NCBI GenBank assembly: GCA_002841275.1
Contig: PHET01000005.1
Location: 62,001-126,000 of the forward strand
Length of the DNA: 64,000 nucleotides
Reading direction: 5' to 3'
Origin: Actinobacteria bacterium HGW-Actinobacteria-7
GTDB lineage: Bacteria > Actinomycetota > Coriobacteriia > Anaerosomatales > PHET01
Shown here: in pieces, positions 1 to 64,000 of the stretch
How the letters are laid out: each line of letters starts with the position of its first letter
Position numbering within the stretch: position 1 is the stretch's first letter
Position numbers and translations under genes: made by a program
Notes under the pieces: model-generated
Seen by the model: only the letters and a program-made list of their open reading frames with translations
Told to the model about the DNA's origin: nothing
Database searches by the model: none

Positions 1-510
1 GCATCGGCCGCCGCGAAGAAGATCACATCCGCGCTGGCCAAGCAGGGCGTGGACAAGAAAGATATCCAGACCTCCGGCGTCAACCTCTACCCGCAGCAGG
101 ACTCCAGTTCCGGCAGAATCCAGATCACCGGGTACGACGCGAACATCTCGGTCGACGTGAAGTTGCGGGACCTCTCGAAGGTGGGAGACGTCATTACGGC
201 AGCGGGCAACGCGGGCGCCACGTCGATTAGCGGGCCCAGCTTCCAGATCTCGGAGGACTCCGATTTTCGCGCGTCAGCGATCGAGAAGGCGGTTACCGAC
301 GCACGAAAGAACGCAGAGGCCATGGCAAAGGCAGCTGGCAAGTCCGTCGGCGACGTGATCAGCATCTCGGGCTCGAACGTCAATGTCCCGGGCCCGCTAT
401 ATGACATGGCGGGCGCCGCGAAGGTGGACCTGTCAGCCGGCAGTGTGCCCGTCGAGCCAGGGCAACTGGACGTCACTGCCGACATCACTGTGGTCTTCGA
501 GCTCAAGTAG
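1..510 (+). CDS. SIMPL (DUF541) domain protein, 5' end cut by window
   Basis: The reading frame is open from base 1, so the true start lies upstream; 169 codons are visible. The segment ALAKQGVDKKDIQTSG followed by a beta strand around NLYPQQ and a long Ala/Lys-rich helix (KNAEAMAKAAGKSVGDV) is the typical layout of SIMPL/DUF541 proteins, which are usually exported or lipoproteins. The signal peptide expected for this family would be in the missing part. The biochemical role of the family is poorly defined. The gene ends in front of a GC-rich hairpin. Confidence 0.85.
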   Translation, partial: ASAAAKKITSALAKQGVDKKDIQTSGVNLYPQQDSSSGRIQITGYDANISVDVKLRDLSKVGDVITAAGNAGATSISGPSFQISEDSDFRASAIEKAVTDARKNAEAMAKAAGKSVGDVISISGSNVNVPGPLYDMAGAAKVDLSAGSVPVEPGQLDVTADITVVFELK

Positions 511-521
511 GCCGCGTCTCC

Positions 522-545
522 CCCGACGCGCGAATGCGCGTCGGG
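522..545 (+). terminator. Hairpin terminator after the SIMPL gene
   Basis: Perfect 10-bp stem (CCCGACGCGC / GCGCGTCGGG) with a GAAT tetraloop, 12 bp after the SIMPL stop codon. No T-tract follows, so termination efficiency is uncertain. It lies just upstream of the aminotransferase start. Confidence 0.6.
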
Positions 546-563
546 TGTGGTAGAACTGTCCGC

Positions 564-1400
564 ATGGACACAACCTACCTTTACCTGAACGGGGACATCA
601 TCCCCACAGTAGAGGCCGCTATCTCGCCTCTCGACATCGGCCTGCTGCGTGGCTACGCCGTCTTCGACCTTCTGAGAACGGCAGGAGCGAGGCCCTTCAT
701 GCTCGAGGAGCATCTGAAACGGCTGCGGCATTCCGCGGCCGAGCTGGGCCTTGAGGTGCCTGTCTCAGACGAGGCGATACGAACGGTCATAACGCGCCTG
801 CTAGAACTGAATCGCCACGGCGAGGCGACTGTACGTCTCGTTCTGACGGGAGGCGTCTCGCCGGAAGGCATGACGTATGACCCGACAACGCCGACGTTTC
901 TGATTCTCACGCACGAGCTGCACGAATTGCCGGCCTCGCTCTACGAGACAGGCGCAGCGCTGATTCTGCACGAGCACCGCAGGGAGATTCCGGCTGCCAA
1001 GACCACGAACTACCTGACCATGCTGAAACATCGCCCCCTCGTGAACGAGGCGGGCGCAATCGACCTGCTGTATCACGATGGGGAGCGTGTGCTCGAGGCC
1101 GCAAGCGCAAGTGTCTACTTCGTGCATGGCGGAACCATCCTCGCGCCAGAGCGCGATGTGCTGTGGGGAACCGTCGGCTCTCTGACGCTCGAACTTGCAC
1201 GTGAGCGATACGAGACGCGTCTGGCCGCCGTCAGCTTGGATGATGCGTTCAGAGCCGATGAGGTGTTCCTGACATCGACGACTCGAGGGGTGGTTCCGAT
1301 CGTGCGAATCGACGACCGGCTCATCGGAAGCGGAGAACCCGGGCCGGTGACGCGAGATCTGAGCGCACACTACCAGGAGCTGCTGACAGCCGCACGCTAG
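564..1400 (+). CDS. Class IV aminotransferase (branched-chain / D-amino-acid aminotransferase or ADC lyase family)
   Basis: A 278-aa PLP enzyme of fold type IV. Family features include the N-terminal YLNGDIIP strand, LLRGYAVFDLLR, and the probable PLP lysine in AKTTNYLTML near residue 146. Further on are EAASASVYFV and GTVGSLTLELA, the usual cofactor phosphate-binding regions. The ATG at 564 is preferred over an in-frame ATG at 534, because homology begins at MDTTYLYLNG and the upstream ATG lies inside the terminator hairpin. Substrate cannot be told from sequence: branched-chain amino acids, D-alanine and 4-amino-4-deoxychorismate are all handled by this fold. It converges with the diguanylate cyclase gene, 22 bp away. 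Confidence 0.85.
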   Translation: MDTTYLYLNGDIIPTVEAAISPLDIGLLRGYAVFDLLRTAGARPFMLEEHLKRLRHSAAELGLEVPVSDEAIRTVITRLLELNRHGEATVRLVLTGGVSPEGMTYDPTTPTFLILTHELHELPASLYETGAALILHEHRREIPAAKTTNYLTMLKHRPLVNEAGAIDLLYHDGERVLEAASASVYFVHGGTILAPERDVLWGTVGSLTLELARERYETRLAAVSLDDAFRADEVFLTSTTRGVVPIVRIDDRLIGSGEPGPVTRDLSAHYQELLTAAR

Positions 1401-1422
1401 CGGCGCTGGCTCAGCCGGGCGC

Positions 1423-2538
1423 TCAGACGAACGAAGCCGGGCCCGATGTCCGGTACGTGTTCCCGCCTTGGCTCTTGGCGGCATACATCGCCTGATCGGC
1501 ACGCTCGAGCAGCTCCTCGGCGGTCGAATCCCCACCCCCGAAGATCGCGACTCCTACCGACGCGGTCACCGGCTGTTCACGCCCGTCCAATACGAACGGG
1601 GCGGCAAGGTGCTCCAAGATGCGCGTGGCGGTGTTGCCGACCTCCGCGCGGTTCGAAACGCTTGGCAGAAGGAGCACGAACTCGTCGCCGCTGATGCGTG
1701 CGAGCGTCTCGTCCTGCCGGACGATTCCGCGGAGCCTCTCGGCAAAACCGGCGAGCAGTGCATCCCCCGCCGCATGGCCAAGGGTATCGTTGACCCGCTT
1801 GAAGCCGTCGATGTCCATGAACAGCACCGCAAGCAAGTGGTCGTGCCGCTTCGCTCCGGCAAGCGCGATCTCAAGCCGGTCCCTGAGCAGTAGCCTGTTG
1901 GGCAACGACGTGAGCGCATCGAGCTTCAACGCCGAGACATCCGAGGCGATCTCGACAACCGACTCGACCTGCCCGTCGGGCCCCAGGAGCGGATACCACG
2001 ACTGCGACAGCCAATTCTCGCACCCGGCAGCTGTCGTCTCGTGCTTGATGCGCGAATGGGGCCTGCCGGTCGAAAAGACCTGATCCACCAAACAGCCGTG
2101 ACATGGTTCGTCGCTTCCCATGATGGCCTTGTAGCACACCTGCCCCACAACATCGGCGGCATCGAGCCCCATCGTATCTACCGCCTTGCCGTTCACGTAC
2201 GACAGCCGCATGTCGTGGTCGAGCGTGACAATGGCCGACGGGTTCTTCTCGTACAACGTCAGAAGCCGCGATTGCTCCGCCCGTAGTTCGCGCGAAGTGC
2301 GCCGGTACTGCGTTAGCGCAGCCTCAGCAACGACTGCCGCAATGGCGGCGAGGACGACCACCACGAGCCGGCTGAACAGGTCGTGGCCTGTGGGAGAGAA
2401 CAGCGCGAACCGAAGATCCACGCCGGTGGTCAGCCAGAGGTGCATGGCATCGATCACGACGTACACACCGGCGAGCCCGATGAAGAGCACGAAGAGCCGA
2501 CCGGGCAGCTCGAATATCTGATTCAGACGACGACTCAT
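1423..2538 (-). CDS. Membrane PAS-GGDEF diguanylate cyclase
   Basis: 371 aa. Two transmembrane helices lie in the first ~90 residues (LFVLFIGLAGVYVVIDAMHLW; LFSRLVVVVLAAIAAVVAEAAL). A PAS domain follows, with a cysteine cluster in its second half (CYKAIMGSDEPCHGCLV), then a GGDEF domain. The active-site loop reads ARISGDEF, an SGDEF variant of GGDEF that is usually compatible with activity. The product-inhibition I-site RxxD is changed to RQDE, so feedback inhibition may be lost. DALTSLPNRLLLRDRL and the downstream DIDGFKRVND metal/GTP site are intact. Start ATG at 2538 gives a normal N terminus; an in-frame start at 2568 is possible. A sigma28-like promoter lies 58 bp upstream. Confidence 0.93.
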   Translation of the reverse strand: MSRRLNQIFELPGRLFVLFIGLAGVYVVIDAMHLWLTTGVDLRFALFSPTGHDLFSRLVVVVLAAIAAVVAEAALTQYRRTSRELRAEQSRLLTLYEKNPSAIVTLDHDMRLSYVNGKAVDTMGLDAADVVGQVCYKAIMGSDEPCHGCLVDQVFSTGRPHSRIKHETTAAGCENWLSQSWYPLLGPDGQVESVVEIASDVSALKLDALTSLPNRLLLRDRLEIALAGAKRHDHLLAVLFMDIDGFKRVNDTLGHAAGDALLAGFAERLRGIVRQDETLARISGDEFVLLLPSVSNRAEVGNTATRILEHLAAPFVLDGREQPVTASVGVAIFGGGDSTAEELLERADQAMYAAKSQGGNTYRTSGPASFV

Positions 2539-2595
2539 GGCCCAACCCTTCTGGCCACGAGCCACCACTCCACACGGCCTGAGATAGTGGAATGT

Positions 2596-2623
2596 GTATC
2601 GGCAGAATCCGCTTCGGGCTTTA
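2596..2623 (-). promoter_or_regulatory. Sigma28-like promoter of the PAS-GGDEF gene
   Basis: On the minus strand TAAA (2623-2620) is followed after 16 nt by GCCGATAC (2603-2596). This matches the FliA/SigD/WhiG-type consensus TAAA-N15/16-GCCGATAA in 4/4 and 7/8 positions. The box ends 57 bp before the ATG at 2538. Similar boxes precede several other genes of this window. Confidence 0.65.
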
Positions 2624-2729
2624 TACCGAATTCACCGGGTAGTCGTGCTGTGTCCGCCGGCTTGACCGACTCGGCTATCCTCGATTGTCTGAATCGTCTG
2701 GATGCGAGTCACGGGACGGCAGAGACAGT

Positions 2730-3980
2730 CTAGGCGTTCACCAGCTGATTGCGATGTTCTCGCGCTCTCTCCTGGGCCGCCTCACGGGCCGCGTGTACCT
2801 GTTCCGAACAGTCGCTCAGCGCCTCGACAACGCGACCGTCGACATAACGCACTTTGGCCATGTGCTTGAGACTGCGCAGGACCCTACCCCGTCCAAGGGC
2901 CGGCCGATACGAGCGGTCCTCGGACAGAGCGGTGAAGATGTCGCTCACCGCGACAACTCGCGCTCCGAGAGCCAGATCGCGACCTTCTAGGTGGTCCGGA
3001 TACCCGCTCCCATCGATGCGCTCGTGGTGATGCGAAGCCCAGTCGGCCACCTGCGCGAGTTCGGAGATCGCGCCCAGAACTCGGCCCGTATGGTACGCGT
3101 GCGACATCATGACCAGCGACTCGTCGTGATCCAGTCGGCTGGGCTTCTCAATGAGCGCCTCGGGAACAGCAAGCTTGCCCAGATCGTGCAGATGCCCCGC
3201 GACCCGGATGGAATCCACATCGCGCACTGTCATCCCCAGTACCCGGGCCAGCACATCCGCCGACGCTGCGACTCCGGTCGAATGGGCCGCAGTGTAGCGG
3301 CTCCGGAAATCGACGATGTGGGCGAGCATCTTGGAGAACGAACTCAAATCCACCTCAACAGGCCGACAGACGCGAAGCCCCAGCTCGGCGAACGGCTCGA
3401 GCGCATGACCTTCCGCTGCCAGCCCGCTCCAAAACGGCGCCTCGCGCGCAGCCTTGACGAAACCCAGTACTGTCTCTGGATTGAAGCGCTTATCGGCACT
3501 CTCCAGAATGGCTGACGAGATCTCACGCGTCTGGTGCGCCGGCTCACGCGTCGGGTCCATGAGCACCGCAATGCGATCGGCAAGGTACACGACATTGCTC
3601 TCGACTGGGACGGGAGTCCCTAGGTGCTCTGCGCCCAGTCCGCCCTGCCACTCGACGTGGTGATACCTCACGATCGGGGCTATCTCCGCGAAAGGTTCAA
3701 ACTCCTTGAGCAGCGCATACCCCGGCTCGGCATGCTCGACGCTGCGTGTGTCGAAATCGAGAGTGTCGAGCCGCTCGCCCAGTGAGAGAGCTCCGACGTC
3801 GTGCAGCGACGCGGCCAAAACCGCCCTGCCCAACGAGACCTCGTCGAGGCCCATCGCGCGACCGATTCTGCTCGCAAGGTATGCGGTGCGCCGATGGTGA
3901 TCGACCAGAAGCGGGCTGACGAGGTCTGCCGTTGAGGAAACACACATCCCCAAATCCAACAGTGACGCGTTGATTCTCAC
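2730..3980 (-). CDS. Two-domain HD / HD-GYP phosphohydrolase, probable c-di-GMP phosphodiesterase
   Basis: 416 aa, cytosolic, with two HD superfamily domains in tandem. The first has HHRRTAYLASRIG, LHDVG and YHHVEWQGG, i.e. an HD core without a true GYP motif. The second has HSTGV, LHDLGKL, SHHHERIDGSGYP and VSDIFTALSEDRSYRP, a complete HD-GYP signature that normally hydrolyses c-di-GMP. GTG at 3980 is chosen because a strong GGGGGGTGGGG ribosome-binding site precedes it and homology starts there; a longer frame to 4175 would be low-complexity. It is transcribed divergently from the carboxypeptidase gene, about 200 bp away. Confidence 0.88.
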   Translation of the reverse strand: MRINASLLDLGMCVSSTADLVSPLLVDHHRRTAYLASRIGRAMGLDEVSLGRAVLAASLHDVGALSLGERLDTLDFDTRSVEHAEPGYALLKEFEPFAEIAPIVRYHHVEWQGGLGAEHLGTPVPVESNVVYLADRIAVLMDPTREPAHQTREISSAILESADKRFNPETVLGFVKAAREAPFWSGLAAEGHALEPFAELGLRVCRPVEVDLSSFSKMLAHIVDFRSRYTAAHSTGVAASADVLARVLGMTVRDVDSIRVAGHLHDLGKLAVPEALIEKPSRLDHDESLVMMSHAYHTGRVLGAISELAQVADWASHHHERIDGSGYPDHLEGRDLALGARVVAVSDIFTALSEDRSYRPALGRGRVLRSLKHMAKVRYVDGRVVEALSDCSEQVHAAREAAQERAREHRNQLVNA

Positions 3981-4177
3981 GGCCCCACCCCCCAGTCGGG
4001 TCGCCTTGATGAACCCAGTATGCGCACAACAAGCCCTCGAGCGCCATTCGAACCGTGGTGGCTCGAACCTCGCCCGTGTGGCACTCTTTGAGAACTGATC
4101 GGCTGTGAACGGGGTCTGAGGTGCACGGACTTGCGAGGACATACCAACGACCGAACCTGACGAGGCAGACGACACTG

Positions 4178-5659
4178 ATGCGGCAAACGGCTCGCTTCAC
4201 GGCCGCTGTCATGGTCGTCGCGCTTGTCGGCGCACCTGCTCAGTCGTTTGCCAAGCGCCTCGACAGCGACCAGATCTCCGGACGCCCATTGTCGTCCTGC
4301 GACCCGTCGCACACGGTGGCGCCCGACATCAGTGCATTCTCGGGGGAACTCAGTGCTTCCAACGGCGTGCTCTGGTCACGCCGAGCGACGAGCCAACATG
4401 CCATGGCGAGCACAACCAAGCTGATGACCTGTCTGATCGCGCTCGAACGCTGCGATTTGGACGAGACGGTGACGATCTCCAGCCGGGCGAGTTCCGTTCC
4501 CTACGCGCTGGGACTGCAGACCGGCGAGCGGATGACCGTTCGTCAGCTGCTCGAGCTGGCACTGATCGCCTCATCCAACGATGCGGCCATGGCACTCGCC
4601 GAGCACGTGGGAGGCAGTATCCCCGGGTTCGCCGACATCATGAACGAGAGGGCGGCCCAGCTGGGCATGAAGGCAACACACTACGTGAACCCTCACGGCC
4701 TCGATGCGCCGGGTCACTACACCTCCGCCCAGGACCTCGCCACGCTCGCCAAGACAGTCATGAAGCTGCCCGAGTTCCGCCGAATCATCCGGCTGCGTTC
4801 GGTCACAGTTCCCGCCTACAAGGAGCAGCCCGCTCGCACTGTGAAGAGCACCAATGCGCTTCTGCGCAGCTACCGCGGCATCATCGGTGGAAAGACGGGC
4901 TTCACCGATGATGCCAAGTACGCACTCGTGTCGTTTGCCGAGCGTGACGGAATCACGCTGACCGCCGTCATTCTGGGGGCACCTAGCAGCGAGACTCGAT
5001 TCAAGACCGCCGCGCGGTTGCTCGATTGGGGATTCAAGCACCTGCGCGTGCAGGCCGTCGCGAGCCCGACCCAGACGGTGGGGACCGTGCCCGTCTCGGC
5101 CAATCCCGGCTGGAGCGTTCCCGCCCGCTTCTCTCAAGTCACGACGCTGCCCGTCTTCGATCTCGACGGACCGGTCTCGAGTGAAGCGAGTCTCGCGTCC
5201 GCTGTTTCGATCCCGGTGTTCGAGGGCGAGCCGCTAGGGACGGTCAGACTGATGCAGGGCGACCGCACCCTGGCCACCGCGACCGCGGTCGCCGCCATCG
5301 ACCTCGCATCTGCCGAGGAGACCGTTGGCGCCGTTCCCATCTCGGACTACATCGATCGCACGGTTGTGGCGCGCGCCAGCGAGAGCTCGGCAGCGGTCCA
5401 GGAGTTCGACCCTGCCGTTCCCGTTGAGCGCACCATTACCCTCGACCCGCAGGTGAACGCACCCGTCGCGGTAGGCGCACCGTTAGGCAAGATCGTCTAC
5501 ACCCAAGAGGATCGCATCATCTGCACAGTCCCGGCGGTTGCCGCGACCAGAGTAGAGGCCCCCGGTACCTTGGCCCGGTTCGGCATCTGGATCGCGCGCG
5601 GACTCCGAGGACTCGTAGGTGCACCGCGAATCGCCGCGCCCCAGGTCGCGGGGTCGTAG
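4178..5659 (+). CDS. dacA: D-alanyl-D-alanine carboxypeptidase (PBP5/DacA family)
   Basis: 493-aa exported penicillin-binding protein. A signal peptide (TARFTAAVMVVALVGAPAQSFA) begins at the chosen ATG; an in-frame ATG at 4121 would add an unsupported leader. All three active-site motifs are present: S-x-x-K as STTK (near residue 78), S-x-N as SSN, and KTG in GGKTGFTDDA. After the peptidase S11 domain come two similar beta-rich segments (VVTTLPVFDLDGPV... and VPVERTITLDPQV...), resembling PBP5 C-terminal domains, and a C-terminal amphipathic helix that may touch the membrane. It removes the terminal D-Ala from peptidoglycan pentapeptides, which limits D,D-crosslinking and affects the substrates available to L,D-transpeptidases. 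Confidence 0.92.
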   Translation: MRQTARFTAAVMVVALVGAPAQSFAKRLDSDQISGRPLSSCDPSHTVAPDISAFSGELSASNGVLWSRRATSQHAMASTTKLMTCLIALERCDLDETVTISSRASSVPYALGLQTGERMTVRQLLELALIASSNDAAMALAEHVGGSIPGFADIMNERAAQLGMKATHYVNPHGLDAPGHYTSAQDLATLAKTVMKLPEFRRIIRLRSVTVPAYKEQPARTVKSTNALLRSYRGIIGGKTGFTDDAKYALVSFAERDGITLTAVILGAPSSETRFKTAARLLDWGFKHLRVQAVASPTQTVGTVPVSANPGWSVPARFSQVTTLPVFDLDGPVSSEASLASAVSIPVFEGEPLGTVRLMQGDRTLATATAVAAIDLASAEETVGAVPISDYIDRTVVARASESSAAVQEFDPAVPVERTITLDPQVNAPVAVGAPLGKIVYTQEDRIICTVPAVAATRVEAPGTLARFGIWIARGLRGLVGAPRIAAPQVAGS

Positions 5660-5675
5660 TCGGGGAGTACGCAAA

Positions 5676-5701
5676 GGGGCGGGCCCTTCTCGGCCCGCCC
5701 C
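5676..5701. terminator. Bidirectional hairpin between convergent genes
   Basis: Perfect 10-bp stem GGGGCGGGCC / GGCCCGCCCC with a 6-nt loop, lying between the convergent dacA (ends 5659) and multicopper oxidase (ends 5731) genes. It is flanked on the minus strand by TTT. It probably terminates both transcripts. Confidence 0.75.
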
Positions 5702-5730
5702 ATGCGTCACGTGGTGTATCCCTACCTAGA

Positions 5731-8700
5731 TCACTTGATCAGGTCGAGGAGAATCAGCCTTACTGCCTCCGACAACGTCGATGTCGCCCCAAAGACGTAG
5801 CCGCGCTTGATGACCGTGCTGTTTGCCGTCAGGTAGGTGGCAACGGAGCCAGGCACGGAAGTGGAGCGAACGTAGAGGATCGGACCCCCGCGAACACCCA
5901 TGTAGGCACCCGCCCAATCGGCAAGATCGGGGTTCGAAGCGAACCCGACCGTCCCGCCGGACAGCCAGCCATTGTCAACGGCGCGCTGAGCAAACAGAGC
6001 TGATGTCGCGTAAGCGTCTGCTCCACCGATGCGGTTGGCAGGATCGACTCCCAGCGCGGACCGTACCGTTTCCGGTACGGCTCCCGTCCCGCCCAGAATG
6101 TAGCGGTTGCTCAGTCCCAGGTCGTAGAGCGCAGCACCTACGTCAGTTGGGACCCCTGCGGTGTTCACAAACAGGAGTGGGTAGTGCTGGCGCGCCGAAA
6201 CCGGCGATGCAACAACCGAGTCCCAGATGTTGTTCATCGACTGTGCTGACGCCACAAGTGCGGTGTCGGGGAACGCCGAACCCAGGATCAACTTCATGCG
6301 TCGGGCCACCGCGACCGAAGTACCAAAGCGATCGGCGCCGTAGAGCCTGTCAACTGATGCCACCCCCGGTATGCGGGCGATGGCGTTGCGCAGTGGAGTC
6401 GAGACTCCCCTGCCCACCAAGTGGACTTTCACTCCATCAGGCATCGCGATCAACGCATCCCGCAGGTCATTGCGAAGAATCGTCGGATCGGACAGCAACA
6501 GTGGCGCACCGTAGGCTCCCGCGAGACCTGGCGCAGTGGCCGCCTCAAACAAGTTGAGCTCACCGCTGTCACCAGCTGCGATGACGACATCCGTCACTCC
6601 GGCCCAGCCGGGATACGCAGCCTTGGCGGCAGATAGTGCGCTCCAGTACTTGCTGTACGCGTATCGGTAGATGATCTTGACACCGAACGTCACATCCAAT
6701 GTGTGGTTGGCCCTGACGTTCTTGAATGCATACTCGGTGATCGGTCCAATGTTCACGCCGTCGATCTTGACGCTTGAGATGTAGTTCCCGGGCAGCGGTG
6801 CGATGGTGAACGTCGGGCTGTCAGAACTCCAGTTCACCATCTGAGGGGTCGATGGCGTGATGGTTCCACCGGAGCCCGCCGTCGGGGTGATGGTGTACAT
6901 GTTCAGTGCGAAGGACACGTCGATAGTGTGGTCGGCCAGCACGTTGGTGAAGGTATAGGAATCCACGACACCAATGGAGACACCGTCGATCATGACGTCG
7001 GCAACGTGGTAACCCATGTTGGGCGACATGGTGAAGGTGGTGCTGTCTGTTCCACGGTCGACTATCTGGTCCCAACTGGGCGAGATGTTGCCATGGGCGC
7101 CAGCGGACGGCGTGATGGTGAATGCATCCTTGGCGAAGAGCGCCCACAGTGCGTGATCGGCCGTGACGTTGAAGAACTTGTACTCCGCGCCTGTCCCCAC
7201 GGACACGCCGTCGATCATGACATCGACCAAGGTGTATCCAGGCTCTGGCGTAATCGTGAACGTCGGGCTATCGCTGCCCACCGGCACGCCCTGTGGAGTG
7301 CTCGGCGAGATCGTACCGCCGACACCGGCCATGGGCGTGATCACGTACGTGTCGAAGAACGCCGGGGGCGACACCGTCACCGCGTTGGAGGCGATGCCGG
7401 CGGTAGCCGCGTTGAACGCGTACACGATGTAGCGGTATGCCTTGCCGTCCACGGTCGTGTTGTCCTGGTAGTTGGTCTGGTTCGCAGGCACGATACCGAG
7501 CACGGTGTAGGTGCTCTCGACGCCCTGTGAGGTGACGGTTGCACGCTCGACCCGGAATCCGACCTCGTTCGCTGGATTGCCCAGAGTGCCAGGATCTCCG
7601 ACAGGCGTTCCATCAGTCCACGCGAGATCGATCGGGGAGCCCGGAAGCCCATTCGCCGCCAGCGTGGGGCTATCAGGGACCGAGCGGGCGACCGCCAGCG
7701 ACATCGGCCGCATCATGTCCATCTCTTCGTGGCTCAGGATGTGGCAATGCCACACGTACTCCCAGCCGAAGTTGGTCATCACGTTCTTGATCTCTGAGCC
7801 CGCAGGGTAAGCCTGCCCAGTCAACGGATTGATGTTCGAGAATCCCATCATCGAATTGAGGGGGAGCGTCGGGTTGAGCGGCCGAACGCTATCCGGCACG
7901 CCAAAGTCCAACTTGGGAGCCACCGGCTTGAGCGCGACAATCGTGTCCTCAAGCGGGCTGACTCGAACAGTGTCCTTCCAGCCCAATTCGTTGTCGTCAG
8001 GAACGGTGACTGCGTTGTCCCAGCCAACACGGTTGATGAGCTGCACGTCGAACAGATGGAAGTGGATCGGGTGTGTATCGACGCCGTTGTGGGTAATCTT
8101 CCAGATCTGCGTCCCGTCTTCGCCTATGGGCGAAAGCGGGGTCATCGAGTCCTGAAGATACTCGACCACCGGATCGGAGTAGCCGTACAGCACGAAGTTC
8201 GCGTTGGTGGCGTTGGTACGAGGCATCTCGACGCCGATCTTGCCGCTCATGCGGCCGTACTCGAGATCCCACACCTCGCTTGTCTCGTCCTGAATCGCCT
8301 TGGGCTCCAACGGCATCGTGACCGTGCGGCTGTCCAAGGTCTGGAAGGTCATCTCGTTTTGGTAGATACGCACGTACGGATCGGCCGTGAACGTGTCGTT
8401 GTAGGCCGAATCGTATCGAGCGTCAGGAACGTGAATCGGGTTCTGTGAGGCTTTGAACACGCCCGGACGCTCGTTGTTCGAGGCGAACGCATCCTCAAGC
8501 GCTGTCAGGTCGAAGGGCGCGGCGGCAGGCGTCGCGGCGACCTTGATCTGCATGATCGTTCGGGTGTTCGAGCCGAATCCGGGCAGGGTCCCTGCGGGGC
8601 CGCCGGTGTCGGTCATGTCCGGCATGCCGGTGAAGTAGTCGGTTCTCGCATCGAGCGCGGGAAACGCCGTGGGTGAGTCGTTGTACAGAATCAGGGTCTT

Positions 8701-10569
8701 TCCGGCGTAGGCCGAGAAGTCCACGACCACATCGGCACGCTCTGCGGGACCCAACAACAGGCTGTGGTCCTGAACGTTGCCCATCCGGAACATGGTGGGA
8801 TCGGTGATCCATGAGATTGGCTGCTGCGGGATGATTGCCGGCTTGGGCAGGAATCCGCTCTCAGTCGCGATCTGTATCCATTCCGGACCTGCCGTAGCTG
8901 GATCCGGCACGCCACCCACGCGACCGTCAGCCGGCCAGAGATCGGGGAAGCCCGAGGTCTCAACGGCTGGAACCATCTTCACTTCGGTGTTCTTGCGTCC
9001 ATCCGACGTGGTGACTGCGGGATCGGCCACATACATCTGAAGGTTCCAGAAGCGGTCGTCCGAAGCATTCAGAATACGCATCCTGTACGACTTGGGATCG
9101 ACCTCCAGGACCGGATAGGCGGTTCCGTTGACCATCGCGGTGTCGTGATAGGCCTCCATACCCATTGACGGGTTGGGCGTCGCCGGCATCAGCGATGGCT
9201 CCCAAGGCGCGTTGATGGGGTCGTAGTACGGGTTCGGGATGGGCGGATGCGCGATGGCGTCGGCGGGAATCGGCGGCCAGAACCAAGGGCCATAGTGCCA
9301 GCGACCCGTTGCGTTCATCCCGCTCAGGTCCGCAGGGTTCTGTGCCGGAACGTAGACGTGCGGAATCCAGAGGTCGCCGGTCTTGGGCGCCCTGATTCCG
9401 TTCGCGTCCTTCTTGCCGGTGCCCCAGTTCCAGGTCGGGTCGGTGGTCAGAACCGTGTCTTCGTCGACGAATGTCTTGTCCTGAACGATGACTGGGATCT
9501 GATCGGCAGGAATCGTTCCGCTAGCAATGAGGGCCTTCTCAGCATCGTCGGTGATCATGTAACCGGCAGCTTCACCTGCATACACGTTGAGGCGCGTGAT
9601 ACCGAAGCTGTGGTCGTGGTAGAACATCAGACGTGCGCTCTGCTGGTTGGTGTAGAACAGCGTCATCGAACCGGGACCGGGGTCGGGCATGTCGGGAACG
9701 TTCTTGACGCTTACGCCCTTGGGGTACGGCGTGTTCTCGCCCGCGGGAGTGACCCACTGATGCGGCGTGCCGTCGCTGATCCACGGGGTGATACCACCGT
9801 GCAGGTGCAGCAGACCGCGGTTCTGCGTGTAACTCTCACCGGCGATGGGGCCATCTCCAGCGCCCATGACACTGGTGTCGACAGGAATGAAAAGGTCACC
9901 CGCCTCACCGGTAGGCAGCTTGTTGGTGAACTTGATGCGAACGGGGCGGTTCTTGGTCGCAGTGATGAACGGTCCGAAGAACTGAATCGGGTCTGGCGCG
10001 ATCGTATTGTTGCCAAACTCGTCCGTCCCCTTGTTGACCTGAACATAGCCCCGCAACGTCGTGGGGGGCAGGTCAGAGTGCATCTGCTCGGTAAACTGCC
10101 TGAGCTCGATCTCGTAGTAGTCCGAGCCGGGGTACGTGGTCGTATCCGGCTTCGCGACCGAGATGAACTGGCCCAGATTGTTCACGCCACCAGCACCCAG
10201 TCCTGGCATGCCGTCCACAAACTTGCGCAGCGGCGGGCTGAAGGCCCAGTTAGGGGTGGAGCCGAAGTAGTCGGGAATTCCTCCCTGCGAAGGGACGATT
10301 GATGCAGAGGGTGCCACCAGCGCAGACGATCCGACGCCGCCTGCGAGCTGCGCGATCTTCTTCTGCAGATTCATCCTCGCCGCCGCCGCGTCGCGTTCGC
10401 TCTGGTCAATGCGGAAGCTCTCGACGCGAGCTACTTTGGCCTTCAAGGCCGCTGCGCTCAATTGCGGACTCTCGGGAACCGCCGCAGAAGCGCCCGCGAC
10501 CCCCCCGAATACCATCAGAACAGCTATCAGTGCCAACCGCGTCAAAGTACGCCAGCCGGACCCGCCCAT
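5731..10569 (-). CDS. Exported multicopper oxidase fused to FN3, Gly-rich repeat and CWB2 wall-binding domains
   Basis: 1612 aa. A signal peptide (TRLALIAVLMVFGGVAGASAA) is followed by a large multicopper oxidase module (about residues 40-960) with all four copper motifs: HLHGG, YHDHS, HPIHFHLFD and HCHILSHEEMDMM. A fibronectin-III-like domain follows (about 965-1065), then three ~75-residue 'bacterial repeats' (ITPxAGxGGxISPS...VMIDGVS), then three CWB2 repeats (about 1300-1612) with RLYGADRFGTS, RIGGADAYATS and YILGGTGAVPE. The protein should be a wall-anchored oxidase acting outside the cell; the electron donor (Cu+, Mn2+, Fe2+ or phenolics) cannot be read from sequence. The ATG at 10569 has a GGGGTG site 7 nt upstream; a start at 10638 is less likely. 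Upstream lies a pair of direct repeats. Confidence 0.93.
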   Translation of the reverse strand: MGGSGWRTLTRLALIAVLMVFGGVAGASAAVPESPQLSAAALKAKVARVESFRIDQSERDAAAARMNLQKKIAQLAGGVGSSALVAPSASIVPSQGGIPDYFGSTPNWAFSPPLRKFVDGMPGLGAGGVNNLGQFISVAKPDTTTYPGSDYYEIELRQFTEQMHSDLPPTTLRGYVQVNKGTDEFGNNTIAPDPIQFFGPFITATKNRPVRIKFTNKLPTGEAGDLFIPVDTSVMGAGDGPIAGESYTQNRGLLHLHGGITPWISDGTPHQWVTPAGENTPYPKGVSVKNVPDMPDPGPGSMTLFYTNQQSARLMFYHDHSFGITRLNVYAGEAAGYMITDDAEKALIASGTIPADQIPVIVQDKTFVDEDTVLTTDPTWNWGTGKKDANGIRAPKTGDLWIPHVYVPAQNPADLSGMNATGRWHYGPWFWPPIPADAIAHPPIPNPYYDPINAPWEPSLMPATPNPSMGMEAYHDTAMVNGTAYPVLEVDPKSYRMRILNASDDRFWNLQMYVADPAVTTSDGRKNTEVKMVPAVETSGFPDLWPADGRVGGVPDPATAGPEWIQIATESGFLPKPAIIPQQPISWITDPTMFRMGNVQDHSLLLGPAERADVVVDFSAYAGKTLILYNDSPTAFPALDARTDYFTGMPDMTDTGGPAGTLPGFGSNTRTIMQIKVAATPAAAPFDLTALEDAFASNNERPGVFKASQNPIHVPDARYDSAYNDTFTADPYVRIYQNEMTFQTLDSRTVTMPLEPKAIQDETSEVWDLEYGRMSGKIGVEMPRTNATNANFVLYGYSDPVVEYLQDSMTPLSPIGEDGTQIWKITHNGVDTHPIHFHLFDVQLINRVGWDNAVTVPDDNELGWKDTVRVSPLEDTIVALKPVAPKLDFGVPDSVRPLNPTLPLNSMMGFSNINPLTGQAYPAGSEIKNVMTNFGWEYVWHCHILSHEEMDMMRPMSLAVARSVPDSPTLAANGLPGSPIDLAWTDGTPVGDPGTLGNPANEVGFRVERATVTSQGVESTYTVLGIVPANQTNYQDNTTVDGKAYRYIVYAFNAATAGIASNAVTVSPPAFFDTYVITPMAGVGGTISPSTPQGVPVGSDSPTFTITPEPGYTLVDVMIDGVSVGTGAEYKFFNVTADHALWALFAKDAFTITPSAGAHGNISPSWDQIVDRGTDSTTFTMSPNMGYHVADVMIDGVSIGVVDSYTFTNVLADHTIDVSFALNMYTITPTAGSGGTITPSTPQMVNWSSDSPTFTIAPLPGNYISSVKIDGVNIGPITEYAFKNVRANHTLDVTFGVKIIYRYAYSKYWSALSAAKAAYPGWAGVTDVVIAAGDSGELNLFEAATAPGLAGAYGAPLLLSDPTILRNDLRDALIAMPDGVKVHLVGRGVSTPLRNAIARIPGVASVDRLYGADRFGTSVAVARRMKLILGSAFPDTALVASAQSMNNIWDSVVASPVSARQHYPLLFVNTAGVPTDVGAALYDLGLSNRYILGGTGAVPETVRSALGVDPANRIGGADAYATSALFAQRAVDNGWLSGGTVGFASNPDLADWAGAYMGVRGGPILYVRSTSVPGSVATYLTANSTVIKRGYVFGATSTLSEAVRLILLDLIK

Positions 10570-10734
10570 GCCGTACACCCCGTCTCTCGTGTTTGCCTCT
10601 CGGAGAGCCGTGTCGACCACTCCGCCGACGATCGTCAAACCCAGCGACCGTCGCCTGTGCGCTTTCTGTGGAGCCTAAGTGGAATTGTGATACCCCATAA
10701 CGCTTGCAGGTATCGCGCCAACCCTAAGTAAAAA

Positions 10735-10768
10735 GCGCTGAGCGGCACTCATTTGCGCTGAGCGGCAC
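10735..10768. repeat. Two 14-bp direct repeats with 20-bp spacing upstream of the multicopper oxidase
   Basis: The 14-mer GCGCTGAGCGGCAC occurs exactly at 10735-10748 and 10755-10768, start to start 20 bp, so both copies face the same side of the helix. They lie between the lipoprotein stop (10790) and the oxidase start (10569). On the minus strand the copy nearer the oxidase runs into TTTTT, so part of this element could also act in termination of the lipoprotein transcript. A tandem regulator site is the alternative. Confidence 0.6.
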
Positions 10769-10789
10769 GCACCGGACCAGCGCGGCCGT

Positions 10790-11659
10790 TCACTCCGGAG
10801 TGATCCGCTTCGAGACGATGACCCCAGCTGAGCTGTAGGGACGATCGGTCGAGCCCAGAGGGTCAGCATCCGAGTAGTCGAACAGACCCGGACCTCCGCG
10901 ATCGGCATGCACCGTGACGACAACTTGGTCGGAGACCGGCGTCTCGCTCAGCGGCACCCGAATCTGTTGAGACTCACCCGCTCCGACGCTCACCAGGCCG
11001 ATTCGAATACCAGGCAACCCGTTCTCAACCTCATTGACGGAGATCCACGAAGGCGCGGTAGTGATCAGATACGGAACCACCAAGGTGCGCTCCCGAAGAC
11101 TCTGGTCCTCAACCTGAATGAGCACACTGTTCGCTTCGACCTCGATGCCAAGGCGGTCAAGCACCAACGGCAGCTGAACCGGGTCTCTCCCCGCGTTAAC
11201 CTGACTGTCGAAACTCCGCGCTGCATTCTCGGGGTCATATTCGAGGGTCTTGCGCTTGCCTCGGTCGACGTGGAGCGACAGCAGCGCGAGTTCGCTCTCT
11301 GCCGCGGTGAGCCGGATGAGTACATCACTGCTCGACCCCCTGGGGACCCAGGTTGCGCCGAGGACCGCACCGGGAGACAAGGCCGAACGCACCACCACCC
11401 AGCCGTCGACCGGAGCAACCACCCGTGAGACCATCACACCTCGTGAGGAGACGGCACCCGCCGCTACTGTGAGGGTGGCATCCCGAGCCGTGGCTACAAC
11501 GGCATTGTCTCCACCCCCCACCCCCATGCCCATGGCCCCACCAGACGCTGCTGGCCCTTGTTCCTGGCGCGACTGCAACTGACAACCAGCCGATGTGGCC
11601 GCGAGCACCAGACCAAGTACTACCACGATGGGCCGACGAATCAGATGACGGATAGGCAA
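10790..11659 (-). CDS. Lipoprotein with two DUF7282-like beta domains
   Basis: 289 aa. The start is taken as TTG at 11659 (GAGAGG ribosome-binding site about 10 nt upstream), giving a compact lipoprotein signal IRRPIVVVLGLVLAATSAGC with lipobox TSAGC. After a Gly/Met-rich linker come two related ~110-residue beta domains. The first contains VDGWVVVRSALSPGAVLGATWV, the second contains PSWISVNEVENGLPGIRIGLVSV, and each ends in VxVHADRG-type strands with SDVLIRL or SDQVVV. This arrangement resembles the paired DUF7282 domains of archaeal and actinobacterial exported proteins; that match is from memory of the pattern. Function unknown. It lies downstream of the one-haem surface protein on the same strand, with a hairpin between them. 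Confidence 0.75.
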   Translation of the reverse strand: MPIRHLIRRPIVVVLGLVLAATSAGCQLQSRQEQGPAASGGAMGMGVGGGDNAVVATARDATLTVAAGAVSSRGVMVSRVVAPVDGWVVVRSALSPGAVLGATWVPRGSSSDVLIRLTAAESELALLSLHVDRGKRKTLEYDPENAARSFDSQVNAGRDPVQLPLVLDRLGIEVEANSVLIQVEDQSLRERTLVVPYLITTAPSWISVNEVENGLPGIRIGLVSVGAGESQQIRVPLSETPVSDQVVVTVHADRGGPGLFDYSDADPLGSTDRPYSSAGVIVSKRITPE

Positions 11660-11732
11660 AACGGAGACCTCTCTTTTCGCGGCCGCGATGCTCTTCACGT
11701 CTGGGCTAACTCGACTTCGAAGCATACAGCAC

Positions 11733-11763
11733 GGTGCCCGCGCTCCTTGGGGGCGCGGGCACC
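11733..11763 (-). terminator. GC-rich hairpin downstream of the one-haem surface protein gene
   Basis: Inverted repeat GGTGCCCGCGC / GCGCGGGCACC, extendable to 14 bp with one G-T pair and a 3-nt loop, 28 bp past the stop of the gene at 11791. No clear T-tract; assigned as terminator by position. Confidence 0.6.
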
Positions 11764-11790
11764 TATGAACACATCTGGAGAATGGTTCGG

Positions 11791-13020
11791 CTACTTCACC
11801 GTCACGTAGCGGTAGGTGCTGTAAGTTGCCGCATACTTGGAGTCTGCAGCGTGGTACGAGCGTAGGCGCCACTTACCCGTGTACGGGAGCGTGAAACGCG
11901 CCGTGTACTTGGTGTAGGTCGAGTAGTTCGACGCCTTGGCGGATACCGTCTTGCGCAGAACCCACTTGCCTGACTGGTAGCGGTAGGCCCTGATCTTGAC
12001 GGGATACGTCCCCGAGGTGTGACGGGGCTTCAAGTATCCGTAGGACGTGAACGCCTTGCCCTTGCCGATCTTCGTCGGCGCGGTGGACCTGGTCAGATAG
12101 ACACGCGGAGTCACCATGGCTGCAGCGCTCGTGGTAGATGCGAAGTCCGTGTCGCCGCTGAACCTGACACGGAAGTACCTCTTGCTGGCTGCAGTGGACT
12201 TGAGCGTGTAGGCACCCAGCGCGTCCGTCACGGTGCTGACCGACGTATCGCGCCACGTGGTGTTGTTCGTCGAATACTGCAGCACCACGGTCTTACCCGA
12301 AAGTGCCGACGTGGAGGAGAGCACACCCGTGAAGGTGGCGGTTCCACCGTACGACACTACAGTTGTATTCGCCTTGAAAGTCGCTGACGTGGGCAGAGCA
12401 AGACCCACTGTGAACGTCGCCGAGCCATGGGGGGATTCCGCGTTGCCCGAGTTGTCGACCGACCAGTACTCAACCGTATGAGTGCCCGGAGTGCCGACCA
12501 CGACGGACGTACCAGCGACCTGGGACCCGCCGTCAACGATGTAGTACGTGGTCGCCACGCCTGAGCCACCGGCGTCTGTCGCGCTCAGGAGCACCGTCGC
12601 CGTGGCCGCATACGAGACTTGCGCGTCCGATGCCGTGACAGGGGCAGTCGTGTCAGGCGGGGGCGTCGGGGTAACGCTCTTGGTCCCAAGACCGCTGGAG
12701 GTCGTCGGGCCCTTCACCGCAAACACGGTGTAGGTCTTGCCAACCGTTGCCGAGAAAGAACCGCTTGAACTGTTGATCAGCGCGACCTTGGTCGAACCGT
12801 TGAAGACGGCGATCGCATAGGCGCCCGACGCGCTGACGTTGTAGCTGGCAGTCGTCCCGTTGTTCGAGACCGGAGTGAGCGCCACGGTCAGCGCCGAACC
12901 ACCGTGACAGTTGTCGCACGTTATCGTCTTGCTCGGAGTCGCCACCGCCGAGGAAACCCCGGCGAACGCGACTCCCAGTGAAACGGCGGCGAGTACCACA
13001 CCTTGCGTGAGCTTTCTCAA
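11791..13020 (-). CDS. Exported surface protein: single CxxCH site, Ig-like domains and conserved C-terminal module
   Basis: 409 aa. TTG at 13020 is preferred as start because GGAGGTGG lies 5 nt upstream; the GTG at 13029 overlaps that site. A signal peptide (KLTQGVVLAAVSLGVAFAGVSSA) is followed at once by one haem-binding motif, CDNCHGG. An Ig/OmpL47-like domain comes next (TVEYWSVDNSGNAES), then a second Ig-like domain (SYGGTATFTGVL). The C-terminal ~100-residue module contains SYGYLKPRHTSGTYPVKIR and ends TYRYVTVK. The same last two domains occur in the NHL protein at 57892-61671, so this tail is probably a surface-attachment or assembly module. The specific role is unknown. Confidence 0.85.
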   Translation of the reverse strand: MRKLTQGVVLAAVSLGVAFAGVSSAVATPSKTITCDNCHGGSALTVALTPVSNNGTTASYNVSASGAYAIAVFNGSTKVALINSSSGSFSATVGKTYTVFAVKGPTTSSGLGTKSVTPTPPPDTTAPVTASDAQVSYAATATVLLSATDAGGSGVATTYYIVDGGSQVAGTSVVVGTPGTHTVEYWSVDNSGNAESPHGSATFTVGLALPTSATFKANTTVVSYGGTATFTGVLSSTSALSGKTVVLQYSTNNTTWRDTSVSTVTDALGAYTLKSTAASKRYFRVRFSGDTDFASTTSAAAMVTPRVYLTRSTAPTKIGKGKAFTSYGYLKPRHTSGTYPVKIRAYRYQSGKWVLRKTVSAKASNYSTYTKYTARFTLPYTGKWRLRSYHAADSKYAATYSTYRYVTVK

Positions 13021-13125
13021 GAGAACCACCTCCAGAACGTACGCTCAGCGAAACCGATTCACGCTGACAGCGCATGGGCGGCAAAGAAGCAGTGCGTATG
13101 CCACCGTCCCGAAGATGAGAAGACC

Positions 13126-14475
13126 CTAAGACCCGACTTTGTCGCGCTGACGTTTCCCGTATGCAAGCATCCCTACCGCCACCGCGACCACAGCCAGCCC
13201 AATGCCCGGCACCACGCCCGGCATAGAGAGGGGGTCCCGTCCGCCCAAGGGGACCGCATTTCGTCGCAAGGCCTTCCATTCAGACAAGATCGCCCTTGAG
13301 TCGACCTTCTTGACCGTGCCAAGGCCATTCTTGGTCGCTTTCACCATCGTGCCGGAACCTAGTTCCGCGACATGGGCACCGCCCGGAACAGCGAACGTGG
13401 CTCGTCCGGACAAGACCGTGAGCGTACTGGCTTGGGGCGACTCAGTAAGAACCCATTCGGAGTGCGCGCCTGCCACGACCCCGAAGTTCATGGCTGTTCT
13501 TGACCCCGCCTCATCGGCCGTATCCGGGTGCCCCACCAGCGCGCGCCCGCGTCTCAGCCGGGCACCATACGCTTCCCTGCGAAGCAGCTCCACCGATGAG
13601 TGCGCCCCCAAGACGTAGCGTGCCCCGTCCGTGTACTCGAGTTCGAGGAAGCTGCCTTCCCCTGTGGAGATGATGGTCCCCAGAGGAATCCGATACCGGG
13701 TCATGTCTGTTGACCCCGTCCGCAGGGTCGCACGCTTTCCATCCGGATAGGCGAACATCACCCGACCGCTGTATGACACCAACCGCGCCGCGACTGCCGT
13801 GTCCTCCTCGGAAGCGAGGCCTACCCCGTCCGGAAGCGACTTCTCCCCGGACCAACCGAGAAAGGCATTGGGGTCGTCGATACTCAAGCGGATATAGAGC
13901 GGACGGAGTTCGATGTAGTGAAGGCCGTCGAGGGCCTCTCGGACGACTTCGCCGTTGATTGGTCCATCTACACGGGCAACTCCACCTGTCTGCGTGAACC
14001 TGCCGGTCGGCCCACCGCTGAAGGTGAGGAAGTAGACGGGCTCCGCGTATGGATCCAACACATCTTTGGCAGGAACGTTTTCAGACTGTCCGTCGGTGTC
14101 TTGAACCTTCCCGCCGATCTCACGGGGCTTGGCCTTGGGCACCTCAAGCCCTGGGGAGAGGTACTCCCTGACGAAGTCTATGCGCGCCTCGGCATATTGC
14201 ACGCCACCTTGAACACCCACGTTGAAGAAGCTCAGCCGCAGGCCTTCTCGGTACTCGACATCCAGTCGATCTCCGGGCTCGGGCGTGTATCCGCCATTCT
14301 CGTCCAACGCCGAAGCGCCATCGGCCCTGAAGACGCCACCGCTCTGAGGCAACTCCCACTGGTGTGCTGTGACCTCGGCCGGCTGCACACCGAGTGGGAC
14401 CGCAGCCAAGGCGACGCCGGGCAACGCCACGAACATGGCGAGCGCAAGAACGATGGTATGCCCAAATCGACGCAT
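13126..14475 (-). CDS. Exported FecR-domain protein with C-terminal membrane helix
   Basis: 449 aa. ATG at 14475 with GGGGGA just upstream; signal peptide MRRFGHTIVLALAMFVALPGVALA. The N-terminal half (residues ~30-230) is a beta-rich region I do not recognise. Residues ~250-410 resemble a FecR domain: RYRIPLGTIISTGEGSFLELEYTDG, then ARLRRGRALV, then STLTVLSGRATFAVPGG. A C-terminal helix (VVPGIGLAVVAVAVGMLAYGKRQR) would anchor it with a short basic cytosolic tail. Classical FecR works with an ECF sigma factor and a TonB receptor; neither is present here, so this is more likely a ligand-binding or structural envelope protein of the wider FecR fold. Confidence 0.8.
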   Translation of the reverse strand: MRRFGHTIVLALAMFVALPGVALAAVPLGVQPAEVTAHQWELPQSGGVFRADGASALDENGGYTPEPGDRLDVEYREGLRLSFFNVGVQGGVQYAEARIDFVREYLSPGLEVPKAKPREIGGKVQDTDGQSENVPAKDVLDPYAEPVYFLTFSGGPTGRFTQTGGVARVDGPINGEVVREALDGLHYIELRPLYIRLSIDDPNAFLGWSGEKSLPDGVGLASEEDTAVAARLVSYSGRVMFAYPDGKRATLRTGSTDMTRYRIPLGTIISTGEGSFLELEYTDGARYVLGAHSSVELLRREAYGARLRRGRALVGHPDTADEAGSRTAMNFGVVAGAHSEWVLTESPQASTLTVLSGRATFAVPGGAHVAELGSGTMVKATKNGLGTVKKVDSRAILSEWKALRRNAVPLGGRDPLSMPGVVPGIGLAVVAVAVGMLAYGKRQRDKVGS

Positions 14476-14644
14476 CGATTCCCCCGGATTCGACAACCCC
14501 TCCGCCATCTATTGTAGAGCAGACGAGTCCTTGAACTCACGGCTCTCTCGGCGCTGATTGCGCCGGCGGCGCCAAGGGAACTTCCCTGTGCAGCTCAGGG
14601 CGCTGCCGTACACAACGATTACACAAGAACTGCAAGACGAGCGG

Positions 14645-14658
14645 TACCCCAAGGGGTA
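14645..14658. promoter_or_regulatory. Short inverted repeat TACCCC-AA-GGGGTA upstream of the DUF4405 gene
   Basis: Perfect 6-bp arms around AA, 71 bp before the ATG at 14729 and directly followed by an AT-rich ATATTG. The TACCCC...GGGGTA form resembles operators of CsoR/RcnR-type metal or sulfur regulators. No such regulator is encoded in this window. The rest of the 14476-14728 gap shows no gene. Confidence 0.35.
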
Positions 14659-14728
14659 ATATTGCTGGTGTTTCATCCCATGAGATAGACAGACCGTCTC
14701 GACGCTTGCCAAGGACCGGAGACCTGCG

Positions 14729-15193
14729 ATGCGCATGAAGGCCCGTTTCATACTCGATGCAGCGCTGTTCGTTATCTACCTCATCGCCATGAATACCGAC
14801 GGCACCGGAATACCTGTCCACGAGTGGCTGAGCGTTGGCGTTGCGATCGTCGTGATCATGCACCTACTCACCGAGTGGGAGTGGACGATCAGCGTCCTCT
14901 CCCGGTTCTTTCGCAGGCTGTTCAGCCTTTCTCGTCTGCACTTCGTGGTCGACACGCTCTTGTTCGTGGTCTTCACCCTTGTGATGCTGAGCGGATTCCT
15001 GGTTTCGCAGTCCATCCTGCCGCTCTTTGGCTTCTCGGTGCCCTTCGGCCCGACGTGGCGGATCATCCACGCGGTCTCGGGCGACTTCTCATTGGTCGTA
15101 CTCGGCGTCCATGTGGGACTTCACTGGCGCTGGATCGTCTCGGCGGTCAAGAGAGTCACAGCACAGACACCCGCCCCCGACTCGGCGATGTAG
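14729..15193 (+). CDS. DUF4405 family membrane protein, possible b-type cytochrome
   Basis: 154 aa, four predicted transmembrane helices (residues ~6-20, 30-46, 70-92, 108-130). Histidines are placed as in DUF4405/cytochrome-b561-like proteins: HEWLSVGVAIVVIMH in the second helix, LHFVVD in the third, and IIHAVSGDFSLVVLGVHVGLHWRW in the last. These could ligate haem b and move electrons across the membrane. GGAGA precedes the ATG by about 6 nt. It is followed 9 bp later by a second small membrane protein, so the two are likely one operon. Confidence 0.8.
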   Translation: MRMKARFILDAALFVIYLIAMNTDGTGIPVHEWLSVGVAIVVIMHLLTEWEWTISVLSRFFRRLFSLSRLHFVVDTLLFVVFTLVMLSGFLVSQSILPLFGFSVPFGPTWRIIHAVSGDFSLVVLGVHVGLHWRWIVSAVKRVTAQTPAPDSAM

Positions 15194-15202
15194 GAGCCTC
15201 TC

Positions 15203-15631
15203 ATGCAGACACTCATCAAGGTGTTCGTCATCGTCGCACTCTCGGTCGTCGTGTCGCTGGGGCTCTACGTCTTAGTCGAGTCCCAGTTTTCGATGAGCAT
15301 GGGTCCAGGGGGATTCAGCCCGGGATTCGCCTTTCTGATCAAGATGCGCGCGCAAGAGAATGGCGGGCAGATCGCACCATCGTTCGATGAGATCCAGGCA
15401 TCAGGCGGCGGCATGCCCCCCTTCCTCGCAGGCGCCGGCGGCGGCTTCCCCGGTGCCGAGCCAACCGGGCCGAAGGCCGTGGCAATCGACAAGGGATTCG
15501 ACGCGAGCGCTGCTCCCCGAGAAGAACTCAAGGACCTCGAACACCTGGCAATCGCGGCAGTGATCGCAATCCTGCTCGAACTCGTGCTCTCGCTTGTCGG
15601 CAAGGCCCGCCGTAAGGAGGCTGCAGCCTAG
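15203..15631 (+). CDS. Small two-helix membrane protein of unknown function
   Basis: 142 aa. One N-terminal helix (VFVIVALSVVVSLGLYVLV) and one near the C terminus (HLAIAAVIAILLELVLSLVG) flank a ~75-residue extracytoplasmic loop rich in Gly/Pro/Phe/Met (MSMGPGGFSPG; GGGMPPFLAGAGGGFPG). The C terminus is short and basic (KARRKEAAA). No family recognised. GGAG lies just upstream of the ATG, and the 9-bp gap to the DUF4405 gene suggests coupled expression and perhaps a shared complex. Confidence 0.7.
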   Translation: MQTLIKVFVIVALSVVVSLGLYVLVESQFSMSMGPGGFSPGFAFLIKMRAQENGGQIAPSFDEIQASGGGMPPFLAGAGGGFPGAEPTGPKAVAIDKGFDASAAPREELKDLEHLAIAAVIAILLELVLSLVGKARRKEAAA

Positions 15632-15647
15632 CGCCGCCTAACCGGAA

Positions 15648-16238
15648 CTAGACCGTCTGGACCACGGCCATCGCCGTGAGGCGACGAATCTGGCCGACGA
15701 CCTCGTTGATGGGCCGACCGGGTTCGAACGCCAGCCAGTCCAGGGCCGCCGTTGCGGTCAACACGAACAGAGCACGTGCGGCAAACTGCGGGTCGATGTC
15801 CGGTCGCAGTTCGCCACCTTCGACACCGCGCTCGAGCTGCTGTCGAATGATGGTCACGATGCGCTCACGCACCAACTCGAGCGCATCGCGCCAAGCGCGA
15901 TCCTCGCGCCACAACTCGGTCACCACCAGCTTCGTGAAGGCACAATGCTCTTGGATGAAGGCAAGCTCGGCGTAGGTGAGCGCCTCGAGCGCTTCACGGG
16001 CCGTCGATGACCCGTCCACCGCCGCCCGCATACGTTCCGCCAGCGGCTCGAGCCCCTCGGCAATGAGCGCGGTCACGAGCTCTGCTTTGCTCCCGAAATG
16101 GTAGTAGACCGTCCCTTTTGCCACTCCTGCTCGTACTGCGATCTCATCGACGGTCGTCGAACCGAACCCCTGCTCACCGAGGAGTTCTGTCGCCACCTCG
16201 AACAAACGGGCGCGGGTTCTGTCCTTGTCTCGTACCAC
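15648..16238 (-). CDS. TetR/AcrR family transcriptional regulator
   Basis: 196 aa. The N-terminal DNA-binding domain has the family signature: RLFEVATELLGEQGFGSTTVDEIAVRAGVAKGTVYYHFGSKAELV. The remainder is a helical ligand-binding domain of normal size. It is the second gene after the YhgE-like gene on the same strand (64-bp gap). A 30-bp palindrome upstream of that gene is the likely operator, so the pair would form an autoregulated operon relieved by an unknown ligand. GTG start with GAGGAGA about 5 nt upstream. Confidence 0.93.
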   Translation of the reverse strand: MVRDKDRTRARLFEVATELLGEQGFGSTTVDEIAVRAGVAKGTVYYHFGSKAELVTALIAEGLEPLAERMRAAVDGSSTAREALEALTYAELAFIQEHCAFTKLVVTELWREDRAWRDALELVRERIVTIIRQQLERGVEGGELRPDIDPQFAARALFVLTATAALDWLAFEPGRPINEVVGQIRRLTAMAVVQTV

Positions 16239-16302
16239 GTGTCTCTCCTCGAAAATGCTCAGGCGATTCTACTGGCTCGCTCACGTATCGTGCGCCTCGT
16301 TA

Positions 16303-18537
16303 TCAGATTTCGAGCATAGGCTTCAGCCGCTCGGAATCCCAGCCACGCGCACGTATCGCGGTCAGCGTGGTGCCGGCGAATGCGAGTATCCCAAAGATCG
16401 CCAGCGCACCCGCGCTACTTGCGATAACTCCCAGATCTCCACCGGAGATCACTTCTCGGAGACCTGAAACAACGTAGGTCATGGGTAGCCACGGGTTGAT
16501 CACCTGGAAGAACTCGGGCAGGGTCTCGAACGGAAACGTGCCCGCAGCCGACGTCAGTTGCAGCATAAGTGCGACGATAGCCAGAACCTTGCCCGCGGCG
16601 CCGAACGAGATCGAGAGCCACTGCAGTATCGCCGAGAAGACCACGGCAGTGAGCACGACGAACGCGAAGAACAGCACCGGGTCGACCGGCTGAAGCCCCA
16701 GCGCCCCCCGGAGCACCACGTACATGATCGCCGCTTGCGCACTCGCAAGCAGACCACCGGGCCACAGGCCGCTGAGGGCGACGATTGGGGCCGACGCACC
16801 GGAGCGCACGGCACGTTCAGGGAGCGGATTGACGACGAAGTACACCATGAGACCACCGACCCACAACGCGAGAGGGATGAAGTACGGCGCGAAGCCTGTC
16901 CCATAGTTGGGCACGGGGTCGATCCGATCGGTCTCCAGCGCCACGGGATCGCTCATCATCGCAGCGTGAGTCGCACGCTGCGAGATACTGTAGGCGGGCA
17001 GCTCCTCGGCACCCGCGGTGAGCCCGTTGGCCAGTTCACGAGAGCCGGCCGCTGCCGGGCACAGGCCCTCGGCGAGCGTCACCACACCGTCGTCCAGCCG
17101 AGAGAGTCCGCCCACAAGCGCCTTGGACCCCACGCTTGCATCGCCCACGCCCCTCGCGAGCCTCCTGCTGCCCGATGCAAGCTTCTTGGCGCCGGTGAGA
17201 GCATCACGGGTTCCTCCCGAGAGGACGGCGGTGCCCGAAACAAGCTCTTTACTTCCTGCCGAAACGCTCGCAGCTCCCTCGGACAGCCTTCCCGCTCCCG
17301 CCGACGCCGCACCCACGCCGGCCGCAAGCTGACCGGCGCCCTCTAATAACTGTGACGCGCCCGCGGCGACTTGGTGTGCTCCCGTCGCCAACGTCGCTGC
17401 ATCGTCTTTGGCTGAGCTCAGGCCGACTGCCAGGGAGTCACTTCCGGCGGCCGTGGCCCTCGCCGTCGCGGCCGCCTTCGCAAAAGTGGGATCACCGGCG
17501 GCCTCGGGGTGCGACGCTGCGTAGGCGGACAGCAACTCCTCCACCCCCTGGACTCCATCGCGGACCTGCGCGGCCCCGTCCGCCGCCTCAGCGATGCGTG
17601 ACTTCGCGGCAGCAACGCCCACATCGACCTTATACGCCGCGTCCGCGAGAACAGACGAGGAGTCGGCCAGTCGCCCTGAGCCGGAGACGAGCTCCTCCAG
17701 CCCGCCGGACAAGGCGCGTGCACCGGCTGAGACGGCGTCGGCACCACCGGCCAGCGAGCGGGTGCCCCCGGCCAGCGAGCTGGCACCAACTGCGAGCTTG
17801 TGTGTCCCGGAGGACAACGAACCCGTGCCCTTGGCGAGGTCCTTCGCTCCGGACGCGAGTTTGCCCAGCCCAGCGCTCAACTCCTGCCCGGCAGAACGAG
17901 CGTCGAAGGCGCCAGCGCTGAGCTTCTCGGCACCGGCACTGGCATCATTCAGACCAGACGCCAGATCCTCAGCACCGCTGGCGGCGTCCGCAAGCCCTTC
18001 TCGGGCGTCCTCGAACCCGATGAAGACGTTGTCGAAGTAGCTCTTCGACGCACTCTTTGCGGCCGCAAAACGTACTTCGGAGAAGGCTTTGGATCCAATC
18101 TGAGCGGCCAGCATGCTCTTGGACTCGTGTACCGCGACCACGAGTTTGGCGCGCGTCGGACGAGCTGAGTCGGCCGAGGCGAGATCCTTGCTGAAGTCTG
18201 CCGGGATAGTCAGGGCGAAGTAGTAGGTTCCCTTCTGGACGCCACGAGCGGCCACTGACGGCGACACGACATCCCAACCGAACGTTGCGCGGTCAAGCAG
18301 CTCGTCTGTGAGGTCCTGACCGGCGGTGACCGTCGTATCCCCCGCTCGCGCGGGCCTGTCCAGATTGACCAGGGCTACGGGAACCGATGACAACCGCTTA
18401 TAGGGATCCCAGAACGCCCATAGGTACAGAGCGCCATAGAGCAGAGGGATGAGCAGGATGACGACAAGGGCGAGCCTGAGCGTGCGACGGCTGAAGAGAC
18501 GAGACAGCTCTTCGCGAGCGAATGTGACTGAGCGCAT
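16303..18537 (-). CDS. YhgE/Pip-type ABC-2 membrane protein
   Basis: 744 aa. ATG at 18537 with GGGAGGCG upstream. One N-terminal helix (TLRLALVVILLIPLLYGALYLWAFWDPY) precedes the conserved VPVALVNLDRPAR of the Pip N-terminal domain. A ~350-residue extracytoplasmic stretch (residues ~180-530) is made of LxxGxxxLxxG repeats typical of YhgE (e.g. LASGAKDLAKGTGSLSSG), likely a long helical rod. The C-terminal ABC-2-like domain has about five helices and the PWLPMTYVVSGLRE motif. Related proteins serve as phage-infection receptors or in secretion of type VII substrates and lipids; which applies here is unknown. Confidence 0.9.
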   Translation of the reverse strand: MRSVTFAREELSRLFSRRTLRLALVVILLIPLLYGALYLWAFWDPYKRLSSVPVALVNLDRPARAGDTTVTAGQDLTDELLDRATFGWDVVSPSVAARGVQKGTYYFALTIPADFSKDLASADSARPTRAKLVVAVHESKSMLAAQIGSKAFSEVRFAAAKSASKSYFDNVFIGFEDAREGLADAASGAEDLASGLNDASAGAEKLSAGAFDARSAGQELSAGLGKLASGAKDLAKGTGSLSSGTHKLAVGASSLAGGTRSLAGGADAVSAGARALSGGLEELVSGSGRLADSSSVLADAAYKVDVGVAAAKSRIAEAADGAAQVRDGVQGVEELLSAYAASHPEAAGDPTFAKAAATARATAAGSDSLAVGLSSAKDDAATLATGAHQVAAGASQLLEGAGQLAAGVGAASAGAGRLSEGAASVSAGSKELVSGTAVLSGGTRDALTGAKKLASGSRRLARGVGDASVGSKALVGGLSRLDDGVVTLAEGLCPAAAGSRELANGLTAGAEELPAYSISQRATHAAMMSDPVALETDRIDPVPNYGTGFAPYFIPLALWVGGLMVYFVVNPLPERAVRSGASAPIVALSGLWPGGLLASAQAAIMYVVLRGALGLQPVDPVLFFAFVVLTAVVFSAILQWLSISFGAAGKVLAIVALMLQLTSAAGTFPFETLPEFFQVINPWLPMTYVVSGLREVISGGDLGVIASSAGALAIFGILAFAGTTLTAIRARGWDSERLKPMLEI

Positions 18538-18580
18538 GGGGTGACGCCTCCCAAACCGAGTCGCGTGCAGCGCGACCAAC

Positions 18581-18610
18581 CTATACTGACTGACTAGTCG
18601 GTCAGTATAG
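18581..18610. promoter_or_regulatory. 30-bp palindromic operator, probable target of the TetR regulator
   Basis: CTATACTGACTGAC followed by TAGT and CGGTCAGTATAG: 14 of 15 base pairs are symmetric around the TA at 18595/18596. GACTGACTAGTC-type cores are typical TetR-family sites. It sits 43 bp upstream of the YhgE start, in the position expected to overlap the promoter of the YhgE-TetR operon. Confidence 0.8.
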
Positions 18611-18658
18611 TAATCAGAGGAGCCGCTGTCCAGCCCAGCCCGAGGGCGATGACGCCAT

Positions 18659-19483
18659 CTACATCGACTTCATGCGACCGGTCACGCGCGCCCACATCAG
18701 GCGGAAGCCCCCGAGCATCTGCCGCATGCCGCCAGAGACACGATGCACGCGCCCCGTTCCCGCGCCAGGTTCGGTGCATGCAGCTGCAACGAGCCCGGGG
18801 CCCACCAGCTCGATGGGTGTGCCTATTGCGTCCAGCACGACCCGTATGTTGCCGACCAACGGCTCGAGGCCGGGACTGACCACCATCGAATCGCCGTAGA
18901 AATCGGTATCGACCATGCCCGGCATGAACACGAGTATCGAGACCGGATCGCCCTTGTGCTCCAGGGCGAGGCTCTTTGTGAACACCGAAACGCCGGCTTT
19001 GGTGGCCGCGTACGCGGCCGTGTGGGCCGCACCCGCACCATTCCCACCTCGACCAGAGACATTGATGAGTACACCTCCGCCAGCGCGGACGAAGTAGGGC
19101 ACGATCAAGCGCGAAGCCAACATCGTGCCGACAAGATTCGTGGTAGCGATTGCTGTGATCTCCTCGGCTGAGGTCTCAACGTGCATGCGCATGCCCAACG
19201 AGATTCCCGCGTTGTTCACCCACACGTCGACCCGACCGTATGAGGCTATGGCATGGGCGAGAAGTGCCTCGAGGTCCCCTTCGCGAGCCACGTCGCACAC
19301 GAGGCCCGACGCCTCGGCTCCAGAACGCTTCAAGGCCGCTACCGTCTCATCAACAGCCGCTGCAGTGCGCGAACTCACCACCACGCGAGCGCCGGCCGCC
19401 GCGCAGGCCTCGGCCATCGCTCGCCCGATGCCCCGAGTCGAGCCCGTGATAACGATGACCTTTCCGTCAAGCGGCTGAGACAT
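18659..19483 (-). CDS. SDR-family NAD(P)-dependent oxidoreductase
   Basis: 274-aa classical short-chain dehydrogenase. The nucleotide site TGSTRGIGRA (TGxxxGxG) is near residue 15, with NNAGISLG after the fourth strand. The active-site serine lies in LINVSGRGGNG and the catalytic Tyr-Lys in YAATKAG. An Arg pair after the second strand (VVSSRTAAA) suggests preference for NADP. ATG at 19483 with GGGGG upstream is preferred over the GTG at 19489. Substrate unknown. The C-terminal tail is long and basic (RLMWARVTGRMKS), possibly membrane-associated. Confidence 0.9.
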   Translation of the reverse strand: MSQPLDGKVIVITGSTRGIGRAMAEACAAAGARVVVSSRTAAAVDETVAALKRSGAEASGLVCDVAREGDLEALLAHAIASYGRVDVWVNNAGISLGMRMHVETSAEEITAIATTNLVGTMLASRLIVPYFVRAGGGVLINVSGRGGNGAGAAHTAAYAATKAGVSVFTKSLALEHKGDPVSILVFMPGMVDTDFYGDSMVVSPGLEPLVGNIRVVLDAIGTPIELVGPGLVAAACTEPGAGTGRVHRVSGGMRQMLGGFRLMWARVTGRMKSM

Positions 19484-19513
19484 CAACACACCCCCTTGTG
19501 GATTGCAGACGCT

Positions 19514-21682
19514 CTAGCCGTCTTCCCCGAGCGGCAATGTCAGGGTGAACACCGAACCCCGGCCGAGTTCGCTCTCGACCGCGATGTCACCTCCGAGCAG
19601 GCGCGCGAGTCGCCTCGAGATAGTGAGCCCCAAGCCGGTGCTCTCCTGAGACGCCTGTCCCGCTCTCCCGATTATGCGGAACTCGTCGAAGACCTCTTCG
19701 AGCAGCTCCTCGTCGATTCCCATACCCGTGTCGACAACCAAGACCTGCGCGGTCCCGTCAACCGAGTTTGAGAGCGTCACAGTGACTCCGCCCTGATCGG
19801 TGTATTTGATCGCGTTGCTGAACAGGTTTAGGAGAATCTGCCTTACCTTGTCCTCGTCGGTCTTCAGCACCACCGTCTGCTCGGGTACGCTCACATTGAC
19901 GGTGAGGCCCTTGCGCTCCGCCATCGGGCCGACCGCGTCCAGAGCGGTGACCACGAGCGCGCCCAGATCGACCGGTGCCGTGGATACCTCAATAGACCCG
20001 CTTTCGATCTTCTCCAGATCGAGGATGTCATTGACCAGCGCCATCAGATGCGCGCCAGAGCGCCTGATCATACCCAGCTGGCGCCGCTGCTCGTCACTCA
20101 CCTGACCGGCCAACCCATCGAGCATGATCTGACTGAACCCGATAATCGAGTTCAGAGGCGTCCGAAGCTCGTGGCTCATGTAGGCCAAGAAGCCACTTTT
20201 CGCCTGGCTGGCGGCATCCGCCACCTCTGCGGCGACCTTGAGGTCCTCGACCTGTGTCGCCTCGGTCATGTCCACGAGAACACCGATGAGGAACCGACTG
20301 CCGTCCGACCGCTTGTGCATCGAGACGACTTCGTGGATGGGAACGACTTCACCGCTCGCCGCGATCATGCGGTAGGACAAGTCGCGATCGCCGAACCTCT
20401 CGGCAGCGGCAGCCACGGCCGACCCGACCGCCTGCTCCCGGTCATCGGGGTGAATCATCTCCTCCCACGACTGGAGGTTCACCCAGCGCTCAAAGGGATA
20501 CCCCAGGATCTCCACGGCTCGAGGCCCCACGTAGGTGAAGCGATTCATCTCGACGTCAAATTCGTATGGAATCGCCCTTAGGGACTCCACGAACAGCCGA
20601 TACTGTTTGGCGGAATCTTGGATCCGGTCTTCCCTCTCACGAACGGCTGCCGACATCTCCTCCAAGGCACCCGACAGGTTACGGAACTCCTCATGCCGGT
20701 AGTCAACATGTGGGATGTCGTAGTCGCCCTCAGTGACCGCAACCACCGCATCGGCGAGAGAACCCAACGGTCGCGCCAAGGCGGCCGAGAGCACGGATGC
20801 AACGCCCAACGCGAAAAGCACCGCAAGCGAGGCCGCGAGCAGCATCCCCAGCTGAGTGCTCTGCACCACTTGTTTCACGTCGTCTGCCGGGCGCAGACTG
20901 ATGACCGCCCATCCCGTGGAGCGCATGGGAAGTGATCCAGCGAGGTAGGTCTTCCCGTTGAGCTCGAACCGATTCGAGACACCCGGACTTCCGTTGAGTG
21001 CGTCGCGGACGACACTCTCGCCTGCGAGATTGGGTTTGGAGTCCCGCACTGCAGCGTCCGGGTGGTATAGCACGACTCCGTTGCGGTCAACGATGACCGG
21101 GGTCATACCGCCCATCCCCGAGCCGATAGTGCTCCGGAAGTCGGCGAGACTCAGCTCGAGGACTATCGTGCCCGAGGCCATGGGGAACACGTAGTCGATG
21201 CTGGGTTCACCCGAGACCGGCGAAACATGCACCCCCGACCACACCGATTGACCCGTCTTCCGAGCCTTGATGAACTCTGGGATGCGCGAGTGATCCAGCC
21301 CGACGAACAGATCCCCCGGCGCAGGCTGGCCCGAAGCCACCACCGAAACGACTACCCTCCCGCGGTCGTCAAGGAGCTGCATCGATTCCAGCGGGCGAAT
21401 GGTGTCCACGCGCTGCTGCCACAACCCTTTGAAGAGTGCAGACGAGGCCAACTGCCTGTAGTCGTTCGTACGATATGCCGAGGCCAGCACGTCCACGCGA
21501 TCGAGGTGACCGGCGATCTGGGCCGAAACGGTCTGTGCGTAGGAGACGTTCTCACGCATCAGCGCCTGGGTCTGGGACTGCTCGACACTGAACCATCCGG
21601 CTACGGCCACCAACACCAGCGGAAGCACCGCCACGAACAACATGGCTCGCAACAGGGACTTCTTGAATGAGGTATTCGGCAT
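19514..21682 (-). CDS. Membrane sensor histidine kinase: dCache-HAMP-PAS-HisKA-HATPase
   Basis: 722 aa. The first helix (RAMLFVAVLPLVLVAVAGWF) is followed by a ~280-residue extracytoplasmic double-Cache domain (QLLDDRGRVVVSVV; TPVIVDRNGVVLYHPD), a second helix (LGMLLAASLAVLFALGVASVLSAAL) and a HAMP domain. A PAS domain (FTYVGPRAVEILGYPFERW) precedes HisKA with the phosphoacceptor MSHELRTPLNS. HATPase motifs: N box NLFSNAIKYT, G1 DTGMGID, G2 STGLGLTI. ATG at 21682 lies 4 bp after the stop of the binding-protein gene, so the two are co-transcribed. No response regulator is encoded nearby. Confidence 0.92.
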   Translation of the reverse strand: MPNTSFKKSLLRAMLFVAVLPLVLVAVAGWFSVEQSQTQALMRENVSYAQTVSAQIAGHLDRVDVLASAYRTNDYRQLASSALFKGLWQQRVDTIRPLESMQLLDDRGRVVVSVVASGQPAPGDLFVGLDHSRIPEFIKARKTGQSVWSGVHVSPVSGEPSIDYVFPMASGTIVLELSLADFRSTIGSGMGGMTPVIVDRNGVVLYHPDAAVRDSKPNLAGESVVRDALNGSPGVSNRFELNGKTYLAGSLPMRSTGWAVISLRPADDVKQVVQSTQLGMLLAASLAVLFALGVASVLSAALARPLGSLADAVVAVTEGDYDIPHVDYRHEEFRNLSGALEEMSAAVREREDRIQDSAKQYRLFVESLRAIPYEFDVEMNRFTYVGPRAVEILGYPFERWVNLQSWEEMIHPDDREQAVGSAVAAAAERFGDRDLSYRMIAASGEVVPIHEVVSMHKRSDGSRFLIGVLVDMTEATQVEDLKVAAEVADAASQAKSGFLAYMSHELRTPLNSIIGFSQIMLDGLAGQVSDEQRRQLGMIRRSGAHLMALVNDILDLEKIESGSIEVSTAPVDLGALVVTALDAVGPMAERKGLTVNVSVPEQTVVLKTDEDKVRQILLNLFSNAIKYTDQGGVTVTLSNSVDGTAQVLVVDTGMGIDEELLEEVFDEFRIIGRAGQASQESTGLGLTISRRLARLLGGDIAVESELGRGSVFTLTLPLGEDG

Positions 21683-21686
21683 GCGG

Positions 21687-22856
21687 CTACTCACCGGCCC
21701 CGAACGCGCCGTCCCGAACCGTCCTGACATAGTACGGGCGACTAACATCGCCGTTGCCATCCATCCGGATACGCCCCTGGATGGTATCGAAGCTGCCGCC
21801 GCGTGACAGTGATTCCGCCAACTCCCTGCGCCCGGGCGACATGGCCAGTCGCTGGAGGACGACCTGGGCCGCCTCAAAACCATGCACGCTGGCAAACCCG
21901 GCTTCATAGCCGAACCGCGCTCTGAATGCATCCTTGAAGGCAAGGAATGCCGGGGCCTTCGATTCCTGATCGACGCTCTCGAGGAACGTCATCCCCTCGA
22001 CGGCTTCACCGCCGTACCCGATCACGACCTCAGTGGCAGACCACTCGCTCGCGACGAGCTTCCCCGAGTACCCGTTCTCTCTGAGCAGTGTTGCGAACAG
22101 AGCCGTATCGAGCGCATTCGATAGGAGGAACACGCAGGGCGGCTTCTTGGCAGCGACCTTCGCGGCAACCTCAGGATACGCCGTAACGACACCCGAGATA
22201 AACGCTTGCTGGGTGCCAACGGATCCGCCAAGCCTTTCGAACTCCGCCGAGAAGTGCTCTGCCCACGTCACGGTGTGAGCCTTGTTTCCCAGATCGTAGA
22301 TGATCGCAATCGAGTCGAAGCCCAGGTCTTCTCGGACGACCTTCGCCAGTTCGACAGCTGCGCTCGTGTTGTCCGGATACACCCGGAAGAACAGGTCGCG
22401 TTTGCCGGTGAGTTCGTCTGTGCTGGTGCTTGGGCTGACCAAAGCCACCCCCGCGCTCTTTGCCAATGGAGTGACGACCACGGACATCGAGCTCGTGGTG
22501 GGGCCGACCACGGCAAGCGCTCCCTGATTCACGAGTGTTCCGAATGCCTTGCGTGCGGTCTCCGGGTCTTGGGCGTCATCCGCGACCACCAGTTTGATGA
22601 CACGACCGCCTACACCGCCCTTGGCGTTCGCCTGCTCGACGGCCAACAGCGCGCCGTCACGCGCCGCCGTACCGAGATCTGACGACCGTCCCGACAGGGC
22701 ACCCAAGTACCCGATGACAAGTGGGGTCTTCTGCGTCGAACACCCAGTCAGACCGACAAGAACGAGGGTACACAACATCAACGCCAGCAGCCGTGCGCCA
22801 ACGCCGCGCCGGGATCCACGCGACCTTCCTGCACGCCGACAATCTGCCGTGACCAT
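21687..22856 (-). CDS. Orphan Leu/Ile/Val-type periplasmic binding lipoprotein (type I PBP)
   Basis: 389 aa from the ATG at 22856; starts at 22898 or 22949 cannot be excluded. A basic N terminus, a helix (ARLLALMLCTLVLVGLTGC) and lipobox LTGC are followed by the Peripla_BP_6 fold: VIGYLGALSGRSSDLGTAARDGALLAVEQANAKGGVGGR, AVVGPTTSSMSVVVTPLAKSAGVALVSPSTS and GYSGKLVASEWSATEV. Ligands of the family are amino acids, amides or aromatic acids. No permease or ATPase genes are adjacent; the next gene, 4 bp away, is a dCache histidine kinase. A role as ligand receptor for that kinase is therefore more likely than transport. Confidence 0.85.
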   Translation of the reverse strand: MVTADCRRAGRSRGSRRGVGARLLALMLCTLVLVGLTGCSTQKTPLVIGYLGALSGRSSDLGTAARDGALLAVEQANAKGGVGGRVIKLVVADDAQDPETARKAFGTLVNQGALAVVGPTTSSMSVVVTPLAKSAGVALVSPSTSTDELTGKRDLFFRVYPDNTSAAVELAKVVREDLGFDSIAIIYDLGNKAHTVTWAEHFSAEFERLGGSVGTQQAFISGVVTAYPEVAAKVAAKKPPCVFLLSNALDTALFATLLRENGYSGKLVASEWSATEVVIGYGGEAVEGMTFLESVDQESKAPAFLAFKDAFRARFGYEAGFASVHGFEAAQVVLQRLAMSPGRRELAESLSRGGSFDTIQGRIRMDGNGDVSRPYYVRTVRDGAFGAGE

Positions 22857-23043
22857 CTGATCAACCAACCGAATCGCCCGCTCCCGATCTCTCCGCATGC
22901 ACTCGCAAGGGTCTGCCGACCCCACTGTCGACGGCGACCACCCAAGCACCTCTCACGAATCCAGAGGCACCGACGTCTAGCAATCGCCAGCCCAACGCGC
23001 ACCCTGACAATGGAGCTACGGACATCCGCGACAGCAGACTCAG

Positions 23044-24435
23044 CTACGTCTGATCGGGCACCGAAAAGGTGAACGTGGATCCCACACCCACCCGGCTTTC
23101 CACAGTTATCTCACCGCCAAGCATATGTGCGTACTCCCGCGAAAGCGAAAGCCCAAGCCCTGTACCTTCAGGCTTAGCGATACTGGCGGTCGCCAGCTGC
23201 GTGAACGGTTCGAACACGCGAGCCATATCCTCCTCAGGTATTCCGCCGCCAGTGTCTGTCACCGAGAAACACGCCGTGCCGTCGGACACCCGCATATAGC
23301 GCAACTCGATGCGGCCGAAGTCCGTGAACTTGATCGCGTTCCCGATGAGATTCAGCAGAATCTGCTTCACTTTGCCGACATCCGAAGACATGAACGTGTC
23401 GTTGTCGACCGTCTCCGCACGTAGTTCAAGACCTTTGGCCCGAGCGAGCGGTCGGACCATGTCGATGATCTCCTGAGCCAACGCATGGGGATCGAACCGT
23501 TCAACACACAGTTCGACTTTCCCCGCCTCCACCTTGGACAGATCGAGAACGTCGTTGATGAGCGAAAGCAGATGACGGCCACTCCTGTTCACCATGTGAA
23601 GCTGCCGGCTTTGCTCATCTGTCAACGGCCCAGCAAGGCCTTGGGAGAGGATCCCCGAGAATCCAATGACAGAGTTCAGCGGGGTACGCAGCTCGTGGCT
23701 CATGCTCGCAAGAAACTCGCTCTTGGCTCGTGTGGCGGCCTCGAGCTGGGCCGTACGTGCGGCGACCATGGACTCCAGGCTCTCCCGATACGCATCCAGC
23801 TCAAGGTTACGGTCGTTGAGCGAGGAGAGCGTTGTGTTGTACTCGAGAAGGACCATGAACATGACACCCATGATCACCGTGGCGGTCGTGCCCAACCACG
23901 GCTCAACCGGAGCCTGGGCCATCGATGCATCTGAGTACGCTCCCCAGTTGACTGCCGAGAGGGCGCCAACCACACACATGCCCAGCAACCAAAAGTAGCT
24001 CGAGCCACCCACACGTATGAACCGTCTAGGCCGCGACAGACCGACCACTGCCCCGCCGAACATGATCGCGGCTTCTGCGCCGATGGTGAGCGTCGCAAGT
24101 GCCGGCACTATGTAGAAGAACGCGAACACACCGGTTGCAGCGAGTGACGCGATGACAACCACACGCCGCGGCTGGATCCTGACGAAGTACGAGAAGGCGC
24201 CAACCGTGATGAGCGTGACTCCCAGCAGCTGTAACGCTCCGAAGAGCGCCGAGTAGACCTCACTCGAAGCGCCTGAATTGAGTGTGTAGAACACCAGTGA
24301 CACGCTATAGACCAGCCAGCCGGGGGCCATGAGCAGCAAATATCGCTCGTCTCGGCGCCTGGCGAACATCTCGAACGAAAACACGGCTCCGGCAAGACTC
24401 ACCATGAACAGCGCCGACATCGCGTACCCGAGCAT
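23044..24435 (-). CDS. Histidine kinase with multi-helix membrane input domain
   Basis: 463 aa. ATG at 24435 has an ideal AAGGAGG 6 nt upstream. Residues ~1-210 form about seven transmembrane helices with short loops, similar in plan to 7TM/MASE-like input domains, so the signal may be sensed in the membrane or be a small hydrophobic ligand. A short coiled coil (LNDRNLELDAYRESLESMV) leads to HisKA (MSHELRTPLNS) and HATPase (NLIGNAIKFT; DTGGGIPEED; GTGLGLSL). Its catalytic half is close in sequence to that of the kinase at 19514-21682. No receiver domain or adjacent regulator is present. A GCCGATAC box lies 21 bp upstream. Confidence 0.92.
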   Translation of the reverse strand: MLGYAMSALFMVSLAGAVFSFEMFARRRDERYLLLMAPGWLVYSVSLVFYTLNSGASSEVYSALFGALQLLGVTLITVGAFSYFVRIQPRRVVVIASLAATGVFAFFYIVPALATLTIGAEAAIMFGGAVVGLSRPRRFIRVGGSSYFWLLGMCVVGALSAVNWGAYSDASMAQAPVEPWLGTTATVIMGVMFMVLLEYNTTLSSLNDRNLELDAYRESLESMVAARTAQLEAATRAKSEFLASMSHELRTPLNSVIGFSGILSQGLAGPLTDEQSRQLHMVNRSGRHLLSLINDVLDLSKVEAGKVELCVERFDPHALAQEIIDMVRPLARAKGLELRAETVDNDTFMSSDVGKVKQILLNLIGNAIKFTDFGRIELRYMRVSDGTACFSVTDTGGGIPEEDMARVFEPFTQLATASIAKPEGTGLGLSLSREYAHMLGGEITVESRVGVGSTFTFSVPDQT

Positions 24436-24456
24436 CCGGAACCTCCTTGACTCAGA

Positions 24457-24484
24457 GTATCGGCAGGCTGCGAGGGGCACTCAA
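24457..24484 (-). promoter_or_regulatory. Sigma28-like promoter of the 7TM histidine kinase
   Basis: GCCGATAC (24464-24457) on the minus strand, with TTGA 16 nt upstream (24484-24481). The -10 box matches 7/8, the -35 only partly. The expected leader would be short (about 15 nt) but still contain the AAGGAGG site. Confidence 0.45.
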
Positions 24485-24550
24485 GCCGCATGCGACATGC
24501 GCGCACGGACGGTCACGATCGCCGGCTGCCACCCGGACCCTCCATCGCTC

Positions 24551-25345
24551 TCAGTCGCGAGGCGGCTTGCCCTTGTGACACGTGCAATACACCTGGTCAT
24601 ATGAGGCCGGATGGCACTTCGCGCACGGGCGACTACGCCAGTTGTGCTCTCCCGCACTCGGGTGCGAGAAGACGAAGGACGCCCCAGACCTGTGACACTG
24701 AGAGCAGGGCCGGTTGGCAACCGCCGGATGCCCGGTGCTCGGTACCTGGTGACACGCTTCACAGGGGGTTCCGGCCATGTCGTGACAGTTGCTGCAGACC
24801 ACCGTCTTGTGCCCCGGCAGATTCGCTTTGCCAGAACCCACCTGCGCCGTCTCCCCGACGAGCCGCTTCGGGGCGACCCCCGGAGCAAAGATACCGGCGG
24901 CCTGCAGCGCAGTCTCCGAGACCGAGTGACCGGTGTCATAGTGACACTGCGCGCAGGCGCCCTTCTCGGCATGGACACCGTGGGGGAAGCCGCTCTTCAG
25001 CTTGTCAGGCACGTCAGGATGGCACCGGATGCACCGCTCGGAGGGCACATCGGGAGGAGTCGCGCGGGGGAAGGACGTGTCACCGGCGAAGTGGGCGTAG
25101 ACCTCTTTGAGGGCGACGAACTTGTGAGCGAAGCGGGCGGGAAGTCCGGGCTCGACGTGACAATCGATGCACCAGACCTCGTGGTGAGCACCGGTGGCCC
25201 ACGCGTCGTTGTACGGCTTCATCTCATGGCAGGTTGGACAGAACTGCGGTCGATCAGTGGCAAGCGAACTCGCGACGAACGCGACGATGAGCAGCACGAC
25301 GATGAGGGGAATGCTCCAGAGCATGCGACGTCTGCGATCGGACAT
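24551..25345 (-). CDS. Membrane-anchored NapC/NirT-like multihaem cytochrome c
   Basis: 264 aa. ATG at 25345 with GGGGAG 5 nt upstream. A basic N terminus and uncleaved helix (MLWSIPLIVVLLIVAFVASSLA) anchor it outside the membrane. Eight CxxCH motifs follow: CPTCH, CIDCH, CIRCH, CAQCH, CSNCH, CEACH, CSQCH and CAKCH. A ninth, shortened site CTCH (C-x-C-H) sits close to the C terminus. The opening region (FCPTCHEMKPYNDAWATGAHHEVWCIDCH) resembles NapC/NrfH quinol dehydrogenases, so it likely takes electrons from menaquinol to exported acceptors. No reductase gene is adjacent; partners may be the multihaem proteins at 33.5-40.7 kb. Confidence 0.93.
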   Translation of the reverse strand: MSDRRRRMLWSIPLIVVLLIVAFVASSLATDRPQFCPTCHEMKPYNDAWATGAHHEVWCIDCHVEPGLPARFAHKFVALKEVYAHFAGDTSFPRATPPDVPSERCIRCHPDVPDKLKSGFPHGVHAEKGACAQCHYDTGHSVSETALQAAGIFAPGVAPKRLVGETAQVGSGKANLPGHKTVVCSNCHDMAGTPCEACHQVPSTGHPAVANRPCSQCHRSGASFVFSHPSAGEHNWRSRPCAKCHPASYDQVYCTCHKGKPPRD

Positions 25346-25476
25346 ACGTACTCCCCTTTTTGGCTCCCAACACCCATGATCTTCCTCGAACTTCATACCC
25401 CAGTCGCCTCGGCTGTGACAGGCTCAGCGCCGACTGCCGGAAGAATAGTCGCTGCGGCCAGAGAAGCGCCCCCCGC

Positions 25477-26943
25477 TCACGGCAACAGGGTCTCGTCTAT
25501 CACCTGTCGCGACACGGTGGTCGAGCGGTTAGGGTAGACGGCGATGCGGTCGATTGCGATGAGCCGCCGCGGCTGTGCGGCGGTGAAATAGAGCACCGAC
25601 GCGCTGTAGGGCAGCGAGCGGCGACCCGGCGAAGCAGGGTCGTAGGGCATCCCGCCGGCCGTTCCCGAGTTGAGCAGCGCTGTCCCCTTGCTGACGTAGA
25701 ACCTCGCCGAGTGTGTGTGCCCCGACAGGATGAGGGGCACCAGGCCGACGAACGGCTTCTCCATCAACGGATTGTGCACAGCGACCACGTCGGGCGTGGG
25801 CTCACCCGAGCGCAACGCTTCCTGCAGGCTCAGTGAAGCGATCCGCGCGGCAGCACTGACAGTGGCCGGGTCGGGTTCGACACCGAAGCCGCGGCTGATC
25901 GGGTCGGGCACCCCGAGTATCCTCAGCCCCTGCACATCGATGGTGCCCGAGGTAAGCACCGTGACACCGAGCCGCTCAAGCGCTGCGATCGACGCCGGCG
26001 AATCGTGATTGCCCGGAATGTAGACCCGAGGGACTGACGTGTCCACCAGTGAATCAAACGCGTGCGCCTCGAGCGGCACCCCAAGAATGGGCAGGTCGCC
26101 GGTGTCGATGACCAGAGATGCTTCGTACGATCGCGCCACCGACCGTTCAAGAGCCGCACCTACGGGGTCGAGGTGCAGATCGGTAACGTGCAGGACGCGG
26201 AACGTGGAAGGAAGCGATCCCCCCGATGCGAGCGAGCGATCGTCGGCGTAGTAGGTGGCCAGATCGTTGGCCACCTTCCCGGCCTGTTCTCGCAAGCGCT
26301 TGATGTCCGCGACTCGCGTGGAGAACACGTCGATCAGCTGCGGCGCGTACCTGAGACTTCCCCTGAGCGTGGGCTCTCGGAAGGCCGACACGTCCCACGT
26401 GGCGTAGGCGGTACCCAGCGCCGTTGCCGGCAGTACCAGCGAGAGGGCGACCGCGACCGCCACCACCGCGCGTCGGCGCCTGAACGCGAGTGCGACAAGC
26501 ACCGCCGCGAGCATCGAGGCCAGCAGCCCCGCGCCCAACACCTTCCACAGAAGCGAGGACAGCCCGGAGAGCGGAAAAGCGGAGGCTGCGTCCGGCCCGA
26601 GCGTCTGCGGCAAAGACGCCGCCCCGCTCTCGAGCATCCGGGTGGTGCGCGCCACGTCGATTTCTTGAAGCCGCACGTCGAGACGCACGGGTCCCCGGTG
26701 GGTCACCGCTTCAACACTGCCGAAGGGCGGAAGCTCGACCACCGTGAGTGCCGAGAAGGCCGGCGAGACCGACACCACGAGCCGTGCCGGCCCTACCCCC
26801 AGCCGTCCGTTGGCAACCGCCGAGAACGCCAAGCCACCAAGCGCAATGCCAAGAAGCACCGCCGTCACATCGAGGGCAAGGCGCCGTAGGGGCAGGCCCG
26901 AGAGCTTATTGAGGATCGGCGAGTTCACGCCTCCAGCGTACAC
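25477..26943 (-). CDS. Membrane metallophosphoesterase
   Basis: 488 aa. The N-terminal half has about three transmembrane helices (LALDVTAVLLGIALGGLAFSA; LWKVLGAGLLASMLAAVLVAL; AVVAVAVALSLVLPATALGT). The C-terminal calcineurin-like domain carries the metal ligands in order: HVTDLHLD (DxH), VIDTGDLP (GD), YIPGNHDSP (GNHD), AVHNPL and LSGHTHSARF (GHxH). Substrate unknown; membrane members of this fold act on lipid-linked phosphates or nucleotides. It starts 23 bp after the ABC permease stop, so it belongs to that operon. A start 15 nt inside (26928) is possible but spaced too close to GGAGG. Confidence 0.88.
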   Translation of the reverse strand: MYAGGVNSPILNKLSGLPLRRLALDVTAVLLGIALGGLAFSAVANGRLGVGPARLVVSVSPAFSALTVVELPPFGSVEAVTHRGPVRLDVRLQEIDVARTTRMLESGAASLPQTLGPDAASAFPLSGLSSLLWKVLGAGLLASMLAAVLVALAFRRRRAVVAVAVALSLVLPATALGTAYATWDVSAFREPTLRGSLRYAPQLIDVFSTRVADIKRLREQAGKVANDLATYYADDRSLASGGSLPSTFRVLHVTDLHLDPVGAALERSVARSYEASLVIDTGDLPILGVPLEAHAFDSLVDTSVPRVYIPGNHDSPASIAALERLGVTVLTSGTIDVQGLRILGVPDPISRGFGVEPDPATVSAAARIASLSLQEALRSGEPTPDVVAVHNPLMEKPFVGLVPLILSGHTHSARFYVSKGTALLNSGTAGGMPYDPASPGRRSLPYSASVLYFTAAQPRRLIAIDRIAVYPNRSTTVSRQVIDETLLP

Positions 26944-26966
26944 CGTGCAGAGTCCTTCCCCGGCAC

Positions 26967-29345
26967 CTACTGCGAGCGCTCGCGCACAACCCGCGCGATG
27001 TCGACACGTCCCACGGCACGAATGCCCGGCAGCAGTGACAGCCCGGTGACCGCGAACATGGCGAGACTCGCGTAGACGTAGGTGCTCGGCTTGATGTGAA
27101 GCGTGAAGATGAACAGGTCACTGGAGTAGGTTCCCATGAAACGGCTGGCCGCGAACGTGCCAACGACCAGCCCTGGGACGATACCCACCGCGGTGAGGAT
27201 GAGGTTCTCGGCGGTAACGAGCCTCGCGATGAGCGCCTTCGACATGCCGTTGGCTCGCATGCTCGCAAGTTCCGTTGAGCGTTCGGCGAGGTTCACAGAC
27301 ACCGTGTTGAAGATGAGTGCGAGGGCCATGACTCCTCCAAAGAACAGCATGAACCCGATGAACAGGTAGAAGAAGCCCATGTATTGCTGCACCAGGGCGT
27401 AAAGAACTCGTGAGTCTGTCGCCGTCGCTATCCCGTCGAGATCGCGGATATCCTGCACGACCTTAGCGCGGTCGACTCCTGGCTGGAACTTCACGAACGC
27501 GACCGAGTATCCGCGAGCAAGCACGTCCTCCGGGTCCGCCGTCCCCGCCTCGCGCAGCGCTTCTTGCAGTGTCGCAGGCGAGGCGTAGACGAACGTGCCC
27601 AGCGGTTCCTCGACTGCTCCTCCGATTGTCGCCGTGAACCGCTTGTCCAGAGACGGCGACCGCACACTGAGCCGACCGCCCACTGGAACGCCCGTCTTGT
27701 CCAGCACTGCCGCGCCCACAACGATCCGACCGGCTTGCGGGGTTCGCGCGGCACTGCCGAACGCATGCATACGCGTGTTGGCGGGATACGCGAGCAGCTG
27801 CGTGGAATACGAGCCCTTGGGCCCGCTCACCGACACATCTATCGCCGAGACCTGCTCCACCACTCGGACGCCCGGCACCGCGCGAAGCGACTCGAGCAGC
27901 GAGCCATCGAGACCGTTCTCGGGAACAACCTGTGCATCCTCGAGCTGGACCTGATTGAACTGCTTGTTCATGAGGATCTCGGTAGTATCGAGCATGCCCC
28001 ACGAGGTCAGCAGCAGCATGAGCGCGAGCACGATGCCGATCACTGTGGAGATGCTTCGCCGAGGATTACGCCCGAACCCGCGCAGCACCATGCGCCATCT
28101 GACAGGCGCACGGTTCAAGGGCGGGACGAGTACCTCCAGCAGGCTGCGCGTGCCTGATGAGACGGGGATACTGCCGCGCATCGCCTCGGCAGGATCCATC
28201 CGAACCGCCGCCCGCGCCGGAACCCACGCCGCGAGCAGTCCCGCCCCGACACCGAACGCGAGACCGATCACCGGCGTGACCGGATAGAGCTGCCTGATCG
28301 TATCGGGAATACCAAGCTCCGCCGTATAGGCGGCGGTGATCGCCCAGCCGCTGGGCACTCCGAGCGCCACCCCCAGCACAGAACCCCAACCGCCGACCCA
28401 CAAGCCGTAACCCAGATAGTGCCGCAGGACCGCATTCTGAGACAGCCCGTTGGCCCGGAGCGTTCCGATCTGATTCCGTTGTGCGTAGACCACCCGAGTC
28501 AGCAGCAGAAACGTCGCCAGGCCGGCGGCGAACAGGAACATCGCGGGGAAGAGCCACGCCATCTGCTCGAAGCCCTGAAGGTCCAGCGAGAGCGCCTTGT
28601 TCGACGGCTGGTCGACCTGCATGGTCACATCGTCTGCCCCCGCAGCATCAGCAAGGTACCGCACCTTCGCATCGGTCGCGACGCGATCGGCATCAGACGT
28701 GTAGCTGACGAGTACCTGGTGTTGCACTGCGGGTGCCGCCGCCAGCGGGACCAGCGACTCCGGCACGAACAGGACTCCGAAGTCCTCCGGCGCGGCGAAG
28801 AGCTGCTGGCTGCTTGGCGCAGGCCACAGATACTCGGCAGAGATCACTTCTCCCGCTATCGACAGCTCCTGCCACCCCCGGGCAGTCAGAAGCTCAACTG
28901 ACCCGCCGGTGGCGAGCTGGAACGTCTTCGCGAGGTGCGTCTCGGCGAGCACCTGCGCTGTGGCGCCCACAGGCGGGAAGGCGCCCGAGACCAAATCCAG
29001 CCGGTCGATCGCCGGCTGCCCGGAGTCCGGCAGTCCCACTATCCTGCCAACGAGTTCGTGGCCCCCGATCCGCAGCGGGACATCCGCCTGGATGCGTTTC
29101 TCGACCGATTCGACCCCGGCCACTCGGCTGACCTGCCCCGCAAACTGGTCACTCGCCCCGGTCACCACCACATCGGCGAATCGGAGCCGATCGTAAGTGC
29201 CGTGATAGGAGGCGTATAGGTTCTGGTAGGCGTCGTATGAGGCGCAGTACATCATGACGCCCAGCACGATCGTCACGGCTACGCTGGCGAACTGCCATCG
29301 CTGGCGGCCGATGTCGCGGCGGCGCTTGCGACCAAGCACGCTCAC
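26967..29345 (-). CDS. ABC transporter permease with two FtsX domains
   Basis: 792 aa. A first helix (FASVAVTIVLGVMMYCASYDAY) is followed by a large extracytoplasmic domain, an FtsX core of three helices (about residues 270-390) and a short linker. The unit then repeats: helix ISTVIGIVLALMLLLTSWGML, a second external domain and a second FtsX core to the C terminus. This duplicated plan matches MacB/LolC-type mechanotransmission exporters that act on substrates outside the membrane rather than pumping through it. Its GTG start overlaps the ATPase stop by 4 nt, a sign of translational coupling. Confidence 0.92.
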   Translation of the reverse strand: MSVLGRKRRRDIGRQRWQFASVAVTIVLGVMMYCASYDAYQNLYASYHGTYDRLRFADVVVTGASDQFAGQVSRVAGVESVEKRIQADVPLRIGGHELVGRIVGLPDSGQPAIDRLDLVSGAFPPVGATAQVLAETHLAKTFQLATGGSVELLTARGWQELSIAGEVISAEYLWPAPSSQQLFAAPEDFGVLFVPESLVPLAAAPAVQHQVLVSYTSDADRVATDAKVRYLADAAGADDVTMQVDQPSNKALSLDLQGFEQMAWLFPAMFLFAAGLATFLLLTRVVYAQRNQIGTLRANGLSQNAVLRHYLGYGLWVGGWGSVLGVALGVPSGWAITAAYTAELGIPDTIRQLYPVTPVIGLAFGVGAGLLAAWVPARAAVRMDPAEAMRGSIPVSSGTRSLLEVLVPPLNRAPVRWRMVLRGFGRNPRRSISTVIGIVLALMLLLTSWGMLDTTEILMNKQFNQVQLEDAQVVPENGLDGSLLESLRAVPGVRVVEQVSAIDVSVSGPKGSYSTQLLAYPANTRMHAFGSAARTPQAGRIVVGAAVLDKTGVPVGGRLSVRSPSLDKRFTATIGGAVEEPLGTFVYASPATLQEALREAGTADPEDVLARGYSVAFVKFQPGVDRAKVVQDIRDLDGIATATDSRVLYALVQQYMGFFYLFIGFMLFFGGVMALALIFNTVSVNLAERSTELASMRANGMSKALIARLVTAENLILTAVGIVPGLVVGTFAASRFMGTYSSDLFIFTLHIKPSTYVYASLAMFAVTGLSLLPGIRAVGRVDIARVVRERSQ

Positions 29346-30064
29346 CAGACCAGCTCCTCCGGTGCGACTCGCGACTCGTTGCGCTGGACCGAGACGATTC
29401 GTCCGTCCTGCAGACGGATGACCCGATCGGCCATATCGGCGATCACCGCGTTGTGCGTCACCACGAGCACCGTGCGCCCAAAATCACGCACCGCGCCATC
29501 AAGCGCTCCCAGCACGCGAACGCCCGTCTCGATGTCGAGTGCCCCCGTTGGCTCGTCGCACAGAAGCAACGGAGAGCCTTTGACCAGCCCGCGTGCGATC
29601 GACACCCTCTGTTGCTCGCCTCCGGACAGCTCTGCCGGGAAGTGGTCCGCCCGATCTCCCAGACCGACGCGTTCGAGCACTTCGGCCGTGCGCTTCTGGG
29701 CGTCCGACCCAGTGAGCTCAGCGAGCAGCGCGACGTTCTCGGCAGCCGTGAGAGCTGGAACGAGGTTGAAGAACTGGAAGATGAACCCTACGGTGTGCAG
29801 CCGGTACTCGGTACGCTGGCGTTCGTTGAGCCCTGCCAACGGCGCGCCAAGAACCTCGACCTCCCCAGCAGTAGGCGGCTCAAGAGCGCCCACCAGGTTC
29901 AGCAACGTGGTCTTGCCCGAGCCACTTGGGCCGAGCAGCACGACGAACTCGCCTTGCGGTATCTCGAAGGTGGCGTCAGCTAGCGCCGGGACCTGAGCCG
30001 AGCCCACCCCATAGGTCTTACTGAGCCCACGTGCCCGTATGGCTGCGCTCGGAGTCTCGCTCAT
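29342..30064 (-). CDS. MacB/LolD-type ABC transporter ATPase
   Basis: 240 aa. Walker A GPSGSGKTT, Q-loop in FIFQFFNLVPALTAAENV, signature LSGGEQQRVSIARGLV, Walker B LLLCDEPTGALD and switch histidine VVTHNAV are all present. The FQFFNL and EPTGALD sequences are characteristic of the FtsX-permease-associated (MacB/LolD) subfamily. It powers the permease encoded immediately downstream. First gene of a likely three-gene operon with permease and phosphoesterase. Confidence 0.95.
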   Translation of the reverse strand: MSETPSAAIRARGLSKTYGVGSAQVPALADATFEIPQGEFVVLLGPSGSGKTTLLNLVGALEPPTAGEVEVLGAPLAGLNERQRTEYRLHTVGFIFQFFNLVPALTAAENVALLAELTGSDAQKRTAEVLERVGLGDRADHFPAELSGGEQQRVSIARGLVKGSPLLLCDEPTGALDIETGVRVLGALDGAVRDFGRTVLVVTHNAVIADMADRVIRLQDGRIVSVQRNESRVAPEELVW

Positions 30065-30159
30065 AGCGTGGCGCTTCCTCCAGCTGTCGTTTCCCCCACT
30101 CTACCATCGGCCTCAATGTGCCCAGGTATCCACGAGCGCTCCCGCGACTCACGTGACCG

Positions 30160-31242
30160 CTAGCCGATGCGAGGAGGCAGAGGGGCGAGGTCCCGAGCAT
30201 GAAAAGCCGGTGCCGCGAAAGCGATGCCCTCGGCTCCAAGAACCTCACGTAGCCGAGAAACCCGGCTCCACTCCGGGTCGTCCTCGTCGTTGGTGCTGTC
30301 TGCGGTCCAGCAGTAGAAGAGATCCCCGAACGTCTCCCCGGCCAGCGGCACTACGTTGTTGTACCGAACACACTTCTCGATGGCGCGAAGCATGGCACGC
30401 GGATCCTTTAGCAGCAGCATCCCCTCAGCGTCGGCCTTCTCGGCGACCCGTAGCTGCTTGCGACGATGCCCGGCCGCGAAGATCTCGGCCATCACAACGA
30501 ATGCGACGCCGAACAAGAAGATCACGATGGGCAACGCGGACTGCTCGCCGGTTCGCGAGACGAACGCGCGGTCCATCGCCTCGTTACTGGCGTCGAAGCG
30601 CCGTTCGCGCCAGAGGAACAGCGGCCACAGAAGGGCAGTGACGCCGGTGGAGACGATCGTGTCACCGGAGATGAGCCGCGCAACGAGGTTGGCGAAGACC
30701 GCCCTCTGTTCGTCGAGCTCCAACCGGTCGATGAACCCGCGGGTCACCCCGATCACCGCTCTGCGTCGCCTGGCTGCGAACACGAAGGCGTTCACGTTCG
30801 AGTTCTCGATGATGTAGAGGGCGGGGGCCACCGGCATGCCGGAAGCGATTGCCATGTCCTTGAGCGCCATCTTGGTGCCCAGAAGTTCGCCCTTGGGCAC
30901 CAGCTCGGCACCGAAACGCTTGATCAGCCACTTCTCGGAACGCCGCAACGTGAATACCGTCCATGACAGCGAAGCCACAGCTACCAGCGCGCTCATCGCG
31001 ATGAAGACTGTCCCCGGGCCGACATCCATGAGGTAGACGATGGGCTGCTCCAAGCGCGCCTCGGCGAACAGCGCGAGCAAGGCACACGAGCCAAAGACAG
31101 CCAGGAACGCGTCGAACGTCACCACCGACACTAGGACGAACAGCGCGACATGCGCTGCGAGCGCCAACCTGTTGCGGTCGACACGGTTCCACAGCGGTTC
31201 ACGCTTGCGAGGGTCGGCGGAGCCCGGAATGGGAGCGTTCAC
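30160..31242 (-). CDS. Degenerate M48 (HtpX-like) membrane protein lacking the HExxH zinc site
   Basis: 360 aa from GTG at 31242, 1 bp after the cyclase stop. Topology follows HtpX/M48: helices near residues 20-60 and 80-105, the core segment KMALKDMAIASGMPVAPALYIIENSNVNAFVFAARR, GVTRGFIDRLELDEQRAVFANLVARLISGD, then two helices and a C-terminal cytosolic part. Where active M48 proteases have HExxH, this protein reads NLVAR, so both zinc histidines and the catalytic Glu are gone. A trace of the third-ligand region remains (AEKADAEGMLLLKDPRAM). It is therefore probably a non-catalytic binding or regulatory protein. Its position in an operon with a diguanylate cyclase is unusual. Confidence 0.82.
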   Translation of the reverse strand: MNAPIPGSADPRKREPLWNRVDRNRLALAAHVALFVLVSVVTFDAFLAVFGSCALLALFAEARLEQPIVYLMDVGPGTVFIAMSALVAVASLSWTVFTLRRSEKWLIKRFGAELVPKGELLGTKMALKDMAIASGMPVAPALYIIENSNVNAFVFAARRRRAVIGVTRGFIDRLELDEQRAVFANLVARLISGDTIVSTGVTALLWPLFLWRERRFDASNEAMDRAFVSRTGEQSALPIVIFLFGVAFVVMAEIFAAGHRRKQLRVAEKADAEGMLLLKDPRAMLRAIEKCVRYNNVVPLAGETFGDLFYCWTADSTNDEDDPEWSRVSRLREVLGAEGIAFAAPAFHARDLAPLPPRIG

Positions 31243-31243
31243 G

Positions 31244-32602
31244 TCAGCCCGCCACCACTCGGTTGCGGCCTTCGGCTTTGGCTTGGTAGAGGGCCGCGTC
31301 CGCGCGTGCGATGAACGCATCAGCGTTCTCTCCTCCGCCAGTGAGCGCCAGTGCCGTACCGATACTCACGGTCACGACGCAGCCGCCGCACAGCTCGGTG
31401 GACTCCATACCTTCCACTGCCGCCCGAAGACGTTCGGCAAGGACGCTCAGCTTGCCGGCGTCGGTGTCCGGAGCGACCACCAGCAGCTCCTCTCCACCGA
31501 TTCGACCTACGAGGTCATACTCCCGCACCACGCCGGTCAGCGCGCCTGCCGTCCGCCGCAGCACTTCGTCGCCTGCGGCGTGGCCATACTCATCGTTGAC
31601 GCGTTTGAAGCGGTCGATGTCGATCATCACGACCCCCGTGCCGCCGTGTCCGCTCCGGCGAGCACGCTCGAGTTCACCATGGAGTCGCTCCAGTGTGTGT
31701 TGACGGTTCCACAGCCCGGTCAGCGGATCGATCGTGGCCATGCGCTCCAAGCGCGCGTTCTCGGCCCGCAGCCTGTTTCGAAGCCACCAGATCAGGCCGA
31801 GGACTGTCACCCAGAGCCCGGAGAGTACCGTCGTCGCCACCCACAACAGCGCGATTCTGTTCGACCGTATCGCTCGGCTGAACGCGTCGTACGGCAGCGT
31901 GATGCTCACCGCCCCGCGAATATCGCCGACCTCATAGCCTGTGCTGTGGCAGCGAAGGCAGCTCGCGTCGACAATCAGCGGCCGCATGTAACGGAACACC
32001 TCCGCGGTCTTGGTCATGGTGTCCGTCTCCCAGTACTCAAGTTCACCCCGCTCGAAGGCCCTGAGCCCCTGCCGCTCCCAGGAATCCGGCGCGTTGCTCG
32101 GGTTGACCGGCCGCAGGCTCGTGAGCTTGAAGACCGAGGCCGCATGCGCAGCTACCAACTCCTCGCCGATCTCGCGTGTCATCACAGCCGGATTGCGCAG
32201 GGTGACCGGCGTCCCGTCTGAGAGCCGATCGTCTGGGTTGATCCCAAGCTCGATCAAATACGGATTCGTGAGCGTCGTCGCGCTCTTCTTGACGAGCACA
32301 CCACCCTGATGCGAGTTCCAAGCACGGGCAGCAATGATCAAGTCGGCATACGAACGCGCCTGCTCGAGCGCACCGTCGCGCACCAGACGCTCCGTCCGAG
32401 CCCCGAGCCAGATGAAGATCACGCCCGTGACCAGCGTGATAAGCACGATCAGAATGCCCGCGAAGAACCAGAGGTTCGTCGACCGACTTCGCGGTCGAAC
32501 GCCCGTCACATACGGCGTCGCTTCACGCCCTACGGCCTCGCCCGATGTCACTGACTCATCCACTGACTGACTATCGGCACCTCGCGATTCAGGCGTGAGC
32601 AT
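31244..32602 (-). CDS. Haem-sensor diguanylate cyclase (DUF3365/Tll0287-like + GGDEF)
   Basis: 452 aa. A helix (LWFFAGILIVLITLVTGVIFIWL) precedes a DUF3365-type extracytoplasmic domain (residues ~75-235) that includes one haem c motif, CLRCHSTGYEVGDIRGAVSI. A second helix (IALLWVATTVLSGLWVTVLGLIWWL) leads to GGDEF. The active-site loop is GGEEL (final Phe replaced by Leu) and the I-site REYD is present five residues upstream. Related Tll0287-like domains bind haem and are thought to sense redox state or gases. The ATG at 32602 overlaps the MBL gene stop (TGATG), so translation is coupled. Confidence 0.9.
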   Translation of the reverse strand: MLTPESRGADSQSVDESVTSGEAVGREATPYVTGVRPRSRSTNLWFFAGILIVLITLVTGVIFIWLGARTERLVRDGALEQARSYADLIIAARAWNSHQGGVLVKKSATTLTNPYLIELGINPDDRLSDGTPVTLRNPAVMTREIGEELVAAHAASVFKLTSLRPVNPSNAPDSWERQGLRAFERGELEYWETDTMTKTAEVFRYMRPLIVDASCLRCHSTGYEVGDIRGAVSITLPYDAFSRAIRSNRIALLWVATTVLSGLWVTVLGLIWWLRNRLRAENARLERMATIDPLTGLWNRQHTLERLHGELERARRSGHGGTGVVMIDIDRFKRVNDEYGHAAGDEVLRRTAGALTGVVREYDLVGRIGGEELLVVAPDTDAGKLSVLAERLRAAVEGMESTELCGGCVVTVSIGTALALTGGGENADAFIARADAALYQAKAEGRNRVVAG

Positions 32603-33303
32603 CACAGCGCCGGCGTGCGCCTGAACGCCGCCTCCAGCTGGTCCAGCGTGAACGGTGCTGCATCATGTCCCGTGTAGGTCAGCCGCGGCCGCTTCGTCAG
32701 CAGCTGCCGAATGCTCGCGTCCATCACCGCATCGTCGTGCGCGAACACCCCGCGCCGAGGCTCGGACCGGCTTCTGCCTCCCCCGCCCAGAAGATCGCCT
32801 ACCAGCGCGTCCCCCTCCTCGGTCATCACCGCGAGCGACCCTCGCGTGTGCCCGGGCAAGGGGAACACCACGGCCGACACACCGTAGTCCGACAGCGACG
32901 TCTCGCGGTCGATGACGATGTCGGCCTGGGGACCGGGAGTAGCAGAGCCCTTCGCCTGTCTCCGCCGTATCGCTCGCAGCAAGACCCTGCCAAGAAACCC
33001 GCGTGCGTGCATCTCGTCATCAAAGCCCGCCGAGCATTTCTCCTGGTCACCGGCACCAAGCGCGATGGGGGCACCGGTCGCTTCCCGTAGCGCTTCGGCG
33101 CTGCCCGCATGGTCACCGTGGCCGTGCGTGAGCAGGATGAGGGACACATCTTGAGGAGCTCGCTCCTTCTGTGCCAAGGCCGACAGAATCAGGTTGGCTT
33201 GGTCGCCGATCCCGGTATCGACAAGCACGACCTTCCGCCCAATCAGGGCGTAGGCCATGACCGTGAACGGGCCCCTTTGCACGGGTATGGGCACGAGTTC
33301 CAT
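32602..33303 (-). CDS. Metallo-beta-lactamase fold hydrolase
   Basis: 233 aa, cytosolic. Metal-binding motif THGHGDHAG (HxHxDH) near residue 60, preceded by VLVDTGIG; later ligands lie in FPLPGHTRGSLAV and YTGHD. This is the glyoxalase II-like/YcbL branch of the superfamily; the substrate (thioester, phosphodiester or other) is not determined. ATG at 33303 has GGAGG 7 nt upstream. First gene of the operon with the haem-motif cyclase and the degenerate M48 protein; it could act on a signal molecule or be metabolic. Confidence 0.9.
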   Translation of the reverse strand: MELVPIPVQRGPFTVMAYALIGRKVVLVDTGIGDQANLILSALAQKERAPQDVSLILLTHGHGDHAGSAEALREATGAPIALGAGDQEKCSAGFDDEMHARGFLGRVLLRAIRRRQAKGSATPGPQADIVIDRETSLSDYGVSAVVFPLPGHTRGSLAVMTEEGDALVGDLLGGGGRSRSEPRRGVFAHDDAVMDASIRQLLTKRPRLTYTGHDAAPFTLDQLEAAFRRTPAL

Positions 33304-33533
33304 GGTAGTCCCTCCGGGACGAATCTCACCGGGTACCAACCATACTTAAGCGTGGCCGAACAGGGAAGCTTCAACCACTTGGGGAGACGGGGGGCTAATG
33401 GTCAGGCGTTTGCTCTGGGTCTGATAGCTCTGACCTGCGCTTCAACGCGTTAGACACGAGCTATTGACCCGGTAGTGGCGTATAGTGTGAGTGTTCAGCA
33501 CTCTCAATTTGCATCGAGAATGAGGTCGTATTT

Positions 33534-36500
33534 TTGGGGTCTGAATCGCAGGAAATCCGCAGGGCCGCAAAGCAAGCTCCTAAGCGGTCCCGATTTTCTG
33601 CGCCCGAACCCGGTTTTGGCGGCTTCAAATCTCGCTGGTTCTCGAGGATTCGCTCGCTGCCGAAGCGGGCCATCTACGTCATTGTGGGAGCAGCCCTTGC
33701 GGCGGCCCTGATGCCCGCGCTTTCCTCGGCGTACCTGTCCACCGGACCTACCGCGGACAGGGACTGGTACTGGCAGAATCAACTGCCTCAAGGCAACGCT
33801 CTTCGGTCCATGTCGTGGGCGAACGCTTCCGAGGGCTGGGCGGTTGGCCTGTCCGGTACGGTGCTGAAGACCGCGGACGGCGGCAAGACTTGGATCGTGC
33901 AGGATCCGCAATCGACACGCGATCTGTCCGGTGTCTCGTTCGCGAGCAACACCACTGGTTGGTTGGTCGGTTCCAACGGCACCATCAGAGCGACTGCAGA
34001 CGGCGGCTCCACGTGGACAACTCAGACGGTGGGTACAACGGCGACGTTCCGTGCAGTCTCGTTCGCGAACTCGACAGTGGGCGTCGCGGTGGGCGATCTA
34101 GGTACAGCCACCTCCACGATCCAATACACGAGTGACGGTGGTGCGACGTGGCGTCCAGCGGCTACCTCAAGCACGGTGGGTCTCACCAGCGTCCAGATGA
34201 TCTCGGCGACAACCGGATGGGCTGTTGGCGGCGCAGGTGTACTGCTCAAGACCGTCGACGGCGGCGCTAGCTGGACAGCCCAGACCTCCCCCACATCCGT
34301 TGGACTGTCGGCGATCTCATTCGCACCAGGAGGCGTGGTCGGTTACTTCGTGGGCAACGCAGCACTTCCCAACTGGACGATCTACAAGACGACGAACTCG
34401 GGTGCGACATGGACAGCGATCACCGGTCTGGGGACCACCGGAGCGCTGAACCTGTTCCACGTCGACACACTCGACGCTAACAACGCGATCGTGGTCGGGG
34501 CCAACGGATCGATCCGTCGGACAACCGACGGCGGAACGACCTGGTCCAATCAGTCGCAGAACAACATCGGTGCGACGATCCTGCGAGGCGTCAAGCTGTT
34601 CGATACATCGAATGCGTATGCGATCGGCGACCTGGGTGCGATGTTCTACACCCGCAACGGCGGCGATTCGTGGTTCTCACTCCTACAGGGGTCCGCCGCG
34701 AGGTGGTACGCATGCTGGTTCACAGACATCAACAACGGCTGGGCCGTAGGCCAGAACGGCGCGATCATGCGAACCAGCGACGCCGGGCAGAGCTGGGAGC
34801 AGCAGGCCGCCGGCATCGCGACGTGGCGCGCAGTGGCCATCCCCGACGCTTCAAACGGATGGCTGGCTGGCGATGGCGGAGTCATCAAGTACACCACCAA
34901 CGGGATCGATTGGAACTCGCAGATCTCCGGTACAACCCAACAGTTGAACGGCCTGTGGTTCTTCGACAACCGCATCGGATTCGCCGTGGGCAACGGCGGC
35001 GTGATTCTCAAGACGACCAACGCAGGCAACGTCTGGCAGCAGAAGCCCTCCGGTACGACACAGGTGCTCAACGCGGCGTGGTTCGTGGATGACCGAACCG
35101 GATTCGCCGTTGGTAATGCCGGAGTGATTCTCATGACGACCAACGGCGGAAACTCATGGGCGACATCCACTTCGGGAACCACCCAGAACCTCCTTGCCGT
35201 CCGAGGTATCAACGCGAACACGATCTGGGCTTCCGGCAACAACGGCACGCTGCTCAAGACCACCAACGGCGGGACGACGTGGACCGCGCTCAGCCCGGGA
35301 GCGGGAACCAACCCGCTGCGCACGGTCAACTTCATCGACGCGAACACCGGTTGGGTCACCGGCAACTTCGGCATCGTCAGGAAGACGACTGACGGCGGTG
35401 CCACGTGGGCGACTCAGAACGCCGGCATGCCGACGTCTGTTGTGGATCCAGCCGTGAGCACCTACGGTGCCTGGTTCGCTGACGGCACGACCGGCTACCT
35501 CGTGGGAGACGCGGGTGTCGTCCGCCGAACCCTCAACGGCGGAGCAACCTGGAGCTCGCTACAGTACGGAACACTGGGCAGCCTCAACTCGCTCAGCTTC
35601 CCCGACGCGATACACGGGTGGGCCGGTGGCGCCAGCGGCAGCATGATGTACACCTCGGACGGCGGGCAGACCTGGGCCCAGCAGAAGACCGGCTCCACGT
35701 CCGCCTTCAACGGCGTCTGGATGTACGATTCGCTCCGGGGCTGGGCCGTCGGCGACAACGGAACCATCAGACGGACGGTGGACGGCGGGCTGACTTGGAC
35801 GGCCCAAGTGTCCGGCGTGACCGTCAATCTGTCGTCGGTGGCATCGGCTGACACATCGCACGCCGTCGCGGCAGGTCAAGGTGAGGTCCGGTACACATCC
35901 GACGCCGGAGCGACTTGGCTGGCCGCGAGCGTCCCGCCCACAGAACCCGTCACGGGTCTGTACATGACCGATGCGAACAACGCATGGGCCGTTGCGACCC
36001 GAGTATCGGGCAACAACGTGGTCTGGCACTCCGCCGACGGCGGCAACATGTGGGCACCACAGACCACCCCTGCCAACGCAAACCTCTGGGACATCTATTT
36101 CCGAGACGCCAACACGGGTTACGCGTGTGGTGACTCTGGGGTCATCCTCAAGACAGTCAACGCCGGAGCCACCTGGATCCGCGTACCCGCACCCACGACT
36201 CTTCCTTTCTACGGCATCCGTTTCACCGATGCGAATACCGGTCTGGCCGTTGGTGGTGGCGGCGTCATTGCAATCACAGGCGATGGCGGCAGCACCTGGA
36301 CCCTGAAGTCCTCCGGCACGAATCAAGCACTCAACTCGGTCGCATTCAACGGGTCGGGCCGCGGCACGATCGTCGGAGCCAGCGGAACGATTCTTGGCGG
36401 CGCGAGCGTGGCGGCACCGGTCACCACGTCAAGCGTGGTTCCGCCGGTCCCTAACGGAGATAACGGCTGGTACGCGGGCACGGCCCCGATCATTACATTG

Positions 36501-39368
36501 AATTCGAGTGTACCGGGCGCCACCACCTACTACGGGTGGACCTCCTCGGCAGGGCCCTTCAACACCTATTCGATACCGTTTGCCGCCATAGAGGGCATGC
36601 GGACGCTCTACTTCTACTCGGCCGACACCGCGGGCAACGTCGAGACCGTTCACAGTCAAGTGCTCAAGACCGACGTCACCAGCCCGACTGCCCCGGCGGA
36701 TGTCGCCACGACGACGGTGTCCACGTCGACAGCCACCCTCGCGTGGACCGCCGCAAGCGACGCCGTGTCGGGCTTCGATCGCTACGAGGTCTTCCTCGAC
36801 GGAGCCTACGTGACCAGCGCGAGTTCGGAATCAGCGATTCTGATCAACCTGATTCCGAGCACGCCCTACTCGGTGCAGGTTCAGACCGTCGACAAGGCAG
36901 GCAACCGCTCTGCGCTGAGCGCACCGGTGAGCTTCGTCACCGACGGGCTTACCACCACCCCGTACACTACCGTGCTCGGGGCGAATCCGCTCGATCCCGA
37001 CGGCGCTAACGACTGGTACGTCACCACGCCTACCGTGACGTTGGCGGCACTCCCCATGAGCGGCGGCCCCAGGACGACCTACTTCAGTTGGACCGACGCT
37101 GCGGGCCCGTACACGACCTACACGGATACGCTCACTCCGTCACCGGGTGCCGCGACTCTGTACTACTCGACCCACGATGACCTGGGGACTCGCAGCGACG
37201 AGCCGACCCAGTCTCGGCAGTTCAAGGTCGATACCCAGACCCCTGCACCGCCATCGGTGACCGCCTCCGCCACCGACTATCAGGCAATACACGTGAGCTG
37301 GCCCGCCGTGGCCCAGACGCCCAGCGGCATCGACCACTACGACGTCTACGTTGATGGGAACCTGCACAGCACCGTGAACACCGTGTCGGTCGACATCGTG
37401 GGGCTGGCATCGACCACGACCTTCTCGATAACCGTCATCTCGGTGAACTCGGCTGGCACCACGTCGACTCCGTCGACGCCTGCCATGGTCACCACGCCTG
37501 TCGCACCACGCCCGGCGGCCCCAAAGGCGGTTCTCGCGATAGCCCCGACCGGCGAATCGGTCTACCTGAATTGGATGCCCAGCGAAAGCGCGATCGGTGC
37601 CGTGGACTACCACGTGTGGCGCTCGGATAACGGCGTGACCTACAGCGTTGTCGCGACGACCACCGGCGGACTCTACGACTGCGCCTACATCGACCAGGGG
37701 CTGCGTTCTTCGACGCGCTACTGGTATGCGGTCTCGACCGTGGATGATCGCGGCGAGAGCACCCTGTCCGACACTTCGACCACAACGTGGAACTACACGG
37801 CGCCGGTCACCACGCGTCCCAATCGGATTCTGGGTCTCAGCGCCGTGAACCTTGACCACACCATCTACCTGTCCTGGCAACCTGCCGCCAACCCTGCGGT
37901 CGTGGGCTATTGGATCAGACGAGGCTCGGCGAGCATGTCAACGATGACGACCCTTACGGCGCTTCCTGTTACGTCGACAGCGTTCTTCGACTTGACGGCC
38001 TTGAACGGTGAGAAGTACTACTACCAGGTTGCAGCAATCGATGCCTCCGGTGTCGCCGGCACTCCCTCAATCGACCTTGAGGCCAGTCCGATCGCTCCGT
38101 TCCCCGCAAATCAACCGCACCCGCACGAGTTCGGCAACGAGTCGGCCTGCATCTGCCATGCCACGCACAGCTCAACCACCCTCGAACCGCTGGTTCGCTT
38201 CCCGGGTGCCGAGAAGAACACGATCTGCCGCACCTGCCACTCACCGGTCGTCTCCTTCGTCGAGTTCGTCGATCCCCTGCTCAAGTCAAAGCACCCCCAG
38301 GGCGCTGTAGAGACCGAAACCGATCCCTTCAGCTGCGTCACCTGCCACACACCGCTGATTCCCGCAGGCGCGCCACTCGACAACCTGATGCGTGTGAACT
38401 CGAATACGCCGTGCGCAGTCGTGACGGATACGCCGCCAGGCAACGGCTTCTGCTACTCATGCCACGGTCCGGGTTCGACGCTGGCTCAGGGCGATTTGAC
38501 CGTCTTCGAGTCCTCGGGACACCGAACAGTCCCAGCCCCTCCGACAGGGGCCAACATCACGTGCGACACCTGCCATGAGTCGCATTCGTCGCGCAATACG
38601 CGACTGCTCAAGTACGAAGGATTCATGGTATGCATGCAGTGCCACACGGCATCGGCCAGTAACCCCGACCAAGTGGATATCCTGAGCCGCCTCAACCTCA
38701 ACGAGGGCTCCAATACCAAACACCCGATTCTGCCTGAGGACCAAGCGAACGGCTCTCGTATGCAGTGCCAGAACTGCCACAACACACACACCACGACCAA
38801 GAGTTTCCCCTTGGTCGACCCACACGACCCCAGTCCGTCGGGAACCTGGACGACTCCGCGAAGCGACGAGAAGGCATTCTGCTTCCGCTGCCACAACGGT
38901 TTGACGCTGCCCACGAGCATCGAGACCAGCCCTTGGGCCGAACCGGTCCTCGGGCGCAACAGTGCGACCACGACAAGGGACATCCAATCCGCCTACGCGG
39001 TGAACACACACGGGTTCGCCGCCCGAAGCGGGTCCACCACGACCACAGCCCACCTCCGCCCAGACATGGGATACGCCTATGGCACTGTGCTGGAATGCCG
39101 TGCTTGCCACGACCCACACGGCACGGCCAACGATGATGCAATCCTTGACACAGTCGTTTCGGCTGACGGCACCAAGAAGATCTACGGCGTGCTCACCTAC
39201 AAGATTCCTAGCGGCGGCAAGGACCTTCGCTACTTCTGCATCACCTGCCACCTGTGGGACTCCGCGTCACACGACTCGAGGGCAGGAACGAGCACCGCGA
39301 CGTTCCCCATGAACTGCAAGGCTTGCCACGGACATACAGCGGGGACAGTCCCCGGCGAGAACTTCTAG
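33534..39368 (+). CDS. Giant exported YCF48-type beta-propeller / FN3 / decahaem cytochrome fusion
   Basis: 1944 aa. TTG start at 33534 with GAGG 8 nt upstream; no in-frame ATG occurs before the end of the signal segment (RAIYVIVGAALAAALMPALSSA, residues ~46-67). Residues ~80-965 hold about 21 repeats of ~42 residues with the YCF48/BNR pattern (e.g. GWAVGLSGTVLKTADGGKTW), enough for three seven-bladed propellers. Residues ~965-1520 are Ig-like and fibronectin-III domains. The last ~420 residues carry ten CxxCH motifs (from CRTCH at 38228 to CKACH near 39319), several as CxxCHxxH, plus one short C-x-C-H (CICH). It should be an extracellular electron-transfer or surface redox protein. The next cytochrome gene follows after 10 bp. 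Confidence 0.93.
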   Translation: MGSESQEIRRAAKQAPKRSRFSAPEPGFGGFKSRWFSRIRSLPKRAIYVIVGAALAAALMPALSSAYLSTGPTADRDWYWQNQLPQGNALRSMSWANASEGWAVGLSGTVLKTADGGKTWIVQDPQSTRDLSGVSFASNTTGWLVGSNGTIRATADGGSTWTTQTVGTTATFRAVSFANSTVGVAVGDLGTATSTIQYTSDGGATWRPAATSSTVGLTSVQMISATTGWAVGGAGVLLKTVDGGASWTAQTSPTSVGLSAISFAPGGVVGYFVGNAALPNWTIYKTTNSGATWTAITGLGTTGALNLFHVDTLDANNAIVVGANGSIRRTTDGGTTWSNQSQNNIGATILRGVKLFDTSNAYAIGDLGAMFYTRNGGDSWFSLLQGSAARWYACWFTDINNGWAVGQNGAIMRTSDAGQSWEQQAAGIATWRAVAIPDASNGWLAGDGGVIKYTTNGIDWNSQISGTTQQLNGLWFFDNRIGFAVGNGGVILKTTNAGNVWQQKPSGTTQVLNAAWFVDDRTGFAVGNAGVILMTTNGGNSWATSTSGTTQNLLAVRGINANTIWASGNNGTLLKTTNGGTTWTALSPGAGTNPLRTVNFIDANTGWVTGNFGIVRKTTDGGATWATQNAGMPTSVVDPAVSTYGAWFADGTTGYLVGDAGVVRRTLNGGATWSSLQYGTLGSLNSLSFPDAIHGWAGGASGSMMYTSDGGQTWAQQKTGSTSAFNGVWMYDSLRGWAVGDNGTIRRTVDGGLTWTAQVSGVTVNLSSVASADTSHAVAAGQGEVRYTSDAGATWLAASVPPTEPVTGLYMTDANNAWAVATRVSGNNVVWHSADGGNMWAPQTTPANANLWDIYFRDANTGYACGDSGVILKTVNAGATWIRVPAPTTLPFYGIRFTDANTGLAVGGGGVIAITGDGGSTWTLKSSGTNQALNSVAFNGSGRGTIVGASGTILGGASVAAPVTTSSVVPPVPNGDNGWYAGTAPIITLNSSVPGATTYYGWTSSAGPFNTYSIPFAAIEGMRTLYFYSADTAGNVETVHSQVLKTDVTSPTAPADVATTTVSTSTATLAWTAASDAVSGFDRYEVFLDGAYVTSASSESAILINLIPSTPYSVQVQTVDKAGNRSALSAPVSFVTDGLTTTPYTTVLGANPLDPDGANDWYVTTPTVTLAALPMSGGPRTTYFSWTDAAGPYTTYTDTLTPSPGAATLYYSTHDDLGTRSDEPTQSRQFKVDTQTPAPPSVTASATDYQAIHVSWPAVAQTPSGIDHYDVYVDGNLHSTVNTVSVDIVGLASTTTFSITVISVNSAGTTSTPSTPAMVTTPVAPRPAAPKAVLAIAPTGESVYLNWMPSESAIGAVDYHVWRSDNGVTYSVVATTTGGLYDCAYIDQGLRSSTRYWYAVSTVDDRGESTLSDTSTTTWNYTAPVTTRPNRILGLSAVNLDHTIYLSWQPAANPAVVGYWIRRGSASMSTMTTLTALPVTSTAFFDLTALNGEKYYYQVAAIDASGVAGTPSIDLEASPIAPFPANQPHPHEFGNESACICHATHSSTTLEPLVRFPGAEKNTICRTCHSPVVSFVEFVDPLLKSKHPQGAVETETDPFSCVTCHTPLIPAGAPLDNLMRVNSNTPCAVVTDTPPGNGFCYSCHGPGSTLAQGDLTVFESSGHRTVPAPPTGANITCDTCHESHSSRNTRLLKYEGFMVCMQCHTASASNPDQVDILSRLNLNEGSNTKHPILPEDQANGSRMQCQNCHNTHTTTKSFPLVDPHDPSPSGTWTTPRSDEKAFCFRCHNGLTLPTSIETSPWAEPVLGRNSATTTRDIQSAYAVNTHGFAARSGSTTTTAHLRPDMGYAYGTVLECRACHDPHGTANDDAILDTVVSADGTKKIYGVLTYKIPSGGKDLRYFCITCHLWDSASHDSRAGTSTATFPMNCKACHGHTAGTVPGENF

Positions 39369-39378
39369 AGGGGCACCG

Positions 39379-40689
39379 ATGATACGGCACACATCAACAA
39401 TGCGCGGTGCACGGGCGGCTGTTCTGCTGCTCGCGTTCGCGCTTGCGATGTTGGGGGTCGTGTCCAGCGCTTTCGCCAACTTCGGACCACACATCCCGGG
39501 CGATTCGCTCGACACAGACTCGTGCGCCATGTGCCATCGCACTCACACCTCTTTCTCCTCGGCCACGTGGTCCAGCGGCCCCAGCGGCGAGTACGCGAAC
39601 GCGCTACTGGTTGGTTCGTCGGGCACGGTAACGGAGTTCTGCCTTGCTTGCCACGGCGAGGGCGCGCCTGGTGCGGCGACCAACGTCATAGACGGCATAT
39701 TCGAATCGTCGTCCGCCTACGTGACCTCTTCGACGCCCAACGCACCGCTGAACGCGGGCGGCTTCGGCTCCATGCCCGATCCGTACGCTTGGAATGCGAG
39801 CGCATCCGTCGACATCGTTCCCACGACGTCGCGACACGAGCTGGACACCGGCCCGTTGCCGCTGTGGGGAGCAGGCACCACGCTTGCCACCACCCCGGGA
39901 ATCACGTGTACCAGCTGCCACGACCCCCACCCTACCTCCAACTACCGCATGCTCAAGGGCAGCATCAACGCGACGACCGTGGGGGGTTACGCCGGCTCTG
40001 ACGCCGAGACGCCCAACGCCTTCGTCTTCTCCACTGAGACGGGCTTCCCTGTGCCGGGTGTCGATGCAAGCAACACCGCCGGGGGCTTTCTCAAGGGCGA
40101 GGCCGGCATAGCGCAGGTCGAAGGCTACCGACCCAACTACACCGGGGGCTCGAACCTTCTCAACATCACGTCAACCGAGCCGAACAAGTCCCTCTCGGTG
40201 TGGTGCACGTCGTGCCACACTGGATACCGGGAGACTTCCGCGCAGACCACCGTGGTCGTCAATTACGAGATCTACGAGGCGAACCCGAACACCGGAGGCC
40301 AAGTCGGCGCTCTTGCCCGACACTTCCACCCGGTGGACGTGACGCTCGAGAACGGCTACGGCCCCGACCGCTCTCTGCCAGCCACGGTCGAGCCCGATCA
40401 GCAATGGGTGCCGCTTGAACAGGCGCAGGGAAGCACCGGTGAGTTCTACAAGAACTACATCGGGTGTCTGACCTGCCACCGTGCGCACGGTTCGTCGACG
40501 GTCATGACCGGCTGGGCGGCCTCTCACCTCGAGACGAACACCCTGAACTACTGGACTCCTGTGCAGGACAACGTCCCCGGGATCAACCCGGCGAAGGAAG
40601 TGCCCGGCGGCTCACCGGCGGTGGGATCCAGCGCACTGATTCGCACGAACAACCGCGGCGTGTGCGAACGCTGCCACGGCGGGTACTAG
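39379..40689 (+). CDS. Exported hexahaem cytochrome c
   Basis: 436 aa. GAGGGG precedes the ATG by 5 nt; signal peptide RAAVLLLAFALAMLGVVSSAFA. Six CxxCH motifs: CAMCHRTH, CLACH, CTSCHDPH, CTSCH, CLTCHRAHG and CERCH at the extreme C terminus. CxxCHxxH forms are typical of the doubled-CXXCH family of actinobacterial surface cytochromes. Long haem-free stretches (e.g. residues ~65-165) could be binding domains. Co-transcribed with the giant propeller cytochrome and likely its electron partner between the membrane NapC-like protein and the cell surface (inference). Confidence 0.92.
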   Translation: MIRHTSTMRGARAAVLLLAFALAMLGVVSSAFANFGPHIPGDSLDTDSCAMCHRTHTSFSSATWSSGPSGEYANALLVGSSGTVTEFCLACHGEGAPGAATNVIDGIFESSSAYVTSSTPNAPLNAGGFGSMPDPYAWNASASVDIVPTTSRHELDTGPLPLWGAGTTLATTPGITCTSCHDPHPTSNYRMLKGSINATTVGGYAGSDAETPNAFVFSTETGFPVPGVDASNTAGGFLKGEAGIAQVEGYRPNYTGGSNLLNITSTEPNKSLSVWCTSCHTGYRETSAQTTVVVNYEIYEANPNTGGQVGALARHFHPVDVTLENGYGPDRSLPATVEPDQQWVPLEQAQGSTGEFYKNYIGCLTCHRAHGSSTVMTGWAASHLETNTLNYWTPVQDNVPGINPAKEVPGGSPAVGSSALIRTNNRGVCERCHGGY

Positions 40690-40714
40690 TACAACCGGAT
40701 TGCAGGCGTCTCCT

Positions 40715-41521
40715 TCACCCCAGCGCGATATCCAACACAGTCATCAACGTGAAGCCCAGGATGGCGGCCAGTACCGCCGAGTCGGCGTGACCGCATCGCT
40801 GGCACTCGGGGATCAGCTCCTCGATCACCACGAAGATCATGGCACCAGCAGCGAACGCGAGCCCGTAGGGTAGCATCGTTGTGGACAGCGCGATGGCCGC
40901 CGCTCCCGCGACCGCCGCAATCGGTTCCACCGAACCGGTCATCGCTCCCAATGTCACACTTCGGCTCCTCGACTGCCCTTCTCGGCGAAGGAGCGAACTG
41001 ACGGCGAGGCCCTCAGGCAGGTTCTGGATGCCCAGCCCCAACGCCAGCGCGATGGCGGCCCCCACGGATGTCCCGGGCGCACCGGTGGCGACCGCTCCGG
41101 CGGCGACACCCAGGGCAAGTCCCTCGGGGATGTGGTGCAGGGTGATTGCGAGCACGAAGAGCGTGCTGCGGCTCCACGGGGTGCGCACGCCCTCGGCCTT
41201 GAGCGCGCTGCTGGGCATGATGAGGTGCGCGTGTGGCATGACCTTGTCCAAGGCCCACAGCCCCACTCCTCCCGCCGCGAAACCCAACGCAGGCGGTAGC
41301 CACGGCAACGACGAGGTCTTGCGAGCGATCTCAACCGCCGGCGCGAGTAGCGACCAGTAGCTCGCGGCCAGCATGACCCCCGCCGAAAAGCCCAACATCA
41401 CGTCGAGCACTCGCTGCGAAGGATTGCGGTGGAGCAGGATCACGACCGCGCCCACAGCGGTCATGCCGAACGTGAAGAGCCCGGCGAGCAGCGCAAGAAG
41501 AAGTGGGGGGATACTCTGCAT
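40715..41521 (-). CDS. ZIP-family divalent metal transporter
   Basis: 268 aa, about eight transmembrane helices. The fourth and fifth helices carry the metal path motifs HHIPEGLALGVAAGA and NLPEGLAVS, matching bacterial ZupT/ZIP (HxxPEG twice, the second with Asn in place of His). The cytosolic loop between helices 3 and 4 holds a few His residues (MPHAHLIMPSS). It would import Zn2+, Fe2+ or Mn2+. The ATG at 41521 starts the first helix; an in-frame start at 41539 is possible. Converges with the hexahaem gene, 25 bp away. Confidence 0.9.
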   Translation of the reverse strand: MQSIPPLLLALLAGLFTFGMTAVGAVVILLHRNPSQRVLDVMLGFSAGVMLAASYWSLLAPAVEIARKTSSLPWLPPALGFAAGGVGLWALDKVMPHAHLIMPSSALKAEGVRTPWSRSTLFVLAITLHHIPEGLALGVAAGAVATGAPGTSVGAAIALALGLGIQNLPEGLAVSSLLRREGQSRSRSVTLGAMTGSVEPIAAVAGAAAIALSTTMLPYGLAFAAGAMIFVVIEELIPECQRCGHADSAVLAAILGFTLMTVLDIALG

Positions 41522-41602
41522 GCCACTTGTGTACCACAACGGCCGCGCATACGCAGCGGCAAGTAGGCCGTGGGCGGACTCGCGACCTTCAGCCTTGTGC
41601 GT

Positions 41603-42664
41603 CTACGGGCGAATGAAGACCGGGTCTCCAACCTTGACGCGACCGAAGAGGTCGAGCACGTCGCTGGGCATCATACGCATGCAGCCGTGGCTCGCATGCG
41701 TCCCGATGCTGCTGTACTCGCTCGGTGGGACACCGTGCATGTAGACGCCGGAGTAGTTGATGCCGATCTTGGTCGAGCCCATGGGGTTGTTTGGACCACC
41801 CGGAATGATGCGGGGCATACTCGCGGCCCACGCCGAACCGGGATTGATCCATGGGGCGAAGCGCGCCTTCCGGTTGATCTCGAAATCGCCGGTAGGCGTG
41901 GGGAACGCCGCGCGGCCAGGCGCGCAGCGGTACGTCTTGACCAGCTTCTCGCCTTTGTAGAGACGGATACGACACTCTGAAAGAGACACGATGATGGCCG
42001 TCTTGAAGCTGGAGGTGCGGATCTTGGGCCGGAGGACGTCAACGGGCAACGACACGTCTCGGCTCGCTGAGGAAAGCGCCGCATCCGAGGACAGAGCCTG
42101 CGAGATGGCCAGGACGGCGCTTGTCTGGTCCACCGAGGCACCGTTCGCGGACTTCCTGATCTTGAACGCATACTTCACGATCTTGCGCTTCGCGTTCACG
42201 GGATTGCGGTCTACCTGCGCTGCTGACTGAGCGACCCACGCTGCGATGGCAGCTGAGTCCACCGAGTACTGCGGCTTGACGTCGGCCGGAAGTTGCTGGC
42301 CGGTCAGCTGGCTGTTCAGACGTGTGAGGTAGGTCGCGGAACGACGGGGCGAATACGCCGCGTCGAGCATCGATTCGACGTCGATGGATACGATACCTTT
42401 GGGATCTAGGGTCCAGGTCTTGCCGTCACCCGCGACGGTCACCGGCCGGAGCATGGGCGAGGACACCGCCTCTTCGATGGTCGCGCGGGCTTCCGCCTCG
42501 GTCATCCCGCCAAGATCGTGCCCGACAACCGTGACACCCTGCGGTACGAGGCCTCGAGACTGATAGTCGAGCATCACTCCCCAAGCCAGTGCTGCAGAGA
42601 GCAGCAACAACATCGTGGAGATGAGAACAAGTACGATTCTGTTCGCGGTGCTCGGCGCCTTCAT
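41603..42664 (-). CDS. YkuD L,D-transpeptidase with N-terminal PG-binding domain
   Basis: 353 aa. ATG at 42664 with GGGGAG upstream. A signal-anchor helix (VLVLISTMLLLLSAALAWGVML) is followed by a PG-binding type-4 domain (MTEAEARATIEEAVSS; KGIVSIDVESMLDAAYSP) and, in the last ~125 residues, the YkuD catalytic domain with HGVPPSEYSSIGTHASHGCMR (His and Cys of the HxxxxSHGCxR motif). It makes 3-3 peptidoglycan crosslinks or attaches proteins to peptidoglycan outside the membrane. A second enzyme of the same plan is encoded at 55776-56768. Confidence 0.93.
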   Translation of the reverse strand: MKAPSTANRIVLVLISTMLLLLSAALAWGVMLDYQSRGLVPQGVTVVGHDLGGMTEAEARATIEEAVSSPMLRPVTVAGDGKTWTLDPKGIVSIDVESMLDAAYSPRRSATYLTRLNSQLTGQQLPADVKPQYSVDSAAIAAWVAQSAAQVDRNPVNAKRKIVKYAFKIRKSANGASVDQTSAVLAISQALSSDAALSSASRDVSLPVDVLRPKIRTSSFKTAIIVSLSECRIRLYKGEKLVKTYRCAPGRAAFPTPTGDFEINRKARFAPWINPGSAWAASMPRIIPGGPNNPMGSTKIGINYSGVYMHGVPPSEYSSIGTHASHGCMRMMPSDVLDLFGRVKVGDPVFIRP

Positions 42665-42817
42665 GCGCTCCCCTTCGACAGTGCAGAGTATTCCAACCAG
42701 ACACCACTATACGGTACATCTCGTTACCGACATGCAACGAACGGGCAGCGATATCCGTGCCGTCGCGGCGAGCGGGCACCCTGAGGACACGAGCGGGTTG
42801 CGATCTCGGCGCGAGCA

Positions 42818-42845
42818 TCAAGCCCGCAAGGGGATAGACCGATAC
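42818..42845 (+). promoter_or_regulatory. Sigma28-like promoter of the GGDEF-HD-GYP gene
   Basis: TCAA (42818-42821), 16 nt, ACCGATAC (42838-42845). Next to the -35 it shares the 7-mer AAGCCCG with the promoter of the PAS-GGDEF gene at 2596-2623. It ends only 13 nt before the annotated TTG start, so either the message is nearly leaderless or translation starts further in. Confidence 0.5.
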
Positions 42846-42858
42846 ATATATACGCAGT

Positions 42859-45000
42859 TTGAATCGAGGGACCGAGCTGTCGACAGTCTCCGCCCACACA
42901 CAGAATCTGAGACGACATGTCAGAGGAATAGCCATTCCCCTGACAGTGGCCTCGGTAGGGCTGTGGCTGGCTCCGCTGGCGCTGCCCTTCAGCGACCCGT
43001 CCATTGAGACCTTTCAGAGGATTCTCCTGATACTCATCGGCGTGGTCACGGTCGCGGCCTGCTTCGCGGCTGCCCGCATCACAATTCGGCATGAGCGACT
43101 CGCGTGGGCCATGATGGGGCTTGGCGCGCTCATGATGCTCGTCGGCGATAGCGTGGCGACCGTATCGAACTCCCCCCTGCGACAGCCTCTCACCATTGCA
43201 GGGCCACTGCCCGGCATTCTCTGGCTTTCTGCCTACGTACCGTATCTGCTTGCCTTCAGCATGTTCCTTCAGTCCAGCCGCATCGGTGGCATCCAGCGTG
43301 TTCGCCGCATCATCGACCTGATACTGCTCATTCTCTTCGTCACGCTCATCATCTTCTCGCTCGTCGTGTTCCCGATATACGGACGCGGAGCCAGCCGTCC
43401 GCTCATCTACACCCTGCCGTACTTCGGCTCGCTGGCAGTGGCATTCAGCCTGCTGACACATATCGCGTCGACACGGCCTCGTCTCCGCCCTTGGCACATG
43501 CCGCTGTTAGCCGCTCTCGTGGTCGTGTGCGCCGGGAGTGTTGGAGATCTGCTCAACAACATCGTCGGCATCCATCTGGGGAACTGGAACACCCTCGGCG
43601 AACTTCCCTGGTTCCTGGGATATGTTCTGGTGGGTGCGGGAGGGCTCGAGCGCCTGCGCCACAGGAGCGATACCCCACGGAACTCTATCGTCTTGCTGGG
43701 AGCCACGATCTCAGGCTGGGGGACGACGCTCTCGGCGTTCTTCTTCGTGATGCTGCCGGTCTTCGTATACGTCGACTCAATCTGGGTGGGCGACAATCTG
43801 GGCGACGCGATGTTCTCGGTTCTGATTGCTGCGGCAGCCATAGCCGCCATCGCCCGCAACCTCGCCCTCGTCGCCGAGAACTCCTCGCTGCGGCTGCGTT
43901 CGGCCACCGACGCGCTGACCGGGCTGTTCAACCACCGGCAGTTCCACGAGCGGCTCGACACCGAACTCATGCGCGCCCAGCGGGCGGAGAGTTCGGTGAG
44001 TGTGGTCGCTATGGACGTCGACGACTTCGACCGGGTCAACAACGTCTACGGACATGCCGCCGGCGACCACCGGCTGCGCCTGATCGCCGACAGACTCACG
44101 GCTGCGGCGCGTGGCTCGGACATCGTGTGTCGGGTGGGTGGCGACGAGTTCGCCATCATCATGCCCGACACCGACCCGCTGGAGGCCTACAAGGTCTGTC
44201 TGCGCCTGCAGGACCACGTCCACGAGCCTGACGACGCCTGCCCCCTGCCGATCTGCATCTCGATCGGGATCGCGAGCCTACCCGAGCACGCCCACACACG
44301 AGACGAGCTGGTGCAGCGGGCGGACGGAGCGCTCTACTGGGCGAAGTTCCACGGCCGCGAACAGGTCGTCCTCTACGATGCAACGCTCGTGCGCTCGCTG
44401 GGGCCCGAACAGCGCATCGCGCGGCTCGAGGAGGAGTCGTACCTGAACATGGTGCAGCTGCTCTCCTCGGCGGTCGATGCACGCGATCCCTACACACAGC
44501 GACACTCGAGGCGCGTGGCCGAACTCGCCGTAGCGCTCGCCCAGGATATCGGGCTGGACGACGAGCGCATCTCGGCCATCGAGACTGCCTCGTTGCTCCA
44601 CGACGTGGGCAAGATCGGGGTCCCCGATGCAATCCTGCGCAACAGCGGTTCGCTCACCGCCGAAGAGTTCGCACTGGTCCGCGAGCACCCCGTGCTCGCC
44701 GCCCGAATCTTGGGCGCTATTCCCCGACGGGAGATCCTGCCCTGGATCGCAGCGCACCACGAACGCTGGGACGGAACCGGCTATCCGGACGGGCTCGCCG
44801 GCGAACAGGCGCCGCTCGAGAGCCGCATCATCGCACTGTGTGATTCGTTCGATGCGATGACCTCGGACAGACCCTATCGAGTTGGGCTCTCTCAGATCGA
44901 GGCCCGAAATGAGATCGTAGCGTGCGCTGGGACACAATTCGACCCCCGGTTGGCCGCGCGATTCGTCGCTGTGCTTGAGTCGCGAGAGGCTGCCGGGTGA
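42859..45000 (+). CDS. Bifunctional membrane GGDEF-HD-GYP protein
   Basis: 713 aa. Residues ~20-330 hold about nine to ten transmembrane helices (MASE-like sensor). The GGDEF domain is intact (CRVGGDEFAIIMPD) with an I-site RGSD, so it should make c-di-GMP under feedback. The HD-GYP domain is also intact (RHSRRVAELAVAL, LLHDVGKIG, AHHERWDGTGYPDG, CDSFDAMTSDRPYR) and should degrade c-di-GMP. The TTG at 42859 gives the longest frame but has no ribosome-binding site. An in-frame CTG at 42877 sits 5 nt after GAGGGA and is a possible non-standard start. Ends 18 bp before a convergent gene. Confidence 0.92.
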   Translation: MNRGTELSTVSAHTQNLRRHVRGIAIPLTVASVGLWLAPLALPFSDPSIETFQRILLILIGVVTVAACFAAARITIRHERLAWAMMGLGALMMLVGDSVATVSNSPLRQPLTIAGPLPGILWLSAYVPYLLAFSMFLQSSRIGGIQRVRRIIDLILLILFVTLIIFSLVVFPIYGRGASRPLIYTLPYFGSLAVAFSLLTHIASTRPRLRPWHMPLLAALVVVCAGSVGDLLNNIVGIHLGNWNTLGELPWFLGYVLVGAGGLERLRHRSDTPRNSIVLLGATISGWGTTLSAFFFVMLPVFVYVDSIWVGDNLGDAMFSVLIAAAAIAAIARNLALVAENSSLRLRSATDALTGLFNHRQFHERLDTELMRAQRAESSVSVVAMDVDDFDRVNNVYGHAAGDHRLRLIADRLTAAARGSDIVCRVGGDEFAIIMPDTDPLEAYKVCLRLQDHVHEPDDACPLPICISIGIASLPEHAHTRDELVQRADGALYWAKFHGREQVVLYDATLVRSLGPEQRIARLEEESYLNMVQLLSSAVDARDPYTQRHSRRVAELAVALAQDIGLDDERISAIETASLLHDVGKIGVPDAILRNSGSLTAEEFALVREHPVLAARILGAIPRREILPWIAAHHERWDGTGYPDGLAGEQAPLESRIIALCDSFDAMTSDRPYRVGLSQIEARNEIVACAGTQFDPRLAARFVAVLESREAAG

Positions 45001-45018
45001 GCGTCAGAGTGTGACCCT

Positions 45019-45597
45019 CTACCCCCAGCGGACGTCGTAGACAAGCTCAGGACTAGCGATCATCCCGGCCTCCCAACTCCGTTCCGTGACATGCACGTGG
45101 TTGCCGCCCATACGCCCCAGAGCGCGTTCAGTCCATCCGCAGTGCCAAGGAGCAATGAACGAACTCTCCCCCAGCCCCGTGACGTGGATTGCACCGCCGT
45201 TCTGCGCAGCAGCTATCTCGGTTGTAGTGCTCACGGCGTTCGAGTAGACCGACGCCAAGACGGTCCCGCCACGCTTGAACGCCTGGAGGGGCGATGCATA
45301 GCGGGCGAAGATGCTGAAGATCCCGTCAAGCATAGCATCGGCCTGACACGCCCCGCCCTCGCGTAGTTGGGATGCCGCCACTATCCGGTCACCGTTGAAT
45401 TGAGCGTGAACCAGCGCCTCGAAGACCCTACCATCGACCGCCACCGGAAAGCTTGCCGTCGATCCGATGTTGCGGATGAGAACTCGGTCTTCTACCAGCA
45501 ACATATCGAGCAGCTGATTCCACGCATCCTCGCCGTACCGTCTTCGGATGTAATCGTGTCCGGCCTTGGCTACTGCGCTCTTCACGGTGACGCCCAT
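45019..45597 (-). CDS. TIGR02265 (DUF2378)-like protein of unknown function
   Basis: 192 aa, soluble. ATG at 45597 follows GGGGGGATCC. The N-terminal sequence GVTVKSAVAKAGHDYIRRRYGEDAWNQLLDML resembles the TIGR02265/DUF2378 and V4R/haem-NO-binding-like families, in which a helical N terminus precedes a ligand-binding alpha/beta domain. The C-terminal half (GGAIHVTGLGESSF, APWHCGWTERAL) is consistent with that fold. Family assignment is from pattern memory and uncertain. A GCCGATAT box upstream groups it with signalling genes of this window. Divergent from the transglutaminase-like lipoprotein gene. Confidence 0.6.
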   Translation of the reverse strand: MGVTVKSAVAKAGHDYIRRRYGEDAWNQLLDMLLVEDRVLIRNIGSTASFPVAVDGRVFEALVHAQFNGDRIVAASQLREGGACQADAMLDGIFSIFARYASPLQAFKRGGTVLASVYSNAVSTTTEIAAAQNGGAIHVTGLGESSFIAPWHCGWTERALGRMGGNHVHVTERSWEAGMIASPELVYDVRWG

Positions 45598-45635
45598 GGA
45601 TCCCCCCGACCCTCGTGCACACCATACGTAGATAT

Positions 45636-45663
45636 ATATCGGCAGGGGTTCGTTGCTCCACAA
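45636..45663 (-). promoter_or_regulatory. GCCGATAT box upstream of the TIGR02265-like gene
   Basis: GCCGATAT (45643-45636) on the minus strand, 38 bp before the ATG; the -35 position 16 nt upstream reads TTGT, a poor match. Probable weak or activator-dependent sigma28-like promoter. Confidence 0.4.
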
Positions 45664-45764
45664 GCACGAATCTTGACTTCGATTGATCATCAGGCGTTTC
45701 CAGCCCGCCCACCGTATTGTGTGAAGTCGAGCGCAGCTACCACCGTCCGCACTATAGTGGTGAC

Positions 45765-46886
45765 ATGCGCCGCTCACCGAACTTCCCCCACATGCTTGCC
45801 GTCGTCGTAGGGGCGCTTGCGCTGTCGCTCGCGCTGGCCGGATGCACCGCATTCACGCTCCCCAAGGCCTTCTCGGGGGTCCGCGAACCCAGCATCATCC
45901 CCGCCACGGACCAACAGGGCTTCCAAACCGTCGACCGCGAGTTCGACTTCGAGACCCAACACGTGAAGATCAGCGTCCCCGTGGACAGCGCGGTCTACGC
46001 CGGCGCGCGGAGTGCCGAGAAGAGCACGGTGTTCATTGGCCGGGACAAGCCCGCCAACTGGCTGGACGGCCACTACCGGAGCTTCATCGACGAGAAGCAC
46101 CAGGAACCGTTCTTCTCGGCGGTCCTCAGTGCCCTGCATGAGGTGCGCCAGAAGCAGGATCTCGACTCGTCGCAATACGTCGAGCTGGTCACGTCGATGG
46201 TGCAGACGATGGAGTACCGCGTCGATCCTGTGAGCCTTGCTGCCAAGTTCCCCATCGAGACCTTCGCGGACGGATACGGCGACTGCGACGACAAGATGCT
46301 GCTCGCCGCAGCCCTGCTCTCGCGCGACGGCTACGACGTGGCGGTCTTGGTCTTTGAGCCCGAGAAGCACGTGGCTCTGGGCGTCCGGGCGCCCGGCCTG
46401 GAATTCAAGGACACCGGCTACGGCTACGTGGAGATGACGCAACCGTCACTCGTGGGCGTTGCGCCCGAGAAGTTGGCGGGGGATATCGAGCTCAAGTCGG
46501 AGCCCACTGTCATCAGGATAGGCTCGGGGCAGCAGAGCTTCGGCGCGGGAGACCAGATCAGCTACATACAGAAGAGACTGGTGAAGGTGCAGGCGTCCAC
46601 GGAACGCATGAGTAAGCGGATCACCGCCGACAAGGCCGAGCTGGAGGGCCAGAGAGCAACGCTCGAGTCAGCGAAGCAGACTGCGGAATCGGCGACCGAC
46701 CCCGCCTCGGCGGCCGCAGCGGCCCAGCGCTACAACGACTTGGTCAAGCAGTACAACGCCCGCGTGGACCGGCTCAATGCGCTGGCCGCTCAGTACAACT
46801 CCCTGGTGGACGCGGAGCGCTATGCCGCCCAGCACCAGACCGCACGCCCGCAGATCTACGAACTGCTGCGCGGGCTGAAGCTGTAG
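45765..46886 (+). CDS. Lipoprotein with transglutaminase-like domain and C-terminal coiled coil
   Basis: 373 aa from ATG 45765. Lipoprotein signal MLAVVVGALALSLALAGC with lipobox LAGC. Residues ~95-230 form a transglutaminase-like fold with FADGYGDCDDKMLLAAALL (Cys active site) and EKHVALGV (His); the third acidic/polar residue cannot be placed with certainty. Residues ~255-360 are a coiled coil (VKVQASTERMSKRITADKAE; YNDLVKQYNARVDRLNALAA). It may process or crosslink wall-associated proteins or peptides. The in-frame upstream ATG at 45717 would spoil the signal peptide. Confidence 0.82.
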   Translation: MRRSPNFPHMLAVVVGALALSLALAGCTAFTLPKAFSGVREPSIIPATDQQGFQTVDREFDFETQHVKISVPVDSAVYAGARSAEKSTVFIGRDKPANWLDGHYRSFIDEKHQEPFFSAVLSALHEVRQKQDLDSSQYVELVTSMVQTMEYRVDPVSLAAKFPIETFADGYGDCDDKMLLAAALLSRDGYDVAVLVFEPEKHVALGVRAPGLEFKDTGYGYVEMTQPSLVGVAPEKLAGDIELKSEPTVIRIGSGQQSFGAGDQISYIQKRLVKVQASTERMSKRITADKAELEGQRATLESAKQTAESATDPASAAAAAQRYNDLVKQYNARVDRLNALAAQYNSLVDAERYAAQHQTARPQIYELLRGLKL

Positions 46887-46906
46887 GGGCATCCGGGTGT
46901 CTCGGC

Positions 46907-46934
46907 TGAAGGACACGGCACTGGTTGCCGATAG
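46907..46934 (+). promoter_or_regulatory. Sigma28-like promoter of the 51-aa membrane protein
   Basis: TGAA (46907-46910), 16 nt, GCCGATAG (46927-46934), ending 41 bp before the ATG at 46976. The -10 matches 7/8 and the -35 matches 3/4 of TAAA-N16-GCCGATAA. Confidence 0.5.
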
Positions 46935-46975
46935 AGAGGTCGGAAGACCTGTCCCCTTCACCGGGAGTTGCGCTC

Positions 46976-47131
46976 ATGCCGATCACAGACGACCCCCTCA
47001 CGCAGATTCAGCGCGAAGCACTGTGGAAGTGGCGTTGGCTTGGCTGGCGCAACAGCACTCCGGCGTTCAAGGTGAGCATCGCCGTGCTCGCACTAGTGGC
47101 GATTGCGATGTCGATACTCGCGGTTCAGTGA
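46976..47131 (+). CDS. Small single-helix membrane protein
   Basis: 51 aa. The ATG at 46976 has GGGAG 8 nt upstream. A polar, Trp-rich N terminus (REALWKWRWLGWRNSTPAF) leads to one C-terminal transmembrane helix (VSIAVLALVAIAMSILAV). No family recognised. Support comes from the ribosome-binding site, the membrane helix and an upstream sigma28-like promoter. A longer overlapping frame (46897-47181) has no such features and is taken as spurious. Confidence 0.55.
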   Translation: MPITDDPLTQIQREALWKWRWLGWRNSTPAFKVSIAVLALVAIAMSILAVQ

Positions 47132-47186
47132 ACACGCCTGTGACGGCACCGAGCGTTCTCCAGATGCCCGAGGGCTGCTAAGCGAT

Positions 47187-48719
47187 CTAGCGCCAGGGAT
47201 CAGTCACAACCGGATCGGGCTTGCGAACGATCTTGAGCGACTGTGGCAACCCGTAGTAGTCCTTGTACCGCGTCTCCATGGGCTCGTAGTACGGCTCCCC
47301 GTCCTGCACGAACCCGCGAAATGGCGATGCCGGGAAGCTGACGGTGGTCTTTCCGGCCGCGAGTCGTCGCTCGATGGCCGCAAGCCTGCGATGGGCGGTC
47401 ACTGCGAACCGCGCGTAGACATAGCCGCTGCCAAGCAGAGCCCCCACCAGTAATGTCGCAAACAACGCATTGACCACCGACATCCAATTCGAAGCCGAGT
47501 ACCGGCCAATCACGCGCCGAAGGAGCACCCCGACGACAACCAGAAGCAACATGTACGATGGATAGAAGCAGCGCGGACCCACCGGATCCACAAGCGCGAA
47601 CGGCGCGATCAACACGACGATCGAGGCGCAAGCTGCGAGTATCGTCCAGCGGTCAACTGCGTCATCGACAAACGCGAGCGCGGCGATGACGATCGCGCCG
47701 AGCAGAAGAATCGCAGCAAAGCCGTTGAACAGCGCGAATGGCGACGGATAGAGCACATACGTGGCCGCGGTGCGCCATAGCACGAGATACCCCGCCGATA
47801 GACCCGCCACGAGCCACGGCGCCCAGCGCGCAAATCCGCGCTTGCCCGAGGAGGCAACTTCTCGCACGAACAGCGCCGCCAGCCCGAGCAGCAGTGCGAT
47901 GATCGTCAGATTCAACAGCCAGTTCTGCGTCGTGGACTGGCGAGCTATAGGGTCCATGGCCTTGGCAAACACCCCGTAGACGGTAGCGTGCCGTTGCACA
48001 GACTGATAGTGAGGCTGTGAAGACACCGCCAAGTGGTACGCACCGTTGGAGAACATCACAAAGGCGCCGGCAAGGACGGACACCAGCCACGCCGTCCCGC
48101 TCACATACCAGCGGCGATGGACCCACGTGTAGGCGACCAGGCCAACGGCCGTCGCAATGACCAGATGGAGCGTCACGTGCTCGACGAATAGTGCGCTGAC
48201 GAAACCGCCTGTCAGAGCCAGCAGTACGCGCCACGCGCGCCGATCGGTTGGTTCCCCTGCCACGAGATCGCGCTTCAGCATTGCCAAGTACCCGAGCATG
48301 CAGACTGCAGCCATGCCGTAGTTCGAGAATCCAGACATCCACGCGACTGCCTGACGCCACATCCCCAGCGGCATCAACACAAACAGCGCACCAACGGTGA
48401 GGTAGCCGGTCTTGGTCCGATACCCTGACACCCTCACGATCAAATGCTGAGTCAGTGTCACGAGTGCCGCGAGGACGAACTTCGCGAGTATGCCCATACG
48501 CATGAGCGCGAAGATGGCCAGATTGCCTGCGTAGCGACCGTTGTAGTCAACGAAGAGGGTGTTCAGCCGCTCGACACCCAGGTGCGAGCCCCAAGCCCAG
48601 TCATCACCGGAGTACGGAAACACCAGAGCGAGCGCCGAGAACGCGACGAAGAACGCGAACAGATAGGCCCGTTCGAAGCGCGCTTCGTCATCCCATATCG
48701 CCGCTATGCGCTCACGCAT
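47187..48719 (-). CDS. Polytopic membrane protein, DUF6056/GT-C-like (Gtr-type glycosyltransferase candidate)
   Basis: 510 aa with about eleven transmembrane helices. The first periplasmic loop carries FPYSGDDWAWGSHLG, i.e. a DD acidic motif typical of GT-C polyprenyl-phosphate-sugar glycosyltransferases and DUF6056 proteins. The C-terminal ~60 residues are extracytoplasmic (FPASPFRGFVQDGEPYYEP). ATG at 48719 overlaps the GtrA stop by one base (TGATG). With the GtrA and GT2 genes upstream it forms a Gtr-like set, in which this protein would transfer the sugar to a surface acceptor. Confidence 0.82.
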   Translation of the reverse strand: MRERIAAIWDDEARFERAYLFAFFVAFSALALVFPYSGDDWAWGSHLGVERLNTLFVDYNGRYAGNLAIFALMRMGILAKFVLAALVTLTQHLIVRVSGYRTKTGYLTVGALFVLMPLGMWRQAVAWMSGFSNYGMAAVCMLGYLAMLKRDLVAGEPTDRRAWRVLLALTGGFVSALFVEHVTLHLVIATAVGLVAYTWVHRRWYVSGTAWLVSVLAGAFVMFSNGAYHLAVSSQPHYQSVQRHATVYGVFAKAMDPIARQSTTQNWLLNLTIIALLLGLAALFVREVASSGKRGFARWAPWLVAGLSAGYLVLWRTAATYVLYPSPFALFNGFAAILLLGAIVIAALAFVDDAVDRWTILAACASIVVLIAPFALVDPVGPRCFYPSYMLLLVVVGVLLRRVIGRYSASNWMSVVNALFATLLVGALLGSGYVYARFAVTAHRRLAAIERRLAAGKTTVSFPASPFRGFVQDGEPYYEPMETRYKDYYGLPQSLKIVRKPDPVVTDPWR

Positions 48720-49168
48720 CACCTGAAGATCACCTTCCGGTAGAGCACGAAATTCCAGACCGTGATACACGCCATCGTGAGGAGTTTCGCCGCAACCGCG
48801 AGCACGCCCGCCCCCACCATTGCTGCGATGGCCCACGTGGAAAACGCCAAGTTGAATGCGAAGAGTAGCAGATAGCGCACGCCGCTGTGCGCAACGTGAA
48901 GTCGAGACTCGAACGCCCAGCTCCTATTGAATGCGAAATTCGCGAGTGTCGCTATCACCACCGCGACTGGGTTGGCCAAGGCGACCACCCCGGTCAGGCG
49001 AAATAACAGCTGGAAGATGACCAGCTCGATCAGAGCCGAGCCCCCGCCCACGACAAGATAGCGAACCGCACTTGATGCGACGGCTGGCCCCGAATCCCCT
49101 GCGACTGACCCAGAGGAATCGGGCGAATCGTCGACCTCCCTGCTCGACCTCAGCAGAGGCTCATTCAT
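48719..49168 (-). CDS. GtrA-family membrane protein
   Basis: 149 aa, four transmembrane helices. Family signature VRYLVVGGGSALIELVIFQLL, then ANFAFNRSWAFES and a C-terminal WNFVLYRKVIF. GtrA proteins are thought to flip undecaprenyl-phosphate-sugar. The ATG at 49168 lies 8 nt inside the end of the GT2 gene and the stop overlaps the next start by one base, so the three genes are translationally coupled. Confidence 0.92.
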   Translation of the reverse strand: MNEPLLRSSREVDDSPDSSGSVAGDSGPAVASSAVRYLVVGGGSALIELVIFQLLFRLTGVVALANPVAVVIATLANFAFNRSWAFESRLHVAHSGVRYLLLFAFNLAFSTWAIAAMVGAGVLAVAAKLLTMACITVWNFVLYRKVIFR

Positions 49169-50108
49169 CCGCTGTGCCACCCACGATGTCCGCGACGACG
49201 AACCGCGGCCGGGCCTTCGTCTCCTCATAGATCTTCGACAAGTAGACCCCGATGATCCCCAAGTCGATCATGATCGCCCCTCCGACCACCAGGATCAGGA
49301 TGATCACAGTGGTGAAACCCGTGACAGCTGAACCGGAGAACTTCATCCAAAGCGTCTGGACCATCAAAGCGAAGGCTAGCAGGCTGAAGATCAAGCCCAG
49401 ATAGGCAATCGCATAGAGCGGGACCGCCGTGAACGACGTGGTGCTGTCTACGGCGTACCAGAACAGCTTCCTCAAGGACCATTTCGAGCGACCGGCACTC
49501 CGGTCGACGACGTCAAAGGGCAACTCGATGTGGCGATAACCCACCCAGGACGTCATCCCTCGGAAGAACGTCCGGGACTCGCCCATGCGTCGCCAAGCCT
49601 CGACCACGCGGCGATCGAGCAGCTTGAAGTCAGTGGCCTGGTTCAGGTCTATCCCTGTCAGGGTGCTGAACACCCGGTAGAAGAAAGCAGCCCCCAGCTT
49701 CTGAAACACCGACTGACGACCGCGGTCGCGCTTGACGCCCTCCACCACTTCATAGCCTTGCTCGCGCCACAAGCGCACCATCTCGACTATCAGTTCGGGC
49801 GGGTGCTGCAAATCCGCATCGATCGTGACCACGGCGTCTCCCGTGGCCAACTCCAAACCAGCGCAGAGTGCGGCCTCTTTCCCAAAGTTGCGTGAGAGCC
49901 GCACGGCGGTCACCGGCGTGGCCGGGTCGAGGGCCAACCACTGAAGCTCGGCCCATGTCTCATCTCGGGAGCCATCATCAACCAGGACGAAATCATGCCT
50001 GATGCCTGCCGTCTCGAGCAGCGCACCAACGCGCAAGACGTTCTCCCGGATCTGCTCGGCCTCGTCATGAACGGGCATCACGACGGTTATGGTCACATCC
50101 GACGTCAT
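49161..50108 (-). CDS. GT2 polyprenyl-phosphate glycosyltransferase (GtrB/DPM1-like)
   Basis: 315 aa. ATG at 50108 with GAGGTG 3 nt upstream. The GT-A catalytic domain shows VVMPVHDEAEQI, VDDGSRDET, RLSRNFGKEAAL, VTIDADLQHPPELI (DxD-type) and DFKLLDRR. Two C-terminal helices (VPLYAIAYLGLIFSLLAFALM; FTTVIILILVVGGAIMIDLGIIGVYL) match GtrB/ArnC-like enzymes that load a sugar onto undecaprenyl phosphate. First gene of the glycosylation triad. Confidence 0.94.
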   Translation of the reverse strand: MTSDVTITVVMPVHDEAEQIRENVLRVGALLETAGIRHDFVLVDDGSRDETWAELQWLALDPATPVTAVRLSRNFGKEAALCAGLELATGDAVVTIDADLQHPPELIVEMVRLWREQGYEVVEGVKRDRGRQSVFQKLGAAFFYRVFSTLTGIDLNQATDFKLLDRRVVEAWRRMGESRTFFRGMTSWVGYRHIELPFDVVDRSAGRSKWSLRKLFWYAVDSTTSFTAVPLYAIAYLGLIFSLLAFALMVQTLWMKFSGSAVTGFTTVIILILVVGGAIMIDLGIIGVYLSKIYEETKARPRFVVADIVGGTADE

Positions 50109-50240
50109 AGTCACCTCAATGGTCGTTGGGCCGCCCCTACTTGTAGAGAGCGGTCGACGCGTTGTCAAATCCAGTCCGTGGACCCTGCGTGTCGGACCCC
50201 TGAGTCGACGGGGAATAATCGGTGTGGGGAGGTGAAAGCC

Positions 50241-50708
50241 ATGAGAGAACACGATGCGCTTTCCAAGAGCCTAGCTATCTCCGGCACGCTTCTGCTCGCA
50301 GTGCCGCTGGTTGCGCCATTCGTACTGGGACTGCTCATGATGGGTCGCCTTGGGGGCTTTCGGCTTGACTACCTGATGCCGTTCGAGATCTACCCTGTCA
50401 CGGTTGTCGCGATGGTGTTGGTGCTTTGGGTATCGTTGCGCTCGCACATCCGTCGGGGTGCAGTCGCTGCGGCCATTGCGGTGATGCTGGGTGGAATCGT
50501 CCTCATGGGCGTCAGTGCCCAGGTCACCGGAATCGCGAACTCCGCAGTACACCTCGAGACCTGGCGGTACGTGCTGACAAGCGCGCTCGCGGCAATTTCG
50601 ATACTCGGACAGGTAGCGCTGATCGTCGAAGGCTGGCTGCTGACTCGCGATCTGTCCCACATGACGGGAGACCCAGCGACGCCACTCACACCTGCGCCGG
50701 GGGCATAG
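50241..50708 (+). CDS. Four-helix membrane protein of unknown function
   Basis: 155 aa. ATG at 50241 with a very strong GGGGAGGTG site 6 nt upstream; a longer frame from 49995 is not needed. Four transmembrane helices (residues ~10-32, 46-66, 72-94, 108-132), short loops, and a Pro/Thr-rich C-terminal tail (DPATPLTPAPGA). No family recognised. Divergent from the Gtr-like operon. Confidence 0.75.
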   Translation: MREHDALSKSLAISGTLLLAVPLVAPFVLGLLMMGRLGGFRLDYLMPFEIYPVTVVAMVLVLWVSLRSHIRRGAVAAAIAVMLGGIVLMGVSAQVTGIANSAVHLETWRYVLTSALAAISILGQVALIVEGWLLTRDLSHMTGDPATPLTPAPGA

Positions 50709-50729
50709 CAGTGCGCCTGAACGAGGCGC

Positions 50730-51737
50730 CTAGCGCGTCAACTCGCCCGCGAGATCCTGCTGCATCAGGGCTGCGACCGTTGCAGCATCGAGGCCCTGCC
50801 CCAGCAGGACGGCCAGCTTGGTAAGGGCGGCCTCGGTTGTCATGTCGAAGCCGGGAACCGCGCCAGCACGAATCAAGGCCGAGCCGGTCGCGTAGGCGCC
50901 CGGCTGAACTGACCCGCGCACGCACTGGGTCACGACGACAACCACGATGCCTTGGGACGTCGCCTCCTCGATTGCAGCCAGGAACTCCCTGTCATCCGAG
51001 GGGCCGTTGCCTGCGCCATACGCCTCGATGATCAGCCCCTGTAGCGGCGGTCTGCACAGGTTGGCGAGAATGGACGCCGAGAACCCCGGGAACAGTCGCA
51101 CGGCGGCCACTTGGCCGAGCTTCCCGGCAATCAGCTCCGGCTCTCCCTCCGGTGTGCGCACGAGAGCGCGGTTCACGACGATGTCGACCCCCATCTGGGC
51201 GAGCGGGGCACACCGGGGCGAGTCGAACGCGTCGAGTCCGGAAGCGTCCATCTTTGTGGCACGGTTCCCCCTGAGCACCAGCTCCCCGAACAACAAGCTC
51301 ACTTCCGGGACATCGGGCGCCGCCGCAAGCTGCAAGGCGCCCACCAGGTTCTGTCGGCCGTCGCTGCGCGCCCTGGCGATCGGTATCTGCGAACCGGTCA
51401 CGACCACCGGCTTGCCGAACCCCGGGAGCAGGAACGAGAGCGCTGATGCCGTGTACGCCATCGTGTCGGTCCCGTGCAACACGACGAAGCCCGCGTGATC
51501 GTCTCGGTGCTCATAGACTATTCGGGCGATAGTGCACCAGGTGTCTGGCGTCGCGTTGGAAGAGTCGATCAACCGATCGAGCTCGCGGAAGTAGATTGGC
51601 GGCAACTCTCCCTTCGAGCCGTCGACGATCTCCTCGAGGTAGGGTGCGAGCGCGGCGGCGGCGGGCACGCCGCCATCCGGAGTGTCCTCCATTCCGATCG
51701 TCCCGCCTGTGTGAAGCACAAGAACGCTGCCGCTCAT
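50730..51737 (-). CDS. ansA: Type I L-asparaginase
   Basis: 335 aa, cytosolic (no signal peptide). N-terminal catalytic threonine in VLVLHTGGTIGMED; second catalytic region VVLHGTDTMAYTASAL, with VVTGSQIPIARARSDGRQNLVGAL following. The C-terminal domain includes EAYGAGNGPSD. Hydrolyses asparagine to aspartate and ammonia; glutaminase side activity cannot be judged. ATG at 51737 starts directly at the conserved first strand; the longer frame to 51884 is low-quality and overlaps the divergent GT1 gene. Confidence 0.93.
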   Translation of the reverse strand: MSGSVLVLHTGGTIGMEDTPDGGVPAAAALAPYLEEIVDGSKGELPPIYFRELDRLIDSSNATPDTWCTIARIVYEHRDDHAGFVVLHGTDTMAYTASALSFLLPGFGKPVVVTGSQIPIARARSDGRQNLVGALQLAAAPDVPEVSLLFGELVLRGNRATKMDASGLDAFDSPRCAPLAQMGVDIVVNRALVRTPEGEPELIAGKLGQVAAVRLFPGFSASILANLCRPPLQGLIIEAYGAGNGPSDDREFLAAIEEATSQGIVVVVVTQCVRGSVQPGAYATGSALIRAGAVPGFDMTTEAALTKLAVLLGQGLDAATVAALMQQDLAGELTR

Positions 51738-51870
51738 GACACTCCCGCTTCTGTGTCTGGCGCGGGCGAACACCCGCCTGCACGAACATACGGTGACCGG
51801 GCCAACTTTCCAAGGGGTCCGCAGCGAGTTTGGGGAATAGATACGAGCGAGCTCACCGTCTGGAGGACAT

Positions 51871-53115
51871 ATGCAAATAGTCATTCCAACCGTCGGTACG
51901 CGCGGCGACGTTCAGCCGTATGTCGCTCTGGGGGTCGGGCTGCGCAAGGCGGGGCACGACGTCCGCATCATCACACTCTCGCAGTTCGAGTCGTTCGTGA
52001 CCGGCGAAGGCCTTGAGTTCGCGCCCACCAACGCAGAGTTCCTGGAGCTGCTGAATACCCCTGAGGGGAAGAAGGCGATTTCCGGCGGCAACCCTCTGGG
52101 CGTCTTCAAGAGGGTGATGCCGATGCTGCGGGCCATGCTCGACGAGATCTGGGAGGCATCCCGGGATGCCGACGCGATCGTGTATCACCCCAAGACACTC
52201 GCTTCCGAGCACGTTGCGGCCAAACTGGGCGTTCCCGCGATACGAGCCTCCGTCGTGCCGCTCTACACCCCAACCGCCGAGTTCCCCGTACCGATCATCA
52301 ACGCGGGCCGAAGTCTGGGCGGCATAGTGAATCACGCAACCTGGGGACTCTTCCTCATGGGCGTGTATGCGCCGTACGTGAAGATGGTCGACGGCTGGCG
52401 CGCGGATTCGTTGGGGCTGCCGTCGGCGAAGCAACAGCCGGCCCCCATCGCGCAGACTCTCTACGGCTACAGCGAACACATCGTTCCTCGGCCCGCTGAC
52501 TGGCCTGACGACGTCGTCATCACCGGTACGTGGTTCCTAGAGGCCGAGACGGGCTGGACGCCATCCGGGGAACTGACTGCATTTCTGGACCGAGGTGACC
52601 CGCCGGTCTACGTCGGGTTCGGAAGCATGCCCTCACAGGATCCGCTGAAGGTCGCCGAGACGGTCATCTCGGCCTTGCGGAAGGCTGGCCTCCGCGGCGT
52701 GCTGGCGAGTGGCTTCGGTGGGATGGAGGCGAGCGCCGCGGGTGACGACATCCTCGTAATCGATGCCGCTCCGCACTCCTGGCTCTTCCCACGGATGTCC
52801 GCGGTGGTCCACCACGGAGGTGCGGGCACCACAGCTGCAGGACTGCGCGCAGGACGCCCGACACTCGTCGTACCCACCGGCGTCGACCAGCCCTTCTGGG
52901 GCGCCCGCGTCGCAGCACTCGGCGCGGGGCCCAAGCCACTTCCCGCCAAGAGGCTCACGGTGGACGGACTGGCCTCCGCCTTGAGAGAGCTCACGACCGA
53001 TACCGAGATGCAGATGCGGGCAGGCGAACTTGGCAGACAGATCTCGCAAGAGGACGGAGTCGCCCGCGCAATCGCGGAAATCGAGAAGATGGCCCAAGGC
53101 CACGCGTCGGCCTAG
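51871..53115 (+). CDS. GT1 (UGT-like) glycosyltransferase
   Basis: 414 aa, GT-B fold. N-terminal IPTVGTRGDVQPYVALGVGLRKAGHDV binds the acceptor side; the C-terminal donor-binding motif is HHGGAGTTAAGLRAGRPTLVVPTGVDQPFWGARV. This is the sterol/macrolide glucosyltransferase branch (UGT/CalG/YjiC-like). In Gram-positive bacteria such enzymes decorate glycolipids, carotenoids or polyketides; the acceptor here is unknown. GGAGG lies 4 nt upstream of the ATG. Ends 4 bp from the convergent permease. Confidence 0.93.
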   Translation: MQIVIPTVGTRGDVQPYVALGVGLRKAGHDVRIITLSQFESFVTGEGLEFAPTNAEFLELLNTPEGKKAISGGNPLGVFKRVMPMLRAMLDEIWEASRDADAIVYHPKTLASEHVAAKLGVPAIRASVVPLYTPTAEFPVPIINAGRSLGGIVNHATWGLFLMGVYAPYVKMVDGWRADSLGLPSAKQQPAPIAQTLYGYSEHIVPRPADWPDDVVITGTWFLEAETGWTPSGELTAFLDRGDPPVYVGFGSMPSQDPLKVAETVISALRKAGLRGVLASGFGGMEASAAGDDILVIDAAPHSWLFPRMSAVVHHGGAGTTAAGLRAGRPTLVVPTGVDQPFWGARVAALGAGPKPLPAKRLTVDGLASALRELTTDTEMQMRAGELGRQISQEDGVARAIAEIEKMAQGHASA

Positions 53116-53119
53116 CGCA

Positions 53120-54445
53120 TCAGCTATCGGTCGGCGCTGCGAAACGCAGATACAGCCACTCGCCGCCGAAGACGAGAGCGAAGACTGCGATCGCCGCTGC
53201 CACAAGCGTTGTGTCGCTACCGATCTTCACCCACACAAGACCTCCTAGGACTGCGATATCCAAGACGATCGCGAGAGCGGGCACCCAGACCACGGCCTCG
53301 GTCTCGCCGCGCACCTTCGTGATGACACCCCAGTGGATTCCGATGTCCATGGCCAAGTAGATGATCGCCCCGAGAGATGCGATGCGAGACAGATCCGCGA
53401 CGGCCGTGAGCACGATAGCGATGGCAACCGTGTACACGACTGCGTGCTGCTGGACACTCCCTGGCATGCCGAAGTCGCCCTGCGGTACGAGCTCCATCTT
53501 GGTCAGCATCGCGAGCATACGAGAAACGGCGAAGACGCTCACCATAACGCCCGTGCTCGTCGCTATGACCGCGAACCCGACGGTGAACCAGAGACCCACA
53601 TCGCCGAAGAAGGGGCGGGCCGCTTGGGCAAGGGCATAGTCGCGAGCTTTGACGATCTCCGGAACCGTCAGCTGTGAGGCGACCGCGAGCGATACGAGCA
53701 GGTAGAGCGCGGCGCACACTGCGATTGAGATGATGATCGCTCGACCCACGTTCTTACGAGGCTCGACGAGTTCGGCACCCTGATTCGTTATCGTCGTGAA
53801 ACCCTTGTAAGCCAACACACCGAGCGCCACCGAGCCGAGAAGTGAGGCTATCCCCGTGTTGTGTGGAGCACTCGTTCCCAAATGGATCCCGGAGTTTGAC
53901 AGCCAGAGGATCGCACCCGCGAAGACCACCAATCCGCCGATCTTGACCGCCGCCGTGATCAGAGAGAGTCTCTCGACCGTTGCGGTACCGATCAAGTTCA
54001 CGACCATCGCGCCAAGCAGCAGAGCCACGCCGAGCACCGGTACCAGGACGCTTTGGGGAGGTACGTTGAACAGCTGCAGCGCATAGGTTCCAAAGGTGCG
54101 CGCAACCAGGCTCTGGTTGAGGACCATCGACAGGTACATCAACAGCGCGAGCCCACCCGTGAGCACGCCCTCTCCGTAACACTTCTCGAGGAAAGTGGCG
54201 ATGCCCCCTGCTGAGGGATATGCCTTGGCGAGCTTGATGTACGAGTAGGCGCTCAGACTTGAGACCACGGCAGCCGCAACGAACGCCAACGGGAACAGTG
54301 CTCCTGCGAGCTCCGCGATCTGCCCGGTGACGGCAAGAACCCCCGCCCCTATCATCACGCCGGAACCGAGCGCAACGGCACCGGGCAGCGAGATCACACC
54401 CTTCTCGTAGCCCGGCTCTTGGCCGGAGTGGTCGTTTGAGCTCAT
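53120..54445 (-). CDS. APC-family amino acid permease
   Basis: 441 aa, twelve predicted helices. The first helix has the APC unwound-substrate motif GSGVMIGAGVLAVTGQ; KGFTTITNQGAELVEPRKNVGRAI follows helix 6 as in this family. Imports or exchanges an amino acid or amine. ATG at 54445 preferred; an in-frame TTG at 54448 is adjacent. The upstream 380 bp hold no intact gene, but do hold a long hairpin, a VOC remnant and a tRNA. Confidence 0.92.
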   Translation of the reverse strand: MSSNDHSGQEPGYEKGVISLPGAVALGSGVMIGAGVLAVTGQIAELAGALFPLAFVAAAVVSSLSAYSYIKLAKAYPSAGGIATFLEKCYGEGVLTGGLALLMYLSMVLNQSLVARTFGTYALQLFNVPPQSVLVPVLGVALLLGAMVVNLIGTATVERLSLITAAVKIGGLVVFAGAILWLSNSGIHLGTSAPHNTGIASLLGSVALGVLAYKGFTTITNQGAELVEPRKNVGRAIIISIAVCAALYLLVSLAVASQLTVPEIVKARDYALAQAARPFFGDVGLWFTVGFAVIATSTGVMVSVFAVSRMLAMLTKMELVPQGDFGMPGSVQQHAVVYTVAIAIVLTAVADLSRIASLGAIIYLAMDIGIHWGVITKVRGETEAVVWVPALAIVLDIAVLGGLVWVKIGSDTTLVAAAIAVFALVFGGEWLYLRFAAPTDS

Positions 54446-54540
54446 CAAAGGTGATTCACCCTATAACTTGAAGGCCGTGGACACAGTGGACAACAACACG
54501 GCACGACAGTGGGAACAGTCGCGCGTCCGCTCGGACCGTA

Positions 54541-54582
54541 CTAGCTACATACCCACGACCTCAAGCGTGGGTATGTAGCTAG
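54541..54582. repeat. Perfect 17-bp inverted repeat (hairpin) at the edge of a gene remnant
   Basis: CTAGCTACATACCCACG (54541-54557), 8-nt loop ACCTCAAG, exact reverse complement at 54566-54582. The inner ACCCACG-loop-CGTGGGT form resembles the subterminal hairpins of IS200/IS605 elements. The VOC remnant starts at the very next base. The stretch 54446-54540 shows no other feature. Confidence 0.7.
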
Positions 54583-54726
54583 GAGAACGGGCGCCTTGCG
54601 AAGCGCGCCGCATTCCTCACCGAGCCCAAAGACCATGCTTCCGAGATACGCGCGTACGTTCGCGATTCCGACGGCTACCTGATCGAAGTCGGCCAGACGA
54701 AAATGAGCGCACTGGAAGGGCGCTAG
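54583..54726 (+). pseudogene. 3' remnant of a VOC/glyoxalase-family gene
   Basis: After an in-frame stop (54580-54582) the frame reads 47 codons, including RAAFLTEPKDH, then EIRAYVRDSDGYLIEVGQTK, and ends in a stop at 54724. This is the C-terminal strand and metal-ligand Glu region of vicinal-oxygen-chelate proteins (FLTxPKDH...EIRAYLRDPDGYLIEVGQ). No start codon, ribosome-binding site or N-terminal three quarters is present, so it is a truncated relic. Confidence 0.7.
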
Positions 54727-54779
54727 CCGCCGCTATTCTCTCTCTGTGATCGCAGACGTAATGCACTCGGCCTGAACCA

Positions 54780-54815
54780 GCAGCCCCGGCCACCTGACTC
54801 GGCGACCGGGGCTGC
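54780..54815 (-). terminator. Hairpin downstream of tRNA-Ser
   Basis: 10-bp perfect stem GCAGCCCCGG / CCGGGGCTGC with a 16-nt loop, 12 bp beyond the tRNA 3' end. No T-tract; terminator by position. Confidence 0.5.
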
Positions 54816-54827
54816 ATCATGTCGTTC

Positions 54828-54920
54828 TGGCGGAGAGGGAGGGATTCGAACCCTCGTAACGGGGGATACCCGCTAAACAGTTTTCGAGACTGCCGCATTC
54901 AACCACTCTGCCACCTCTCC
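54828..54920 (-). tRNA. tRNA-Ser (anticodon CGA), CCA encoded
   Basis: Minus strand: acceptor stem GGAGAGG / CCTCTCC, discriminator G, then genomic CCA (54830-54828). The anticodon arm reads GGCAGTCTCGAAAACTG with anticodon CGA. A long variable arm (GCGGGTATCCCCCGT) is typical of a class II serine tRNA. T-arm GAGGGTTCGAATCCCTC is standard. It decodes UCG. Confidence 0.95.
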
Positions 54921-54990
54921 GTGGCGGCGCAAGCCGATAAACGGCTCGAAGCGCACGTGCGAGTATACCGAGCGTGCGTAGGCTGGGCAA

Positions 54991-55196
54991 TCAGCCCCGC
55001 GCCAGTACCTGCTCGACCCTGTCTCGCACGGTCTGGCTCACTGCACCCGTGCCCCCAGCAAGTGCACCGTGCCGATAGCGTTCTTGTTCGACAACCGGCC
55101 CTCGGCAGAAGAAGGAAGCGGTGCGGGTTTTGTCAGCAGGGCACCGATTCCATCGAGCCTAGAACGGAGACCGATACCTTGGGCGTCACGGCCGGT
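54991..55196 (-). pseudogene. Frameshifted remnant of a cell-wall-binding repeat 2 (CWB2) protein
   Basis: Directly after the SemiSWEET stop (55197) the minus strand reads GIGALLTKPAPLPSS...NAIGTVHLL in one frame and then, after a run of five G (minus strand, about 55052-55056), GGTGAVSQTVRDRVEQVLARG and a stop at 54991 in the next frame. Adding one G joins them into GTVHLLGGTGAVSQTV, the hallmark end of a CWB2 repeat. No start codon or upstream domains remain. It is a decayed piece of a surface protein, related in kind to the CWB2 region of the multicopper oxidase. Confidence 0.65.
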
Positions 55197-55601
55197 CTAC
55201 GTCGAGAACACGACCACACCCACGAGCATCGCCCCGTTGAAGAAGACCCAGACCGCGTTCGTGGCCCAGACCGCCGTCTGCTTGCCCAGGGCGCCATATG
55301 CGGTCCAGAGAAGCGACATGAAGAACGCGGAGCCGACCGTGATCACGCTCAGTCCCGCCACGTGCTTGAGCACGAAGATGTTGTACATCTGTGGCAGCGA
55401 GAGGACGGGGTTCACGAGCCCAAAGCTGAACACCGCCCGCTCCATACCCGAGCGGACCTTCGCGATGTCCACGCGCTCTGCGCCAACGCGAGCATGCGTG
55501 TCGGCCACCCTCCGTCCGAGGGATCCGAATGCTGTGGGGAAAGACGGCAGCGGCCAGCCGCGTGCCGTAAGAGAGTCCTTGAGGTCGTTCAATTGCAGCA
55601 T
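55197..55601 (-). CDS. SemiSWEET / PQ-loop membrane protein with N-terminal extension
   Basis: 134 aa. AGGTG lies 5 nt before the ATG. After ~50 soluble residues come three transmembrane helices in PQ-loop arrangement: FGLVNPVLSLPQMYNIFVLKHVAGLS (PQ motif), VITVGSAFFMSLLWTAYGAL and WATNAVWVFFNGAMLVGVVVF. This is the single triple-helix bundle of bacterial SemiSWEETs, which dimerise to transport sugars. The soluble N-terminal extension is longer than usual for the family. Substrate not predictable. Confidence 0.8.
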   Translation of the reverse strand: MLQLNDLKDSLTARGWPLPSFPTAFGSLGRRVADTHARVGAERVDIAKVRSGMERAVFSFGLVNPVLSLPQMYNIFVLKHVAGLSVITVGSAFFMSLLWTAYGALGKQTAVWATNAVWVFFNGAMLVGVVVFST

Positions 55602-55775
55602 TCGTGCACCTGAGTTCGTTAGTGAGTCCGTTTACCGAGCGAGCGCGTAGTCTGCTCGCGCTGGGAACAGGTGTAAAGACGTCGTTGCCGTCGCGTCACG
55701 TGTAGATTCTGCGCAGCCGAATACTTGCCCTGACGGGATCGCCAACTACTCCAGTATCGACGAGCGTGATGGTCG

Positions 55776-56768
55776 CTACTTGATGATGAAGACCTTTGTG
55801 CCAACGGGTACCAGGGGGTACAGCTTCTCGATGTTCCTGTTGGCAACGCGTACACATCCGTGGCTTGCGGCGTGACCGATCGACGAGGTCTTGCTCGTCC
55901 CGTGGATCCGGATGCCGGACGAGTTGATGTAGAGCGCTCGCGTGCCAAGCGGGTTGTTGGGACCAGGAGCTATGTAAGACGGCATACCGGTCGCCCACCC
56001 GCTACCTGGGTTGTGCCATGCGGGGTTCTTCGCCTTCGCGATGACCTTGAAGGTGCCCCGCGGGGTGCTATGACCGGGCATGCCGATCGCCACGCCGTAC
56101 TTCTTGAGCAGCTTCGAATGGTCATAGAGCCACAACTTGCGCAGGGATAGATCGACAAGAATCGCTCGGCCGAGCTTCTTGTCGGTGACAGTGGGCGTGT
56201 AGGACTTGTACGCGAGCGTCAGCGTGGGACGCGCGGTGCCCGAAGTCGCCTCGGCAGCGAGCGCCCTGGTGACGGCAGTGATGGCCGTCGTCGAGTAGAG
56301 CTTCCGGCCGTAGATCGCCTTGCTCCACTTGAGCTTCCCGCTGGTCACGTAGTACCTCGCGCTGCGCCTCGAGCGGTAGATGCTCTTCGCAACCCTCTTG
56401 GTGAATGCGTCAACCGGAGTCGAAGAGACCGTGCACGTCCGGGTCAGGGTGATTGTCGTATCCACCGTGGGCGAACACGCTTGAGACAGCATGGCCTCCA
56501 CGTCGAGCACGAGACACTGGGAAGCGTCGAGTGAGAAGTACTTTCCGGCCGACTTCACCTTGAGCGCCGGCAACCGCGTGACACTGGCCTCGAGCGATAT
56601 CGCCGCGCGCGCCTCATCCAAGGTCATGCCGTAGAGATCCACCGACCCGACGATAGCGTGGTTGGGTATCGAACTGAAATCGATCGCAAATGCCGTTCCC
56701 GCAAGCGCCACCGCAAACACGACGCTCAGCACCGACACGACGACCGCTTTGTAGACGCGCTTTCCCAT
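55776..56768 (-). CDS. Second YkuD L,D-transpeptidase
   Basis: 330 aa. ATG at 56768 chosen because GGGAG is 5 nt upstream; in-frame ATGs at 56771 and 56792 also exist. Signal-anchor AVVVSVLSVVFAVALAGTAFA, a PG-binding type-4-like domain (MTLDEARAAISLEAS; LDASQCLVLDVEAMLSQAC) and a C-terminal YkuD domain with HGTSKTSSIGHAASHGCVRVANRNIEKLYPL. Same architecture as the enzyme at 41603-42664, but the sequences differ enough to be separate paralogues. The two cysteines in the N-terminal domain may form a disulfide. Confidence 0.92.
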   Translation of the reverse strand: MGKRVYKAVVVSVLSVVFAVALAGTAFAIDFSSIPNHAIVGSVDLYGMTLDEARAAISLEASVTRLPALKVKSAGKYFSLDASQCLVLDVEAMLSQACSPTVDTTITLTRTCTVSSTPVDAFTKRVAKSIYRSRRSARYYVTSGKLKWSKAIYGRKLYSTTAITAVTRALAAEATSGTARPTLTLAYKSYTPTVTDKKLGRAILVDLSLRKLWLYDHSKLLKKYGVAIGMPGHSTPRGTFKVIAKAKNPAWHNPGSGWATGMPSYIAPGPNNPLGTRALYINSSGIRIHGTSKTSSIGHAASHGCVRVANRNIEKLYPLVPVGTKVFIIK

Positions 56769-56935
56769 CATCACTCCCAGACTGTTCGACACCTGCTTTC
56801 CGTGCAGTCTAGGGGTAGACGACGGTCGAACGCCAGCATTCTGACGCCGAGAGGATCGAGCAACACAACTCCCGTCCTTCGCCCGCGAGCCTTCGCCACG
56901 AGCATCCCCCGGCCGTCATCGCTACACTTATCACC

Positions 56936-57838
56936 ATGTCTTCTCGGCGTTCATACGGAATCGCGCTTGCTGCAGTGGCCGCGTCGTGCCTTATCGGATT
57001 GTGGGCGCTGCCCGCTACCGCGGCGCCGACGAGCAGCTCAGCCGCGGAGCGCGCAGCCGTCGATGCGGCAGTCCGACGCCTCGAGGCCGTGCAGCAGCGC
57101 TCCGCACAGATCGAAGCCAGGCTGACGAGAAACTCCTCCCAGTTGGACGAGATCATCGCAGAGCAGAGTCGGGCGAAGGACAGACTCAGCACCCGCGCGC
57201 AGGCGATATACCGCATCGACGACACGAGCTTCATCTCGGTGCTCATGGGTGCCTCGACGTTTCAGGAGTTCGTCACTCGGTGGGAGCTGCTCACGCGGAT
57301 AGGCAGCGAGGATGCCCGGGTGCTGCGCGAACTCGAGATCGCACGCGCGAAAGCGGAGCGCTCCTCCAAGACGCTACTGCGCCTCCAGGATCAGTCCGCC
57401 CGAGCGCTCAACGAGGTCGCTCGCGAGGCTGCTCGTGCACGAAGGGAGTTCGCAGCGAGCCAGTCCGCGCTACGCGCTTACCAGGCGCGTACGGCGACCT
57501 CAGGCAAGCAGGCTGGTTCCTCGGCAAAGAGCGCGCCCAAGGCGCTGAAAGGCTCGGGAGCCTGGAAGACTGCTGTGGCGTCTCACTACGGGCGCAACTT
57601 CCACGGGCGTGGCGCCAGTGGCGAGGAGATCGGCCCCTACTCGATGATGGTCGCCCATAAGACGCTTCCGTTCGGCACGCTCATCGAGTTCGAGTACGAC
57701 GGCAAGCGGGCGGTGGCGCGGGTCGCCGACCGCGGCCCGAGATCGGCGGAGCGCGATTTCGATTTGGGTCCCGGCGTTGTGAGAGTGCTGGACTTCAGCG
57801 GCGTCCATGAGGTGCGCTACCGCATCATCAAACGCTGA
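56936..57838 (+). CDS. Exported coiled-coil protein with C-terminal RlpA/DPBB domain
   Basis: 300 aa. Signal peptide GIALAAVAASCLIGLWALPATAA. Residues ~40-185 are a long coiled coil resembling the CwlO/NlpC N-terminal region (RLTRNSSQLDEIIAEQSRAKDRLSTRAQAIYR), followed by a Ser/Lys linker. The last ~90 residues are a double-psi beta barrel of RlpA type: ASHYGRNFHGRGASGE, MMVAHKTLPFGTLIEF, VARVADRGPRS, FDLGPGVVRVLDF. Such proteins bind or cleave peptidoglycan; the Asp expected for lytic transglycosylases is present in VADRGP. Divergent from the L,D-transpeptidase gene. Confidence 0.88.
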   Translation: MSSRRSYGIALAAVAASCLIGLWALPATAAPTSSSAAERAAVDAAVRRLEAVQQRSAQIEARLTRNSSQLDEIIAEQSRAKDRLSTRAQAIYRIDDTSFISVLMGASTFQEFVTRWELLTRIGSEDARVLRELEIARAKAERSSKTLLRLQDQSARALNEVAREAARARREFAASQSALRAYQARTATSGKQAGSSAKSAPKALKGSGAWKTAVASHYGRNFHGRGASGEEIGPYSMMVAHKTLPFGTLIEFEYDGKRAVARVADRGPRSAERDFDLGPGVVRVLDFSGVHEVRYRIIKR

Positions 57839-57891
57839 GGGTCCGGCGCGGGTCCCGTCACGTAATCGACGAAACACCCGCCTCGGCGACG

Positions 57892-60800
57892 CTACTTCAC
57901 CTTCACGTAGTCATACCCGCTCGACCAGCTCCCTGCGTGCAACGAGTCCGTGAGGCTGTATGCCCTCAACCGCCACGTGCCTCTGGTGGTCAGGCGCACC
58001 GCTCGCGAATACTTGGAGTAGCTTGAGTAGTTGCTGGCCTTGGCCTTCACGTAGCCCTCGCTCTTCCAGCTGCCGCTGGCCGTCTTGCGCCACTTGTAGA
58101 TCCGCACCGGATAGGTGCCTTGGGTATGACGTGGCTTCAGGTAGCCGTACACCGTGTAGTACTTCGTGCGGCTCATCGTCGTCGGAGCCTTGGGTGTCCC
58201 GACATATGCTCTCGGCGTCACGACGATCGACGTGCTCGTCGCCCCCAGGTGATAGGCATCAGCCGGGAAGCTCACCCGATAGGTGTGTTTCGACGAATAC
58301 TTGATCGTCGCGCGGTAGTTCCCGTTGACGTCGGTGTAGGCCGATACTGAGGTGTCCTTCCAGACTCCCGCCGAGAGGTACTGGACAACCACGCGCATGG
58401 ACGTCTGGGGAACTCCGTCTGACGTGAGGCGCCCCGAAAGCACGTACGACGCGCCGTAGGAGATGGTCGCGGACTTCGACGTGAGCGACACAGACATCGG
58501 AGCCTTGAGTACCGTGACGCTGGTCGTCTGCTCCGACTCGATGTTCCCGGCGAGGTCACGCGATCGCCAGCCCAGCGTGTGAGTTCCGGGCGCTACCACC
58601 GTGCTCGATCCCATTGCCCATGCGCCGCCGTTCAACCGGTACTCCGTCATGGCCGGCCCCGAGCCGTCGCCATCATCGGGCACGAAGGTGAACGGCTCGG
58701 GATAGGTGAAGTCCCGCCCCTCTTGCGCATTGGATGTGGTCACCGGCGGGATGGTATCGATTGCCACCGCCCGGCTGTCCTCGCATACATCAGCGGATTC
58801 GTCGGTACCGTTGCGGAACTGCGCGACCACGTCGAAGCCACCGTCGTCCGCCAGCGTGAGTTCGCACGACTCCGCATACGGCTGCCACGCGCCCTCCTCG
58901 CCATTGACGATGAAGCGCATCTGTAGAGCACTCGGAACATCGCTTGCGACACTCACGGTACGGCTGTTGAACCAGTAGCCACCGTCGCCGATCTGGAAGG
59001 ACTCGACGACGAAGTCCCCGCCCGTCCTGCCTACGACGGCCACTTCGGTCGTCTGCTCGGACTCGACGTTGCCTGCCGGATCGACCGTCCAGTAGCCCAC
59101 CGTGTGAGGGCCGGGCGTCAGCAGCTCCACGTACGGTGCAGCGACCGGTAGCGCGCTGTCGACCCGCCACCACGTGACACCCTCGCCGTTCTTCTCGGAA
59201 CCGTCGCCCGTCACGATGCCCCACAGCCACGGAACGTCCCCGCTCTCGTCTAGCCACAATAACGTGACTGGTGGCGTCCGATCGATTTGGACAAGCCCAC
59301 TGACCATGACCGACTTCCCGGCACCGTCTGTGACGTCAAACCTCACCCCGATGTTGCTCTCCTCGGTGAATGTGACGGGACCCGTGTAGGGCACAGGACC
59401 ACTCAGTGGCGCACCATTACTGTTGGTGGAATACACGATCGACGCCACTCCCGCGCCCGAGTCAGTCGCGACAACCGATGCCTCGACGGTACCGGTGGTC
59501 CACCCCGTGGGTGAGATCGTCGCCGTGGCCTCGGGGAAGTACTTGTCGATCTTGACCAGTACCGTGTTGGTCTCTTCCTGGTTGCCGAAGTCATCAACCG
59601 CCCAGAACTCGACCGTGTGGGTCCCCTCATCGCTCACGGCCACAGACCGCGTGGGGTTCGCTGTGGCCTCCTCGCTCGCGCTCCAGATCACGCTGGGCGC
59701 CGCGCCATCGACGCTCACCCATGTCGCAATAGGTCCGGCCGGCCCGTCGGTGGGACGCAAGAGCGTAACCCCGCCCGAGGTGTACCACGAGCCGGGGTCA
59801 GTACCGACCCAATTGGTGAACGGAGGCTGGTGATCTTCGAGTTGATAGCACTCGATCCGATGCAACGCCATATCGCTCACCCACACGGTGCCCAGCGGGC
59901 CCAGCGCGATGTCCCCGGCTTGCGCTAGCTGACCCGGCCCGCCCCCTGCGTCTGCGAACGAGTGGTATCCGGCATCCCCCAAACCCGGGAGCCACGGCTT
60001 GACCCATACCGTGGGATCCCAGCCGGGATCGGACTCTACCGCATACACCGTGCGCGATCGAGACACATCGAGTCCGCCGTAGCGGCCATACAACGTGGGA
60101 TTGGGCGTGAAGAACGCCGACATGAATCCGCCCGAAGCATCCAACTGGACGATCCTCGCGCCCCAACCGTCGTACAGGTAGAGCGAGTCATCGGGTCCGA
60201 CAGCGAGATCAGACAGCCACCACAAGGGCTGGGTCGCCGAATTGTACTCATAGCCTGTGAAACTGCCTGCCGGGTCGCCATTGGGGGCAAGCACTTGGAT
60301 GCGGTTGTTGCCGTAGTCTGCGACGTAGATGTAGCCCCGTGAGTCGACGGCGATGCCCTTGGGCTCATTGAACTGGTTCGGGCCCGATCCCGGTCCACTC
60401 CCCCATGTCGCGAGATGCGTCCCGTCCGATGAGAACTTCTGGATGCGGTTGTTCAGCGTGTCCGAGACGTAGATGGCTCCGTCCCGGTCGATGGCTATTC
60501 CGGTGGGCGCCCGGCACTGTCCGTCGCCGGTGCCCTCGGAGCCGATGACCAGCACCATCCCTGAGGCGTCGATCCGCTGCACTCGGTTGTTGCCGGTGTC
60601 GGCTACATACAGCGCACCCGCCGCATCGGCCGCCAGCCCTCTGGGCGCGCTGAAGGTGCCCGGGGCCGTACCGGGGCCTCCCCCGATCACACGTTTGCTG
60701 TCGCCCAGAGAATTGAAGACCTGTACGCGACCGGCGCCCTTCTCGGCGATCCACATCCAGTCATTGGCGATATCGAGTGCGATGCGCTGGGGCTGCATGA

Positions 60801-61671
60801 CCTGTCCGACAGCGACGCCCGCCGAGACAAGCGTGTCCTGGTAGACGCCCGCTTGGGTGAACCGCTGAACGCGCCCGCCCCCATCCGAGACGACTACATG
60901 ACCTGTATCGCCATCGCGAACAGCAACGCCCATCGGGCCACTCAGTTGACCGGCACCCGTGCCCGCAGTTCCCCAGGAATACAGCGCCGAGCCGCTAAGA
61001 GCGTCGATACAGACGACCTTGTTGGCGCTCGTGTCTGTCACCCACAACTGAAGTCCGCCGGAGGTGAGGTGGGCGTCGACGTCCGCAGGTGACTGCAATG
61101 TACCGGCCAGCGTGTATGCGAATCCGGTGCTGGTGTCAGCCTGATGCGACAACCGGACGACCTTGCCGCCAGCGCAGGCGACGTAGATGTTGTGCGCGCC
61201 CCCAGCCGAGTACTGCCAGTCAATACCCACGGGACTGACCAACCCGCTACCCAGCTTCTCTATCAGGGCACCCGTAGTCGCGTCCAGCTTATAGATATAC
61301 GCACGGCCTTTGTCGGCGACGTAGATGTGCCCAGAGATATCCGTTGCAACATCGGTCGGTTCGACGAACTTCTCTGCGCCTACACCCGTCCACGGACCAC
61401 GGAGCGTTCCGTCGGCCTCGACACCCATGACGCTGCGAGTGACCGGATCGGCGACGAACACAACCTGCTCGGTCGCCGCGAGACTACCGTTGGGCAGATA
61501 CGCAACGCCGGTTGGAGCCGAGAAAGCAATGCTGTGTGAGGACGGCAGCACCGCCTGATACGAAAGGCTGCCTTGGGCGGCGTAGCTCCCCGCTGCCGCA
61601 ATGCACAGCGTCAACAGGGCCAGAGCCAGCACCCCGATAGTCCGAGCAATCACAGATTGCGTGCGAGTCAT
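57892..61671 (-). CDS. Exported NHL-repeat / Ig-like surface protein with conserved C-terminal module
   Basis: 1259 aa. Signal peptide VIARTIGVLALALLTLCIAAAGSYA. Residues ~40-620 contain about ten NHL-type repeats (e.g. FNEPKGIAVDSRGYIYVADYGNNRIQ), i.e. one or two beta-propellers. Residues ~620-1040 hold three or four Ig/OmpL47-like domains with HTVEFWAVDDFGNQE, HTVGYWTVDPAGNVES and HTLGWRSRDLAGNIES. The last ~210 residues match the end of the protein at 11791-13020: ISYGASYVLSGRLTSDG, YGYLKPRHTQGTYPVRIYKW, KASNYSSYSKYSR and YDYVKVK at the terminus. Probably a surface adhesin or scaffold. No catalytic motif seen. Confidence 0.88.
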   Translation of the reverse strand: MTRTQSVIARTIGVLALALLTLCIAAAGSYAAQGSLSYQAVLPSSHSIAFSAPTGVAYLPNGSLAATEQVVFVADPVTRSVMGVEADGTLRGPWTGVGAEKFVEPTDVATDISGHIYVADKGRAYIYKLDATTGALIEKLGSGLVSPVGIDWQYSAGGAHNIYVACAGGKVVRLSHQADTSTGFAYTLAGTLQSPADVDAHLTSGGLQLWVTDTSANKVVCIDALSGSALYSWGTAGTGAGQLSGPMGVAVRDGDTGHVVVSDGGGRVQRFTQAGVYQDTLVSAGVAVGQVMQPQRIALDIANDWMWIAEKGAGRVQVFNSLGDSKRVIGGGPGTAPGTFSAPRGLAADAAGALYVADTGNNRVQRIDASGMVLVIGSEGTGDGQCRAPTGIAIDRDGAIYVSDTLNNRIQKFSSDGTHLATWGSGPGSGPNQFNEPKGIAVDSRGYIYVADYGNNRIQVLAPNGDPAGSFTGYEYNSATQPLWWLSDLAVGPDDSLYLYDGWGARIVQLDASGGFMSAFFTPNPTLYGRYGGLDVSRSRTVYAVESDPGWDPTVWVKPWLPGLGDAGYHSFADAGGGPGQLAQAGDIALGPLGTVWVSDMALHRIECYQLEDHQPPFTNWVGTDPGSWYTSGGVTLLRPTDGPAGPIATWVSVDGAAPSVIWSASEEATANPTRSVAVSDEGTHTVEFWAVDDFGNQEETNTVLVKIDKYFPEATATISPTGWTTGTVEASVVATDSGAGVASIVYSTNSNGAPLSGPVPYTGPVTFTEESNIGVRFDVTDGAGKSVMVSGLVQIDRTPPVTLLWLDESGDVPWLWGIVTGDGSEKNGEGVTWWRVDSALPVAAPYVELLTPGPHTVGYWTVDPAGNVESEQTTEVAVVGRTGGDFVVESFQIGDGGYWFNSRTVSVASDVPSALQMRFIVNGEEGAWQPYAESCELTLADDGGFDVVAQFRNGTDESADVCEDSRAVAIDTIPPVTTSNAQEGRDFTYPEPFTFVPDDGDGSGPAMTEYRLNGGAWAMGSSTVVAPGTHTLGWRSRDLAGNIESEQTTSVTVLKAPMSVSLTSKSATISYGASYVLSGRLTSDGVPQTSMRVVVQYLSAGVWKDTSVSAYTDVNGNYRATIKYSSKHTYRVSFPADAYHLGATSTSIVVTPRAYVGTPKAPTTMSRTKYYTVYGYLKPRHTQGTYPVRIYKWRKTASGSWKSEGYVKAKASNYSSYSKYSRAVRLTTRGTWRLRAYSLTDSLHAGSWSSGYDYVKVK

Positions 61672-61784
61672 GACGGACGCCTCCCCATGCCACGGGTCCC
61701 GTTCCTCCGATTATGCCATCGGCGCGCATCTGGCGACACTTGAGGCGGACAGAAGACCCACGTGCTCCGAGAAGCCCCGAGCCG

Positions 61785-63068
61785 TTACGCCGTGGCGTAC
61801 GCCTGACGTCGGGGAAGGAGGATGCCGCGCGAATCGAGCAGACTGACCGTGACCTCGACGACCTGAGGGTCAAACTGCGATCCGCTCCCGTTGACCAGCT
61901 CTTGGCGAGCTTTCGTGAGGGTGAGAGCGTTGCGGTACGAGCGGTCTGTGGTCATGGCATCCAGCGCATCTGCGACGCAGAGAATCCTGGACAGTAGCGG
62001 AATCTCCTCGGCCGCAAGGCCGGATGGGTAGCCAGCCCCGTCCCAGCGCTCGTGGTGATGACGGACCACCGGGACTATGTCTGACAGGAACGGAGCCATC
62101 TCGATGATGCGAGCGCCGATCTCGCTGTGCTCACGGATCGAAGCTGTCTCCTCGGCGGTCAATCTGCCCGGCTTCAACAACGCGTACTCTGAGACACCGA
62201 TCTTGCCGATGTCGTGCAGAAGCCCCGCACGCTCCAGAGATCCGAGTTCCTCGCTGAGGCCCATGTAGCGGGCGATTGCACAGGCGTAGTCCGAGACGTT
62301 CAGCGAGTGATGCGCGGTATAGGTGTCGCGGGCGTCCACCGCTGCCACGAGTGCTTGCAGGGTACCCACGCTGTGCTCCTCGAGTTCGCGCAGCGACACC
62401 TTGAGGCGCCGATCGAGGGCGTTGATGACGCGCTGGTCTTCGTCGAGGGCTTCCTCGGTGCGCGTGATAAGCCTTCTGAGCATCACGATTGCGACAGTAG
62501 CGCCAATAAGCACTACCAGCACGAATACCGTGACGGTCAGCACGATCGTAGGCAGTACCACTCCGATCGCCCGGTGACCGCGGACCACACCGTACGGCTT
62601 GCCACCGCTTGCGCTTGTCAGAGGACCGACCGTCATGAACTCCCAGTCGCCACACTCACAGCGCGCGATATACGCGGAGCTCTTCCCCTTGTCCAAGGCA
62701 AGCCGCTCGTACTTGTCCAGCGAACGGTCCCGCGGCTGATCGCTTCCGGCACTCGCGTGGACCCGACCGCGCGAGTCCCGAACGGTGATAGAGGCGAATG
62801 AGCCCAGGCGCACGAGCGCCTGAACATCGCCTTGCAGGATCTTGGTTGCCGCCGGGTCGTCAAACCGGCTTGGGGATCCGATGCTGCCCGCGACCATCCC
62901 GTTGAGGCCCGACGTCATAGACCGGCCGAAGCTCTTCACTAGGACGCCGCTGATCCCGACCGCGATAACCAGCGCGACAACCAACGCAGGAACGAGGATA
63001 TAGACAAGACCAAGGCGTCTGAACGACCTCAAAACGCTATAGGTGCGCTCGTCCAATCGCCGTGACAC
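61785..63068 (-). CDS. Membrane HD-GYP c-di-GMP phosphodiesterase
   Basis: 427 aa. N-terminal helix (LVYILVPALVVALVIAVGISGVLV), a ~115-residue extracytoplasmic Cache-like sensor (ASITVRDSRGRVHASAGS; ARCECGDWEFMTVGPL), a second helix (IVLTVTVFVLVVLIGATVAIVML), a linker coiled coil and a full HD-GYP domain: HHSLNVSDYACAIARYMG, LLHDIGKIG, HHHERWDGAGYPSG, ADALDAMTTDRSYRN. It should hydrolyse c-di-GMP in response to an external signal. GTG start at 63068. A sigma28-like promoter lies about 30 bp upstream. Confidence 0.93.
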   Translation of the reverse strand: MSRRLDERTYSVLRSFRRLGLVYILVPALVVALVIAVGISGVLVKSFGRSMTSGLNGMVAGSIGSPSRFDDPAATKILQGDVQALVRLGSFASITVRDSRGRVHASAGSDQPRDRSLDKYERLALDKGKSSAYIARCECGDWEFMTVGPLTSASGGKPYGVVRGHRAIGVVLPTIVLTVTVFVLVVLIGATVAIVMLRRLITRTEEALDEDQRVINALDRRLKVSLRELEEHSVGTLQALVAAVDARDTYTAHHSLNVSDYACAIARYMGLSEELGSLERAGLLHDIGKIGVSEYALLKPGRLTAEETASIREHSEIGARIIEMAPFLSDIVPVVRHHHERWDGAGYPSGLAAEEIPLLSRILCVADALDAMTTDRSYRNALTLTKARQELVNGSGSQFDPQVVEVTVSLLDSRGILLPRRQAYATA

Positions 63069-63099
63069 CGCCTTTGCAGAAGCACCCTACGTTGTGAGT

Positions 63100-63127
63100 T
63101 TATCGGCAGAACCGCTGGAGCCCATTA
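63100..63127 (-). promoter_or_regulatory. Sigma28-like promoter of the HD-GYP gene
   Basis: TAAT (63127-63124), 16 nt, GCCGATAA (63107-63100): an exact 8/8 match to the sigma28 -10 consensus and 3/4 to TAAA, with the same 16-nt spacing as the other boxes of this window. It ends 31 bp before the GTG at 63068. Confidence 0.6.
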
Positions 63128-63252
63128 GCTCCCCTGAGTCCTGAACCGAGTGCCACTCGACGCGCTTGAACTGAAGCGTAACACGGCATACTGTTCTTCA
63201 AGAAGCACACGCAAGGTTCGCGCAGGCCAAACGGATGCGGTGAGCAGCCAAG

Positions 63253-64000
63253 ATGATCGAACACCTGAGCGCAGAGTGCCGCCTTCTCTTCGAGCATCTG
63301 CGAGATGTGGTGTTCTTCATCCGAGCATCAGACGGACGCATCCTCACGGTGAACGACCCTGCTGAGGCGCTGTATGGGTATAGCCGCGACGATTTGCAGC
63401 AGATGCGTATCTGGGACGTTGCGCCCATGCCGGATGACGAGCCATTCCCGCCGCCGGACGCCACGCGCAACAACACAATCAACGAGGACGGCGTCTTGTT
63501 CGAGGCGGTCCATCGCAAGCGCGACGGCTCGCTGTTCCCCGTTGAAGTGAGTGCCCGCCTTGCGACGATCGACGACGTTTCCACGGTCATCGCGATCGTC
63601 CGTGATATTACCGAGAGAGTCGAAGTCCAGCGCGAGCTGCGCCTCGCCTATGACGAGATCGAGCAGCTCTTCGACACTGCAGCCGATGGTATGCGAGTGG
63701 TGGACAGCGACTACAACGTGATTCGAATGAACCGCACGCTCGGCGAGATGACCGGGCTCAATGCCGAAGCGGCCAAAGGCGCGAAGTGCTATGAGACGTT
63801 CAGCGGGCCGCACTGCCATACGAAGAACTGCCCCCTGTCTCTTATCATGGGAGGCGCCGGGGCGCTCACCTATGAAGTCGAGAAGACCAATCCGGCCGGA
63901 GAGAACGTCTCGTGCATCCTGCACGCCCAGCCGTTCATGGTCGACGGCGAACTGGTGGGCGTGGTCGAGTCCTTTCGGGACATCACGGATCGCAAACGAG
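63253..64000 (+). CDS. PAS-domain signalling protein, 3' end cut by window
   Basis: 249 complete codons visible from the ATG at 63253; the output domain lies beyond the window. No helix at the N terminus, so probably cytosolic. The first PAS domain (LRDVVFFIRASDGRILTVND, then DPAEALYGYSRDDL) ends in IVRDITERVE. The second (DTAADGMRVVDSDYNVIRMN) includes the cysteine cluster KCYETFSGPHCHTKNCPLS and ends in ESFRDITDRK. The cluster is similar in position to that in the PAS-GGDEF protein at 1423-2538. Likely outputs are a histidine kinase or GGDEF domain; neither is visible. Confidence 0.85.
   Translation, partial: MIEHLSAECRLLFEHLRDVVFFIRASDGRILTVNDPAEALYGYSRDDLQQMRIWDVAPMPDDEPFPPPDATRNNTINEDGVLFEAVHRKRDGSLFPVEVSARLATIDDVSTVIAIVRDITERVEVQRELRLAYDEIEQLFDTAADGMRVVDSDYNVIRMNRTLGEMTGLNAEAAKGAKCYETFSGPHCHTKNCPLSLIMGGAGALTYEVEKTNPAGENVSCILHAQPFMVDGELVGVVESFRDITDRKR

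Follow-up and report, generated by a model that had tools for sequence, protein, structure and literature searches.

The sigma factor WhiG and its anti-sigma factor RsiG form the only known sigma/anti-sigma pair that is controlled by c-di-GMP (PMC8325347). The sigma28/WhiG promoter consensus consists of a TAAA-like -35 element and a -10 element, GCCGATAA, with about 15-16 nt between the two (PMC8325347). In Rubrobacter, starts have been mapped for 12 promoters, of which three belong to the pilus cluster and five precede DGC/PDE genes; the authors already suggested a feedback (PMC8325347). RsiG homologues have been reported only in Actinobacteria, and those with a single motif only in Rubrobacteria and Thermoleophilia; the Coriobacteriia are not mentioned (PMC8325347). 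The Coriobacteriia are reported to be without flagellar gene sets (PMC10746217). The cultured Anaerosomatales (Anaerosoma, Parvivirga) are non-motile rods with pili-like appendages, which in one strain appear only with a solid iron mineral (PMC9686372). The open-access literature that we searched gave no report of RsiG or of WhiG from Coriobacteriia, an absence which is not proof of novelty.

Here, we compare with these systems a set of boxes in a genome of the Anaerosomatales (2.53 Mb, 38 contigs). The window is the whole stretch of 64,000 nucleotides that was analysed, C4:62001-126000. Its genes were called with a model of codon usage derived from the window itself, which gave 47 genes and 91% coding sequence.

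Flagellar-type boxes in the window and the genome

Six boxes are present in the window at the positions named by a sequence-only reading of this DNA, and all of them are intergenic, each facing a gene. A box is 27 nt long; the coordinates first given for it included one extra flanking base. The boxes, the genes behind them and a possible seventh box are as follows.

1423..2568, minus strand: PAS-GGDEF diguanylate cyclase, 381 aa, 28 bp from its box (Pfam GGDEF 6.6e-47, PAS_4 5.4e-11)
2597..2623, minus strand: predicted WhiG-type promoter TAAAG-N15-GCCGATA, before the PAS-GGDEF gene
23044..24435, minus strand: histidine kinase (HisKA, HATPase_c), 22 bp from its box
24458..24484, minus strand: predicted WhiG-type promoter TTGAG-N15-GCCGATA, before the histidine kinase gene
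31244-32605, minus strand: Tll0287-GGDEF gene, missed by the codon-usage gene caller
32572..32598, minus strand: possible seventh box TCACG-N15-GCCGATA, uncertain, within the first codons of the Tll0287-GGDEF gene
42818..42844, plus strand: predicted WhiG-type promoter TCAAG-N15-ACCGATA, before the GGDEF-HD-GYP gene
42946..45000, plus strand: GGDEF-HD-GYP c-di-GMP enzyme, 684 aa (Pfam GGDEF 6.2e-40, HD_5 2.6e-38 for the 713-aa ORF)
45019..45597, minus strand: 192-aa protein without Pfam or NCBIfam match, 39 bp from its box
45637..45663, minus strand: predicted WhiG-type promoter TTGTG-N15-GCCGATA, the weakest -35 among the six
46907..46933, plus strand: predicted WhiG-type promoter TGAAG-N15-GCCGATA, before the 51-aa protein gene
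46976..47131, plus strand: 51-aa protein with one likely membrane helix, 42 bp from its box (no Pfam match)
61785..63056, minus strand: HD-GYP phosphodiesterase, 423 aa, 44 bp from its box (Pfam HD_5 2.3e-34)
63101..63127, minus strand: predicted WhiG-type promoter TAATG-N15-GCCGATA, before the HD-GYP gene

The upstream position of the boxes stands, although their distance to the gene, put at 13-57 bp before, comes to 22-101 bp with our own start calls and varies with the choice of start codon. An alternative longer start of the histidine kinase, at 24480, would overlap its box, and the start codon of the GGDEF-HD-GYP gene is uncertain, as its ORF is open from 42859. The label "TIGR02265-like", once attached to the product of 45019-45597, finds no match in Pfam or NCBIfam to bear it out. 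The match at 32572-32598, with an in-frame GTG just downstream of its -10, could represent a seventh box or have arisen by chance. The gene in which it lies, 31244-32605, is translationally coupled to a metallo-beta-lactamase-fold gene. Elsewhere in the window, a stretch without called protein genes holds a tRNA gene at 54831-54920 (minus strand).

All six -35 pentamers (TAAAG, TTGAG, TCAAG, TTGTG, TGAAG and TAATG) begin with T at the 16-nt spacing, as noticed from the first; what had been overlooked is the G fixed at their fifth base. Otherwise the -35 is loose, as in TTGTG at 45637. The -10 reads RCCGATA in 6/6, so the common form is TNNNG-N15-RCCGATA, and the eighth base of the -10 is not fixed. 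The 16-nt spacing itself holds for the six window boxes but is not strict genome-wide, since the box of the major pilin, TAAAG-N14-GCCGATA, is spaced one base shorter. The AAGCCCG found beside two of the -35 boxes is spacer sequence and variable elsewhere, which rules it out as part of the motif.

Could these matches be due to chance, or be vegetative (RpoD) promoters with a fortuitous GCCGATA? RCCGATA is a common sequence, most T-N19-GCCGATA matches in the genome are intragenic, and the genome-wide counts of the forward and reversed patterns stand only modestly apart (107 versus 80 for T-N19-GCCGATA; 43 versus 27 for T-N19-ACCGATA). Within the window, RCCGATA occurs 21 times against 9.6 expected, and T-N19-RCCGATA nine times, where dinucleotide shuffles predict 1.9 and none of 100 reaches nine; the extra matches at 29434 and 58320 are intragenic. 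The RCCGATA sites that are intergenic, gene-facing and within 150 bp of a start are, by our own gene calls, exactly six, the same six as before.

Placement across the genome, which was judged from pattern searches, retrieved stretches and our own codon-usage gene caller (it missed at least one real window gene, 31244-32605), separates the boxes from the background more clearly. Among the matches listed, 27 are intergenic and face a gene within 150 bp, and 101 are intragenic; a -35 of the class TN[AG][AT]G, which was defined after inspection of the matches, occurs in 17/27 of the former versus 8/101 of the latter (Fisher P=7e-9). Without the six window boxes the figures, again among the matches listed, are 11/21 and 8/99 (P=1.1e-5). 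The -35 bases 3, 4 and 5 are each enriched singly (P about 4e-5 to 7e-5), and the genome-wide consensus is TCA[AT]G-N15-GCCGATA. The association with GGDEF genes that the sequence-only reading expected is likewise found: the genome has 23 such genes, and four of the 27 gene-facing boxes lead into one, versus 0.25 expected (P=9e-5). Outside the window the enrichment is weaker, with two observed versus 0.17 expected (P=0.012), and most of the 23 are without a clear box of their own.

Conservation was followed in 198 Coriobacteriia genomes, 61 from this order and 137 from other orders, and at orthologous genes it was judged on the pilB operon. At the head of this small operon, T[ACT]AAG-N15-[AG]CCGATA occurs in 26 of 30 orthologue loci, roughly 640-800 bp upstream of pilB; both boxes keep their spacing while the spacers between them are unrelated. 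A 27th locus reads GACGATA at the -10. The strict box T[AC]AAG-N15-GCCGATA has 222 matches in the 61 genomes, where composition alone predicts about 12, the baseline used here; a reversed-pattern control, with 0 in all 61 genomes, is probably faulty and was set aside. Of the strict boxes, 113 were examined, and 81 of these lie in intergenic DNA and point at a gene no more than 250 bp away. The first genes behind strict boxes include, by sequence pattern, 25 pilin-like proteins and five pilB operons, and 11 of the 20 other downstream proteins scanned with Pfam are c-di-GMP enzymes (GGDEF, GGDEF-EAL or GAF-HD-GYP). The shuffles, the genome-wide intergenic test and the pilB footprinting rule out chance or composition, and we regard the whole alternative, vegetative promoters included, as very improbable.

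WhiG, RsiG and the other sigma factors

The boxes presuppose a factor that reads them, and a FliA/WhiG homologue is indeed encoded. The genome has a single WhiG gene, C26:129164-129838, whose product scores above the cut-off of the equivalog NF004935 (372.7 bits, cut-off 343) and of FliA_WhiG (279 bits, cut-off 189.6). It lies in the order dprA-trmFO-xerC-whiG-response regulator-rpsB-tsf, and its nearest named relatives are from Coriobacteriia and other actinobacterial MAGs. Streptomyces whiG is located near the same set of genes. FlhA was not found in the genome, which rules out a flagellar sigma28 regulon.

RsiG is encoded at C26:56506-56712 and was located by a Pfam family search (PF22802, 67.4 bits versus a cut-off of 27). 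A degenerate DNA pattern for the RsiG motif had given eight matches, RsiG not among them, because the pattern required Gln where the protein has His. RsiG is 106 aa long, with one motif, EQRVSYRRRVLHGKID, in full fit to E(X)3S(X)2R(X)3[Q/H](X)3D; the fourth motif residue is H. Its closest solved structures in the PDB are Streptomyces and Rubrobacter RsiG, and the motif is intact in 30/30 relatives examined. No WhiG box was seen at whiG or rsiG in the stretches read.

Both proteins are characteristic of the order. RsiG is found in 60/61 of its genomes versus 0/137 other Coriobacteriia, and WhiG above the cut-off in 59/61 versus 0/137. Such a co-distribution may reflect one gain or loss, so that a P value drawn from it would not count independent events.

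Another alternative sigma factor of the same genome, the SigB/SigF-family protein encoded at C14:45343-45996, might read the boxes instead of WhiG. Promoters of SigB/F are GTTT-type with a GGGTAT-like -10. The box here fits the flagellar/WhiG consensus, TAAA and GCCGATAA (PMC8325347), and the SigB-like protein falls below the FliA_WhiG cut-off (128 versus 189.6 bits). We give this assignment hardly any credence; judging by sequence, the six boxes are very likely promoters for WhiG. At L054:4842-6012:+, the SigB/SigF-family gene adjoins an RsbW-like anti-sigma gene. The genome also encodes a sporulation-type SigH-like sigma factor (L004:1138-1761:-), in a lineage that is apparently non-sporulating.

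Predicted regulon and the riboswitch leaders

The best boxes genome-wide number 17, and the following targets are drawn from these and others. Among c-di-GMP genes, boxes precede an operon of two PAS-GGDEF proteins, an HD-GYP protein gene outside the window, a PocR-GAF-HD-GYP gene and, with a weaker -35 (TCAAA), a dCache-PAS-GGDEF-EAL gene. Histidine kinase genes, in and beyond the window, are preceded by boxes as well. On the side of the cell surface, boxes stand before a prepilin gene, a glycosyltransferase gene and the genes of secreted NIDO-fn3 and Ig-like proteins, and the major pilin gene with its box adjoins pilB-like and pilC-like genes and a prepilin peptidase. The pilB operon is headed by a box, and its ATPase carries an MshEN domain, which is a known c-di-GMP-binding domain. 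There are two pilB-type ATPases with MshEN domains (L039:3691-5361:+ and L441:9020-10690:+); c-di-GMP may therefore act directly on pilus extension too. From these targets, the WhiG regulon would have a role in piliation and surface life.

The mechanism that we propose is a WhiG-RsiG switch controlled by c-di-GMP, with the boxes read by the genome's single WhiG. RsiG, with its single motif, would most likely be a homodimer which, when bound to c-di-GMP, sequesters WhiG, as in Rubrobacter. At low c-di-GMP, WhiG would be free, and free WhiG would transcribe the pilB operon, the pilins, surface and secreted proteins, sensor kinases, and c-di-GMP synthases and phosphodiesterases. Because these predicted targets include the enzymes that make and degrade c-di-GMP, the switch would feed back on its own signal, the cyclases presumably closing it and the phosphodiesterases keeping it open. 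As a whole, this reading is in our judgement highly probable. The sequence-only reading had its outline, a sigma28/WhiG-type promoter set driving c-di-GMP turnover, which the WhiG gene and the box enrichment support; it missed RsiG, the type IV pilus core and the riboswitch, and it made no connection to the published Rubrobacter case (PMC8325347).

One could also suppose that WhiG reads the boxes while RsiG does not respond to c-di-GMP, in which case the c-di-GMP genes would simply belong to a surface-life regulon and there would be no feedback. GGDEF genes are in fact a minority of the targets. The residues through which RsiG binds c-di-GMP in solved complexes (PMC8325347), however, are all preserved here and unchanged in 30/30 relatives, and of the orders of the class that were sampled this one alone has RsiG and WhiG. 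We hold this to be improbable, and retain a switch in which RsiG responds to c-di-GMP.

A second layer of control is suggested by the leaders of some transcripts. Where leaders are long (about 176-235 nt), the loci were searched against Rfam, and a c-di-GMP-I aptamer (RF01051 or RF03167) lies between box and gene at 13 loci of relatives and in this genome. Here, outside the window, the box is at C4:24559-24585:-, the aptamer at L185:2433-2507:- and the gene start at L185:2424; the aptamer is of the c-di-GMP-I-GGC type (RF03167, 74.3 bits versus a cut-off of 59), and the gene product is a secreted, GH26-like protein of 422 aa. Box and aptamer are separated by 38-44 nt in the relatives and by 52 nt in this genome, and the aptamer core AAAGGCA, invariant among the 13 relatives, is also found here. 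The 13 relatives are all from a single family, f2, and a similar small secreted protein is common to 12 of them, so their loci are not independent; this genome belongs to family f1, and its riboswitch gene product differs from the f2 protein. No riboswitch was found within the window, nor in 40 other loci, most of them with WhiG boxes. For a WhiG-type promoter followed by a c-di-GMP riboswitch, we found no paper in the open-access literature.

The Shine-Dalgarno region of the relatives (GGGGCGUUC or GGGGCGAUC) has its complement in the 5' strand of P1 (CCCCGA or CUCCCGA), and cognate strands bind each other better than shuffled combinations do (P=0.0013 with 13 sequences; P=0.006 with nine representatives). 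The pairing of P1 and the anti-Shine-Dalgarno pairing are mutually exclusive, and c-di-GMP should thus free the ribosome site in these relatives. In this genome an extended P1 and the Shine-Dalgarno sequence overlap, and control may therefore have a different sign.

With a riboswitch between WhiG box and gene, c-di-GMP may control one transcript twice, and in a subset of WhiG transcripts the leader would exert this second control after initiation. More specifically, c-di-GMP might act with opposite sign at the two steps, RsiG blocking initiation and P1 formation freeing the Shine-Dalgarno sequence. This is a tentative proposal, whose chances we put a little short of even. If it is true, the surface protein would be made only at intermediate c-di-GMP levels, or in a pulse, the latter when c-di-GMP rises after the transcript is already made. 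The combination, on a single transcript, of a sigma factor gated by c-di-GMP with a c-di-GMP riboswitch would then make up a simple natural range-sensing circuit for the level of a second messenger.

Comparison with known systems

The only known c-di-GMP-controlled sigma/anti-sigma pair would thus extend to an order of mostly uncultured, non-flagellated bacteria. The boxes provide a ready list of predicted target promoters, and would account for a flagellar-type promoter that persists without flagella.

The attack-phase FliA regulon of Bdellovibrio resembles the present case in that a sigma28-type factor has turned into a global regulator, and there a c-di-GMP riboswitch RNA (merRNA) and DGC genes are expressed in the same phase; merRNA, however, is without a conserved downstream gene (PMC3627812), and the reported RsiG homologues are from Actinobacteria alone (PMC8325347). 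In Clostridioides difficile, too, a single circuit includes both a c-di-GMP-I riboswitch and the sigma28-type factor SigD, and type IV pili are under c-di-GMP control (PMC11477304). Its riboswitch is upstream of the operon that encodes SigD, whereas here it lies downstream of a WhiG-type promoter, on the target transcript, and the sigma factor here has a predicted c-di-GMP-dependent anti-sigma factor of its own.

The Streptomyces RsiG-(c-di-GMP)2-WhiG complex shares with this genome the WhiG equivalog and the RsiG family. Streptomyces RsiG, however, has two motifs and is a monomer, with WhiG serving spore formation (PMC8325347), whereas here there is one motif, with pili and c-di-GMP enzymes among the predicted targets. 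The (RsiG)2-(c-di-GMP)2-WhiG system of Rubrobacter radiotolerans also combines a single-motif RsiG and WhiG with the lack of flagella, and it has flagellar-type promoters before type IV pilus and DGC/PDE genes (PMC8325347). The two differ in class and in the fourth RsiG motif residue, H here, and the predicted regulon here adds sensor kinases, Ig-like and carbohydrate-active secreted proteins and c-di-GMP-I riboswitch leaders. In its core this is a known switch, newly predicted throughout an order, and the riboswitch layer is the new part.

Follow-up and report, generated by a model that had tools for sequence, protein, structure and literature searches.

A tightly packed gene array with a predicted haem-c diguanylate cyclase and a displaced pseudo-M48 protein in a genome of the Anaerosomatales

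The window, that is, the whole stretch of 64,000 nucleotides of Actinobacteria bacterium HGW-Actinobacteria-7 analysed here, carries a real, tightly packed array of three genes encoding a metallo-β-lactamase (MBL)-fold hydrolase, a haem-c cyclase of an ordinary kind and an unusual, conserved pseudo-protease that is displaced in this genome; the array is not a conserved module. We hold with fairly high confidence that the three genes are probably co-transcribed and represent a lineage-specific assembly, composed of a cyclase of the sCache_heme-GGDEF kind, a relocated non-peptidase M48 protein and an ordinary MBL-fold hydrolase.

Organisation of the array

The genes of the array and their neighbours are listed in Table 1. 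The interval 31,244–33,303, to which the first-pass annotation assigned all three genes, holds the hydrolase and cyclase genes, and the pseudo-M48 gene lies outside it. The tight packing described there was confirmed on the minus strand. The stop codon of the MBL gene and the start codon of the cyclase gene overlap in TGATG (an in-frame alternative GTG of the cyclase is located at 32605), and a gap of 1 bp separates the cyclase stop at 31244 from the pseudo-M48 gene, presupposing its GTG start at 31242. The open M48 frame includes an upstream ATG, at 31320, and a start there would overlap the cyclase gene by 77 bp.

Table 1. Coordinates of the array, its neighbours and the sensor segment in the window
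Feature	Position	Strand	Details
MBL-fold hydrolase (Lactamase_B)	32602..33303	-	233 aa, ATG 33303, PF00753
sCache_heme-GGDEF diguanylate cyclase (predicted)	31244..32602	-	452 aa, ATG 32602, PF11845 + PF00990
Extracytoplasmic haem-c sensor segment (predicted), residues 66-245	31868..32407	-	stretch used for sensor alignment
Pseudo-M48 (HtpX/Ste24-like fold, without HExxH)	30160..31242	-	360 aa, GTG start
ABC transporter ATPase	29342..30064	-	95 bp downstream of pseudo-M48, same strand
FtsX-like permease, same ABC system as ATPase	26967..29345	-	
YCF48-repeat/fn3/10-CxxCH multihaem protein	33684..39368	+	1894 aa, divergent neighbour of MBL gene

The M48 and cyclase frames are packed as closely as coupled genes, which counts against the reading as a lineage-specific assembly. 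Overlaps of 4 bp occur in 10 of the 52 same-strand neighbour pairs that script-made gene calls gave in three segments of the genome, 64, 16 and 18 kb long, and the tight spacing by itself is ordinary for this genome. The array may be a recently formed but functional operon, and the ABC transporter ATPase gene is a possible continuation of its transcript. The scan for promoters and terminators returned no promoter-like and two terminator-like sites on the plus strand versus 2.0 expected. The GC profile (0.61–0.67) is without a break, and the plasmid search gave a single distant match to Rhizobium. The host genome of 2.53 Mb, in 38 contigs, is rated 100% complete. Several genes downstream of the array, on the same strand, an open reading frame of 257 aa with eight CxxCH motifs was also detected (window about 24551-25324, minus strand).

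Domain composition and conservation of the cyclase

The DUF3365-like external domain with a CxxCH site, the I-site and the GGEEL signature ascribed earlier to the cyclase are all present. The PF11845 family (Tll0287-like, formerly DUF3365) matches residues 74–237 with 84.3 bits against a Pfam cut-off of 24.1, and PF00990 (GGDEF) matches residues 289–448 with 145 bits, above the Pfam cut-off; the cyclase has no match to the HAMP domain. The motifs are CLRCH at 215–219, the RxxD I-site at 360–363 (REYD) and GGEEL at 369–373. Hydrophobic segments at about 40–71 and 249–274 flank the sensor, as revealed by hydropathy, the topology being predicted. Cysteines occupy positions 215, 218, 405 and 408, and those of the sensor are the two of CxxCH only. 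Besides the cyclase, no PF11845 protein turned up in the window genome, which also yields four matches to the cytochrome c assembly family PF01578.

Among 23 aligned cyclase sequences CxxCH, R360, D363 and GGEE are invariant, so a chance occurrence of these motifs, CxxCH included, was rejected. D328, K333, N336, D345, G369, G370, E371, E372 and K442 are likewise invariant in 23 of 23; the active-site roles of D328, K333, N336 and the others we take to be those of PleD. The fifth residue of the signature is Leu in three of the 23 sequences (the window cyclase and 2 of its 22 orthologues) and Phe in the rest. GGEEL was rejected as a sign of inactivity, since Leu is also found in these two orthologues and the catalytic residues are intact. 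Judged by these residues, the protein is probably a diguanylate cyclase with working catalysis.

Comparison with known haem sensors

Fusions of DUF3365/Tll0287 domains to c-di-GMP enzymes, MCPs and kinases are named sCache_heme in the accessible part of a 2026 preprint (PMC12889525). The statement of the first-pass annotation that such a system was not described as such therefore fails for the sensor, fusions of sCache_heme to c-di-GMP enzymes being among those described in that part. Like the proteins presented there, the window cyclase combines PF11845, with CxxCH between membrane helices, with a c-di-GMP enzyme and has no sensor cysteine beyond CxxCH. The same portion of the preprint gives the lack of an axial Cys as a trait of a signalling-fused, NO-binding example, and Cys/His ligation for stand-alone proteins. 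The window cyclase, which is known here by sequence, differs from these proteins in the absence of a HAMP match and in its host, since the domain is called rare or absent in Actinomycetota in the text available (PMC12889525). Elsewhere in the phylum PF11845 is indeed infrequent, exceeding the cut-off in 16 of 396 genomes, 8 of the 16 belonging to one family of the same class. A Coriobacteriia genome of another family (G336) has eight PF11845 matches.

A profile match to Tll0287 (5b82) covers the haem region and the next strand of the sensor (3.8e-6). Tll0287 is a stand-alone protein with Cys/His ligation, and the Cys of that ligation has no counterpart in the window sensor. The Geobacter haem-c MCP sensors GSU0582 and GSU0935 have in common with this sensor a c-haem Cache/PAS-like periplasmic sensor, with a weak profile match to 3b47 in the haem region (E 0.11). 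Their output is an MCP domain, whereas that of the window protein is GGDEF, and the equivalence of the Met ligand is putative.

Counting the window genome, 23 of the 61 genomes searched in the order encode a full-length protein of this type (sensor and GGDEF). A relative of the haem sensor without a GGDEF match (G037:C2:41769-42488; 39% identity over query 54-291) possibly carries another output domain. By its predicted domains, the window cyclase joins the sCache_heme-GGDEF proteins as a new member; the domain combination is known in kind, and the present proteins form a new, order-wide group.

Proposed mechanism and signal

The cyclase would be anchored in the membrane, with a c-type haem attached at CLRCH of its extracytoplasmic domain. 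A change in the ligation or redox state of the haem, with NO or redox potential as candidate signals, would pass along the second membrane helix, reach the GGDEF dimer and alter the synthesis of c-di-GMP, and the product would inhibit the enzyme at the RxxD site. Gating by redox or NO is likely from the sequence features, from which we infer the haem attachment, the signal and the direction of the response.

A sensor of redox potential and not of NO, with a His/Met ligation switch as in GSU0582/GSU0935, has in our estimate slightly less than an even chance. Met141, conserved in 21 of 23 cyclase sequences, could be the sixth haem ligand by analogy with Met60 in GSU0935: it stands 74 residues from the haem motif, similar to the 80 residues between Met60 and Cys140 given in the accessible part of PMC8396549. 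The order also contains isolates that reduce Fe(III) and have a large number of multihaem cytochromes, according to the available portion of PMC9686372. However, the equivalence of Met141 and Met60 is putative, because the PDB alignments stopped short of the region of this candidate distal ligand, and NO is bound by a signalling-fused domain without an axial Cys in the one tested example given in the accessible text of PMC12889525.

The MBL-fold hydrolase

The protein matches PF00753 with 80.8 bits, and its metal-binding motif HxHxDH..H..D..H is intact (HGHGDH 60, GHT 151, GDLL 169, GHD 212). It shares the family and the intact motifs with glyoxalase-II-like and B3-like MBL-fold hydrolases, but scores well under all the NCBIfam equivalog cut-offs listed. 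Close orthologues were found in 4 of 61 genomes, and in 4 of 69 genomes of the order at E<=1e-40; elsewhere, where seen, they sit among other genes. We take the protein for an ordinary hydrolase that depends on metal and is seldom found in the order.

Gene order and evolutionary history

The three genes had been proposed to form one redox- or gas-responsive c-di-GMP system, with conservation of gene order across related genomes as the test. The comparison included 20 cyclase and 20 M48 loci of at most 17 kb each, some ending at contig ends, and 39 of the 40 lie in genomes of relatives within the order of the window genome (Anaerosomatales-like Coriobacteriia), the window genus being represented by the window genome alone. 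One of the M48 loci (L131) is the second pseudo-M48 copy of the window genome itself; the nearest M48-relative loci are nearly all from metagenome-assembled genomes of Coriobacteriia. One pseudo-M48 locus (L162) is on a contig filed as Geobacter sp., which may be mis-binned. No two of the MBL, cyclase and pseudo-M48 genes were found together in any of the 40 loci, each searched with all three proteins, and the neighbourhood is thus not conserved. A different GGDEF protein, of another sensor type, is located about 3 kb from the MBL orthologue in G044, on the opposite strand and without a match to the haem sensor, and was counted as no support for a module.

The distributions also differ. In comparison with the counts of the cyclase and the hydrolase given above, the pseudo-M48 protein is present at E<=1e-30 in 51 of 69 genomes of the order; the class outside the order (227 genomes) yielded no match at that threshold. 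Moreover, it has another regular position: of the 38 genomes analysed for this, a subset of the 51 with the pseudo-M48 family of the window protein (family A), 33 carry hisE or hisI on the strand of the pseudo-M48 gene and at most 700 bp upstream of it. Two of the five exceptions are at contig ends (G047, G010), two have intervening genes but are near his (G006, G007), and the window genome has no such linkage. It is the one informative case of a pseudo-M48 gene outside the his-trp interval. The gene downstream of pseudo-M48 in relatives is variable and often encodes an exported protein; the 19 loci listed, including the paralogue locus of the window genome, have six trypsin-like proteases, two M28 peptidases and two PQQ-like propellers.

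The phylogenetic analysis placed the window M48 protein in a set (100/98) with both other members of its family and two further genomes, as expected under vertical descent. The window cyclase groups with the sequences of two genomes from a different family (100/99), apart from its own family, and this placement reflects either transfer or hidden paralogy. The topologies of the two trees differ, and therefore the three genes did not travel together.

The proposed functional module was rejected by this comparison of 40 loci: it is not supported because no two of the genes co-occur, their distributions are unlike and the pseudo-M48 gene is his-linked in relatives. The overlap and 1-bp spacing on one strand and the position of a haem sensor beside multihaem genes speak for one system, but the disagreement of the trees and the frequency of 4-bp overlaps in this genome are further points against it, and we consider such a system quite unlikely.

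Under the favoured reading of a lineage-specific assembly, the pseudo-M48 gene, vertically inherited in the order and normally following hisE or hisI, would have moved behind the cyclase gene in the window lineage. The his operon of the window genome is complete, from hisG to hisE, and in place of a pseudo-M48 gene its hisE-trpE interval has two genes, for a YCF48/fn3/multihaem protein of 1697 aa and for an NHL protein of 358 aa. Within this genome, no protein is closer to the 1894-aa multihaem protein adjoining the MBL gene than the 1697-aa one. This arrangement is suggestive of an exchange of positions between the pseudo-M48 gene and the multihaem paralogue. The genome contains two large YCF48-repeat/fn3/multihaem paralogues, the one in the window and the one between hisE and trpE, at L182:5701-10794 (minus strand).

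The pseudo-M48 family

The first-pass description of this protein as a pseudo-peptidase was borne out: the M48 fold is matched, and the zinc ligands and catalytic Glu are lost. Pfam gave no significant match for the window protein, PF01435 is matched by 13 of 18 aligned family members, NCBIfam gave weak HtpX matches (best 1.4e-14), and among PDB sequences HtpX (3cqb) is matched best (3.1e-5). The AF2 model (pLDDT 81.3) found 3cqb and 4aw6 in Foldseek. VIA-align gave Z 12.2 to Ste24p (rmsd 6.3, 220 aligned), 11.9 to BepA (rmsd 3.4, 145 aligned) and 9.9 to the HtpX domain (rmsd 3.0, 98 aligned); Foldseek/VIA-align rows outside M48 are below a Z of about 8.

Membrane helices are common to the protein and to HtpX, Ste24 and ZMPSTE24 of M48, but HExxH of the latter corresponds to NLxxR, and the Glu that serves as third ligand to Ala, Ser or Tyr in an ungapped register. 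The window protein, which reads NLVAR at this site, lacks HExxH, and so do 29 of 29 orthologues, matches that start past the first 160 query residues being excluded. The position of the third zinc ligand, compared with four HtpX proteins of the order, is Ala or Ser in family A and Tyr in the G000 paralogue; a register shift is possible at this site because a Glu stands one residue further. The slot QRAVFANLxAR is invariant in the 18 aligned members (the window protein and 17 loci, with divergent paralogue rows and some partial rows left out). A decaying remnant without function, for which the loss of all catalytic residues would speak, is very improbable and was rejected on a dN/dS of 0.05–0.25 in 6 of 6 close pairs (purifying selection), and the presence in 51 of 69 genomes and the invariant slot also stand against it.

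A second, more divergent paralogue family of the QRAVIATLTAR type was observed at L131:7470-8609 (plus strand) and L163-L181. It is found in many relatives, HExxH is absent in all readable members, and the window genome has one copy of each family. Some pseudo-M48 proteins, such as L127:7861-9594 and L132:7272-8960 (both plus strand), are extended at the C-terminus, with additional hydrophobic segments and an end that resembles a Cys4 zinc ribbon. Of 61 genomes, 47 carry a strong match to PF01435 (E<=1e-25) that would mark a canonical HtpX, HExxH having been read in four of these 47; the window's family, with its four genomes (G000-G003), has no such match. The searched literature on inactive HtpX and HtpX pseudoproteases contained no description of this pseudo-HtpX family, which is apparently undescribed there. 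The window protein would serve envelope proteins or envelope proteases in the membrane, as a scaffold or by binding them as clients, without proteolysis.

Implications

A bolder reading, which we regard as improbable, is that two HtpX pseudo-families, in the searches made almost restricted to the order, came to serve in the membrane without cleaving proteins, by binding clients or by controlling exported proteases, that one family became fixed behind hisE, and that the window's copy was recruited behind the haem-sensing cyclase. The pseudo-families would then be the only HtpX-like proteins left in the window's family, where no canonical M48 protein is detectable, and the envelope state and c-di-GMP could be co-expressed.

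The comparison corrects an appealing interpretation of the array as an operon: close packing of genes in one genome does not make a module. It adds a widespread group of predicted haem-c diguanylate cyclases to an actinobacterial order with iron-reducing isolates. The order-wide, his-linked pseudo-HtpX family could reveal the role that an M48 membrane protein performs without proteolysis.
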